From Chloroflexota bacterium (GTDB lineage Bacteria > Chloroflexota > Dehalococcoidia > SZUA-161): a stretch of 41,594 bases of DNA. Of this stretch, positions 1 through 41,594 are shown in pieces. The position numbers and the translations under genes are program-made. Each line of letters begins with the position of its first letter. The stretch's first letter is position 1. The notes under the pieces are model-generated. The model was not told the DNA's origin. It did no database searches and was given only the letters and a program-made list of their open reading frames with translations. The stretch lies in the NCBI GenBank assembly GCA_021787935.1, contig JAJYLC010000009.1, forward strand, positions 1 through 41,594, given 5' to 3'.

Positions 1-186
1 AACCCTACAGATAGTTTGGTTATAGTATTAGAGCCCGACCAAATACAGGTGCCCTGAATTTTCTTTACAAGTTTCACCAGGCTTGGTAGAATTTTTACAC
101 CCTAAGTTTTTCGTGAAGTTCCGTCCTTTCAGCCATTAGATTAGTAACATCGATATGAATCAATACCGCTTTTTCGGAGGGCGATA

Positions 187-2145
187 GTGTTGAGATTGCA
201 GAAGCTTTTCGAGCCAACCAAAATCAGAAACATGACCCTGAAGAACCGCATAATTATGCCAGCAATGGATACAAACTTGGGCTCGCCGGACGGCTCAGTA
301 TCTCCAAAGATGCTAGGGTACTATGAAGAGAGAGCCAAAGGTGGTGCAAGCCTAATTATCGTGCAGACGACCTCCGTGGATTACCCTCGTGGGAAGACGA
401 CACCTTTTCAGATAAGCATTGACCATGATCGGTATCTTCCTGGTCTTTCACAATTAGCTCAGGCTATAAAGGGGAGCGGGGCTCGGGCCGCCATACAGCT
501 TGAGGACGGAGGCGGGGTCACTCACTCCTCAATTACAGGCCAGCAGCCAGTCGGACCTTCAGCATCAATGTCACCGCTTGGTGAACCGATTAGAGAGCTT
601 TCAACTACAGAAATAGCAGGACTTATAGAACGACATGCTCAAGCAGCAGCACGAGCGCAGAAAGCCGGATTTGACGCAGTAGAAATCCATGGAGGGCATG
701 AACACTTGCTGTCCCAGTTTTTGTCCCCTTACTACAACCACCGTAGTGACCAATACGGTGGTGGCCTGGAAAATCGGGCTAGATTCCTACTTGAAGTGCT
801 CCGCGCTTGTCGGTCACACTTAGGTTCAGATTACCCCCTTCTATGTCGAATAAATGGAGCCGAGTACGGTATCGATCCCAGTATTGATCTCGTTCAAACT
901 GTGCAGATCGCCCAATGGGTCGAAGAAGCTGGCGTTGATGCCATTGATGTCACAGGGCACGGCTACGGCGTTCGATTTACAGCTTTGTGTCCGGGTATGC
1001 CTGGACTCCATCTAGCTGGTGCTGCCGAGATTAAGAGGAGTGTGAAGACCCCTGTCATCGCAGTGGGTCGGATCTACCCGGAGTTAGGGGAGTGGGCTCT
1101 GCGTGAAGGTGTGGCAGATATAATTGCCATGGGCAGAGCCCTCATTGCCGATCCATACCTACCAAATAAAGTTGCAGAGGGAAGACTTGAAGACATCGTA
1201 CCTTGTATTGGCTGCTGGCAATGCCTTGAAGGTAGCATTCAATCTATAATCCAAGCTGTTGCCGAGCCCGGCAGCCCCACTGAAGGCAAGTTGACCTGTT
1301 CAGTCAACCCTGCTGCTGGAAGGGAACGTGAATACGTAATAAGCCCAGCCCCTATCTCAAAGCGCGTGGTGGTAGTCGGCGGTGGGCCTGCAGGGATGGA
1401 AGCAGCTCGGGTGGCTAGACTTAGAGGCCATGATGTGACGCTAATCGAGAGGGATTCCCATCTAGGGGGTCAGTTGAGAGCAGCTGCTGCGGCACCCCGT
1501 AAGGAATCGCTGTCCCTCCTAATAGACTATTTCCAGAGCCAGTTGGCTAAGTTAGGCGTTAGAGTAGAGCTGGGTAGAGAAGCTACCCTGGCTGAGCTCG
1601 TTACGGCTCAACCTGAGGAAGTAGTCTGGGCAGCAGGCGCAGCGCCGTCCGTACCCGACATTCCTGGCATAGACCGAGCCAAAGTTGTGTTTGCCACCGA
1701 CGTATTGACCGGTAAATCATTTGCCGGAGACACAGTCGTAATTATCGGCGCTGAGACTGTTGGCTGCGAAACTGCCAACTTCCTAGCTGATAAGGGCGTA
1801 AAAGTCACCTTAGTCTGCAGAAAGCCACAGGCGCTTACCAAGGTAGGCCCTATTGTCCAGATGGAACTCCTTGAGGACCTGGCGGGAAAGGGAGTGCAAA
1901 TAATTACCAGTGCAAAATACGAAGGATTCAATCGTGACGGGCTCACCATTAGGACAGAAGCGGGAGAGCTAAGAAATCTGGGGGCCGATACCTACGTGCT
2001 TGCCGCCGGTGCTCAACCAATCTCAAAGCTGATTCCCGCCCTTAGAAAGAAATTTAGACATGTTCATGCCATAGGTGATTGTCTGGAGCCCCGGCGCATC
2101 AGCGACGCCATAACCGATGGCTTTGAAATAGGGCGCAGCCTTTGA
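187..2145 (+). CDS. Old Yellow Enzyme-type NADH:flavin oxidoreductase / 2,4-dienoyl-CoA reductase family, Fe-S flavoprotein
   Basis: This 652-residue protein has the three-part layout of FadH, trimethylamine dehydrogenase and BaiCD/BaiH. An N-terminal FMN-binding TIM barrel (about residues 1-330) carries the EIHGGHEHLLSQFLSPYYN-type active-site stretch. A Fe-S cysteine cluster follows (C340, C343, C346, C371). The C-terminus has FAD/NAD(P) Rossmann segments (GGGPAGMEAARVARLRGH; IGAETVGCETANFLADKG). The family passes hydride from NAD(P)H through FAD, 4Fe-4S and FMN to an activated C=C bond; the substrate here is unknown. Family members usually have about 11-12 residues between the third and fourth Cys, whereas here there are 24. 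The start is GTG at 187, with GGAGGG five bases upstream; a TTG three bases later is the alternative. It is followed at short spacing by the Cys-rich gene and then the SDR, so it probably heads an operon for reduction of an unsaturated cyclic or acyl-CoA compound. Confidence 0.88.
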   Translation: MLRLQKLFEPTKIRNMTLKNRIIMPAMDTNLGSPDGSVSPKMLGYYEERAKGGASLIIVQTTSVDYPRGKTTPFQISIDHDRYLPGLSQLAQAIKGSGARAAIQLEDGGGVTHSSITGQQPVGPSASMSPLGEPIRELSTTEIAGLIERHAQAAARAQKAGFDAVEIHGGHEHLLSQFLSPYYNHRSDQYGGGLENRARFLLEVLRACRSHLGSDYPLLCRINGAEYGIDPSIDLVQTVQIAQWVEEAGVDAIDVTGHGYGVRFTALCPGMPGLHLAGAAEIKRSVKTPVIAVGRIYPELGEWALREGVADIIAMGRALIADPYLPNKVAEGRLEDIVPCIGCWQCLEGSIQSIIQAVAEPGSPTEGKLTCSVNPAAGREREYVISPAPISKRVVVVGGGPAGMEAARVARLRGHDVTLIERDSHLGGQLRAAAAAPRKESLSLLIDYFQSQLAKLGVRVELGREATLAELVTAQPEEVVWAAGAAPSVPDIPGIDRAKVVFATDVLTGKSFAGDTVVIIGAETVGCETANFLADKGVKVTLVCRKPQALTKVGPIVQMELLEDLAGKGVQIITSAKYEGFNRDGLTIRTEAGELRNLGADTYVLAAGAQPISKLIPALRKKFRHVHAIGDCLEPRRISDAITDGFEIGRSL

Positions 2146-2173
2146 AATTTATAAGCATTAACGGAGGGTTAAT

Positions 2174-2932
2174 ATGAAGACCAAACCATCACCGCTCCCC
2201 TATCCCAGCAGTAAGGAGGAAGAGTTCCGCTGGGGCTTTGATATTTACCAGCCGGAAGGCACCCCGCTGGCCTGGGTCACGGACTGGTCGTGCCCGAACC
2301 CCGGCTGGGGTGTGACTCCCGAAAGGGCCATGGAAATCCTAGCATTCCAGGTAGGCGAAGACCTATCGAAGATTCCGATTGACGAATGGCTGGCTGCGCT
2401 GTCCATGCTCACGAAGATGACCTACCAGATCTTTTATAATACTCTGCAAGCTAACCTCGGCGTGGAGAAAGCAGCGGAGATTGCCCGGAATATAGGCCTG
2501 CCCGGCGGGCAAATGCAATGGTCGGCTCTGCAGAGTAGATTCGGCTCTCCCGTGCCCCTGGAAAAGATAATCTGGTATCAGGACTTCTTCCATATTCTCT
2601 CCGGACCCACAATGAGGCCTCACTCCTGGTGCGACGGGAAAAAGGCGGTGGTCTCGCGCACCCAGTGCACCAATAAGCCTCCCGAGGGCATGGATGACAA
2701 CATACGTTACTGCCGGGCCTGCTGCGACGCCTCGCTCGAAGGCTACATGACCGCCGAGCCGGAGCTGCTTATGATAAGGGTTCCAACGGTGGGAGACACG
2801 GCGAAGGAACCTCGATGCATTCACCTCTTCACCTACGATAAGGAAGTAATAGAAAACCTCCCACAAAACCTTAAGCGAAGGATTCCACGGACTACCAGGA
2901 AAATGTTGGCAGACAAAGGTGTTCGACTGTGA
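2174..2932 (+). CDS. Cys-rich protein, possibly of the L-2-amino-thiazoline-4-carboxylate hydrolase family
   Basis: This is a 252-residue soluble protein with no signal peptide or membrane segment. Its C-terminal half has spaced cysteines (SWCDGKK, RTQC, YCRACCDASLEGY) and then a GDTAKEPRCIHLF segment. Together these resemble the C-terminal pattern of the L-2-amino-thiazoline-4-carboxylic acid hydrolase family (PF14196), which occurs in many anaerobes with no proven role. The N-terminal 100 residues are Trp- and Pro-rich (LAWVTDWSCPNPGWG) and match nothing I can name. The ATG is preceded by GGAGGG at good spacing, and the gene lies 28 bases after the OYE gene, so the two are likely co-transcribed. 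I am confident it is a gene but not of its function; a metal-binding enzyme or accessory factor of the adjacent reductase are the simplest ideas. Confidence 0.6.
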   Translation: MKTKPSPLPYPSSKEEEFRWGFDIYQPEGTPLAWVTDWSCPNPGWGVTPERAMEILAFQVGEDLSKIPIDEWLAALSMLTKMTYQIFYNTLQANLGVEKAAEIARNIGLPGGQMQWSALQSRFGSPVPLEKIIWYQDFFHILSGPTMRPHSWCDGKKAVVSRTQCTNKPPEGMDDNIRYCRACCDASLEGYMTAEPELLMIRVPTVGDTAKEPRCIHLFTYDKEVIENLPQNLKRRIPRTTRKMLADKGVRL

Positions 2933-3000
2933 CCGACAAGCGCTCATTCAAGATAGCTATACGACGGACTGGATGATAGATTAACGATGGAGGCCATGAA

Positions 3001-3807
3001 ATGACCACCCAGAGTATTGGGCAGATTTTCGACTTCACAGGTAAAGTGGCAGTAGTTACCGGCGGTGCCATGGGCATCGGTGAAGCCATCGTTTTGCGTC
3101 TCGCCGAAGCTGGTGCCAGCGTGATGATCGCCGACATTGACGCTGAGGCCGCGCGCCAGACAGCAGCAAGAATCAGCGCAGGGAGCAGCAAAGTGAAAGC
3201 TATTCGTGCTGACGTTTCTAGCCCCGCCGATGCCATAAAGGTGGCCCGTGCGACAGTTAAGGCCTTTGGCTCTCTCGATATCATAGTTAACAACGCCGGA
3301 GTCTATCCCTCATCGCCAGCTGTAGAGACTAGCGAAGAGATGTGGAACAGAATACTCAGCATAAACCTCAGCGGGGTGTTCTTCTATTCCCAGGCAGCTG
3401 CCAGAGAGATGATCAAATCCAAGCGTGGTGGTAAGATTATAAACCTAGCCGCTGTAGCTGCCCAGCATCCTATGATGGTGGACCAAGCGCACTACAGCGC
3501 CTCCAAGGGCGGAGTGGTATCGCTGACCAAAGCGCTGGCGCTGGAATTAGCCCCTCATAACATCTTTGTTAATGCGGTTGCTCCGGGCGCAATCATGACT
3601 CCAGGCGGAATAGCCCAAGCTGCTGCTCTTGAGGCCAAAGGCGAATCACTCGAAGAACACACCATGAGATTCTTGGCGCGTCTGCCCCTGGGCCGGGTGG
3701 GCGAGCCTGACGATGTAGCAAAGGTGGTGCTCTTTCTTGCCAGCGCAGCTTCCGATTATATTACAGGCACTGTAGTTACAGTGGATGGAGGATACCTCCT
3801 ATCGTAG
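3001..3807 (+). CDS. Short-chain dehydrogenase/reductase (FabG/BaiA-like)
   Basis: A classical SDR of 268 residues. It has the cofactor loop TGGAMGIGEA near residues 20-29, a DI acidic pair after beta-2 that favours NAD(H), NNAG near residue 98, and the catalytic Tyr165/Lys169 in HYSASKGG. The C-terminal DGGYLLS is typical. The reaction is interconversion of a secondary alcohol and a ketone; the substrate cannot be read from sequence. In the bile-acid bai operons, OYE reductases, an SDR, a class III CoA-transferase and an MFS carrier occur together, and this window has the same kinds of enzyme. The ATG follows a GGAGG at 2989-2993. The gene ends nine bases from the stop of the convergent CoA-transferase gene. 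Confidence 0.92.
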   Translation: MTTQSIGQIFDFTGKVAVVTGGAMGIGEAIVLRLAEAGASVMIADIDAEAARQTAARISAGSSKVKAIRADVSSPADAIKVARATVKAFGSLDIIVNNAGVYPSSPAVETSEEMWNRILSINLSGVFFYSQAAAREMIKSKRGGKIINLAAVAAQHPMMVDQAHYSASKGGVVSLTKALALELAPHNIFVNAVAPGAIMTPGGIAQAAALEAKGESLEEHTMRFLARLPLGRVGEPDDVAKVVLFLASAASDYITGTVVTVDGGYLLS

Positions 3808-3816
3808 TTCGGCGAT

Positions 3817-5349
3817 CTACGGCCAGAACTGTTTTCGGGCTTCTTTTCTCAGCTCGGCCCGGAAATCGGGGTGAGCGATAGCGATTAGCTCCTCAGCTCT
3901 CTCTCTGTGGCTTTTCCCGGCTAGGCTAGCTATGCCATACTCCGTGACCACGTAATCAGCGAATTGACGCGGTATAGTTACCAGGGAACCCTCAGCCAGA
4001 TGGGAGACAATAGTAGAACTGCCGCCAAAGGCGAGAGAGCGCAACACGCTGATGGCCCGGCCGCCCTTCGCCATAAAAGTGCCTAAATGGAAATCAAGCT
4101 GTCCTCCTGGCCCGTTAATCATTCGCGGGCCGAACTGCGTCTCACACGTTATCTGCCCCGTTAAGTCAACCTGAAGCACACTGTTAATAGAAACCATATT
4201 CTCATTCTGTGCTATGACTGTAGGGTTGTGCACGTATTCAACATCGTACATCTCGATGAGGGGGTTATTGCTCATCCATTTATAGCCTTCCCAACCGGCC
4301 CCGTCCAGGGCTGCATAAACAGCTTTCCCGCGATGCAGGGTCTTTCTCTTGCCGGTGAATACGCCTTTCTTTATCAGTTCAGGCTGCCCCCAGGCCGACA
4401 TCTCTGAGTGAATCCCCAGGTCTTCGTAGCCATCGAAGAGGCCCACCTTGGGCAGCCACGTGCTGGGACGGCCAGCGCCGATCTCAATACAGTCTCCATT
4501 CTTGATAATCTCTCTGACATATCCGGCTATTGTCTTTGCCTCAGGATACGGCTCATCCAGACCCAAGGAGCCGGAGAAGAAGTCAGGGCTCAACAAATCG
4601 ATGAGTGGGCCCATAAGATTGTATGCACGCGCTGCGAATTCAGGTTCGTGTTTATTTGCCTTTGTAAGAGCCTCTATCCACTTTTGCTGCTTTTCTTTGT
4701 CCTTGACCGTTTGGATGATAAAATCTTTGATTTCCTTATTGCTCACCCGAGCGGTTGGCGCCTCGACAAAGTAGTCTATCTCCGATACATGAATTCGATT
4801 ATTCCCATAGTAAGGATACACCATGTTGCTATCTACTTCGGCGATAACGATTTTGGCCCGTTCGGCATAGCTTTTCCTGTTCCATAGATGCGGCCCGAAA
4901 CTGCAGAAGCCATGCTCATCCGGAGGAGAGACTGGCGTTATGCAGACGTCGATACCTCTCCTCTTCGGTCTTCTCTCCTCGTCACAGTACTTCATCCTGA
5001 GGGACATGAGAGACGGAATAAAGGAGATTACCTTCGCATCGTGTGCAGGACGACCCAGCCCTCCCAGGTAATGTATAGCGCCAACAGAGAAATTCTCCTG
5101 CCAGCCAAGTTGAAGCCACCCGGGGTCGATGGAGGGAGCGTTGATCTCAACATATACATCTCTCAGTTCCTCCTTGCGCCTGCCCAGAGCCAGAGGCACT
5201 TCTGTTGGATGTGGTGCAAAAGGCAAAACAACAAGGTCTCCTGACTTTACCGCCTTAGCAGCCTCGTCAGCAGACACTAGCTTTCTCTTGTAGTCTTCTT
5301 TCCAGTCCTTTCGATACTGCAGATACTCAGTAATATGTTCGAAGCTCAT
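3817..5349 (-). CDS. Acetyl-CoA hydrolase/transferase-family CoA-transferase (4-hydroxybutyrate CoA-transferase-like)
   Basis: This 510-residue protein belongs to the acetyl-CoA hydrolase/transferase family, whose members (4-hydroxybutyrate or butyryl-CoA:acetate CoA-transferases) swap CoA through a glutamyl-CoA thioester. Supporting motifs are KSGDLVVLPF near the N-terminus, CIEIGAGRPS, the GIHSEM box with the probable catalytic Glu at residue 316, and NGPGGQLDF plus GGRAISVL in the C-terminal half. It is longer than the usual 430-450 residues, with extra sequence before the GIHSEM box. I chose the ATG at 5349, which follows GGGGGT, over a TTG four codons upstream. It is the last gene of the leftward operon and lies 41 bases after the nitronate monooxygenase-like gene, so it probably activates, or recovers CoA from, the product of that pathway. 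Confidence 0.88.
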   Translation of the reverse strand: MSFEHITEYLQYRKDWKEDYKRKLVSADEAAKAVKSGDLVVLPFAPHPTEVPLALGRRKEELRDVYVEINAPSIDPGWLQLGWQENFSVGAIHYLGGLGRPAHDAKVISFIPSLMSLRMKYCDEERRPKRRGIDVCITPVSPPDEHGFCSFGPHLWNRKSYAERAKIVIAEVDSNMVYPYYGNNRIHVSEIDYFVEAPTARVSNKEIKDFIIQTVKDKEKQQKWIEALTKANKHEPEFAARAYNLMGPLIDLLSPDFFSGSLGLDEPYPEAKTIAGYVREIIKNGDCIEIGAGRPSTWLPKVGLFDGYEDLGIHSEMSAWGQPELIKKGVFTGKRKTLHRGKAVYAALDGAGWEGYKWMSNNPLIEMYDVEYVHNPTVIAQNENMVSINSVLQVDLTGQITCETQFGPRMINGPGGQLDFHLGTFMAKGGRAISVLRSLAFGGSSTIVSHLAEGSLVTIPRQFADYVVTEYGIASLAGKSHRERAEELIAIAHPDFRAELRKEARKQFWP

Positions 5350-5390
5350 CGTTACCCCCAATTAGGTATTTAACCCCCGGGAAGACTCAT

Positions 5391-6587
5391 TTAATCTTCT
5401 GCCACGACCTCAGCAGGAATCCTATGTCTCAGTATTTCTATTGCCCCATCCACCATCTCATCGATAATCTGTTTGGCGGTTTTTCTTTCCTTGAGCATCC
5501 CTGCTATCTGGCCTCCGAAACCGCTTATGTAGTCGCGCATTTTCGCTTTCCTCAAGCCCAAAGCAACCTCACTTATGAGCAGACTTTGGAGAGGCATAGG
5601 AAGTGTCTTTCCCTCTCCTTTCTCCCATGTTTCGATAAGCCTGTTATTGATCAAGCGTGCTGTCTTGCCCGTATATATTCTGGTCACACGCGTATCTTCC
5701 TCCGTAGCCGCTATTATCTTATCCTTCCAGTTATCGATCTCCCATTGCTCCAAACCATACGGGTCGACTCCTACATTGAAAATCCAATCTATGGGAGAAT
5801 CGATGCAGGCCTCGTGGGCAAGAAGAAAAACGGTGCCCGCCCAGACTCCACAGGCGCCCAGTGCCAGGGAAGCAACAAGGCCTCTGCCATCGCCAACTCC
5901 CCCAGCGGCTACCACAGGCAGAGGTCTAACAGCATCTACTACTTGAGGGATTAGTGGAAGCGTGCCTATGCGACCCGTATGCCCTCCGGATTCATATCCC
6001 TGAGCCACAATGACATCCACCCCAGCCTCAGCCAGGCGGCAAGCGTTTCTAACATTGCCCACCAGTCCGATGACTTTCACGCCCTTAGCATGTGCTTGAG
6101 GTACTGCATATTCTGGATTGCCCAGCCCCGTTGCCAGGATCGGGACTCTTTCCTCCACTACCACATCAATCAATTTCTTCGCACCTGAAAGCAATTCAGA
6201 CTCCACCTCAATGGGTGGAATTTCCACATCGGGTATGCCAATCTCGCTCTTAAGGTTATCGACGAAGGCTAATTGCTCCGCAGGCAGGAAGGCCCTCAGA
6301 TCAGAAAGAGAGAACTTACCTGATATTGGCGGAAGGTCTAGATGCGGAATCAAGAGGTCAACGCCGAAAGGTTTGTTGGTGAGCTTCCTGGTCTTCTTAA
6401 TCCAATCATGCAATTGGATAGGATTTAGTCCGGCTGCACCTAAGACGCCTAATCCGCCCGCATTTGACACCGCTGCGACAAGGGTAGGCCCGCAGACGCC
6501 CCCCATACCGGCCAGGATGATGGGATACTTAATACCCAATAAATCACACAATCGAGTACGAAGAGTCTTTGACTTCTTATGGCTCAT
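5391..6587 (-). CDS. Nitronate monooxygenase / FabK-like FMN enzyme
   Basis: A 398-residue TIM-barrel flavoprotein of the 2-nitropropane dioxygenase/FabK superfamily. The N-terminus has KYPIILAGMGGVCGPTLVAA and GGLGVLGAAGL, and the central part has the phosphate-binding VAQGYESGGHTG and VVAAGGVGDGRGL segments that hold FMN. Family members either oxidise nitronates or reduce enoyl-ACP/CoA. In an apparently anaerobic genome an enoyl-thioester reductase or dehydrogenase role is more likely than a monooxygenase, but this is inference. It has a C-terminal extension of about 100 residues after the barrel. The ATG at 6587 has only a weak GGGAAC upstream. It is the third gene of the leftward operon, between the NIPSNAP-like pair and the CoA-transferase. 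Confidence 0.85.
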   Translation of the reverse strand: MSHKKSKTLRTRLCDLLGIKYPIILAGMGGVCGPTLVAAVSNAGGLGVLGAAGLNPIQLHDWIKKTRKLTNKPFGVDLLIPHLDLPPISGKFSLSDLRAFLPAEQLAFVDNLKSEIGIPDVEIPPIEVESELLSGAKKLIDVVVEERVPILATGLGNPEYAVPQAHAKGVKVIGLVGNVRNACRLAEAGVDVIVAQGYESGGHTGRIGTLPLIPQVVDAVRPLPVVAAGGVGDGRGLVASLALGACGVWAGTVFLLAHEACIDSPIDWIFNVGVDPYGLEQWEIDNWKDKIIAATEEDTRVTRIYTGKTARLINNRLIETWEKGEGKTLPMPLQSLLISEVALGLRKAKMRDYISGFGGQIAGMLKERKTAKQIIDEMVDGAIEILRHRIPAEVVAED

Positions 6588-6647
6588 TAGCTGTTCCCAA
6601 TAGCCTGCGAGACCCGACTCAGTCTTGCCATTCTCTGGTGGCTATCC

Positions 6648-7367
6648 TTACCCCGCTTTCATCAGGTCTAAGGCTTGAATATATTCATCCATGGCACGCA
6701 GCGGGGAGAAGTCAACCACTCCGAACAACAGCCTGCACTGCCGCTGAGTGCGCCAGGCTCCTACCTTAGCCTCCCATTGCTTAAGAGCCGGATCCTTCTG
6801 TGCAGCCTGACGGATAGCGCCGTATTCCGTGTTCGAGTTGCCTGTCGTCCAGATTTCAATAACCTCATTGCTATCCGCCTGCCCTGCCACTGTCCTGTAA
6901 CAGCCTACCAGGTTCCTGCCCCATCTTTTGGCCATAGGTATCATTTCCTTCTCTACGGAGCTGATATATTCGCTCACTTTGTCCGGTAGCAACCTGGACT
7001 GAGAGAAGAGATATATGGTAGCCCTGTACTTATCATCGCGCTTGATCTTTGCCAGGTTGGGCGAGAACGGGGTGGGCTCAAGAATTCGTCTCACCCAGTC
7101 AGTCCGATACTGTACAGATTCCAGCTTCCAATTCTCCATCCAAAAATCCTTCTCATGGAGCTCCTGTATCCGGTCCAAAGTAGCCCAATCGTCGAGCTCC
7201 CAGAGAGCAAAATGTTCGTTATAACGAATTCCAATCACAAATAGCCCGACCAATCGCATACCTTTCTTCTCCACATCAGGCATGTAGTCGGTCTTTATTA
7301 TCCCGTGTAACTCCCCTCCAAAACCTCCGTGGGGGATAATGGTCAGATTTTCCGCAAGATAAAGCAT
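6648..7367 (-). CDS. NIPSNAP-like tandem ferredoxin-fold protein (second of a pair)
   Basis: A 239-residue protein with two NIPSNAP/dimeric alpha-beta-barrel-like halves. The second half (about residues 115-185) has the LLPDKVSEYISSVEKEMIPM, RNLVGCYRTVAG and SNEVIEIW series expected of the fold. The first half repeats it in degenerate form (YMPDVEKKGMRLVGLFV; YNEHFALWEL). Such domains often form small barrels that bind or convert hydrophobic ligands, but no reaction is proven for this group. It is related to the gene just upstream; both share a FSPxxAxIK linker between the halves. The start is ATG at 7367, because GAGGAGG lies five bases before it; an in-frame codon 24 residues upstream has no ribosome-binding site. 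It belongs to the leftward operon. Confidence 0.7.
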   Translation of the reverse strand: MLYLAENLTIIPHGGFGGELHGIIKTDYMPDVEKKGMRLVGLFVIGIRYNEHFALWELDDWATLDRIQELHEKDFWMENWKLESVQYRTDWVRRILEPTPFSPNLAKIKRDDKYRATIYLFSQSRLLPDKVSEYISSVEKEMIPMAKRWGRNLVGCYRTVAGQADSNEVIEIWTTGNSNTEYGAIRQAAQKDPALKQWEAKVGAWRTQRQCRLLFGVVDFSPLRAMDEYIQALDLMKAG

Positions 7368-7420
7368 TGAATCCTCCTCATTGATCCCGGAGCTTAAAAC
7401 TGTACCCCGTATCTTAGCAT

Positions 7421-8095
7421 CTATTTCAGAAGCGACCACTCCGCCGGAACCCAGAATGTGTAGCTACACTCCGTACGCAACGACACTGCCTTTTCCGTCC
7501 ACCTTTGAAAGGAACGGTCTCTGGCCCGCTCTTCGAGTATCTTGCCCCAGTGAGCCCAGTTCTTCAACGACCAGAAGCTCCGGATCTCATTAGGTTCGCC
7601 GCAGCCGGAGAACCAGCGGTAGCAGCCTGCCAGCTTCATGCCGCGTTTCTCTTCCATGGGCACCAATTCCTTTTCCATCGCCTCTAGATACTCATCTACT
7701 TTACCCGGCAATACCCTGGTAAGCTCCCAGTAATAAATTGAGTTCCCTACGAAATCACCCTTCTTCTGGCGCTCTTTTATTGTTGCCACAGTCGGGGAGA
7801 AAGAAACGCCCTCGACCCACTGGCTATGCCAGTTTTCGCGGTACTTCTCCGCCAGCCTCTGCCATGCCATTCCCTCCCTGTCAGTCAGAGCGTATGCGCC
7901 ACAGGTATCGATACCCTCTACACCTGCGAGGTATTCCCATACAAATATAGCTTCATTATAATGGCCGAAACTTTTGAAAGCGCCCGCTACGGACACATAC
8001 TTGGTCCACCCGGGCACACAGTACCTGCCGACTGCCCACACATATTCATCAACCATCCCCGGCTTGACAATAATAGGCTCGTGTAGGTAAATCAT
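7421..8095 (-). CDS. NIPSNAP-like tandem ferredoxin-fold protein (first of a pair)
   Basis: A 224-residue protein whose C-terminal half is a good NIPSNAP match: YYWELTRVLPGKVDEYLEAM, PMEEKRGMKLAGCYRWF and PNEIRSFWSLKNWAHW. The N-terminal half repeats the pattern (VKPGMVDEYVWAVGRY; YNEAIFVWEYL), so one chain carries two domains. It is paralogous to the next gene, which suggests the two form a hetero-oligomer; this is inference. I chose ATG 8095 because AAGGAGG lies nine bases upstream; the ATG three codons earlier directly abuts that AAGGAGG. It is the first gene of the leftward operon, and the promoter should lie in the 8.1-8.5 kb gap that separates it from the divergent histidine kinase. Confidence 0.7.
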   Translation of the reverse strand: MIYLHEPIIVKPGMVDEYVWAVGRYCVPGWTKYVSVAGAFKSFGHYNEAIFVWEYLAGVEGIDTCGAYALTDREGMAWQRLAEKYRENWHSQWVEGVSFSPTVATIKERQKKGDFVGNSIYYWELTRVLPGKVDEYLEAMEKELVPMEEKRGMKLAGCYRWFSGCGEPNEIRSFWSLKNWAHWGKILEERARDRSFQRWTEKAVSLRTECSYTFWVPAEWSLLK

Positions 8096-8522
8096 GGCTC
8101 CCATCCTCCTTTGCTACGGGGTAATCCTCAATACATCAGCCTTCGTATCTCGTAATATTCAGGACAAACTCAGCGTCTTTTCAAAAATTTCACCTCCTTA
8201 CCTGTCGCCCTGGAATTGTGGTGAAAAACGAATGAGATAGTCGACTGATAAGAAAACTATCTCACGAAATGTACTTAGCCGAAATAGCGTTCTCCCATCA
8301 AGTAAGAGGACGGAAAATAGAGGGGCAAATTTACAATCTTTTATGGGAAGTACGTATTGCCCTGACTTATAACACTAACTGCTGGTGATGTCAAGGAAAG
8401 TTTGGCAAAACTGTTTACATACTGTAGGTGGAGATTCACAATTCTTCCAGGATAACCATCAGTCCGTCTTTAAGCATTCTCGCAAACCGTAATCTTTACA
8501 CCCCCTATATAACTGTGATACC
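8096..8522. other. Divergent intergenic region between the NIPSNAP operon and the histidine kinase
   Basis: About 430 bases without a credible gene. It must hold the promoters of the leftward operon and probably of the rightward kinase, but I found no convincing -35/-10 pair. It contains the inverted repeat listed separately. At 8191-8200, read on the minus strand, is TAAGGAGGTG, a near-perfect anti-16S complement followed only by a very short frame, so it may be a relic or a tiny leader peptide. Confidence 0.6.
8233..8264. promoter_or_regulatory. 9-bp inverted repeat, possible operator
   Basis: TGAGATAGT (8233-8241) and ACTATCTCA (8256-8264) are exact inverted copies separated by 14 bases. 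No T-tract follows on either strand, so a terminator is unlikely. The site sits in the gap between two divergent transcription units, which fits a repressor or activator binding site. No regulator gene other than the kinase lies nearby. Confidence 0.4.
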
Positions 8523-10835
8523 ATGCGATTCACCATGAATGCCCTGGGAACCTCCACAAAAAATCGCACCGAGTATGCCTCGCTTACGCCAGGCATGCTG
8601 GGAACAGTACCTTTGCTCCTAGTATTACTGGCACTATTGCTGTTCCATGTCTTCCATATCGGTGGCATTTATAACCCATCCTGGCTATTTCAGCTACTTA
8701 ACATAGGCCTGTTATCAGTGTCGTGTTTGCTTGCAGCTTACCTGGCGGTGTGGGCCTTTTCTGCGACGGGGCAGCCGCAACTTGCCTGGCTGGGCGGCGG
8801 GCTTTTCGTCTTCGGGCTGGCAAATCTCATGGCTGTGCTGGTAACTGATCCACAGAACTTGAATGTGACCGTGCACAACAGTAGCTCCTTACTTGCCTCG
8901 ATATACTTTTTGATAGGGGCTCTCATAGCAGCAGGCTGGAGCCTCCCACCCGGAATGTCCAGGATAAGACTTTCGACCCCGGCTATCATATACATTACAG
9001 GTATGCTATTCGTGGTCTTGATGTTCGTATTCAGCTTGCAAAATGTTACACCTGTCTTCTTCGTGCCCGGTGAAGGTGGCACCTTGCTCAGACAAATAGT
9101 GCTGCGTAGCGCCACCGCGCTGTTCGCTATCTCCGGGCTTGTGTTGCTTGTCGTATATTTTCGGTCGCGGATGGTGTTTCTCTACTGGTTTTGCCTGGGC
9201 CTGTTGCTGGTTGCCGTGGGTCTGCTAATCGTAAGTTTTCAGAAGACCATAGGTGATCCCACAAACTGGCTCGGCAGAGGCGCCCAGTACATGGGTGGCA
9301 TTTACTTCCTTATCGGCATCGCTACCACTCTACGAGAGACCGTATCCACAAGAATAGGTTTCACTAAACTGGCCAGCACTATATTTCCTGCTACAGCCCA
9401 GAGCTATCGACTTCTCGTCGACACGGCGACCGAGGCTATAATTGCCTTGAACCCCGAAGGCAGAATAGCGCTTTGGAACTCCTCCGCCGAGAAAATGTTC
9501 GGATATAGTACCAGAGAAGCTGTGGGCTCTTTTCTCGTCGATCTGGTGGTACTTGAAAGACATGCGCACGACGTTAGAGAATGGATGAGAGCAGCGAAAA
9601 CAGAGCTGCCGCTAACTGCTAAGGAGTTGACACTGAAACGCAAGGATGGGCAGGAGATTCCTGTGGCAGTATCGCTCTCCGCTGGAATATCATACGGTGC
9701 GCAGGTGAAAGTTTTTGTGGCGAGAGATATCGCTGACCGTAAGCAGGCCGAAGAAGCCCTCAGGCGAAGCGAAGAAAAATACCGTGGCTTGTTTGATAAT
9801 ATGACGGAAGCCTTTGCGCTTTGGAAAATTGTGTTAGATGACAAGGGTAAACCTAACAATTACGCTATCTTAGAGATCAATGATGCCTGTGAGAAGCTTG
9901 TTGGTGTCCCTAAAGAGAAATTGATTGGTAAAACCATTTTTGAGATATATCCCAACGCAGATCCACAGTGGATGGAGAGATTTGGTGTAGTTGCACTTAC
10001 CGGAGAAAGCGACCACTTGGAATATCACAGCCAGTTTCTGGATAAGTGGCTCGAACTACATGCTTTCTCTCTGCATGAAGGGTATTTCGCTACCGTCTTG
10101 AAAGACATTACCGGGCGCAAGAAAGTAGAACAGCTAAAGGACGAGTTCATCGGTATGGTGTCCCATGAGCTTCGCACCCCGCTGACAGTAGTAACTGGCG
10201 CCCTCTATACCTCCCTGAGCGAGGAGCTCCCGGCCGAGGAAAAACAACAGCTTATGTACGATGCTCTATGGGGCACAGAGATGCTGAACCAGATACTTGA
10301 CAACCTGCTCGAACTGTCTCGAGCCCAGGCAAATCGTCTTACGCTTACCATCCAGCCGGTAAATATTTTAGAATGCGCTGCTGGCGTTGTGAACAGACTT
10401 CAGTATAAATCGGCCGGACACTGGTTTGAGATAAACGTACCACCAGAGCTGACTGTGCAGGCTGACCCGGTTCGGATAGAACTCATCCTTCGCAATCTGG
10501 TGGATAATGCCATCAAGTATTCGCCATCGGGAGGACAGGTTACAATCTTCGCTAAACGAGACGGCGAGAACATGGTTGCCGGGGTCAGTGACCAGGGTCC
10601 GGGGATACCGCTCGAAGCGCAAGAGAGGCTTTTTGTGCGTTTCCATCGATTGGAGCAATCGGTTCACTCCGGAGTTGAGGGTATTGGGCTAGGGCTTAGC
10701 GTTTGCCGTACCCTGGTAGAAGCTCACGGGGGTCGTATCTGGGTAGAATCACAGCCCGGCCAGGGCTCTACATTCTACTTCAGCGTTCCCATAGACGCCA
10801 AGCCTGATAGGGCTGGTAATTTGTTGTCAGGCTAA
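8523..10835 (+). CDS. Orphan membrane-bound PAS sensor histidine kinase
   Basis: A 770-residue kinase. Residues about 25-275 form a run of seven or eight hydrophobic helices with no large extracytoplasmic loop, so the sensor is membrane-embedded. Two PAS domains follow (YRLLVDTATEAIIALNPEG near residue 297; KYRGLFDNMTEAF near 421). Next come the HisKA box SHELRTP with the phospho-accepting His548, and then a HATPase domain with N box NLVDNAIKYSPSGG, G1 VSDQGPGIP and G2 GIGLGLSVCRTL. No response regulator lies in the window, so its partner is elsewhere. The position between two catabolic operons suggests it senses a substrate or a redox or membrane signal for one of them; that is inference. 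The ATG at 8523 has no clear Shine-Dalgarno, and the ATG at 8535 is the alternative. Confidence 0.9.
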   Translation: MRFTMNALGTSTKNRTEYASLTPGMLGTVPLLLVLLALLLFHVFHIGGIYNPSWLFQLLNIGLLSVSCLLAAYLAVWAFSATGQPQLAWLGGGLFVFGLANLMAVLVTDPQNLNVTVHNSSSLLASIYFLIGALIAAGWSLPPGMSRIRLSTPAIIYITGMLFVVLMFVFSLQNVTPVFFVPGEGGTLLRQIVLRSATALFAISGLVLLVVYFRSRMVFLYWFCLGLLLVAVGLLIVSFQKTIGDPTNWLGRGAQYMGGIYFLIGIATTLRETVSTRIGFTKLASTIFPATAQSYRLLVDTATEAIIALNPEGRIALWNSSAEKMFGYSTREAVGSFLVDLVVLERHAHDVREWMRAAKTELPLTAKELTLKRKDGQEIPVAVSLSAGISYGAQVKVFVARDIADRKQAEEALRRSEEKYRGLFDNMTEAFALWKIVLDDKGKPNNYAILEINDACEKLVGVPKEKLIGKTIFEIYPNADPQWMERFGVVALTGESDHLEYHSQFLDKWLELHAFSLHEGYFATVLKDITGRKKVEQLKDEFIGMVSHELRTPLTVVTGALYTSLSEELPAEEKQQLMYDALWGTEMLNQILDNLLELSRAQANRLTLTIQPVNILECAAGVVNRLQYKSAGHWFEINVPPELTVQADPVRIELILRNLVDNAIKYSPSGGQVTIFAKRDGENMVAGVSDQGPGIPLEAQERLFVRFHRLEQSVHSGVEGIGLGLSVCRTLVEAHGGRIWVESQPGQGSTFYFSVPIDAKPDRAGNLLSG

Positions 10836-10843
10836 TGGTGACC

Positions 10844-10868
10844 ACTGCGCTTGGAAGGCGCAGTTTTC
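10844..10868 (+). terminator. Intrinsic terminator after the histidine kinase
   Basis: ACTGCGC (10844-10850) pairs with GCGCAGT (10858-10864) around a 7-base loop, followed by TTTCC. It starts nine bases after the kinase stop codon and insulates the glycyl-radical operon downstream. Confidence 0.7.
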
Positions 10869-10905
10869 CTTAATTAGTGGCCACATATATCCGGTTGGTC
10901 TACGC

Positions 10906-10934
10906 TTGACAAATTTCCGGATTAATGCTAGAAA
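10906..10934 (+). promoter_or_regulatory. Sigma70-type promoter of the glycyl-radical enzyme operon
   Basis: TTGACA (10906-10911), a 17-base spacer and TAGAAA (10929-10934). It lies between the kinase terminator and the first glycyl-radical enzyme and leaves a leader of about 115 bases, in which I see no riboswitch. Confidence 0.55.
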
Positions 10935-11055
10935 CAAACCTAGTAGAGCAATTCCACATACAATTGCTTAATAGCCGCTACAAAATGCAGGTACAGCTTC
11001 GGTAATATAACCTCAGTCTTTAATAGTTTCTGACCATGGGGGAGGGAGGCTAAAG

Positions 11056-13506
11056 ATGGCCACGGTTTCAGAGAAGAGGTTGACCCAAAAACTGGCAGAC
11101 CAGTTCCGTTACAGAACAATAATGGGACAGCGCGACTACCGGGTCGAGGAGGAGGAAAGGCTGGGCAAGATAAGTCACATCCGGCGAACGCTGAAGCTTG
11201 ATATCGAGCGCGCCCGCTATGTAACGCAAGCCTACAAGGAAAACGAGGGAGAGCCCATTGTTATTAGAAGGGCCAAAGCGATGGCCAATCATCTGGATAA
11301 CATGACCATCTATATAGGCGAGCACGACCGGATTGCGGGCAACACCGCTATAACCCCCGACCATACGATAAGCTATCCCGAGCTGTACTGCCGGTGGGTA
11401 GACAAGGCTATCGATATGGGCTACAGAGAAATGCTTCCCGACGAACACAGGGCAGAGATGCATGAGATTAACAAGTACTGGATGAACAAGTCTATACATG
11501 GAACTGAGCGTTTTCTGGTGCAAGAGGAAGACAAGCCCTATTGGTCTTACATGAATCAAGGAGCGTTCATCTGGGTGCACGGCGCGCACTCCGGCCAGAT
11601 GCCGAATTACCAGAAGATATTCAGGGTTGGTTTGAACGGCATACTCAAGGAGGCTCAGGACAAACTAAATGAAGTAAAGGCCAATAGAGAATTGATCCGC
11701 GATAATCCTAGAGATTTCCTGAAGAAGAAGGCTTTCCTGGAAGCTGTCATTATAAGCACCGAAGCAGCCATCAGGTGGTCGAAAAGGTATTCTGAATTGG
11801 CTCAGGCAATGGCTGCTGTGGAAGAAAGCGAGCAGAGGAAAAAGGAACTGGAGCAGATCGCTGAGGCCTGTAAGTGGGTCCCGGGCAACCCGCCTAGGAC
11901 ATTTTTCGAGACCCTGCAGTGCTGGTTCCTCATTATGCTGCTGGTCAGAGTACTCGATATCCAGACAGTTGGTATCGGCGACAGGGTTGATTATATCTGG
12001 TATCCATCCTACAAGAAGGACAAAGAGCGGGGACAAATAACCCCGGAGGAAGCTCAGGAGTTAATCGAGCATATCTGGCTGAAGCTTACCGAACTGACGG
12101 ATTTCAATGCGCCCATAATGGCAAGCGGCGGTCATACCACCCCTAGATACATAACAATCGGTGGTCAGGATCATCTGGGACGGGACGCTACCAACGAGCT
12201 GACCTACATAATCATGGACAGCGTCAAGGCTTTGAAGCTGGTCGAGCCCATGATGGTAGTCAGACTCCACCGCAACACACCGGACGAGTTCCTTTACCGG
12301 TTCACAGATATCCTGAGACAGGATGCCGGTCACTACGGCATCTTCAACGATGAGTTCATGGTACCGTACCTGATGAGCAAGGGTTTTTCAGTGGAGGATG
12401 CCAGAAACTGGGCCGTCGAGGACTGCATGAGACATACGGTGGTGGGCAAGCCTATGGGGCACAGAGCCATCGCCGGTCCGGGCTTCATGCTTCCCAAGTG
12501 CCTGGAATATGCCCTGTATCAGGGAAAAGACTACAAATTTTTCGACGGTAAGCAGATAGGGGCTCCTACTCCTGATCCGCTGACGTTCACTTCCATTGAC
12601 GATATGGTCAATGCTTATCTTGAGCAGGTGAGATTCTTCACTGAGAAGATAGTGATTTTCAGCAATATAACCGATGCTATCGAAGAGCAGTGGCTGCCAC
12701 AGCCTTTTAACTCGGCCCTCCTTGACGGCTGTATTGAGAATGCCATGGACGTCAGAGAGCTTCATTACTGGCACAAGACCAATATCCAGCCCGTGGGACA
12801 TACCACGGTGGTCAATGCGCTGGTAGCGATGAAGAAGCTGGTCTTCGAAGAAAAGAAAGCCACCATGGCGCAACTTTTGCAGGCTCTCAGGGATGACTGG
12901 GAAGGCCATGAGGAGCTGCGCAGCATGTTCCTGAACGCCCCAAAATTCGGCAATGATGACGATTACGTTGACCTTTTCGCCAGGGATATCCACATTAAAA
13001 CCTGTCAGGTGATGCAGGGTTTCAAAACGATATACGGCCACAAGGTTACCTGCGATGGCAGCGGAGGCGCTAGCTATTTCCACTTCGCGGGGCTTACCGG
13101 AGCAACCCCGGACGGAAGGAAAGACCGCGGCCTGTTTAACGACGGCACTATCTCTCCGGAGATCGGCACCGACAAAAAAGGGCCGACCGCTGTGCTCAAA
13201 TCTGTCTCCAAGATAGACCCTATGGTAACGTTCAACCACCTGTTCAATCAGAGGGTCATGCCTGAGTTCCTGGAAGGCGATAACAGGGCGAAGTTCGTGG
13301 CATACCTGAGGACCTTCGTTGACCTGGGGATTCACCACATCCAGTTCAATATCATCGACGACAAAATTCTGCGAGATGCCCAGGCTCATCCGGACAACCA
13401 CCAGGACCTGATTGTCAGGGTCGCCGGTTTCAGCGCTTACTTTGTGGACATGAACAGCGAAGTGCAGGAACAGATTATCACCAGGACGAAACAAAGGATT
13501 GCCTGA
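11056..13506 (+). CDS. Glycyl-radical enzyme (pyruvate formate-lyase superfamily), first tandem copy
   Basis: An 816-residue PFL-like glycyl-radical enzyme. The C-terminal radical loop is RVAGFSA with the radical-bearing Gly791, 26 residues from the end as expected. The Cys-loop reads VEDCMRH with the catalytic Cys457. Eliminases and decarboxylases of this superfamily (choline lyase, glycerol dehydratase, 4-hydroxyphenylacetate decarboxylase) have GCxE at this point; here Asp precedes the Cys and Arg stands where the Glu should be. It therefore does not fit those classes, and the reaction is unknown. X-succinate synthases also lack the Cys-x-Glu, so radical addition is one option. No activating radical-SAM enzyme and no Bss-type small subunits are nearby. 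The ATG is preceded by GGGGAGGGAGG. A close paralogue follows after 41 bases. Confidence 0.93.
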   Translation: MATVSEKRLTQKLADQFRYRTIMGQRDYRVEEEERLGKISHIRRTLKLDIERARYVTQAYKENEGEPIVIRRAKAMANHLDNMTIYIGEHDRIAGNTAITPDHTISYPELYCRWVDKAIDMGYREMLPDEHRAEMHEINKYWMNKSIHGTERFLVQEEDKPYWSYMNQGAFIWVHGAHSGQMPNYQKIFRVGLNGILKEAQDKLNEVKANRELIRDNPRDFLKKKAFLEAVIISTEAAIRWSKRYSELAQAMAAVEESEQRKKELEQIAEACKWVPGNPPRTFFETLQCWFLIMLLVRVLDIQTVGIGDRVDYIWYPSYKKDKERGQITPEEAQELIEHIWLKLTELTDFNAPIMASGGHTTPRYITIGGQDHLGRDATNELTYIIMDSVKALKLVEPMMVVRLHRNTPDEFLYRFTDILRQDAGHYGIFNDEFMVPYLMSKGFSVEDARNWAVEDCMRHTVVGKPMGHRAIAGPGFMLPKCLEYALYQGKDYKFFDGKQIGAPTPDPLTFTSIDDMVNAYLEQVRFFTEKIVIFSNITDAIEEQWLPQPFNSALLDGCIENAMDVRELHYWHKTNIQPVGHTTVVNALVAMKKLVFEEKKATMAQLLQALRDDWEGHEELRSMFLNAPKFGNDDDYVDLFARDIHIKTCQVMQGFKTIYGHKVTCDGSGGASYFHFAGLTGATPDGRKDRGLFNDGTISPEIGTDKKGPTAVLKSVSKIDPMVTFNHLFNQRVMPEFLEGDNRAKFVAYLRTFVDLGIHHIQFNIIDDKILRDAQAHPDNHQDLIVRVAGFSAYFVDMNSEVQEQIITRTKQRIA

Positions 13507-13547
13507 GTAAATCACGCTGCGGCAAAGGCCTCAAGGGGAGGTTGGAA

Positions 13548-16004
13548 ATGACTGTGGTGGATGAGAAAAGGTTAACCGAGAAGTTGGCAGACCAGGCGCG
13601 CTACAGGAGCGGGATGGGCGGGCAGCAGCGTGCCGGCCGCAGGCTCGACGAGCAGGAAATACGAAACCAGGTGAGTGACCTGCGTCCCGGCCTTAAGATT
13701 GATATCCAGCGCGCCCGCCTTGTCACACAGGCCTACAAGGAAAATGATGGCGAACCAATAGTAATTAGAAGAGCAAAAGCATTAGCCAATTTCCTTGACA
13801 ATATGTCTTTGTATCTAGGTGAGCATGACCGCATAGTCGGTAATTCGTCGAGGACTCCGGACCACACTATCAGCTACCCTGAGCTGTACAGCCGCTGGCT
13901 CGATAAGGCCATCGACATGGGCTACAAAAGCATGTTGACGGACGAAGAAAGGGCCGAGATGCACGAGATCAACAAATACTGGCTGAACAAGTCTACGCAA
14001 GGTCTCGAGCGTTTCATTCTCGCCGATGAAGATAAACCCTACTGGTCGTATTTCAATCAAGGGGTATTTATCTGGGTGCATGGTTACCACGCCGGCCAGA
14101 TGCCCAATTACGAGAAACTTTTCAAAATTGGCCTGAAGGGATTGCTGAAACAAGCCCAGGACAAGCTGGCAGAAATAAAAAGCGATAGAAGTCTTATCCG
14201 CGACAATCCCCGGGAATTCCTCAAGAAGAAAGCGTTCCTGGAAAGCGTCATAATATCACTAGAAGCAGGTATCAGGTGGAGCAAGAGATATGCCGAGCTC
14301 GCCCGAGCCATGGCTCGCGAAGCGAATTCGGAGAGACGAAAGGAGCTCGAACAAATCGCCGAGGCGTGTGAGTGGGTGCCCGAGAACCCGCCGCGGACAT
14401 TTTTTGAAGCTCTGCAGTTCTGGTATTTCATTTTCCTCATCAACAGGGTTATCGACATGCAAACTGCCGGTATCGGCGACAGATTTGATTACCTCTTCTA
14501 TCCTTTCTTCAAGAAAGATAAGGATGAGGGCAGGATAACCCGGGAAGACGCGCAGGAGCTGCTGGAACACGTCTGGATCAAACTTACCGAGCATCCCGAC
14601 CTGAATCCACCGATTATGGCCAGCGCTTCCAAGGCTACCCTGCGCTATCTGACTATCGGCGGACAGGACAGCCTGGGGAAAGACGTAACCAACGAGTTGA
14701 CCTACATACTCATGGACAGCGTCAAGTCCCTGAAGTTAACTGAACCGATGATATGCGTGAGACTTCACCGCAATACCCCGGACGAATTCCTTTACCGGTT
14801 CACGGACGTTCTGAGGCAGGATGCCGGTCACTACGGCATCTTCAACGATGAGTACATGGTGCCGTATCTGATGAGTAAAGGCATACCGCCCCAAGATGCG
14901 CGGAACTGGGCAGTTGAGGACTGCCTGAGACACACCGTAGTCGGCAAGCCCATGAGTCACCGTGCGATCTCGGGCATGGGATTCGCCTTGCCCAAGTGCA
15001 TGGAGTACGCCCTGAATCAAGGAAGAGACTACAAATTTTTTGAGGGGAAACAAATAGGCTACCCGACCCCCGATCCGCTTACCTTTACCTCAATCGAAGA
15101 CGCCATCCGGGCATACCTGAAGCAGGTAAAGTTCTTCTCCGAAAAAGTAGTAATGTTGGCGAACATAACAGATGCCCTCGAAGAGCAGTGGCTGCCCCAG
15201 CCTTTTAACTCGGCTATGCTAGACGGCTGCATTCAAAATGCCACCGATCTCCGGGAATTGCACTACTGGCATAAGACTAATATGCAGCCCGTCGGCCAGA
15301 CAACGGTAGTGAACTCGCTGGTAGCTATGAAGAAGCTGGTCTTTGAAGATAAAATAGCCACCATGGCGGAGCTTCTGCAGGCTCTCAGGGACAACTGGGA
15401 AGGCCATGAAGAGCTACGGCGGAAATTCCTCGATGCTCCTAAATTCGGCAACGACGATGACTATGTCGACCTTTTCGCCAGGAATGTCCATATCAGAACG
15501 TGCCAGACAATGCATGCGTTTAAGACGATATACGGGCATAACGTAACCTGTGACGGGAGTGGCAGTGTAAGCTATTTCAACTTCAGCGGCTTCACAGGCG
15601 CTACACCGGACGGCAGACAGGACCGTGACCTGTTCAACGATGGCACCATCTCTCCATTGCCCGGCACCGATAAGAAAGGGCCGACCGCTGTGCTCAAATC
15701 GGTTGCCAAGGTGGAGCCTTTGCTGACCTTCAATCACCTGTTTAACCAGAGGTGGACGCCTGAGTCCCTGGAAGGCGATAACAGATCCAAGTTCGTGGGA
15801 TACCTCAGGACATTCGTCGACCTGGGCATCCACCACATTCAGGGGAACGTGATTCACGACAAGGTGCTCTATGACGCTCAGAAGCACCCTGAAGATCATC
15901 AGGACCTGATAGTCAGGATAGCCGGGTTCAGTGCCTATTTCATCGACTTGCACAAAGAGGTGCAGGACCAGCTGATCTCCAGGACGAAGCAGAAGCTCTC
16001 CTAG
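13548..16004 (+). CDS. Glycyl-radical enzyme (pyruvate formate-lyase superfamily), second tandem copy
   Basis: An 818-residue paralogue of the preceding enzyme, very similar over its whole length, so the pair arose by tandem duplication. The radical loop is RIAGFSA (Gly793) and the Cys-loop is VEDCLRH (Cys459), with the same unusual Arg at Cys+2. The two copies differ at clustered positions that could shape the substrate pocket: MASASKATLRY replaces MASGGHTTPRY, and SVSYFNFSGF replaces GASYFHFAGL. This suggests related but not identical substrates, or a heterodimer. The start is ATG 13548 because GGGGAGG lies six bases upstream and the N-terminus then aligns with copy one; a TTG two codons earlier is less likely. 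It is followed by a repeat-containing gap of about 160 bases before the CoA-transferases. Confidence 0.93.
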   Translation: MTVVDEKRLTEKLADQARYRSGMGGQQRAGRRLDEQEIRNQVSDLRPGLKIDIQRARLVTQAYKENDGEPIVIRRAKALANFLDNMSLYLGEHDRIVGNSSRTPDHTISYPELYSRWLDKAIDMGYKSMLTDEERAEMHEINKYWLNKSTQGLERFILADEDKPYWSYFNQGVFIWVHGYHAGQMPNYEKLFKIGLKGLLKQAQDKLAEIKSDRSLIRDNPREFLKKKAFLESVIISLEAGIRWSKRYAELARAMAREANSERRKELEQIAEACEWVPENPPRTFFEALQFWYFIFLINRVIDMQTAGIGDRFDYLFYPFFKKDKDEGRITREDAQELLEHVWIKLTEHPDLNPPIMASASKATLRYLTIGGQDSLGKDVTNELTYILMDSVKSLKLTEPMICVRLHRNTPDEFLYRFTDVLRQDAGHYGIFNDEYMVPYLMSKGIPPQDARNWAVEDCLRHTVVGKPMSHRAISGMGFALPKCMEYALNQGRDYKFFEGKQIGYPTPDPLTFTSIEDAIRAYLKQVKFFSEKVVMLANITDALEEQWLPQPFNSAMLDGCIQNATDLRELHYWHKTNMQPVGQTTVVNSLVAMKKLVFEDKIATMAELLQALRDNWEGHEELRRKFLDAPKFGNDDDYVDLFARNVHIRTCQTMHAFKTIYGHNVTCDGSGSVSYFNFSGFTGATPDGRQDRDLFNDGTISPLPGTDKKGPTAVLKSVAKVEPLLTFNHLFNQRWTPESLEGDNRSKFVGYLRTFVDLGIHHIQGNVIHDKVLYDAQKHPEDHQDLIVRIAGFSAYFIDLHKEVQDQLISRTKQKLS

Positions 16005-16017
16005 TTGCACAGCAATC

Positions 16018-16073
16018 CCGTTCATGGTTCGACAATCCTTCGGCAAGCTCAGGACAGGGCTCGCCACGAACGG
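16018..16073. repeat. Imperfect inverted-repeat element
   Basis: CCGTTCATGG (16018-16027) and CCACGAACGG (16064-16073) pair with one G-U mismatch around an interior with GGCAAGCTCAGGACAGGGCTC. It looks like one of the dispersed intergenic palindromic repeats of environmental bacteria. It lies in the gap between the second radical enzyme and the CoA-transferases and could attenuate or stabilise the mRNA there. Confidence 0.5.
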
Positions 16074-16162
16074 CAAAAAGTCTGTTTTCGCAGAAAGATG
16101 TCAGAGCTCGACAGGCAAAGCAAAGCTTGAGACGAAAGGGGATGAAGGAGAAAGGTAAAAAT

Positions 16163-17374
16163 ATGGTATTTTTGCCTCCGTACAGGGTACTGGATTTGAC
16201 CGATGAGAAAGGCGTTTATTGCGGCAAGCTTCTCGGCGATTTGGGTGCTGAAGTAATCAAAGTCGAACCTCCCGGAGGAGACAGAACCAGATATCGCGGG
16301 CCCTTCTACCACAACGAGCCTCATCCCGAGAAGAGCCTGTATTTCCTCTACTACAACACCAGCAAAGGCTCAATTACTCTCAATCTGGAACATGCAGACG
16401 GACGCGCTATCTTCAAGAAACTGGTGAAGTCTGCTGATGCACTCCTAGAGAGCTACCCCGTCGGGCACCTCGCCAGTATCGGACTTGATTACAAATCGCT
16501 TCGAAAAGTCAATCCCGGCCTCGTAATGGCGGCTATAACCCCGTTTGGTCAGACAGGGCCACACAAGGACTACAAAGCCTCAGACCTCATAGTGATGGGC
16601 ATGAGCGGATACATGCAGCTCACCGGCGACCCCTATGGAGTGCCCGTCAGATTCGGAGATGAGCAGTCTCATTTTGCCCCTTCGCAGTACGCAGCCGTAG
16701 CCGTAACGGCTGCTCTTTATCACAGAGATGCGAACTCCGGAAAAGGCCAGTACATAGACATCTCCATGCAGGAGAGCCTGAATACCTATTGCTGCACCAT
16801 TGTTCAAGAAGCCGGCTGGACAGTGACAGGTCAGAATATCATCAGGCAGGGCGCCACCAGTCCCTGGAATTTCCCCAGCGGTCTTTACTCCTGCAAGGAC
16901 GGATGGATCGGGATGTACGTGGTGACGGCTGAACACTGGGATGCTTTGGCGCAGTGGATATACGAGGTCACAGGTAACGAAGAAATCCTTGAGGAGAAGT
17001 ATAGAGGCGGTCTGCTGGTGCGCAACCCCTATATAGACGTGTTAGAGGCTATATTCCTGGATTTCACCGGCTATCTCACAGCGCAGGAGCTGTTCTATGA
17101 AGGACAGAGACGCGGCATCGCCACATTGCCGGTCAATAGCGTTGCCGACCTTATCGCCGATAAGCAGTTGGCTGCACGTGACTTCTGGGTGGAACTAGAC
17201 CATCCCGTCGTGGGGCGGTTGAAGTACCCCCGGGGAAGCATGTACGGAGAAGATATAGCGCCGCCGCGAAAAGCTGCGCCTCTGCTGGGCCAAGACAACC
17301 GGAGAATCTATTGTGACGAGTTGGGATATACCGCCGATGAGCTGGATGTCCTGCGCACGGCAGGCATCATCTGA
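16163..17374 (+). CDS. Class III (CaiB/BaiF) CoA-transferase, first of a pair
   Basis: A 403-residue class III CoA-transferase, the family of formyl-CoA transferase (Frc), CaiB and BbsE/BbsF. These move CoA between carboxylates through an aspartyl-CoA anhydride or thioester. The N-terminal RVLDLTDEKGVYCGKLLGDLGAEVIKVEPP and GDRTRYRGP are typical. Asp166 in RFGDEQS aligns with the catalytic Asp169 of oxalate Frc. I chose ATG 16163, seven bases after AAAGG; a TTG further upstream would add 12 Lys/Arg-rich residues. The next gene is a second member of the family only 12 bases away. Such pairs form heteromers in benzylsuccinate CoA-transferase BbsEF, so this pair may work as one enzyme that activates a radical-enzyme product. 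Confidence 0.9.
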   Translation: MVFLPPYRVLDLTDEKGVYCGKLLGDLGAEVIKVEPPGGDRTRYRGPFYHNEPHPEKSLYFLYYNTSKGSITLNLEHADGRAIFKKLVKSADALLESYPVGHLASIGLDYKSLRKVNPGLVMAAITPFGQTGPHKDYKASDLIVMGMSGYMQLTGDPYGVPVRFGDEQSHFAPSQYAAVAVTAALYHRDANSGKGQYIDISMQESLNTYCCTIVQEAGWTVTGQNIIRQGATSPWNFPSGLYSCKDGWIGMYVVTAEHWDALAQWIYEVTGNEEILEEKYRGGLLVRNPYIDVLEAIFLDFTGYLTAQELFYEGQRRGIATLPVNSVADLIADKQLAARDFWVELDHPVVGRLKYPRGSMYGEDIAPPRKAAPLLGQDNRRIYCDELGYTADELDVLRTAGII

Positions 17375-17386
17375 CCGAGGTGTGAT

Positions 17387-18625
17387 GTGCCGAAAAAAGC
17401 CGCTAAGAAAGGAATCCTCGACGGCGTCAGGATTGTCGAAATAGCCTTCTACGTTGCTGTACCCACTGCCGGTCGTGTTCTGGCCGCCCTAGGCGCCGAA
17501 GTGATTACCGTGCAGAGCATTAACGCATTGGAACAAACATGGCTCGCTCCCCCCTACGCGCCGGGTCTACTTATGCGGAACGTCCTGCTGGGCAAGCGTA
17601 GCCTGAGCCTCAACCTCGAGGACCCCAGGGGCCAGGAGATTTTAAGAAAACTGCTCAACAAGAGCGACGTATTCATGACCAACATGCGCCGCGACAGCCT
17701 CGCTAAACGTGGTATCGACTTCGACCAATTGAGAAAGGTGAAACAGGACCTCATCGTATTGTGGCAGACAGCCTTCGGCTCATCTGGGCCCCACAGCGAT
17801 CACAAAGCATACGGTATGCTTGTCCAGTACAGCTCTGGGGTAACATTGATGAGCGGCTCGCCCGAAAGGCCTGCCGTAACCGACCCTCCTTATTGCGACC
17901 TTCATACCGGGATGTTTTGCGCGCTGGCGATACTGGGCGCTCTACACAAACGCCGCCGCACAGGTGAAGGCAGCCTCATCGAGTGCGTTCTGAACGACGC
18001 CGGAGTGCTGACTGTCGGTCCCGCTCTCCTGAACTATCAGGCAAATGGCACATTGCCCATCCGTATGGAAAACAAGGACCCCTATGCTGCCCCCCACGGT
18101 GCCTACCCGTGTAAAGGCTACGACCGCTGGTGTACCATCGCCGTTTTCACCGATAGCGAATGGGCGAGTTTCTGCCAAGTGCTGGGCAACCCGGCATGGA
18201 CAAAGCGAACTGAATTCCAGACCCTGGCTGATAGGCTCAGAAATGTCGACGAGCTGGACCGCCTGGTCGCAGAGTGGACCATCAGCTCTGAAGCCGCCGA
18301 AGTCATGGAGAGAATGCAGCAGGCAGGAGTTCCGGCGGGAATCGTTGCCCAGGGCCAGGACTTGTGCAATAGCGAACATCTCAAAAGCCGGGGATACTAT
18401 AAAGACGTAAAATACATCACGCCCGAGTTTGGAAAGCCCGGACCTGAGTGGGCAGAGGCCGGGCCCACGATCTGCATTTCCGACCCTATCCATTTCTCCG
18501 AGACCACCTGCCGCTTTGCCGGCATGCCTAAAATCGGTCAGGATACTGAGTACGTGTGCGGTAAACTGCTCGGCATGCCTCATGGTGAGATTGAGGCACT
18601 GACCAAACAAGGAGTGCTGGTCTAG
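17387..18625 (+). CDS. Class III (CaiB/BaiF) CoA-transferase, second of a pair
   Basis: A 412-residue class III CoA-transferase. It has the N-terminal GVRIVEIAFYVAVPTAGRVLAALGAEVI and the RSLSLNLEDPRGQEIL segment of the family, and Asp171 in YCDLHTG matches the catalytic Asp of Frc. It is clearly diverged from the preceding gene, so the pair is not a recent duplication. The start is GTG 17387 with GAGG six bases upstream. The N-terminus PKKAAKKG is basic and short. It is translated 12 bases after the first transferase and 23 bases before the acyl-CoA dehydrogenase, so it is firmly within the operon. Whether it forms a heteromer with the first or acts on a different acid is not visible from the sequence. 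Confidence 0.9.
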   Translation: MPKKAAKKGILDGVRIVEIAFYVAVPTAGRVLAALGAEVITVQSINALEQTWLAPPYAPGLLMRNVLLGKRSLSLNLEDPRGQEILRKLLNKSDVFMTNMRRDSLAKRGIDFDQLRKVKQDLIVLWQTAFGSSGPHSDHKAYGMLVQYSSGVTLMSGSPERPAVTDPPYCDLHTGMFCALAILGALHKRRRTGEGSLIECVLNDAGVLTVGPALLNYQANGTLPIRMENKDPYAAPHGAYPCKGYDRWCTIAVFTDSEWASFCQVLGNPAWTKRTEFQTLADRLRNVDELDRLVAEWTISSEAAEVMERMQQAGVPAGIVAQGQDLCNSEHLKSRGYYKDVKYITPEFGKPGPEWAEAGPTICISDPIHFSETTCRFAGMPKIGQDTEYVCGKLLGMPHGEIEALTKQGVLV

Positions 18626-18648
18626 TTAAAGACGAATTGGAGCAGAAG

Positions 18649-19821
18649 ATGGATTTCAGTTTTACGCCGGAGCAGGAGCGACTTCGCTATCAAGTTCGAG
18701 AGTTCCTGCAGAAAGAGGTCACCGAGCAAAGCAAGCTGGATTTTAAGTTCGACCAGCCGTACAGCCCGGATACCTGGAAGCTGCTGCACAAATTGGGGGA
18801 GAGGGGCTGGCTCTGCCCGCTTTATCCTAAAGAGTGGGGCGGCATGGCCGCATCGCCTCTGGACAACTACGTCATCCAGGATGAGCTGGCCTATGCCTTC
18901 GCTCCCGCACCGTGTGCGCTGATCGGGGCTATGGTTGTGGGTCCTACGCTCCTGATATACGGCAATGAAGAGCAGAAGAAGAAATACCTGCCCAGGATAG
19001 CCCACGGCGAAATCGAGTTCTCTATGGGCTACACCGAGCCTGGCTCAGGCTCAGACCTCGCTTCACTGGCGCTTAAGGCAGAGGACAAGGGCGACTATTA
19101 TCTGCTCAACGGCCAGAAGATGTTCAGCACCAAGGCTGACTTCGCAGACTATGGCTGGATTGCAGTTAGGACTGATTCTGAGAATCCTAAGAAGCACAAA
19201 GGTATATCGCTCCTCATTATAGACTTCAAAAATACTCCCGGGGTCACTGTACGCCCTATCCGTGACATGGCCGGTTACCATTCGAACGAGGTTTTCTACG
19301 ACGATGTCCGCGTCCCTAAGGAGAACCTGGTAGGCGACCTGAACCAGGGGTTCTACATCATAGGGGCCGCGCTTCTTTTCGAACGAGCTGTCACCATCAG
19401 TGGGTTCCATAGGCCATTGGAGCTTCTCATAGATTATGTAAAGTCTACCAAACGCAGCGGTAAACCTCTGTCTGCTAACCCGCTCATCAGGCGTAAACTC
19501 GCCGAGATGGAGATGAAGTTCGCCGTGACCAGAGTGCTGTCTTACCGTCTCTCCTGGATGCAGGTGCATAAGATGTTCACCCTGACCGAGACAGCCATAA
19601 CCAAGATACTGAGCACCGAGACTGTATACGACCTCGCTCAGACAGGCATGCAGATACTGGGGCACCACGGGGAGCTGTCCAGCGGCTCGAAATGGGCCGA
19701 GCTTCACGGTTGGTTTGCGCACATGTACCAGGAGTCCCCGCACTACAAGATCGCCGGCGGCACCTCAGAGATCCAGAGACAGATTATCGCCACCCGAACC
19801 CTGGGCCTCCCGCGGGGATAG
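18649..19821 (+). CDS. Acyl-CoA dehydrogenase family protein
   Basis: A 390-residue FAD-dependent acyl-CoA dehydrogenase. It carries the first signature YTEPGSGSDLASL (about residue 129) and the C-terminal IAGGTSEIQRQIIATRTLGLPRG. In short- and medium-chain enzymes the catalytic base is Glu in YEGT; here that position is Gly370 (AGGT). This is common in FadE-type subfamilies, where the base lies elsewhere or in a partner subunit. The enzyme should introduce a 2,3-double bond into the CoA thioester made by the preceding transferases. The start is ATG 18649 (MDFSFTPEQE is the usual N-terminus) with GGAG six bases upstream; a TTG at 18637 is less likely. No enoyl-CoA hydratase follows in the window. 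Confidence 0.92.
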   Translation: MDFSFTPEQERLRYQVREFLQKEVTEQSKLDFKFDQPYSPDTWKLLHKLGERGWLCPLYPKEWGGMAASPLDNYVIQDELAYAFAPAPCALIGAMVVGPTLLIYGNEEQKKKYLPRIAHGEIEFSMGYTEPGSGSDLASLALKAEDKGDYYLLNGQKMFSTKADFADYGWIAVRTDSENPKKHKGISLLIIDFKNTPGVTVRPIRDMAGYHSNEVFYDDVRVPKENLVGDLNQGFYIIGAALLFERAVTISGFHRPLELLIDYVKSTKRSGKPLSANPLIRRKLAEMEMKFAVTRVLSYRLSWMQVHKMFTLTETAITKILSTETVYDLAQTGMQILGHHGELSSGSKWAELHGWFAHMYQESPHYKIAGGTSEIQRQIIATRTLGLPRG

Positions 19822-19880
19822 CTTTCGCCTCCGCTATACAGGCCGAGTATTAGCACATCTCCGTACTGTCCCTATCATAT

Positions 19881-19908
19881 GTCATTGCGAGCCTAGCGAA
19901 GCAATCTC
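19881..19908. repeat. Dispersed intergenic repeat (CATTGCGAG...GCGAAGCAATC type)
   Basis: The stretch GTCATTGCGAGCCTAGCGAA followed by GCAATCTC has the form of a short repeat that I recognise from intergenic regions of many environmental bacterial genomes. Only one copy is seen in this window. It lies in the 160-base gap between the dehydrogenase and transporter genes. Confidence 0.45.
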
Positions 19909-19983
19909 TCGTACTCGCCGGTATAAAAAATCGCCCCCTCAGCGTTGCAAGCATTGGCAGCAATGGTACAATTGATTTAGGAC

Positions 19984-21225
19984 ATGCCTGCAATGGAAAC
20001 CAAAGCGCAGACATACAAAGCGTACAGCTATAGATGGGTCATCCTGGCTGTATTCATGTACATAGCCGCCCTGACCCAGTTGTACTGGCTGAACTTCTCG
20101 GCTATAGACACCTATGTCGAAGACAATTTACATATCTCTGCATTCAGCGTCAGCCTGTTAACGCTGGTCTTCCCTCTGGTGTACGTTCTGCTTTCCCTGC
20201 CTTCAGGCATGATTATCGATAAGAAGGGGTTCAAGTACAGCATAGGCATAGGTGCCATTTTCACCGGCGTCTTCAGCATCATCCGCATAATCAATCCCTA
20301 CTCATATCCCTTTCTTCTGATGTCACAGATAGGGATTTCCGTAGGCCAGCCCTTCATCTTGAATGGGATCACCAAGCTTGTGGTAACCTGGTTTCCGCAG
20401 AAAGAAGAGGCCACCGCAGTAGGGCTGGGCTCTCTAGCGTTGTTCATCGGCATGGTCATCAGCCTGGGAGCAACTCCTGTCCTGGTAGACTCCCTCGGGC
20501 TTAGAGCTATGCTGTTGGTCTACGGCATCATAGGAATCGCGGGCATGCTGCTGTTCTATTTGCTGGTCAGGGATAAGCCTCCCACACCTGCCAGAGAGCT
20601 AAAAGAAGAAGAGAAAATCTCCATCCGGGAAGGCATGAAAAGCATCCTGAGGATCAGAGACTTTGTAATCCTGGGATTCGTAGCTTTAATCGGCATCGGG
20701 GTCTTCAACGGGCTGGCCACCTGGTTGGAGAAAATATTGAACGAACTGCATGGCATCTCCATGGTCGATGCCGGCAGCATATCTTCGGTGTTAGTCTTCA
20801 GCGGCATGCTCGGCTGCATTATCATTCCCATAATCTCAGATAGAATCAAAAAAAGAAAGCCCTTTCTTGTCCTGGCGTCTTTAGTAGGGGCTGTATGTGT
20901 CGTTGTCCTTATGTTTGGCAGCGGCTATGCAGTCAACCTGGGCAATGGCATAGTGCTGGGCTTCTTCCTGCTGTCGGCCCTGCCCATCATGCTCACCATG
21001 TCCATCGAGATCACAGGTGAAAAATACGCAGGAATCTCCGTAGCCTATCTACAGCTTCTGGGCAACGGGGCAGCCGTAGCCATCGTACCCATAATGGAGG
21101 TTTTACACGGCGTAAGAGGCACGTATTATTTACCTCTTGTTTTCATAGCAGTATTACTTGCTATCGCCATAGTGATGGCCGTTCGAATCAGAGAAACAGG
21201 TAAAACCGCCCTGGCCCCAGGGTAA
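19984..21225 (+). CDS. MFS transporter, FLVCR/MFSD7-like
   Basis: A 413-residue major facilitator with twelve hydrophobic segments. The YSYRWVILAVFMYIAALTQ start, the LNFSAIDTYVEDNLHIS loop and the LPSGMIIDKKGFKYSIG loop 2-3 motif resemble the FLVCR-like branch, which moves small organic ligands. The central cytoplasmic loop between helices 6 and 7 is charged (ARELKEEEKISIREGMKSI). It probably takes up, or exports, the substrate of the adjacent operon. The start is ATG 19984, though ATG 19993 is equally possible because a weak AGG lies near both. The 160-base gap from the dehydrogenase leaves room for a separate promoter. Confidence 0.88.
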   Translation: MPAMETKAQTYKAYSYRWVILAVFMYIAALTQLYWLNFSAIDTYVEDNLHISAFSVSLLTLVFPLVYVLLSLPSGMIIDKKGFKYSIGIGAIFTGVFSIIRIINPYSYPFLLMSQIGISVGQPFILNGITKLVVTWFPQKEEATAVGLGSLALFIGMVISLGATPVLVDSLGLRAMLLVYGIIGIAGMLLFYLLVRDKPPTPARELKEEEKISIREGMKSILRIRDFVILGFVALIGIGVFNGLATWLEKILNELHGISMVDAGSISSVLVFSGMLGCIIIPIISDRIKKRKPFLVLASLVGAVCVVVLMFGSGYAVNLGNGIVLGFFLLSALPIMLTMSIEITGEKYAGISVAYLQLLGNGAAVAIVPIMEVLHGVRGTYYLPLVFIAVLLAIAIVMAVRIRETGKTALAPG

Positions 21226-21505
21226 GACTAGCATGGGTTACATCCCATTCCCCCCACCGGAATTTTCTGAGATTCTTCCTTGACTCTTCACACATTCCAC
21301 ATACTCTGTTCATGCAGAACTCATGTACAACCATTAGAATGCCAGAAAAGCTATGCTACACTCCGCCCTGTGGTAATTCATGCTGCCAGACTTGCGAAGT
21401 TGGCTTACCTGAAATCTCCATAAGTTGACTGTTTTTCTACAGGGTTAGACCCCGGCGGAAAAGTTTCGCCTTTCTGGATAGGGATAGTTTTAAGGAGAGA
21501 GTACC

Positions 21506-22375
21506 TTGAACGGAAGTTGGGCAAGTTTCCCGGCTGATTTAGTTGCCGCAATTTTTGCAGCAGCCCTTGCTTTCACGGCAGGCCTTGTGTACCCAGCTAT
21601 CCCAAAGTCACGTCAAGCACTTCACGTGCGACATTTCTGGGGCAAAGGGGCGCTTGAGCAGGACTTCACGATATCTTACGGCGCCTTCCTGGATTCCCGA
21701 CTTCTGGAACCTCTCCCCCCAAAACTCAGGTATGTGAAAAATTATCATGATGGAAGGCGAGTACAATTTGTCGGACCATGGGAACTGGTAGCTGCGCTCG
21801 CGGAGTTACGCTCGGCATCGTATATTCTCAATGCGCTAAGCAAACACAGGAAAGAACCGATCAGCGTTGTAGTTGATGAAGACGCCTTTAAGAATATGAG
21901 CCGAACAGTTATATCACTGGGTAGTTCCTTGAGTAACGAGATTACTGACCTCATAATGCGTGAGCCAAACAATGCTTTCTTCGAGTTTGTCCATGATGCC
22001 GAAACTACTTATATAAAAGATAAAAGAACGGGCAGGGCTTTCAGAGGTTTCGAAGAGCCGGTGAAAAAGGACGTGGGTATTGTCCTCAAGATTGAGAACC
22101 TGAGATTTCCCGGTCACTTCTTTTTCGTCTGTGCTGGCTTAGGTGAATGGGGGACCTCCGGCGCTTCCTGGTATCTGGCTAACAAGTGGCGTGACCTGGA
22201 CAGAGAATTTAAAGGTGGCTTTGGCCTTGTGATTGAAGTTGCCTGGGGATGTGACCAGAGCGCTCACAGAATCTTCCCGCTTCCACCTGAGAAGGGTACA
22301 ATATTCAAAAGAGGCTATGCTCGATTGCGGAATCTATCTAATTTATTCCTCAAAGGGACCCCAGCCGAGAACTAG
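21506..22375 (+). CDS. Membrane-anchored protein of unknown function
   Basis: A 289-residue protein I do not recognise. Residues about 8-29 form one hydrophobic helix (LVAAIFAAALAFTAGLVYPAI), followed by a soluble domain, so it is probably a single-pass membrane protein with a cytoplasmic or exposed C-terminal domain. The soluble part has alternating strands and helices (VRHFWGKGALEQDFTISYG; FFFVCAGLGEWGTSGASWYLA). The start is TTG 21506, with AAGGAG eight bases upstream. It stands alone between the MFS gene and the toxin-antitoxin pair, with intergenic DNA on both sides, and looks like an accessory gene. The FVCAGLGEWGTSGA stretch is reminiscent of a nucleotide- or ligand-binding turn, but I would not assign a function from it. 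Confidence 0.7.
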   Translation: MNGSWASFPADLVAAIFAAALAFTAGLVYPAIPKSRQALHVRHFWGKGALEQDFTISYGAFLDSRLLEPLPPKLRYVKNYHDGRRVQFVGPWELVAALAELRSASYILNALSKHRKEPISVVVDEDAFKNMSRTVISLGSSLSNEITDLIMREPNNAFFEFVHDAETTYIKDKRTGRAFRGFEEPVKKDVGIVLKIENLRFPGHFFFVCAGLGEWGTSGASWYLANKWRDLDREFKGGFGLVIEVAWGCDQSAHRIFPLPPEKGTIFKRGYARLRNLSNLFLKGTPAEN

Positions 22376-22401
22376 ATTAAGAGAGAAACCCCATGAGCAT
22401 C

Positions 22402-22423
22402 CGTCGCCACTGGAGTGGCGACG
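22402..22423. repeat. Perfect hairpin, 10-bp stem
   Basis: CGTCGCCACT (22402-22411) and AGTGGCGACG (22414-22423) pair exactly across a 2-base loop, followed by CTAC. It lies 27 bases after the stop of the unknown membrane protein. No T-tract follows, so it is more likely a dispersed palindromic repeat than a terminator. Confidence 0.55.
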
Positions 22424-22559
22424 CTACAGATTCCCGCGATTTCAGGTCGCTCCAGAATCCATCATCCTATTGCAATCAGCAGCACTAAGGCTAAGATGTC
22501 ATCTCCTTCAGGGTAGCCTGGAGCACCTGCTCCAGGGAGACAGGTCGGAGCACGTGTAG

Positions 22560-22597
22560 GGTGGGTGGAGTCCTTCTTAGGAAGGACGAAACCCACC
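22560..22597. repeat. Imperfect palindromic repeat (GTAGGGTGGGT...ACCCACC type)
   Basis: GGTGGGT (22560-22566) pairs with ACCCACC (22591-22597), and GTCCTTC (22570-22576) with GAAGGAC (22581-22587), with three unpaired bases on each side. It resembles a mobile palindromic repeat found between genes in many environmental genomes. With the hairpin at 22402 it fills the gap before the convergent antitoxin gene. Confidence 0.5.
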
Positions 22598-22643
22598 GAT
22601 TCACTAACGCGGCGGGGCAATTAAAAACGTAAATACTGCGTCA

Positions 22644-22967
22644 TCAGGCATTAACCTTGGAGCAATTCTTTGGGCGTCTTTTTCGGGCTTTTAAGCAAAT
22701 ATCTAAGTCAAGCACATCTGCAACCTTGAAAAATGTGTTAAGCGTAGTATTGTAATCGCCCTTTTCCAATCTGCTTATGGCGGGTTGCTTGGTGCCGATA
22801 ATCCTGGCAACTTGTGTCTGGCTGATTTTCAATTGGTTTCTGCGTTTTATCAGACTTCGTATTATGTCATACTTAGGCTCCAGAGCCTCATATTCCTCAC
22901 GAATACCCGGCCTCTTGAGTAATTCTGCCTCGAAATCTTCATACCTTGTAGCTTTCTTTGGTGTCAT
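22644..22967 (-). CDS. HigA/XRE-type helix-turn-helix antitoxin
   Basis: A 107-residue protein. The C-terminal half is a clear XRE helix-turn-helix (LIKRRNQLKISQTQVARIIG, TKQPAISRLEKGDYNTTLNT, LDLDICLKARKRR). The N-terminal YEDFEAELLKRPGIREEYEALEPKYDII segment is the usual lead-in of HigA-like antitoxins and probably contacts the toxin. It should neutralise the adjacent RelE/HigB-like toxin and repress the locus. It lies downstream of the toxin gene, the gene order typical of HigBA, with a 55-base gap that holds its own promoter and a palindrome. AAAGG lies six bases before the ATG. The basic C-terminal tail (KARKRRPKNCSKVNA) may aid DNA binding. Confidence 0.85.
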   Translation of the reverse strand: MTPKKATRYEDFEAELLKRPGIREEYEALEPKYDIIRSLIKRRNQLKISQTQVARIIGTKQPAISRLEKGDYNTTLNTFFKVADVLDLDICLKARKRRPKNCSKVNA

Positions 22968-22997
22968 TTATTGCCTTTATACTTAAGTTACATTGAT

Positions 22998-23026
22998 ATA
23001 ATATAACATATATGTTATATTGTCAA
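22998..23026 (-). promoter_or_regulatory. Antitoxin promoter with a palindromic operator in its spacer
   Basis: On the minus strand, TTGACA (23026-23021), a 17-base spacer and TATTAT (23003-22998) form a near-consensus sigma70 promoter about 24 bases before the antitoxin ATG. A perfect 22-bp palindrome (23000-23021, half-site AATATAACATA) spans almost the whole spacer. The toxin stop codon TGA (23025-23023) lies within the -35 box. Autorepression by the HTH antitoxin is the natural reading. Confidence 0.75.
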
Positions 23027-23370
23027 TACCCCAATTTATAATCGTTTAGCCTCTTAATGGCCAGCAGTTTGTCACCCTCCGATGTCTTGTCTTCCTTTTT
23101 CAGAATAGCATGTAACAATATAAACCTGCGCCCTGTATAGGCAAAGAAGAAAATACGATATATATCTGAGCCATGTTTAATTCTTAGTTCTCTGAGACCA
23201 GACTTATCTATTTTTCTTACATAGGGCATACCAAGTGCGATATCGAACTGCCTCAACAGCTTTAATACATGCAAGATTTCCGCTATTGCTCCATCGGGTT
23301 GCTCCAAAATGAAGTCTTTTACTGGTTCATTTCCCTGTTTGTCCTGATAAAAGACAACTTCCCAAACCAT
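23023..23370 (-). CDS. HigB/RelE-like toxin (Gp49/DUF891 family)
   Basis: A 115-residue basic protein of the phage-derived Gp49-like HigB family, a RelE-fold ribosome-dependent mRNA interferase group. The series WEVVFYQDKQGNEPVKDFI, LRQFDIALGMPYVRKIDKSG, LRELRIKHGSDIYRIFFFAY, RFILLHAILKKEDKTS is diagnostic: the central L-x-E-L-R-I and RIFF strands and the terminal KKxxKT motif are conserved in the family. It is the first gene of the pair, with the HTH antitoxin downstream. A TATAAT box lies only seven bases before its ATG, so its own transcript would be essentially leaderless. The pair looks intact and could serve stability or stress; this cannot be decided from the sequence. Confidence 0.88.
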   Translation of the reverse strand: MVWEVVFYQDKQGNEPVKDFILEQPDGAIAEILHVLKLLRQFDIALGMPYVRKIDKSGLRELRIKHGSDIYRIFFFAYTGRRFILLHAILKKEDKTSEGDKLLAIKRLNDYKLGY

Positions 23371-23377
23371 GACGGCA

Positions 23378-23392
23378 ATTATAGCATGCTAT
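23378..23392 (-). promoter_or_regulatory. -10 box and palindrome before the toxin gene
   Basis: On the minus strand TATAAT (23383-23378) overlaps the 12-bp palindrome ATAGCATGCTAT (23381-23392). A good -35 is not visible. The ATG follows seven bases after the -10, so transcription would start at or next to the start codon. Confidence 0.5.
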
Positions 23393-23439
23393 TAATCCGA
23401 TGAAACACTCCCTACCTAATAACCACCGATGACCTACTG

Positions 23440-23469
23440 TTGACATACCTGGCTGCCCAGAAGCATAAT
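23440..23469 (+). promoter_or_regulatory. Promoter of the kinase-RLP-dehydrogenase cassette
   Basis: TTGACA (23440-23445), an 18-base spacer and CATAAT (23464-23469), ending 26 bases before the kinase ATG. It is divergent from the toxin promoter, and the two lie within about 60 bases, so the toxin-antitoxin pair and the cassette share one control region. Confidence 0.6.
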
Positions 23470-23495
23470 GGCCTTGCAGGTAACAGTGTAAGTAT

Positions 23496-25049
23496 ATGGC
23501 TAAATACATCATAGCCCACGATGTAGGCACCAGCGGGAACAAGGCTGTACTCGTAGATACCGAAGGGCATGTCCACGGCAAATGCTTCGAGCCCTACCGG
23601 GTCTGCTATCCCAGGCCCGACTGGGCCGAGCAGGAGCCCGAGGACTGGTGGAAAGCCGTCACACACACCACCAGGCTCCTCCTGGAACAGACAGGCGCAC
23701 CGCCCGCCGATGTGCTGTGCATCACGTTCGGCGCGCAACTGCTGGGCGTCGTCCCAATGGATTCAAAGACCGGACCCCTCAGGCCTGCCATAATCTGGCT
23801 GGACAACCGGGCCTGCAATCAAGCTAACCGCGTCATGAGAAAGTTCATCGGCCCTCGCCTTTTCGCTCTCATCGCCGGCACTGCCCTCTGCGGCAAGGAC
23901 GGCATACCCAAACTGCTCTGGCTCAAGGAGAAAGAGCCCGATATCTACAAAAAGATGAGTTGCTTCCTCGACGTCGGAGGCTACCTCATCTACCGGTGCA
24001 CCGGCAACATAGTCATGGAGTGGACCGGCGCCTCGGTGTTCGGACTGGACCTCAAGAAAAAGAAATGGCTCAGCAGCATTTTCCGCTACGTGGGACTCGA
24101 CCCGGCGAAATTTCCGCCCTTGGTGAAACCCATTGATAAGGTAGGTACGCTGTCGAAGGAAGCAGCGAGCGAATGCGGCCTGCTGGGGGGCACGCCTGTC
24201 ATCGCAGGCGCAGGAGACGCCCCCTGCGCCGCCGTGGGCTCGGGCGCAGTGGGTGAAGGAGATGGGCACGTCTATCTCGGCACATCTAGCTGGGTGGGCG
24301 TGGTCACCGAGCGCACCGTAAAAGGCAAGTGCGGCGCAGCCTCGATCCATTCGGCAGACCCAGGTAAGGCGTTTTTGTTTGCCGAGAGCGAGACCGCAGG
24401 GGCCTGCATTCAATGGATGGCCGAGCAGTTGTACAGTAATCCAGGCTCTAACATCGGCGATGTGTACGCCCTGATGGGCGAGAAAGCCGCGCAAATACCG
24501 CCCGGCTCCGGCCATCTCATTTTCACACCCTGGATGTACGGAGAGAGAGCACCTATCAGCGACTGCAACGTACGCTCTAGCTTCCTGAACTTGAGTGCCG
24601 AGCATACCCGCGACCACCTGCTCCGCGCCGTTTACGAGGGGATAGCCTATAATATCAGGTGGATAGTGGAAATCATCGAAAAGGAGTACAAATTCCCGCT
24701 TCCTCATCTAAGAGTAATCGGAGGAGGAGCTAAAGCTGCACCGCTGATGCAGATTCTGGCAGACGTCACCCAGAGGAAAGCTGAGACTGTGCGCTACCCG
24801 CAGGAAGCGGGGGCGGTAGGGGCGGCCATGGTAGCGGCGGTGGGCCTGGGGATTTATCCCAGCTTCGAGGCCCTGAAAAAGGTGGTCAGTGCGGACAAGG
24901 CATTCGAGCCCCGGAAAGAGAACCGAGAAATCTATGATTCTCTCTATGGGACTTACCACGAAGCGTACCGCAGCCTGCGCGGTTTCTATAAAAGGCTCAA
25001 CGAGCGGAGAGCTGTTCAACAACGTTCCTGTGAGGAGGTGCCTGGGTGA
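23496..25049 (+). CDS. FGGY-family carbohydrate kinase (xylulokinase-like)
   Basis: A 517-residue sugar kinase of the FGGY family, two actin-like domains. Features are the phosphate-1 loop HDVGTSGNKAVLVDTEG at the N-terminus, DWAEQEPEDWWKAV, the catalytic-base Asp241 in GAGDAPCAAVGSG, and the C-terminal VIGGGAKAAPLMQILADVT and PQEAGAVGAAMVA. It should phosphorylate a ketose, polyol or sugar acid. FGGY specificity is not readable here, and xylulokinase is only the nearest general type. The ATG at 23496 has a weak upstream AGG. Its stop overlaps the GTG start of the RuBisCO-like gene by four bases (GTGA), so the two proteins are translationally coupled and the kinase product is probably, directly or after oxidation, the RLP substrate. 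Confidence 0.9.
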   Translation: MAKYIIAHDVGTSGNKAVLVDTEGHVHGKCFEPYRVCYPRPDWAEQEPEDWWKAVTHTTRLLLEQTGAPPADVLCITFGAQLLGVVPMDSKTGPLRPAIIWLDNRACNQANRVMRKFIGPRLFALIAGTALCGKDGIPKLLWLKEKEPDIYKKMSCFLDVGGYLIYRCTGNIVMEWTGASVFGLDLKKKKWLSSIFRYVGLDPAKFPPLVKPIDKVGTLSKEAASECGLLGGTPVIAGAGDAPCAAVGSGAVGEGDGHVYLGTSSWVGVVTERTVKGKCGAASIHSADPGKAFLFAESETAGACIQWMAEQLYSNPGSNIGDVYALMGEKAAQIPPGSGHLIFTPWMYGERAPISDCNVRSSFLNLSAEHTRDHLLRAVYEGIAYNIRWIVEIIEKEYKFPLPHLRVIGGGAKAAPLMQILADVTQRKAETVRYPQEAGAVGAAMVAAVGLGIYPSFEALKKVVSADKAFEPRKENREIYDSLYGTYHEAYRSLRGFYKRLNERRAVQQRSCEEVPG

Positions 25050-26359
25050 ATACCGAAGAAATCCTGAGCTTGCCGGTAGCGTTGCCCGATGGGGTGGACT
25101 ACGATGATTATCTTATTGCCACCTACCTAGCTTCTTTCGCAGCGGTATGGCCGATTCCCGTGCTGGCCGAGGCGCTTGCCATCGAGCAGAGCACGGGCAC
25201 GTGGGTCGCTGTACCCGGCGAGACGCCCGAGGTACGCTGCCAGCATGTAGCCAAGGTAATTGGTGTGTATGAGGCGCCCGATTATGAGTTCGAGGTGCCC
25301 CAGTCTCTGGAAACGAGGAACTGGATTATCCAGGTCGCCTACCCTGAAGTCAACATCGGTGAGCAGCTACCCATGCTGCTGACCACTGTGGTGGGCAACA
25401 TTTCGATGGGCGGGAATATCAAACTGCTGGACGTACGCTTCCCCAAGAAATTCGTCGCCGGCTTCAAAGGCCCCAAGTTCGGCATCGCAGGCATCAGGAA
25501 ACTCCTGAAAATCCCCAAACGGCCCCTGCTCAACAATATGATTAAGCCCTGCACAGGTTATACATTGGAGGTTGGCGCTGAATTGTTCCGCAAAGCTGCC
25601 CTGGGCGGCTGCGATATCATAAAGGACGATGAGCTGATAGCCGATGCCTCGTTCAACTCCATAAAAGGGCGTGTCAAGCGCTACATGGAGATAGAGAAAC
25701 AGGTCTACGAGGAGACAGGGGAGCACACCCTGTACACTGTGAATATAACAGATAAGATACCGAAGGTGTTTCAGAACGCCAAACGCGCTGTGGAGCTAGG
25801 CTGCAATGCCCTTATGATAAACTATCTCGCAGTGGGACTGCCGGTGATGCAGGCGCTGGCAGAGGACCCCAAAATAAATGTCCCCATCCTGGCGCACATG
25901 GATGTCGCTGGCGCCCTGTATATGTCGCCGCTGCACGGAGTAAGCTCCCATCTGGTACTGGGCAAGCTGCCGCGTTTAGCCGGCGCCGATGTCGTGGTCA
26001 TCCCGGCCCCCTATGGCAAAGCGCCGGTCATACCTGATAAGTTCCGCAACGTTGCCAAGAACCTGACATTCCCTCTGTACCATCTCAAGCCGACCTTCCC
26101 CATGCCTTCCGGCGGAATCACGCCGTCCATGGTGACGCAGGTCATCACCGACCTGGGAACCGACATCGTAATCGGCTCGGGAGGCGGCATTCACGCCCAT
26201 CCTCAGGGGCCTATCGCTGGCGGGAAAGCATTCCGTCAGGCCATTGATGCCGTAATGCAGGGCATTCCCCTTGAGGAGTATGCTAAAGACCATGCAGAGC
26301 TTGATATTGCACTCAAAGAGTGGAGCGACCCGTTCGGCAAAGGAGTCGCCGCCCGATAA
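25046..26359 (+). CDS. RuBisCO-like protein (form IV large-subunit homologue)
   Basis: A 437-residue RuBisCO large-chain homologue. It keeps the lysine of the KPxxG loop (Lys167 in IKPCTGYT), the carbamylated lysine and two metal acids in KDDE (Lys193, Asp195, Glu196), HMDVAG in the next strand, a lysine in the loop-6 position (PAPYGKAP), the PSGGI phosphate loop and GSGGGIHAHPQGP. The RuBisCO sequences HRAMH and GxxGKLEG are altered, so it should not fix CO2. Known form IV enzymes act as enolases or isomerases in methionine salvage, or as decarboxylases of phosphorylated oxo-isoapionate (OiaX). The neighbouring kinase favours the sugar-acid type. The GTG start has GAGGAGG seven bases upstream and overlaps the kinase stop. 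Confidence 0.9.
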   Translation: MNTEEILSLPVALPDGVDYDDYLIATYLASFAAVWPIPVLAEALAIEQSTGTWVAVPGETPEVRCQHVAKVIGVYEAPDYEFEVPQSLETRNWIIQVAYPEVNIGEQLPMLLTTVVGNISMGGNIKLLDVRFPKKFVAGFKGPKFGIAGIRKLLKIPKRPLLNNMIKPCTGYTLEVGAELFRKAALGGCDIIKDDELIADASFNSIKGRVKRYMEIEKQVYEETGEHTLYTVNITDKIPKVFQNAKRAVELGCNALMINYLAVGLPVMQALAEDPKINVPILAHMDVAGALYMSPLHGVSSHLVLGKLPRLAGADVVVIPAPYGKAPVIPDKFRNVAKNLTFPLYHLKPTFPMPSGGITPSMVTQVITDLGTDIVIGSGGGIHAHPQGPIAGGKAFRQAIDAVMQGIPLEEYAKDHAELDIALKEWSDPFGKGVAAR

Positions 26360-26374
26360 GGAAAGGAGAAGGAA

Positions 26375-27592
26375 ATGTCCAGGGTTACAGTCTTAGGAGG
26401 CTCGGGAGCAGTCGGCAGCGTTGCCGCAGAGATCCTAGCTTCCAGCGGATTTTTCTCCGAAATAGTTCTCGCCGACGCCCGACTGGAACTGGCAAAGAAG
26501 CTGGCTCAGAGGCTCGAAATAAAGAAAGCCTCAGCTATTAAATTCGATGCGTCAGACCCACAGAGCATTAAGAAGGCAGTCGCCGGTTCAGACGTTGTCC
26601 TGAACTGTGTCGGCCCGTTCTATAAGTACGGCCCCGCCATCTTAAAGGCGGTTATAGAGGCCAAAATCAACTACGTCGATATCTGCGACGATTTCGATGC
26701 CACGGAAAAGATGCTGGGCATGGATAAGGCCGCCAAAAAGGCAGGCGTCTCAGCCCTGATCGGGATGGGAAGCTCTCCGGGCATCGCCAACGTGCTGGTC
26801 AGGTTCTGCGCCGATTCTCTGCTCGACCTCGTGGAAGCGGTTGATATATATCACGCTCACGGCGGCGAGAAGATAGAAGGCCCCGCCGTGGTCAAACACA
26901 GGATACATTCCATGAAAGCAGACGTGCCCATGTTCCTCAAGGGAAAATTCACCACCGTCAGGCTCTTTGAGAAGAGCGGAAAGGCGCTGGAGGAAGAGAT
27001 CGAGTTCAGAGACGTAGGCACGTACAGCGTTTATGCCTATCCGCATCCTGAGACTATAACCCTGCCCTGCTACCTGAAGGGAGTGAAGCGGGTAACCAAT
27101 CTGGGGCTGGTGCTGCCGCCGGCCTACGCAGAGCTGATAAAAGGAATGGTGAGGCTGGGCGTGACCGATGAAGAACCGATTGAGGTGCAAAGTCATTGCG
27201 TTATCCCTCTGGAATTTGCGGTTGCCTTTATACTCTCCAGGCGGAAGAATCTGATGAAAGAAGCCGGCCTCGCCGGCCCCATGGGCTGTCTCAAGATAGT
27301 GGTGAAAGGCTCCAAGGACGGCAAAAAGAGCACCTACATTTTTTCCATGTCCTCGAAGAGGCAGGGGATGGGCGAGGGCACAGGCATTCCCGCAGCGCTG
27401 GGGGCGATGCTGATGGGGACAGGCAGAATAACAGAGAAGGGCGTCCTGCCGCCCGAGGCGTGTATCGAGCCGATGGAAGTGCTGGAGCTGGCGCGCACCA
27501 AAATTAGCGCAGGCGGAGGCAAAGGCTTTCCCATCGTAATTGAGCACATAGACAGCTACGGTAGATCAAAGACCGTAGACCTTTTCAAATAG
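26375..27592 (+). CDS. Saccharopine dehydrogenase-like NAD(P)-binding oxidoreductase
   Basis: A 405-residue protein of the saccharopine dehydrogenase (Lys9/LYS1-like) family. The N-terminal VTVLGGSGAVGSVAAEILAS is the Rossmann dinucleotide loop, followed by ADARLELAKKLAQ, the VLNCVGPFYKYGPAILKAVI segment and YVDICDDFDAT, all typical of the family. Members reduce or oxidise amino-acid or keto-acid derivatives, and many have no known substrate. It lies 15 bases after the RuBisCO-like gene with AAGGAGAAGG before its ATG and is the last gene of the cassette. A role in oxidising the sugar before, or reducing the product after, the RLP step is inferred from position alone. A TTGCAA/TATAAT promoter for thrS begins 16 bases past its stop. 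Confidence 0.85.
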   Translation: MSRVTVLGGSGAVGSVAAEILASSGFFSEIVLADARLELAKKLAQRLEIKKASAIKFDASDPQSIKKAVAGSDVVLNCVGPFYKYGPAILKAVIEAKINYVDICDDFDATEKMLGMDKAAKKAGVSALIGMGSSPGIANVLVRFCADSLLDLVEAVDIYHAHGGEKIEGPAVVKHRIHSMKADVPMFLKGKFTTVRLFEKSGKALEEEIEFRDVGTYSVYAYPHPETITLPCYLKGVKRVTNLGLVLPPAYAELIKGMVRLGVTDEEPIEVQSHCVIPLEFAVAFILSRRKNLMKEAGLAGPMGCLKIVVKGSKDGKKSTYIFSMSSKRQGMGEGTGIPAALGAMLMGTGRITEKGVLPPEACIEPMEVLELARTKISAGGGKGFPIVIEHIDSYGRSKTVDLFK

Positions 27593-27607
27593 TGCACCCG
27601 GCGTGAG

Positions 27608-27636
27608 TTGCAACCTGGGGGTCTTTTGGCTATAAT
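27608..27636 (+). promoter_or_regulatory. Promoter of the thrS-infC-rpmI-rplT-pheST operon
   Basis: TTGCAA (27608-27613), a 17-base spacer and a consensus TATAAT (27631-27636). It precedes the thrS hairpin leader and is the only clear promoter seen before the translation operon. Confidence 0.65.
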
Positions 27637-27681
27637 CAAGCAAAATGCCTGACAGTTTATAGGATGTAGACACTTTAAAAG

Positions 27682-27710
27682 GACCTCTCGTTCTGTGCGG
27701 GCGGGAGGTC
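27682..27710 (+). promoter_or_regulatory. Leader hairpin upstream of thrS
   Basis: GACCTCTCG (27682-27690) pairs with CGGGAGGTC (27702-27710) with one G-U pair and an 11-base loop, followed by TTGCTTTCG. The T-tract is poor, so it may be an attenuator or a structural leader. No T-box sequence was found in the 100 bases before thrS. Confidence 0.5.
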
Positions 27711-27740
27711 TTGCTTTCGAATTCTAACAGAGGATTTAAA

Positions 27741-29492
27741 GTGGCTGATAAAGAAACTAAAGACGCCGGGAAGCTGGAGCGACTGGAGGTCATGCGTCAC
27801 TCGGCATCTCACATAATGGCCGAAGCGGTATCTTCACTTTTCCCCGATGTTAAATTCGGTATCGGCCCGGCCACCGCCGATGGCTTCTATTACGATTTCC
27901 AACTGCCCCGCACCCTAACGCCCGATGACCTGAGCGCTATAGAGGCTAAGATGCAAAAGATCATAGCTGAGGACCTCCCCTTCATTCGAGAAGAAGTGGA
28001 CAAGAAGACAGCCCGAAGTATGTTCAGCGCTCAGCCGTACAAGCTCGAAATCATTGACGAACTGCCCGATAAGACGGTGACAATCTACCGCCAGGGTTCT
28101 TTCACAGACCTGTGCCGGGGCCCTCATGTGGCTTCCACCAGGCAAATTAAAGCGATAAAGCTGCTCAGTATCGCTGGTGCCTACTGGAGAGGCGACGAGC
28201 ACCGCCCCATGCTGCAGCGCATCTACGGCACAGCTTTCGAGACTAAAGAGGAACTGGAGAAATACATCAACAAGCTCGCCGAGGCAGCCAAGCGAGACCA
28301 CAGGAAGCTGGGCAAAGCGCTCGACCTGTTTAGCCTTCATGAAGAGGCCGGTGCGGGCCTGGTCTACTGGCATCCCAAAGGTGCTCTGATACGCCACATA
28401 ATCGAGGATTTCTGGAAGAAAGAGCATTTCAAGAGAGGCTACGACCTTTTATATACCCCTCACATCGCCAGGGTCGAACTCTGGAAAACAAGCGGCCACT
28501 GGGAATTCTATCGGGACGCCATGTACACACCTATGGAGATGGAGGAGCAAGAGTTCTTAATTAAGCCTATGAACTGCCCCGGCCATATCCTGATATATAA
28601 GACGCAGCTTCGCAGCTACCGCCAACTGCCGCTGCGCTGGGCAGAGCTGGGCACCGTATATCGTTGGGAGAGATCCGGCGTGCTACACGGCCTGACCCGC
28701 GTGCGTGGCTTCACACAGGATGATGCACACATCTTCTGTCGCCCTGACCAACTCGAGGACGAAGTAGTCGGCGTAGTAGATTTTGCCCGCTTCATGCTCA
28801 AGACATTTGGCTTCGAGGAGTACGAAGTCAAATTATCAACCCGCCCGGAAAAATATGCCGGCACCGTCGAGGTCTGGGAGCACGCTACGCAGATGCTGAA
28901 GGGAGCCCTCAATCGCCTCCAGATACCCTACGAGGTAGACCCCGGCGAGGGCACTTTCTACGGTCCCAAGATCGACATATCGCTCAAAGATTCCCTGGGA
29001 CGGACCTGGCAGGGGCCCACCACCCAGGTGGACTTCAACCTCCCTGAGCGTTTCGATGTCAACTATGTCGGAGAGGACGGGCTAGAGCACCGCGTGGTCA
29101 TGATACACCGTACCGTCCTGGGCAGCATGGAGCGATTCCTGGGCTGTCTCATCGAGCATTACGCCGGGGCATTCCCGGTTTGGCTGGCACCAGTCCAGGT
29201 GATGATAATACCGATAGCCGACCAGCACCACGACTATGCCCGCAAAGTAGCCGCTGAGCTGAAGAGCGAGGGTATCAGGGTGGAGGTAGACGAGCGGAGC
29301 GAGCGTATGAACCTGAAGATTCGCGAGGCACAGCTCCAGAAAATCCCCTACATGCTAATAGTCGGTGATGAGGAAGTAGGCAGCTCTACGGTCTCGGTCA
29401 GGCTGCGCAGCGGCAAGACCTTAAAGGCCCAGCTACTTCCACAGTTTAGGGACAACATAAAGAAGGAAGTAGATACCAAGGCTATTGTTTGA
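27741..29492 (+). CDS. thrS: Threonyl-tRNA synthetase without TGS domain
   Basis: A 583-residue class II synthetase that charges tRNA-Thr. The protein opens almost at once with the editing (SAD) domain, RHSASHIMAEAV (HxxxH), with its partner CRGPH near residue 122. The catalytic core has motif 2 (GTVYRWERSGVLHGLTRVRGF), zinc ligands in MNCPGH, DDAHIFC and IHRTVLGSMERF, and the anticodon-binding domain lies at the C-terminus. The usual N-terminal TGS domain of about 60 residues is absent. I chose GTG 27741, six bases after AGAGGA; a TTG at 27711 would only add ten unrelated residues. It heads the operon that continues with IF3. Confidence 0.93.
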   Translation: MADKETKDAGKLERLEVMRHSASHIMAEAVSSLFPDVKFGIGPATADGFYYDFQLPRTLTPDDLSAIEAKMQKIIAEDLPFIREEVDKKTARSMFSAQPYKLEIIDELPDKTVTIYRQGSFTDLCRGPHVASTRQIKAIKLLSIAGAYWRGDEHRPMLQRIYGTAFETKEELEKYINKLAEAAKRDHRKLGKALDLFSLHEEAGAGLVYWHPKGALIRHIIEDFWKKEHFKRGYDLLYTPHIARVELWKTSGHWEFYRDAMYTPMEMEEQEFLIKPMNCPGHILIYKTQLRSYRQLPLRWAELGTVYRWERSGVLHGLTRVRGFTQDDAHIFCRPDQLEDEVVGVVDFARFMLKTFGFEEYEVKLSTRPEKYAGTVEVWEHATQMLKGALNRLQIPYEVDPGEGTFYGPKIDISLKDSLGRTWQGPTTQVDFNLPERFDVNYVGEDGLEHRVVMIHRTVLGSMERFLGCLIEHYAGAFPVWLAPVQVMIIPIADQHHDYARKVAAELKSEGIRVEVDERSERMNLKIREAQLQKIPYMLIVGDEEVGSSTVSVRLRSGKTLKAQLLPQFRDNIKKEVDTKAIV

Positions 29493-29549
29493 TTTATTCC
29501 CATGATTATGTTATAAGAGATAGCAGCTTATTCGGGGGAGGTAGCAAGT

Positions 29550-30128
29550 ATAGCCAGAGAATATAGAGTTAACGAGAGAATCAAGGGTAAAGAGGTCAGG
29601 GTCATCGGGGAGAACGGCGAGCAGCTCGGTGTAATGACGGTGAGAGATGCTCTCCAACTCGCCCGTGAAAGAAATACAGACCTGGTTGAAGTAGCCCCTA
29701 CCGCTCAACCCCCGGTATGCCGTATGCTCGATTTCGGCAAATTCAAATACGAGCAAGCTAAAAAGGAACGTGAGGCACACAAGCGACAAAAAGTAGTTTC
29801 ACTGAGGCAAGTTCGGCTACGCCCGAAGACCGGTGAGCACGATATCAGGTCCAAGATAGCAGTAGCGAGCAAGCTCCTGGATCAGGGCAACAAGGTTAAG
29901 GTCCTAGTGCTCTTTCGCGGCCGCGAAATGACTCACCCCCAGTTGGGAAAGGAGCTATTGGACAATATAGCCAAGGCCCTGGCAGAGAAAGCCAGCGTGG
30001 AAAGACCACCATCGATGGAGGGTAATTCGATGAGCCTGATCCTTTTCCCTCACCCTACAAAACAGCCGAAGAAGGAAAAGGAGAATGAAAAGGTGAAAGA
30101 AAAGGCAGGAGAAGCTGTAGATGCCTAA
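29550..30128 (+). CDS. infC: Translation initiation factor IF-3, AUA start
   Basis: IF-3, 192 residues, controls fidelity of start-codon choice on the 30S subunit. The protein reads AREYRVNERIKGKEVRVIG, the usual IF-3 N-terminus, then RERNTDLVEVAPTAQPPVCR and DFGKFKYEQAKKEREA, and the C-terminal VKVLVLFRGREMTH. No ATG, GTG or TTG precedes this conserved part in frame. The only fitting start is ATA at 29550, eight bases after GGGGGAGG (29534-29541). A rare AUN start is a known feature of infC, where IF-3 represses its own synthesis by rejecting it. A start at the first ATG (29634) would lose 28 conserved residues. It overlaps rpmI by eight bases. Confidence 0.9.
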   Translation: MAREYRVNERIKGKEVRVIGENGEQLGVMTVRDALQLARERNTDLVEVAPTAQPPVCRMLDFGKFKYEQAKKEREAHKRQKVVSLRQVRLRPKTGEHDIRSKIAVASKLLDQGNKVKVLVLFRGREMTHPQLGKELLDNIAKALAEKASVERPPSMEGNSMSLILFPHPTKQPKKEKENEKVKEKAGEAVDA

Positions 30129-30315
30129 AATAAAGACACATAAGGGGGCCAAGGCCCGCCTGGATATAACCGGCACCGGCAAGATTATGCGCGTTAAGAT
30201 TGGCAAGAGCCACTTCCGCCGCAACAAGCCTAAACGTGTGACAAGACTATATGATGAGAAAATACCCCTGAACCCTACGGCAAGAAAACGCGTAAGAAGG
30301 CTGCTTGGGGTCTAG
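30121..30315 (+). CDS. rpmI: Ribosomal protein bL35
   Basis: A 64-residue basic protein. PKIKTHKGAKARLDITGTGK at the N-terminus and HFRRNKPKRVTRL are typical of bL35, and length is normal. Its ATG overlaps the end of infC by eight bases, so translation is probably coupled. It is part of the conserved infC-rpmI-rplT unit and its product belongs to the 50S subunit. Confidence 0.95.
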   Translation: MPKIKTHKGAKARLDITGTGKIMRVKIGKSHFRRNKPKRVTRLYDEKIPLNPTARKRVRRLLGV

Positions 30316-30371
30316 GGAAGAGAGCGCAACCGCATTCATCGTATTCTAATTCTTAGAGGAGGAGGAGTCCT

Positions 30372-30743
30372 TTGCCCCGAGTAAAGGGTGGAACAACAAA
30401 ACGTCATCGTCATAAGAAGGTACTGGAGCTAACCAAGGGCCACCTGGGCACCAAGCATCGCCTTTACAGGCGAGCCCATGAGTCTATGATGCACTCCCTG
30501 AGCTATTCTTACGCCCATCGCAAGGAGCGCAAGGGAGATATGCGCCGATTATGGATAACCCGAATCAATGCCGCAACAAGGCTCAACGGACTCTCCTATA
30601 GCAAGTTTGTGCAGGGTTTAAGCAAAGCAGGGATAGAACTCGACCGTAAAATACTCGCTGAGCTGGCGGTAAACGACCCTGCTGCTTTCGCCCAACTGGT
30701 GGAAACAGCCAAGGAGAATATCCCCGAAGCCCATGTTAAGTAA
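30372..30743 (+). CDS. rplT: Ribosomal protein bL20
   Basis: A 123-residue 50S protein. [20 protein letters not shown] at the N-terminus and [31 protein letters not shown] are characteristic of bL20, an early-assembly protein that binds 23S rRNA and in many bacteria represses its own operon. The start is TTG at 30372 behind a strong GGAGGAGGAG. The C-terminus overlaps pheS by eleven bases. Confidence 0.95.
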
Positions 30744-31773
30744 GCTTGAAGAGCTCCGAGCGAAAGCTATCAGCGAGCTTGACAGCATCAGCGACCCGAA
30801 AAGCCTCGAAGCATGGCGTATCAGCTACCTGGGTAGAAAAAGCCCCCTCACACAGATCCTGCGAGGGCTGGCAGCCCTTCCCCTCGAAGAGCGGCGTGCG
30901 GCAGGCGCCGCCGCCAACGAGCTTAAAGCCTTTCTGGAGACGAGCCTGGCTCAGCAGGAAGAAATCGTCAAGGAAGCTGAGATAGCCAGGGCTATCGAGA
31001 AAGGCCGCCTCGATGTAACCCTGCCAGGCCGTCCCACCACACTCGGCCGACTCCACCCCGCTACACAGACGATGCGCCAGATGTGCGGTATTTTCACTGC
31101 TATGGGTTTCGAAGTAGTGGAAGGGCCCGAGGTGGAGTGGGACTACTACAATTTCGAGGCTCTGAATATACCCCAGGACCACCCCGCCCGCGATATGTGG
31201 GCCACCATGTGGATGGACTACCAGAACGAAAAAGGCGAGCGCCCCATGCTTCTGCGCACCCACACCTCCCCCATGCAGATTCGCGTTATGGAGAGCAGGC
31301 GCCCTCCGGTGCGCGTGATCGTACCGGGTAAGGTCTATCGCTACGAAGCCACCGATGCCACCCACGAGTCTATGTTCTACCAGGTCGAAGGCTTCGCCGT
31401 AGATAAGAATATCACCATGGCAGACCTGAAGGGGACGCTTTTCGAGTTCGCCAGGAGGCTTTTCGGCAAGGAGCGCAAGGCCAGATTCAGATGCGACTAC
31501 TTCCCCTTCGTCGAACCCGGCGTGGAGATGGCTATCGACTGCTTCGTCTGCAACGGCGCAGGATGCCCGCTCTGCTCGTACAGCGGCTGGATTGAGATAC
31601 TAGGCGCAGGCATGATTCATCCCGACGTGCTGCGCAGGGTGAACTACGACCCCGATATCTACACTGGCTTCGCCTTCGGCATGGGTGTAGAACGGATGCC
31701 CATACTCAAATATGGTATAGACGATATCCGCCTTTTCTATTCCAACGACCTGAGATTTTTGAAGCAGTTCTGA
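30733..31773 (+). CDS. pheS: Phenylalanyl-tRNA synthetase alpha subunit
   Basis: A 346-residue class II subunit holding the active site for Phe-tRNA synthesis. The N-terminal coiled-coil (residues 1-90) binds tRNA. Motif 2 lies around [21 protein letters not shown] and [27 protein letters not shown], and motif 3 is [22 protein letters not shown]. Length is normal. The ATG overlaps the end of rplT by eleven bases, with an AAGGAG inside rplT, so it is translated with the ribosomal genes. It is followed by pheT after three bases. Confidence 0.95.
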
Positions 31774-31776
31774 ACC

Positions 31777-34179
31777 ATGAAAGTCTCTCTTAACTGGCTC
31801 AAGGATTATGTCAACATTGCCCTCCCCGCAAAGGAGCTAGCCCATAAGTTGACCATGTCCGGCAACGAGGTCGGCAGAATCGATGTCGTTGGTGGGACCT
31901 GGGAGCATGTCTTCATAGGCCAGGTGGCAGCCCTGGATAAACATCCCAATGCTGATCGTCTTAAGCTGGCAACCATCGACCTCGGCACCGAGCGTATGAC
32001 CGTGGTCACCGGTGCTCCCAACCTCGAGGTGGGTCAGAAAGTTCCCTTCGCCAAGATTGGTGCTCGGCTCATTGACGGTCATACCGGCCAGGTTGCCGAG
32101 CTTAAGCCCGCCAAGATTCGCGGTGTGAAATCGGAGGGAATGGCCTGCTCCGAAAAAGAGCTGGGCATCTCCGACAATCATGAGGGTATAATGATACTGC
32201 CCTCCGATGCACCTATGGGTGTGCCCCTCTCTCAGTATCTCGGCGATACTATCTACGACATTAAGGTAACGCCCAATCGTGCCGACTGCCTCTCGGTCAT
32301 AGGCATCGCCCGAGAGGTCGCAGCCCTGACTGGCCAGCGAACACACATAACCGAGCCGGGCTATTCGGAGGAAGGGAATCCTATTGATGAAGCCATTTCC
32401 ATAGAGATAGCCGACCCTGACCTCTGCTCCAGGTACTGCGCCAGCCTGGTCACAGGCGTCAAGATAGGCCCATCGCCGCAGTGGATGCAGCAGAGGCTCA
32501 TCGCCGGTGGCATGCGACCTATCAGCAACGTGGTGGACATCACCAACTACGTCATGCTGGAATACGGGCAACCCCTTCATGCCTTCGACTATACCCAGAT
32601 TAAGGGCAGAAAGATTATCGTGCGCCGCGCCAGAAACGATGAGTCACTGTACACACTTGACGGCATGAAGAGAGACCTGAATCCTAATATGCTCGTCATC
32701 GCCGATGAGAAAGATCCCATCGCCCTCGCCGGAGTCATGGGCGGCGCAGACAGCGAGGTCATAGACCCGACCACCTCTATACTTCTGGAGTCGGCCAATT
32801 TCAACAATATCAGTATACGCCGCACCTCTATCAAGCTTAACCTGCGCAGCGAGGCCTCCTCACGCTTCGAAAGGGGCATCAGTCCGGAACTTGCGCCCAA
32901 AGCGCTACGCCGCGCCACTCAGCTTCTGCTGGAGCTGGCAGGCGGCAAAGCAGCCAAGGGCATAGCAGATGTCTATCCCGGGAAGAGAGAGCAAAAGCCT
33001 GTCCTGCTGCCCAAAGAGCGTGTCAGCCGGGTTCTGGGGCTGGAACTCAGCACCGACCGTATACAGAAAGTGCTGGCATCACTGGAGTTCAGTTGCAAGC
33101 CGGCAGGAACATCCAGAGACCTTCTGGTTACAGTCCCCTACTGGCGTACAGACGTGAGGATGGCTGACGACCTCGCCGAGGAGATAGCGCGCATCATAGG
33201 CTATGACGAGATACCCACCACCTTGCTTAGCTGTCAGATACCGGAACAGGTTCCGGCTCCCATGCTGACGCTTAAAGAAAATGTCCGCGACCTCCTTGTC
33301 GGCTGCGGAATGCAGGAAGTGATAACTTACTCCCTGGTGAGCCAGGCTGCTCTGGACAAAATAGATTCACAGGGTAAGCTGAGACCTGCGCTGCGAGTTG
33401 CCAACCCGATGAGCACAGAGCAGGAATACCTGCGCACCAGCCTGCGTCCTGGGCTGCTGGCAGCTTTCGCCTCAAACGAGAAGCATGAGAAAGACGGCAT
33501 CAAATTGTTCGAGGTAGGCAGGATTTATCTTCACAGGACGAATGACCTGCCCGAGGAGCGCGAAATGCTGGCAGGGATACTGGGTGGCCCCCGGCTTGAG
33601 CGCTCGTGGCTTTGTGGTGAGGATACACTCGATTTCTACGATGCCAAAGGTATCCTGGAGACGCTATTCCACCGGTTAAAAGTGAAAACGGATTTCAAGC
33701 CGGCTGAAGACCAGTCGCTTCTCGCCGGTAAAACCGCCGAGGTAATTGTCGGAGGAGAAAGAGCAGGCATAGTGGGAGAAGTCCACCCCAAAACAGCGGC
33801 TCTGTTCGACATCTCCGCCCAGCCTATCATCCTCTTTGAAATAGAACTGGCGAAATTGCTGCCCTTTGCCGGGGCGGTTTACAGATATCGCCCCATCCCG
33901 CGTTTCCCGGGAAACAGCCGCGATATAGCTTTGATACTGGATGCCAGCGTCGCTGCAAGCAGAGTGCAGGAGGTCATAGAGAGCTCCCCCTTGGTAGACG
34001 AGGTCACTTTATTCGACGTCTACAGCGGCGAGCAGGTGCCTCCGGGCAAGAAGTCATTGGCTCTCTCCATCCGCTTCCAATCTGCGGAGCGCACCCTGAC
34101 CGACGAAGAGGTCAACAAAGCGCAGCAGCAGATTATGGACCTCCTGCAACGCGATTTCGGCGCCACCCTCCGAAGCTAG
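31777..34179 (+). CDS. pheT: Phenylalanyl-tRNA synthetase beta subunit
   Basis: An 800-residue beta subunit of the tetrameric PheRS. Domains in order are an N-terminal tRNA-binding EMAP-like fold (HVFIGQVAALDKHPNADRLKL), the B3/B4 editing region (ITNYVMLEYGQPLHAFDY; RRTSIKLNLRSEASSRFERG), B5 (RVLGLELSTDRIQKVLASLE), the catalytic-like B6-B7 core, and the C-terminal ferredoxin-fold anticodon domain (FPGNSRDIALILDASVAAS). It follows pheS by three bases and closes the operon. The next 170 bases are repeat-rich. Confidence 0.95.
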   Translation: MKVSLNWLKDYVNIALPAKELAHKLTMSGNEVGRIDVVGGTWEHVFIGQVAALDKHPNADRLKLATIDLGTERMTVVTGAPNLEVGQKVPFAKIGARLIDGHTGQVAELKPAKIRGVKSEGMACSEKELGISDNHEGIMILPSDAPMGVPLSQYLGDTIYDIKVTPNRADCLSVIGIAREVAALTGQRTHITEPGYSEEGNPIDEAISIEIADPDLCSRYCASLVTGVKIGPSPQWMQQRLIAGGMRPISNVVDITNYVMLEYGQPLHAFDYTQIKGRKIIVRRARNDESLYTLDGMKRDLNPNMLVIADEKDPIALAGVMGGADSEVIDPTTSILLESANFNNISIRRTSIKLNLRSEASSRFERGISPELAPKALRRATQLLLELAGGKAAKGIADVYPGKREQKPVLLPKERVSRVLGLELSTDRIQKVLASLEFSCKPAGTSRDLLVTVPYWRTDVRMADDLAEEIARIIGYDEIPTTLLSCQIPEQVPAPMLTLKENVRDLLVGCGMQEVITYSLVSQAALDKIDSQGKLRPALRVANPMSTEQEYLRTSLRPGLLAAFASNEKHEKDGIKLFEVGRIYLHRTNDLPEEREMLAGILGGPRLERSWLCGEDTLDFYDAKGILETLFHRLKVKTDFKPAEDQSLLAGKTAEVIVGGERAGIVGEVHPKTAALFDISAQPIILFEIELAKLLPFAGAVYRYRPIPRFPGNSRDIALILDASVAASRVQEVIESSPLVDEVTLFDVYSGEQVPPGKKSLALSIRFQSAERTLTDEEVNKAQQQIMDLLQRDFGATLRS

Positions 34180-34202
34180 TACCTCAAGTTTGAATCCATA
34201 TT

Positions 34203-34228
34203 GTAGGGGCGCAAGGCTCGCCCCCTGC
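34203..34228. repeat. GTAGGGGCG-type hairpin repeat, copy 1
   Basis: GTAGGGGCG followed by CAAGGCT and CGCCCC: a 6-bp stem (34206-34211 with 34219-34224) around a 7-base loop. It belongs to the same repeat type as 34248-34279 and 39959-39985; a further half element, CGCCCCTAC, lies at 34299-34307. Confidence 0.6.
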
Positions 34229-34247
34229 TAATTCAAAATATCATTTC

Positions 34248-34279
34248 TTGTAGGGGCACGGCATGCCGTGCCCCTACAA
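34248..34279. repeat. GTAGGGGCG-type repeat, copy 2: perfect 32-bp palindrome
   Basis: TTGTAGGGGCACGGCA and its exact reverse complement form an uninterrupted 32-bp palindrome (34248-34279). It shares the GTAGGGGC / GCCCCTAC arms with copies 1 and 3, but the centres differ. It sits between pheT and hisA and may act as a bidirectional terminator, though no T-tract follows. Confidence 0.7.
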
Positions 34280-34322
34280 CTTTTGACTGCTCAACTCTCG
34301 CCCCTACACCCATTAGCCCTAC

Positions 34323-34342
34323 ATTCTAACTTATGTTAGAAT
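34323..34342. promoter_or_regulatory. Dyad upstream of hisA
   Basis: ATTCTAAC and GTTAGAAT (34323-34342) are exact inverted copies around TTAT, ending nine bases before the hisA ATG. The second arm contains TAGAAT, a possible -10 box, which would give a very short leader. hisA has no clear Shine-Dalgarno, so this dyad may be the operator or a start-site hairpin. Confidence 0.35.
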
Positions 34343-34350
34343 GACCAATC

Positions 34351-35082
34351 ATGGAGATAATACCTGCCATAGACCTCAGAAACGGCAAATGCGTGCGTCT
34401 TTACCAGGGCGATTACAGCAAGGAGACTGTATTCTCCGATGACCCTGTATCGGTTGCCCTGCGCTGGCAGTCCGAAGGTGCAAGAAGACTGCATATAGTT
34501 GACCTGGATGGTGCAGCCCAGGGGAAGCCAGTCAATCTGGAGACCATTAAGGATATAGTAGCTGCCATTGACATCCCCATTCAGGTCGGCGGCGGCATAC
34601 GCACCATGGAGACTATGGACCAGCTCTTCTCTGCAGACGTGGACAGAGCGATTCTAAGTACAGTAGCAGTAGAGAAGCCGGACCTGGTGAAAGAAGCTTG
34701 CCAGAGGTTCAGGGGCCGGATTATCATCAGCATAGATGCTAAAGACCGCACAGTGGCTACTAGAGGCTGGCTCCAAGAATCCAAGATGATAGCCAGCGAA
34801 TTGGCGGGCAAAATGATTGAACTCGGTGTAATGCGCTTTATCTATACCGATATAAGCCGCGATGGTACGCTCACCAGCCCTAACTTTGAAGCGGTTGCTG
34901 AGTTCTTATCTCAGGTCAGTGCACCCGTCATCGTCGCTGGCGGTATAAGCTCGGTCCACCATCTGATCAGGCTCGCGGAACTCGGAGTGGAAGGAGCCAT
35001 CGTGGGCAAGGCGATGTATACCGGTGACGTGATATTGGCCGATGCCTTCAAAGCTGTCAGAAAAGTCAAACTGGAAGGATGA
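34351..35082 (+). CDS. hisA: Phosphoribosylformimino-5-aminoimidazole carboxamide ribotide isomerase
   Basis: A 243-residue (beta/alpha)8 enzyme of histidine biosynthesis that isomerises ProFAR to PRFAR. EIIPAIDLRNGKCVRLYQGD holds the catalytic Asp of strand 1, IQVGGGIRT and IVAGGISS are the two phosphate-binding loops, and IYTDISRDGTL carries the second catalytic Asp. Length is normal. Other his genes except hisI are absent from this window, so the pathway is split. The ATG has no clear ribosome-binding site and lies nine bases after a dyad. Confidence 0.93.
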   Translation: MEIIPAIDLRNGKCVRLYQGDYSKETVFSDDPVSVALRWQSEGARRLHIVDLDGAAQGKPVNLETIKDIVAAIDIPIQVGGGIRTMETMDQLFSADVDRAILSTVAVEKPDLVKEACQRFRGRIIISIDAKDRTVATRGWLQESKMIASELAGKMIELGVMRFIYTDISRDGTLTSPNFEAVAEFLSQVSAPVIVAGGISSVHHLIRLAELGVEGAIVGKAMYTGDVILADAFKAVRKVKLEG

Positions 35083-35117
35083 TGATCACACTAAAGAGGT
35101 TCAGGATTCTTCATGCC

Positions 35118-35179
35118 GGGGGTTTTCCCGAAATGTCGGGACAATTTTTTAACCCCCAAAGACTGGGGGATTTAGGGGG
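35118..35179. repeat. GGGGGTT...TGGGGGATTTAGGG repeat, copy A
   Basis: This 62-base element carries CCCGAAATGTCGGGACA, then CCCCCAAAGACTGGGGGATT and TAGGGGG. The same series with few changes recurs at 37524-37585. In this copy the closing AGGGGG lies five bases before the hisI ATG and serves as its Shine-Dalgarno, so a repeat end supplies the translation signal of a biosynthetic gene. Confidence 0.65.
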
Positions 35180-35184
35180 TTGAA

Positions 35185-35529
35185 ATGGTAAAATTTGACG
35201 ATAAAGGCTTGATTCCAGCCATAGCCCAGGACGCCAAGACCGGCGAGGTGCTCATGGTAGCCTATATGAACAGGGAGTCTCTCGAGAAGACCTTAGCCAC
35301 AGGACAGGCATGGTTCTACAGCCGCAGCCGCAAGGAGCTGTGGCACAAGGGAGCAACCTCGGGCAACTATCTGAACGTCAAGAAAGTGCTCATAGACTGC
35401 GATGAGGACACAATCCTGCTACAGGTAGACGCCACCGGGCCCGCCTGCCATACCGGGAACAGAAGTTGTTTCTTCCGCGAGCTGGGGCGAGGTCTCAGCA
35501 TCGAGGGCCAGGACCCGCTGCAGCGCTGA
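35185..35529 (+). CDS. hisI: Phosphoribosyl-AMP cyclohydrolase
   Basis: A 114-residue HisI domain that opens the PR-AMP ring in histidine biosynthesis. [33 protein letters not shown] and [27 protein letters not shown] contain the zinc and magnesium ligands of the family. It is a stand-alone cyclohydrolase without the HisE pyrophosphohydrolase. The ATG lies five bases after AGGGGG from the adjacent repeat. The last 111 bases overlap the end of the opposite-strand DUF1385 gene, but its final 20 residues lie beyond the conserved core. Confidence 0.92.
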
Positions 35530-36354
35530 GATGGCTACCTCGATCTGCCCATCATCAGGCTGCCGGGTAGTCATCACCTGAAGGCCAAGCCACGGAATAA
35601 GAACAATGTGCACAAAGAAGTTATGGATGTGTGCCGCACCGAACTTCATTACCTCGTAACCTACCGCAGCGATTGCCGGCAGAATCAGAATTCGCTCTAC
35701 GTAGCGCAGCCATAACGGGGGTCGTCCCAGGAAGACAAAGGCAATAATAGCGATAACCATGACTATGAGAATAAAGTTTGTGCCGCAGCGGGAATGGGCA
35801 GTGCTGTATTTTCTGACTTTCTCCACCTCCAGAGGTTCCCCGGCTTCATAGGCATTTATGGTCTTGTGCTCTGCCCCGTGATAGGCGAACACGCGCCGGA
35901 TATCGGGTATCAGGGATATGAACCAAAGATAAAGAATAAAGATAAATAGGCGGATAACCCCATCTATAAGGTTGCTTACCGTAGGTGAGACATAAGGGTC
36001 GGCAAAGTGAGTTGCCACGAGCGGCAGCCCCAGGAACAGCCCCAGCGCTATGATAAAGCCCACAGCCAGACTGCTCCAGAGCATCCACGGGGTGACCTTT
36101 ATCTCCTCGCCTACTGCCACCGAAGCAGAATAGAAAAGGGTGCGTATCCCCAGAACCAGGGTCTCCACTAGAACGAGTATGCCGCGCACCAGCGGTATCT
36201 CCCTGATCCGGCTTGTGGACATCTTTCCCAGGCGCTCGCTGTTTACCGCAATCTGGCCGTTGGGTTGGCGCACGGCGACCGCAATGCCTTTCTGGCCGCG
36301 CATCATCACGCCTTCAATAACTGCCTGCCCGCCGTAATAGAATTTCTTAGCCAA
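35419..36354 (-). CDS. DUF1385 family membrane protein
   Basis: A 311-residue protein of the DUF1385 family (function not established). The family hallmark is [13 protein letters not shown] near the N-terminus, then [21 protein letters not shown] and [17 protein letters not shown]. It has about four to six hydrophobic segments ([74 protein letters not shown]). The start is TTG 36354, five bases after AGGAG. The end runs 111 bases into the hisI gene on the other strand, and the last 35 residues (from ALQRVLALD) are the overlapping part. It follows the rplU-rpmA-rpmE operon after a terminator hairpin. Confidence 0.88.
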
Positions 36355-36370
36355 ACCTTCTCCTAAACAA

Positions 36371-36398
36371 AGGGCGTCCTTCCCGGGAAGGACGCCCT
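36371..36398 (-). terminator. Terminator of the rplU-rpmA-rpmE operon
   Basis: AGGGCGTCCTTCCC with its exact complement forms a perfect 28-bp palindrome, followed on the minus strand by TTGTTT. It lies 25 bases after the end of rpmE and before the DUF1385 gene, so it ends the ribosomal-protein transcript, with possible read-through. Confidence 0.7.
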
Positions 36399-36423
36399 GC
36401 CTACTTCTCTGCCACTTTGGTTA

Positions 36424-36666
36424 CTATTCCTTAGCTTCTTTTACTTCTTTGGCTTCCTTAGCTTCCCTGGCTTTATATCTGCGCTTGAAGCGCTCCACCT
36501 GCCCGGCAGTATCCACAATCCGGCGCTCTCCGCCGCTGAAGAACGGATGGCACTTGTTGCACAGCTCTATCTTCAGAAGCGGTTTCGTGGAACGGGTAGT
36601 AAAAGTATTGCCGCAGGCGCAGATTACTTTAGCCTCTTTATACTCAGGATGTATTTTCGGTTTCAT
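36424..36666 (-). CDS. rpmE: Ribosomal protein bL31, zinc-binding form
   Basis: An 80-residue L31 of the zinc-containing (C+) type. Four Cys are present as CACG and CNKC in VICACGNTF and [12 protein letters not shown]. The C-terminus is extended with a lysine- and glutamate-rich tail ([16 protein letters not shown]), about ten residues longer than the usual end. The ATG overlaps the rpmA stop by one base. It is the last gene of the operon. Confidence 0.95.
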
Positions 36667-36935
36667 TATGCCTCCTCCCCCCCAGCCGCATAAACACTCA
36701 CCTTTCTCCTGTCTTTGGAGGCCGGCTCGTATTTAACAATACCATCTATAAGAGCGAACAGAGTATGGTCCCTGCCCAGACCCACGTTATCTCCTTTATG
36801 AATACGCGTGCCCCGCTGCCGTACCAGTATCGTTCCGGCGCTGACCATCTGGCCATCGTAGCGCTTGACACCCAGCATCTTGGGTTTGCTATCGCGCCCC
36901 AGCCGCGTGCTGCCGCCGCCCTTCTTATGTGCCAT
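36666..36935 (-). CDS. rpmA: Ribosomal protein bL27
   Basis: An 89-residue 50S protein. [20 protein letters not shown] at the N-terminus reaches the peptidyl-transferase centre in the family. There is no N-terminal cleavable extension like that of Firmicutes. [21 protein letters not shown] and [11 protein letters not shown] complete the match. It lies 20 bases after rplU and overlaps rpmE by one base. Confidence 0.95.
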
Positions 36936-36955
36936 TTCCTCTAGGTCTCCTTCCC

Positions 36956-37267
36956 TCAGCCGACCACTATCTCTTTGATAGCAAGTTTGGTATAGGGCTG
37001 GCGGTGTCCCCTCTTTCTGCGGTACCTCACCTTAGCCTTAAACTTGTACACGATTACCTTGTCCCCTTTGCCATTGCTAACCACGTTAGCTATGACCTTA
37101 GCCCCTGGTACAGTGGGCTTGCCCACAGTAACCTTATCGCCATCGGCAACTAGATAAACCTTGTCCAGCTCAACAGTATCCCCGCCGGCATCCAGCTTCT
37201 CCACCTCGATGGTCTGCCCAGGGGTGACCTTATACTGCTTGCCGCCAGTCTCAACTACAGCGTAAAT
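36956..37267 (-). CDS. rplU: Ribosomal protein bL21, apparent AUU start
   Basis: A 103-residue bL21 of normal length. The protein reads [18 protein letters not shown] after the start, matching the M-Y-A-x-x-x-x-G-G-K-Q beginning of the family, and ends [15 protein letters not shown]. The codon at the initiator position is ATT (37267-37265), six bases after GGGGAGG. The nearest alternative is a TTG five codons upstream. That codon directly abuts the GGGGAGG, has no ribosome-binding site of its own, and would give an abnormal N-terminus (MGRKTIYAV). The promoter lies 32 bases upstream. A sequencing error (ATG to ATT) cannot be excluded. Confidence 0.88.
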
Positions 37268-37298
37268 CGTCTTCCTCCCCAAAACTGCGTACCAAGAA

Positions 37299-37327
37299 AT
37301 TGTACCAATTCCAATTCATACTGTCAA
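37299..37327 (-). promoter_or_regulatory. Promoter of the rplU operon
   Basis: On the minus strand, TTGACA (37327-37322), a 17-base spacer and TACAAT (37304-37299) form a strong sigma70-type promoter. Transcription should start near 37292 and give a leader of about 25 bases. Confidence 0.75.
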
Positions 37328-37364
37328 GCAAAACACTTAGAGGGTGTTTAGAAACGCAATTACC

Positions 37365-37385
37365 ATTCCGTGCTTGACACGGAAT
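37365..37385. repeat. Hairpin repeat (ATTCCGTG...CACGGAAT)
   Basis: ATTCCGTG and CACGGAAT pair perfectly across a 5-base loop, followed by CCAG. It has the form of a dispersed intergenic palindrome, and with the next hairpin it makes a composite element. Confidence 0.5.
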
Positions 37386-37425
37386 CCAGAAAACCCGGCT
37401 TCAAAATTACAGTGAAGGTATCTGG

Positions 37426-37445
37426 ATACCGACTTTCGTCGGTAT
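37426..37445. repeat. Hairpin repeat (ATACCGAC-TTTC-GTCGGTAT)
   Basis: An exact 8-bp stem with a TTTC loop, preceded by TCTGG. It resembles the CTGGATACC-type dispersed repeats of environmental genomes. No T-tract follows, so it is not an obvious terminator. Confidence 0.5.
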
Positions 37446-37499
37446 GGTAGACTCATTGCTAAACGACCTCACATTTAGTAATCTTAGCTACTGAGGAGT

Positions 37500-37522
37500 C
37501 CAGAGGGGCAAAACCCCTCTGG
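37500..37522. repeat. Hairpin, 9-bp stem, at the head of repeat copy B
   Basis: CCAGAGGGG (37500-37508) and CCCCTCTGG (37514-37522) are exact inverted copies around CAAAA. It directly abuts repeat copy B and is absent from copy A, so copy B appears to be the more complete element. Confidence 0.55.
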
Positions 37523-37523
37523 T

Positions 37524-37585
37524 GGGGGTCTTCCCAAAATGTCGGGACAGCTTCAAAAGTCCCCCAAAGATTGGGGGATTTAGGG
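37524..37585. repeat. GGGGGTC...TGGGGGATTTAGGG repeat, copy B
   Basis: It repeats copy A (35118-35179) with few changes: CCCAAAATGTCGGGACA, CCCCCAAAGATTGGGGGATT and TAGGG. No gene starts directly after it. The shared order of sub-motifs over 62 bases shows common descent rather than chance. Confidence 0.65.
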
Positions 37586-37614
37586 ATTGATAAGTGTCGA
37601 TAACAATATTAATC

Positions 37615-37643
37615 TTGACATATATCGGTTCTTTGTCTAAACT
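37615..37643 (+). promoter_or_regulatory. Promoter of the zinc-ribbon/LemA/HtpX unit
   Basis: TTGACA (37615-37620), a 17-base spacer and TAAACT (37638-37643), 28 bases before the ATG of the zinc-ribbon gene. Confidence 0.5.
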
Positions 37644-37671
37644 TGGCTAATGATTTTGGGGGTTTATTTTA

Positions 37672-38094
37672 ATGAAATGCCCGGTCTGTAGAAATCCCAT
37701 GATTGTGGTCGAGCACGACAAGATCGAGGTTGACCATTGCGTACACTGCGGTGGGACCTGGTTCGATGCCGGAGAGCTGGGGCTTTTCCTGGAGAGCAAG
37801 AATCTGGAAGACCCCCATCTGTACCCGGCTTACTTCACCACTGCACCTGAGGTTAAGACTTCGGAGAAAAAGAGAAAGTGCCCTATCTGTGGCAAGAAGA
37901 TGAGAAAGGTAAATATAGGTGAGAAACCAAAGGTGCTCATCGATGCCTGCCCCAGGGGTGACGGGCTCTGGTTCGACGGCGGTGAGGTTGACCAGCTGAT
38001 ATCGCAGCTTTCAGAGAGGCCGATTCATGCCGCGGATCATCATGGCCACGTCATGGGCTTCATCGGCAAAGCGTTCAAGTCACGCAGTAAATAA
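37672..38094 (+). CDS. TFIIB-type zinc-ribbon protein, two ribbons
   Basis: A 140-residue protein with two zinc ribbons of the zf-TFIIB (PF13453) type: CPVCRNPM...CVHCGGTWFDAGEL and CPICGKKM...CPRGDGLWFDGGEV. The second ribbon has lost one Cys of the second knuckle (CPRGD for CxxC), so its metal site may be weaker. The C-terminus is basic and ends KAFKSRSK. The function is not known; such proteins often accompany LemA and HtpX-type membrane proteases. It lies 21 bases before lemA with its own promoter upstream. Confidence 0.85.
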   Translation: MKCPVCRNPMIVVEHDKIEVDHCVHCGGTWFDAGELGLFLESKNLEDPHLYPAYFTTAPEVKTSEKKRKCPICGKKMRKVNIGEKPKVLIDACPRGDGLWFDGGEVDQLISQLSERPIHAADHHGHVMGFIGKAFKSRSK

Positions 38095-38115
38095 AAACTG
38101 TAATGGAGGTGAAAT

Positions 38116-38697
38116 ATGGCTTGGTGGGCCTGGGTTATCATCGGAATTGTAGTGGTGCTCATCTTATGGTTCTTTGGAATATACAACGGACTCGTGAGGC
38201 TGCGCAACCAGGTGAAGAACGCCTGGGCGCAGATCGACGTTCAGCTCAAGCGGAGACATGACCTGATACCGAACCTGGTGCAGACAGTCCAGGGATATAT
38301 GCAATACGAGCGAGCTACTCTGGAAGCGGTTACCAAAGCGCGCAACATCGCTGTGCAGGCGGTAGGGCAAGGGCCAGCCGCTCAGGCTAAGGCTGAAGGC
38401 GAACTTGGCGGCGCCCTGAGCAGGCTGCTCGCCGTCGTCGAGCGTTACCCCGACTTGAAGGCCAACCAGAATTTTCTGGCCCTTCAGGAGCAGTTGACTT
38501 CAACCGAGAACAAGATAAGTTTTTCTCGCCAGTTCTACAACGACTCCGTATTTAACTATAACAACAGGATTCAGATGGTTCCCTCTAATATAGTAGCTAG
38601 CATGACCGGCTTCAAACAGGGTGAATTCTTCAAGGTTGAGGAAGCTGAAGAGAGGGAAGTGCCCAAGGTCAGCTTCGAGCAGCCGAAACCTAGTTAG
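38116..38697 (+). CDS. LemA family protein
   Basis: A 193-residue LemA protein. The N-terminal helix (WAWVIIGIVVVLILWFFGIYNGL) anchors it in the membrane, and the rest is a coiled helical bundle (RNQVKNAWAQIDVQLKRRHDLIPNLVQTVQGYMQYE) followed by TENKISFSRQFYNDSVFNYNN, the family signature. Its biochemical role is not established. It is next to an HtpX-type protease, as in many bacteria, with the protease ATG two bases after its stop, so co-translation is likely. Confidence 0.93.
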   Translation: MAWWAWVIIGIVVVLILWFFGIYNGLVRLRNQVKNAWAQIDVQLKRRHDLIPNLVQTVQGYMQYERATLEAVTKARNIAVQAVGQGPAAQAKAEGELGGALSRLLAVVERYPDLKANQNFLALQEQLTSTENKISFSRQFYNDSVFNYNNRIQMVPSNIVASMTGFKQGEFFKVEEAEEREVPKVSFEQPKPS

Positions 38698-38699
38698 CT

Positions 38700-39902
38700 A
38701 TGTGGGAACAAATCAGATCCAATCAGGTCAGATCGCTGGTGTTGGTGGCAGCAATGGGGATATTGCTGCTCGCCATCGGCTTTGGCTTGGGCTATGCCTT
38801 CGGTAACGGCATCGCAGGCCTGGTCATCGCCCTAGCGATATGGGCGATAATGAATCTCGTCGCCTACTTTCAAGGCGATAGTATACTGCTGGGGATATCT
38901 GGAGCAATTAAAGTGGGCCCGGATGACCACCCCCGCCTCTACAACGTAGTCGAGGAGATGAAGATTGCCGCGGGGCTACCGAAGATGCCTGACGTCTACA
39001 TCATCGACGACCCTGCGTTGAACGCCTTCTCTACCGGACGAGACCAGAACAAAGCCTCTGTTGCCATCACCTCCGGTCTGCTGGAGAAGCTCAACCGAGA
39101 TGAACTGGAAGGCGTTATCGGACATGAAGTTGGCCATATCAAGAACCGCGATGTCCTCCTGATGTCTCTGTGCAGTGTGCTTCTGGGGACGATTGTCATC
39201 CTAGCCTGGTACGGCTCACGAGCCCTCATCTTCACCGGCGGCGGTAGGAGGTCGTCCCGAGGAGGAGGCCAGGGGCAGATCATAATCCTTGCCGTTGCAA
39301 TCATCCTCATGATACTGGCGCCCATCATGGCTCAACTCATTTACTTCGCTATCTCCAGAAAGAGGGAATATCTGGCCGATGCCTCATCAGCCCTCTATAC
39401 CAGATACCCGGAGGGGCTGGCTTCGGCACTGGAAAAATTAGGCGCTGCGACCGGCGAGTTGAAATCAGCCAATCAGGCTACGGCCCCAATGTATATCGTT
39501 AACCCCTTTCGTCCGCAGGGAAGATCGATAAGCGACCTGACCGCCACTCACCCACCCCTAGCGGAGAGGATACGCATCCTACGTGCGATGGCAGGCGCCT
39601 CCTATGCCGACTACGATACGGCCTACCAACAGGTTCATAAAGGCGGCGCAAAAGGCATCATGCCCGCTACCGCCCTTGCCGGAGCAGGCGCTGTCGGGCT
39701 GCGGGCAGCAGGTCCGGAGAGTACGACGAGAGTGCCTGAGCCCAGCAGAGTGGAACGTGCCCGCGAGGTTGGAGACCTGCTGTGGCAGAAGAGCGGCTAC
39801 AAATTCATAGACTGCGAGTGCGGCACCAGGTTGAAGGTGCCCTCCAACATCGGAAGAGCTACCATTAAGTGCCCGCACTGCGGCAGAACCCACAACGTCT
39901 AG
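38700..39902 (+). CDS. M48 family HtpX-like zinc metalloprotease with C-terminal zinc ribbon
   Basis: A 400-residue membrane protease of family M48. Two N-terminal hydrophobic helices precede DPALNAFSTGRDQNKASVAI and the zinc-binding HEVGHIKNRD, with a further helix pair (LLMSLCSVLLGTIVILAWYG; IIILAVAIILMILAPIMAQL) and the third ligand in RKREYLADASSA. It probably degrades damaged membrane proteins. The C-terminus adds a zinc-ribbon-like end (CECGTRLKVP...CPHCGRTHNV) absent from classical HtpX. It is coupled to LemA. Confidence 0.92.
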   Translation: MWEQIRSNQVRSLVLVAAMGILLLAIGFGLGYAFGNGIAGLVIALAIWAIMNLVAYFQGDSILLGISGAIKVGPDDHPRLYNVVEEMKIAAGLPKMPDVYIIDDPALNAFSTGRDQNKASVAITSGLLEKLNRDELEGVIGHEVGHIKNRDVLLMSLCSVLLGTIVILAWYGSRALIFTGGGRRSSRGGGQGQIIILAVAIILMILAPIMAQLIYFAISRKREYLADASSALYTRYPEGLASALEKLGAATGELKSANQATAPMYIVNPFRPQGRSISDLTATHPPLAERIRILRAMAGASYADYDTAYQQVHKGGAKGIMPATALAGAGAVGLRAAGPESTTRVPEPSRVERAREVGDLLWQKSGYKFIDCECGTRLKVPSNIGRATIKCPHCGRTHNV

Positions 39903-39958
39903 CAATAAAGAGAGACAAACATATAGGAGCAGAGCTGCGTGTCTGCCCAGTGCAAAAT

Positions 39959-39985
39959 GTAGGGGCGAAGCGCTGCTTCGCCCCC
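39959..39985. repeat. GTAGGGGCG-type hairpin repeat, copy 3
   Basis: GGGGCGAAGC (39962-39971) and GCTTCGCCCC (39975-39984) pair exactly around GCT, preceded by GTA. It has the same GTAGGGGC arm as the copies near 34.2 kb but a different core. It lies between the protease and dUTPase genes. Confidence 0.6.
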
Positions 39986-39996
39986 TTTAGGAATAA

Positions 39997-40446
39997 ATGC
40001 CCAGAGAACATCCTCAACTAAAAATAAAAAGGCTACATCTTCATGCCAAGCTTCCTAAGAGGGCTACATCCGGTTCTACAGGGCTGGACGTCTTTGCCTG
40101 CATCGAAGGTGAAGGTACTATAACGCTCACGGGGACTCAGCCCAAGCTGGTCCCCACGGGCATCGCCATCGAAGTACCTCGAGGATATGACGTCCAGATA
40201 CGTCCCAGGTCCGGCCTGTCAGCGAAAGGCGTGGGGGTCACCTTCGGGACCATAGACAGCGACTACCGTGGTGAGGTATTGATTACCATGTACCTCTTCA
40301 GCCCGAATGCCACTTTTGAGATAAAGCACGGCGACCGGATAGCCCAGATGGTCATCAGTAAAATGGCAAACTTGCCACTGGTCGAGGTTAAAGAGCTTTC
40401 CTCGACCGAGCGCGGCTCGGGCGGCCACGGTTCGACAGGAAAGTAG
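39997..40446 (+). CDS. dut: Deoxyuridine 5'-triphosphate nucleotidohydrolase
   Basis: A 149-residue trimeric dUTPase that splits dUTP to dUMP and pyrophosphate. All five family motifs are present: SGSTGLDVFA, RPRSGLSAKG, GTIDSDYRGEV with the catalytic Asp, GDRIAQMVI, and the C-terminal Gly-rich STERGSGGHGSTG lid. The ATG is preceded by AGGA, only a few bases after repeat copy 3. It probably forms its own unit. Confidence 0.95.
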   Translation: MPREHPQLKIKRLHLHAKLPKRATSGSTGLDVFACIEGEGTITLTGTQPKLVPTGIAIEVPRGYDVQIRPRSGLSAKGVGVTFGTIDSDYRGEVLITMYLFSPNATFEIKHGDRIAQMVISKMANLPLVEVKELSSTERGSGGHGSTGK

Positions 40447-40584
40447 AGACCTCATTTTATCACTCAACAACGATAGTTGATATTCTATGGATTGTTTATC
40501 TATTGCAAGCATCGGAGCAGAGAATTATAATTTGATTAAGAGTTTTCAAATGCTCATAAAATAATTACGAAAGACGGAAAGTAT

Positions 40585-41073
40585 ATGAACCTTGAAGACC
40601 GTTTAAAAAATGCTGAATCTTTAGATCTTGGAGGACCAGATTCGGAAACTAAAGCTTCTTTGTATCTATACGCAGATGATATAGACATTCAAGCTATATC
40701 TACTTCTTTGGGATGTGAGCCGACTCATGCCCATAGGCAAGGTGAAGTAGTTAAACGCAAACCACCTGCAAGAATAGGTCTCTGGTCACTTGACGCCCCG
40801 AAGGATTTATATTTTCCTGATAAATTAGCCTACCTAATTAAAAATACGACTTCTAGCCATAACATATGGGATGAACTCGCCTCTAAACATAAAATTGCAC
40901 TTTCTTGTGCGGTCTTCCTTCACAGGTGGACAGATGGCTTCGAAATACCAGCTGAGTTGTTAGCCGAAATTGGAACGAGGCATTGGCAATTCGGGATTTC
41001 GGTGTATAGTGCCGAAGGGGATGAAATTGTAGATGCTTTCCTGCGCGTGCACAATGACACTTCTAATAAATAG
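40585..41073 (+). CDS. DUF4279-like protein
   Basis: A 162-residue soluble protein. The order SLYLYADDIDIQAISTSLGC, PTHAHRQGEVV and ARIGLWSLDAP resembles the DUF4279 family (function unknown). The gene and its upstream gap are distinctly richer in A and T than the neighbours, which suggests horizontal gain. It has no obvious partner. A weak GGAAAG precedes the ATG. I can see no catalytic residues. Confidence 0.6.
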   Translation: MNLEDRLKNAESLDLGGPDSETKASLYLYADDIDIQAISTSLGCEPTHAHRQGEVVKRKPPARIGLWSLDAPKDLYFPDKLAYLIKNTTSSHNIWDELASKHKIALSCAVFLHRWTDGFEIPAELLAEIGTRHWQFGISVYSAEGDEIVDAFLRVHNDTSNK

Positions 41074-41090
41074 ACTTTCTTGCCCCAAAT

Positions 41091-41594
41091 TCACTCCGCC
41101 ACGACGATAAATTTTTTATTTTTCTTCAACCCCACACCCTTGAATTCCTGGACTATCCCCATCACTGCCTTTTCTACAGGGATTCTCTCGATGCTGGAGG
41201 CCCCTACAAAGCCTGCCGCATCCGTATGTTGGTAAATATATTTAGTATCTTCAGGGCTCACGATCGGTCCCCCGTGAGCCAGACAGATGATATCCGGGTT
41301 CACCTTCCTGGTTGCCTTTATAATCTTCTGCACCAGGGCCGCTGCATCTTTCATGGGCGCTGCTATAGAATCAAAACCTACCAGCCCTCCGGCAGTCCCC
41401 CCGGCATGGGCGACCATGACATCGACCCCTGCTTCAGCCATAGAGCGTGCATCTGCCGGAAAGAAGACATAGGCCATAGTGAATACACCCATATCATTTG
41501 CTACGCGTATAAGTTCAATCTCCCTGGAGAACCCTGTGCCCTGGGATTCTCTTTCCTTGCGCCAGTTCTTATCATCGAAGAATCCGAACGTAGG
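41091..41594 (-). CDS. Phosphoenolpyruvate hydrolase-like TIM-barrel protein, partial
   Basis: The C-terminal 167 residues of a larger gene; the 5' end is beyond the window. The reading frame stays open to the edge and continues as PTFGFFDDKNWR, GTGFSREIELIRVANDMGVF, YVFFPADARSMAEAGVDVMV and AHAGGTAGGLVGFDSI, which is the pattern of the PEP hydrolase-like (PF09370) family of TIM-barrel proteins. CLAHGGPIVSPEDTKYIYQH and GFVGASSIERIPVE finish the barrel. An internal ATG at 41492 is not the real start. Its role is uncertain; some relatives are linked to sugar or aromatic catabolism. Confidence 0.75.
   Translation of the reverse strand, partial: PTFGFFDDKNWRKERESQGTGFSREIELIRVANDMGVFTMAYVFFPADARSMAEAGVDVMVAHAGGTAGGLVGFDSIAAPMKDAAALVQKIIKATRKVNPDIICLAHGGPIVSPEDTKYIYQHTDAAGFVGASSIERIPVEKAVMGIVQEFKGVGLKKNKKFIVVAE

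Follow-up and report, generated by a model that had tools for sequence, protein, structure and literature searches.

The locus lies in a 41,594-nucleotide stretch of a Chloroflexota contig (JAJYLC010000009.1), hereafter the window, and consists of three co-directional genes on the + strand, i.e. those for an FGGY kinase, a RuBisCO-like protein (RLP) and a saccharopine-dehydrogenase-like protein (SDH), together with a candidate promoter and, outside the operon itself, a probable transporter gene:

19984-21225, + strand: MFS transporter, probable pathway importer.
23440-23469, + strand: sigma-70-like promoter match (TTGACA-18-CATAAT, 11 of 12 consensus positions), candidate operon promoter.
23496-25049, + strand: FGGY carbohydrate kinase, xylulokinase-like (517 residues, ATG to TGA; PF00370, 7e-49; PF02782, 2e-33).
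25046-26359, + strand: RLP (437 residues; GTG start within GTGA, a 4-base overlap with the kinase TGA).
26375-27592, + strand: SDH-like NAD(P) oxidoreductase (405 residues; 15 bases after the RLP stop; PF03435 and PF16653).

The open reading frames, the GTGA overlap and the 15-base gap are as described in the original prediction, which also placed the genes under one promoter. A single promoter for the whole operon is plausible, with the match before the kinase ending 26 bases ahead of its ATG; however, promoter-like matches in the region number only six versus 3.6 +/- 1.8 in shuffled sequences, and this evidence is weak when taken alone. All three genes show GC by codon position in a coding pattern, and their products match Pfam domains above gathering scores (FGGY_N/FGGY_C, RuBisCO_large with RuBisCO_large_N, and Sacchrp_dh_NADP/C); no NCBIfam family scored over its cut-off for the kinase, the RLP or the SDH. 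The source genome has one RLP. Genes for a ThrS-like protein and other translation proteins lie 3' of the operon. The glycyl-radical, CoA-transferase and acyl-CoA dehydrogenase genes upstream were rejected as cassette members, their adjacency not being conserved in relatives.

The kinase and the RLP are the constant core of the cassette. Among 197 genomes drawn evenly from the class, orthologs (at least 75% identity for the RLP, 60% for the kinase and 65% for the SDH) number 10, 11 and 8, respectively; in all 10 RLP-bearing genomes the RLP lies next to the kinase, and all eight SDH orthologs adjoin the RLP. The eleventh kinase (G181), which has no RLP beside it, is 167 bases from a contig end. 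The hypergeometric p value for the kinase-RLP association is 6e-16 (companion value 9e-13), relatedness being ignored. Scanning 84,980 species genomes identified 68 loci. Of the bacterial ones, 51 extend 0.8 kb or more upstream of the RLP, and 47 of these have a kinase gene there on the same strand (in two pieces in L060). The four others comprise L018 and L021, whose genomes each have another RLP locus with a kinase, L063, which is at a contig end, and L121, from a clostridium with a PTS. The pair is also found in Chloroflexota, Caldiserica/Cryosericota, Actinomycetota, Myxococcota and Clostridia; Lokiarchaeota and some Helarchaeota have the RLP with no kinase or SDH nearby. The operon arrangement is kept across phyla, more than by chance. 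Six loci recovered by the RLP search (L064-L069) proved to encode form III-type RuBisCOs, L064 at least with a ribose-1,5-bisphosphate isomerase, and were used as outgroup rather than as clade members.

The original prediction treated the three genes as a unit, and held that their not staying together in related genomes would count against it. The outcome is divided: the kinase and RLP stay together, with the SDH beside them in 8 of the 10 genomes, whereas the third gene is exchanged in relatives for one encoding a class-III aminotransferase (AT). The SDH directly follows the RLP in 17 loci, i.e. 15 from Chloroflexota including the window, one from BMS3Bbin03 (L015) and one from a Caldiserica genome (L025). 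Other loci have the AT, which is GSA-aminomutase-like in Clostridia, Myxococcota and part of the Dehalococcoidia, and amino-acid-racemase-like in Anaerolineae and Thermoflexia. Anaerovorax odorimutans SL.3.17 is among the strains whose operon is of the AT type. Whole-genome searches of Chloroflexota and relatives revealed 20 genomes with the SDH versus 11 with the AT, and none with both. The 20 SDH-bearing genomes have no AT ortholog, their best matches (33-39%) being HemL-like; the 11 genomes without an adjacent SDH have the AT at 70-100% identity, often at a separate locus, and an SDH ortholog was absent genome-wide from G012, G144, G204, G210, G211, G213 and G214. In the RLP tree L020, which has the SDH, falls among AT-bearing entries, and L025 (SDH) and L026 (AT) are sisters, implying that exchange occurred more than once rather than by one ancestral split. 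Actinomycetota and Myxococcota hold both the SDH (48-57% identical) and the AT, the SDH in the readable loci being located elsewhere than the RLP, beside a second FGGY kinase; the two need not, accordingly, act at the same step.

The exclusion suggests one interchangeable amine step, in which the SDH and the AT would be non-homologous enzymes catalyzing the same amine-to-carbonyl conversion. The domain scores of the SDH (Sacchrp_dh_NADP 71.9 bits and Sacchrp_dh_C 45.7 bits, both over gathering score) place it in the saccharopine-dehydrogenase family, and nine aligned members have a long invariant core in common. Its structural model (pLDDT 88) has 4ina, 8h50, 8deb and 3abi as best folds, the matches being with carboxyspermidine dehydrogenases, lysine dehydrogenase and saccharopine reductases. 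Although the SDH has the fold and two-domain architecture of carboxy(nor)spermidine dehydrogenase and lysine 6-dehydrogenase, identity is only ~20%, and with 54.1 bits against a cut-off of 800 it is not a member of the carboxynorspermidine synthase family; no polyamine genes were recognised in the operon neighbourhood. It might instead be proposed that the SDH is a polyol-phosphate or enoyl oxidoreductase in an ordinary deoxy-ketose operon, the AT pattern being a coincidence of lineage. Some SDH-family proteins, i.e. the Rv2953-type enoyl reductases, do not act on amines, the Myxococcota SDH adjoins fatty-acid-type genes and many of the exchanges track lineages. We consider this proposal unlikely, however, given the SDH/AT exclusion over 31 genomes, the lineage lines broken at L020 and L025/L026, and the amine dehydrogenases that make up the fold neighbours of the SDH.

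With respect to the RLP, the RuBisCO large-chain domains are recognised with 156 bits (PF00016) and 37.5 bits (PF02788), and phylogenetic analysis groups 29 clade sequences together (support 98/98), separate from MtnW (98/91) and adjoining the form III RuBisCOs (96/93). Placement of the window RLP inside the MtnW clade, which the original prediction had named as a result that would refute it, is rejected (AU p 0.00016); the whole clade as sister to MtnW is not (AU p 0.087), such that form III is a provisional sister group. The R. palustris protein 3qfw, which we take to belong to the IV-DeepYkr (R. rubrum type) clade, lies far from the present clade on long branches, in a tree constructed without the R. 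rubrum RLP, OiaX or the hamamelose-pathway RLPs; the entry 6hun in the alignment and tree is from Hyperthermus butylicus. The RLP scores below the cut-offs of the MtnW models (401.8 vs 409 bits for NF007095, i.e. PRK09549, and 363.6 vs 513.6 for TIGR03332) and of the form III model (266 vs 497). Judged from these sequence comparisons, the RLP belongs to a clade of its own, apparently a new RLP subfamily that is neither RuBisCO nor MtnW.

An alignment of 85 proteins, using spinach numbering and with the letters for PDB references read from pairwise alignments, revealed the following active site positions in the window RLP:

25397-25399, + strand: Asn118 (spinach N123), Asn in all clade sequences; the site of the MtnW catalytic Lys98.
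25622-25633, + strand: carbamylation Lys193-Asp-Asp195-Glu196, Mg ligands (IKDDE; K193, D195 and E196 are spinach K201, D203 and E204).
26018-26020, + strand: Lys325 (loop-6 Lys334 of RuBisCO), Lys in all clade sequences covering the site; Ser/Thr in MtnW-type proteins.

The KPxxG lysine (KPCTG; K167, spinach K175), the carbamylation lysine and the KDDE metal acids are present, as originally predicted; that prediction was silent on retention of the loop-6 lysine, on loss of the P5 ligands and on the probable transporter. The clade retains N123, K175, K201, D203, E204, H294, K334 and the SGG of 379-381, with rare exceptions, e.g. Gly at 379 in L030 and L121. Position 177 is Cys (K177C), or Asn in Clostridia, position 295 is Met (R295M), with Val or Ala in outliers, and position 327 is Pro (H327P), with Gly or Ser in outliers. 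RuBisCO large-chain domains with these three substitutions place the protein among the form IV RLPs; the active site of a bona fide RuBisCO (forms I-III) is incomplete in it, K177, R295 and H327 all being replaced. RuBisCO holds the P1 phosphate of its substrate by T65, K334, G381, G403 and G404, and the P5 phosphate by R295, H327 and S379. The P1 residues are retained in the clade and R295 and H327 of the P5 site are gone, which argues for a monophosphate substrate whose tail is uncharged. The inferred activity of the RLP on such a monophosphate is that of an enolase or isomerase, with (de)carboxylation as a further possibility.

By active site, the nearest enzymes to the clade are the true form III RuBisCOs, notably those of archaea, which have the same N123, K175, carbamate/metal triad, H294, K334 and SGG but differ at positions 177, 295 and 327; no phosphoribulokinase or ribose-1,5-bisphosphate isomerase partner was seen in the RLP neighbourhood. 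By sequence and fold, MtnW (form IV-YkrW) is nearest among characterised enzymes, with ~40% identity to 2oem and the carbamate/Mg triad, H294 and P327 in common; the AlphaFold model of the RLP (pLDDT 92.6) has as its best fold match 2oem, in complex with 2,3-diketohexane 1-phosphate (TM 0.88/0.94). In contrast to the clade, MtnW has Lys at the N123 site, Ser at K334 and SAG for SGG, the lysine being observed in the MtnW-type proteins 2oek, 2zvi, 3fk4 and 4nas as well as in L091 and L093; published work identifies Lys98 as the general base of MtnW. MtnW also forms a separate clade from these RLPs, which have the FGGY kinase as partner.

Retention of N123, K175, the carbamate/metal triad, K334 and SGG would be compatible with the RLP being a carboxylase or decarboxylase, whether OiaX-like or a monophosphate RuBisCO, with the kinase acting on a sugar or keto acid; the MFS transporter is distantly similar to D-galactonate transporters. 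The original prediction likewise gave oxo-isoapionate decarboxylation as nearest precedent, a comparison that did not hold up, MtnW being nearer by sequence and fold. OiaX (3-oxo-isoapionate-4-phosphate decarboxylase) does resemble the present system in that an RLP is supplied by a sugar(-acid) kinase, but the OiaX partner kinase is of the DUF1537 family, and the RLP, with 187.2 bits against a cut-off of 700 for NF042437, is not an OiaX member. Furthermore, K177 is replaced by Cys, R295 and H327 are lost, and no sugar-acid dehydratase or DUF1537 kinase was seen near the operon, and we regard a (de)carboxylase role as improbable.

Given its MtnW-like profile, structures and folds, an MtnX-like phosphatase in the clostridial operon and, ahead of the AT in four genomes, a gene from the family of class II aldolases to which MtnB belongs, the RLP might be MtnW, or an MSP-like branch acting on 5-deoxy- or 5-methylthio-pentulose-1-phosphate, with the FGGY kinase in place of MtnK and the AT or SDH making the final amino acid; the tree, the Asn at the Lys98 site, the loop-6 Lys and SGG, an aldolase whose best matches are FucA/ribulose-1-phosphate aldolase and AraD rather than MtnB, and a source genome in which searches found no acireductone dioxygenase (ARD, MtnD) or MtnX match (B. 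subtilis controls being positive) make this quite improbable. The absence of ARD, MtnX and Lys98 likewise makes MtnW/MtnX/MtnD methionine salvage unlikely. PNP and MtnA genes upstream of the operon in L059 were rejected as a link to methionine salvage, this being a single genome with an opposite-strand TetR gene between.

The partner genes are informative with respect to the type of substrate. The kinase scores 327.7 bits against the XylB model (NCBIfam cut-off 380.25), and its closest PDB entry is the xylulose kinase 2itm (178 bits). It thus shares kinase domains with the xylulokinase/L-fuculokinase class, but falls below every curated FGGY cut-off and has partner genes unlike those of xylose and fucose operons. 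An LsrK-like role with autoinducer-2 was rejected (179 bits for the LsrK model versus 328 for XylB). In the clostridial operon a TetR gene on the - strand is followed by genes for the FGGY kinase, in some cases an MFS carrier, the AT, the RLP and an MtnX-like HAD phosphatase. In two other clostridia (L121 and L122) the RLP gene is followed after 4-62 bases by PTS IIBC and then by EI, EIIA, an SDR and a sigma-54 activator; these loci have no FGGY kinase, and the PTS permease in its place supports a phosphorylated substrate of the sugar or polyol type. The MFS family recurs: one member follows the SDH in L011 (the window protein being 64% identical to it), another is within the L061 operon, and others lie after the AT in L143 and close to it in L026; a relative is also present in L171, in the vicinity of a class II aldolase. 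In four genomes (G204, G210, where the frame is split, G211 and G213) a gene resembling those of fuculose-1-phosphate/ribulose-1-phosphate aldolases immediately precedes that for the AT, and in L044 such a gene lies ~1.6 kb downstream of the RLP; aldolase relatives also occur beside other FGGY cassettes, which weakens this link. In G012 the AT adjoins a branched-chain-amino-acid-type ABC transporter.

Our leading, though tentative, interpretation is that the operon serves the salvage or catabolism of a small compound that is hydroxylated and probably carries an amino group, with an amino-polyol or amino-keto compound favoured as the substrate. An amine step is proposed based on the SDH/AT exclusion (20 versus 11 genomes) and the fold that the SDH shares with amine enzymes; a phosphorylated substrate, based on the kinase or PTS adjoining the RLP and on the P1 site being kept and the P5 site lost. 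Uptake, by the MFS carrier in some members, would be followed by removal of the amine by the SDH, or by the AT in relatives, to give a ketose or keto compound, and by phosphorylation of one terminal hydroxyl by the FGGY kinase, or via the PTS permease in the two clostridia, in either order. The RLP, carbamylated on K193 and with Mg2+ on D195 and E196, would then bind the single phosphate in its P1 site, abstract the alpha proton to give an enediolate and reprotonate it, so as to enolise, isomerise or epimerise the keto-phosphate. In Clostridia the product may be dephosphorylated by the MtnX-like phosphatase; alternatively, in some genomes, a fuculose-1-phosphate-type class II aldolase could cleave it to DHAP and an aldehyde. 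A bolder and doubtful possibility is that of a new RuBisCO-fold function, in which an RLP with near-complete proton-abstraction and loop-6 machinery acts on an amino-sugar-like monophosphate, perhaps forming or cleaving a C-C bond by carboxylation or decarboxylation, as part of an anaerobic pathway common to Chloroflexota, Asgard archaea and Clostridia.

The overall results, i.e. a kinase and RLP accompanied by an exchangeable SDH or AT, point to a hitherto undescribed route for a compound resembling an amino or hydroxy sugar; the case for a new RLP subfamily and pathway is strong as a gene system and weak as chemistry. Few RLP reactions are known so far, and the present clade, with its near-complete RuBisCO active site and a second phosphate site that is largely gone, is relevant to the diversification of RuBisCO chemistry. 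It is widespread in uncultured anaerobes of the Chloroflexota, Asgard archaea, Actinomycetota, Myxococcota and Clostridia, and, falling 7 bits short of one cut-off, is readily mistaken for MtnW in annotation; such genes should not be taken as evidence for CO2 fixation or methionine salvage. The constant kinase and exchangeable amine enzyme may offer a short, testable way to the substrate.

Consistent with the original prediction, which could name no pathway for the cassette, we found no named pathway, and a full-text search of open-licence PMC papers gave no description of a kinase-RLP-SDH system. The form IV subgroups listed in PMC10173188 include none defined by an FGGY kinase-RLP neighbourhood. 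RuBisCO large-subunit genes of unclear function have been reported in Chloroflexota sediments (PMC11650866), and the Hakuba actinobacterial RLP (PMC7325909), the gene of which adjoins an epimerase and a DeoR-type domain, is a candidate only for membership of the present clade.

Loci carrying RuBisCO-like proteins (RLPs) of the window clade vary in their neighboring genes. In Thermoflexia and one related Anaerolineae genome (L032, L033, L035), an extra gene of 307-486 aa, with no Pfam match over threshold, separates the kinase from the RLP, and an HD-domain phosphohydrolase lies downstream. A phosphotransferase system (PTS) apparently takes the place of the kinase at two loci in clostridial genomes, where the genes after the RLP encode PTS components (IIBC, EI and EIIA) as well as an SDR and a sigma-54/PTS regulator, and neither locus has an FGGY kinase:

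L121 6989-9855, minus strand, RLP and PTS locus
L122 9239-18545, plus strand, RLP and PTS locus

The Lokiarchaeota RLP (L051-L053, L056, L057) adjoins a leucine-rich-repeat-like protein and conserved genes without recognized function; no kinase, class-III aminotransferase or saccharopine-dehydrogenase-like gene is near it.

A divergent RLP, ~40% identical, is present in G042, a genome of the same order as the window genome:

L112 3422-4714, minus strand, divergent RLP

It has Glu at the position of spinach N123 and MtnW Lys98 and is possibly another undescribed RLP type. Nearby genes include lexA and one for a decarboxylase of the ornithine/arginine type.

FGGY kinases also recur in other, unnamed cassettes of these anaerobes, the first of which includes a glycolate-oxidase-type FAD enzyme:

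L174 2191-10250, plus strand, 2-hydroxyacid dehydrogenase, FGGY kinase and class II aldolase
L173 6023-9454, plus strand, cassette with the 2-hydroxyacid dehydrogenase and FGGY kinase fused in one 888-aa protein

Upstream of the cassette, the window encodes:

11056-13506, plus strand, glycyl-radical-enzyme-like gene 1 (816 aa)
13542-16004, plus strand, glycyl-radical-enzyme-like gene 2 (820 aa)
21506-22375, plus strand, 289-aa protein between the MFS gene and the FGGY kinase

The 289-aa protein has no Pfam or NCBIfam match. No activase was recognized among the long ORFs adjoining the glycyl-radical-enzyme-like pair, which are tandem paralogues (74% identity to each other) with an RVAGFSAYF-like motif at the C terminus. 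Downstream of the pair lie an acyl-CoA dehydrogenase gene and two genes for CoA-transferase III.
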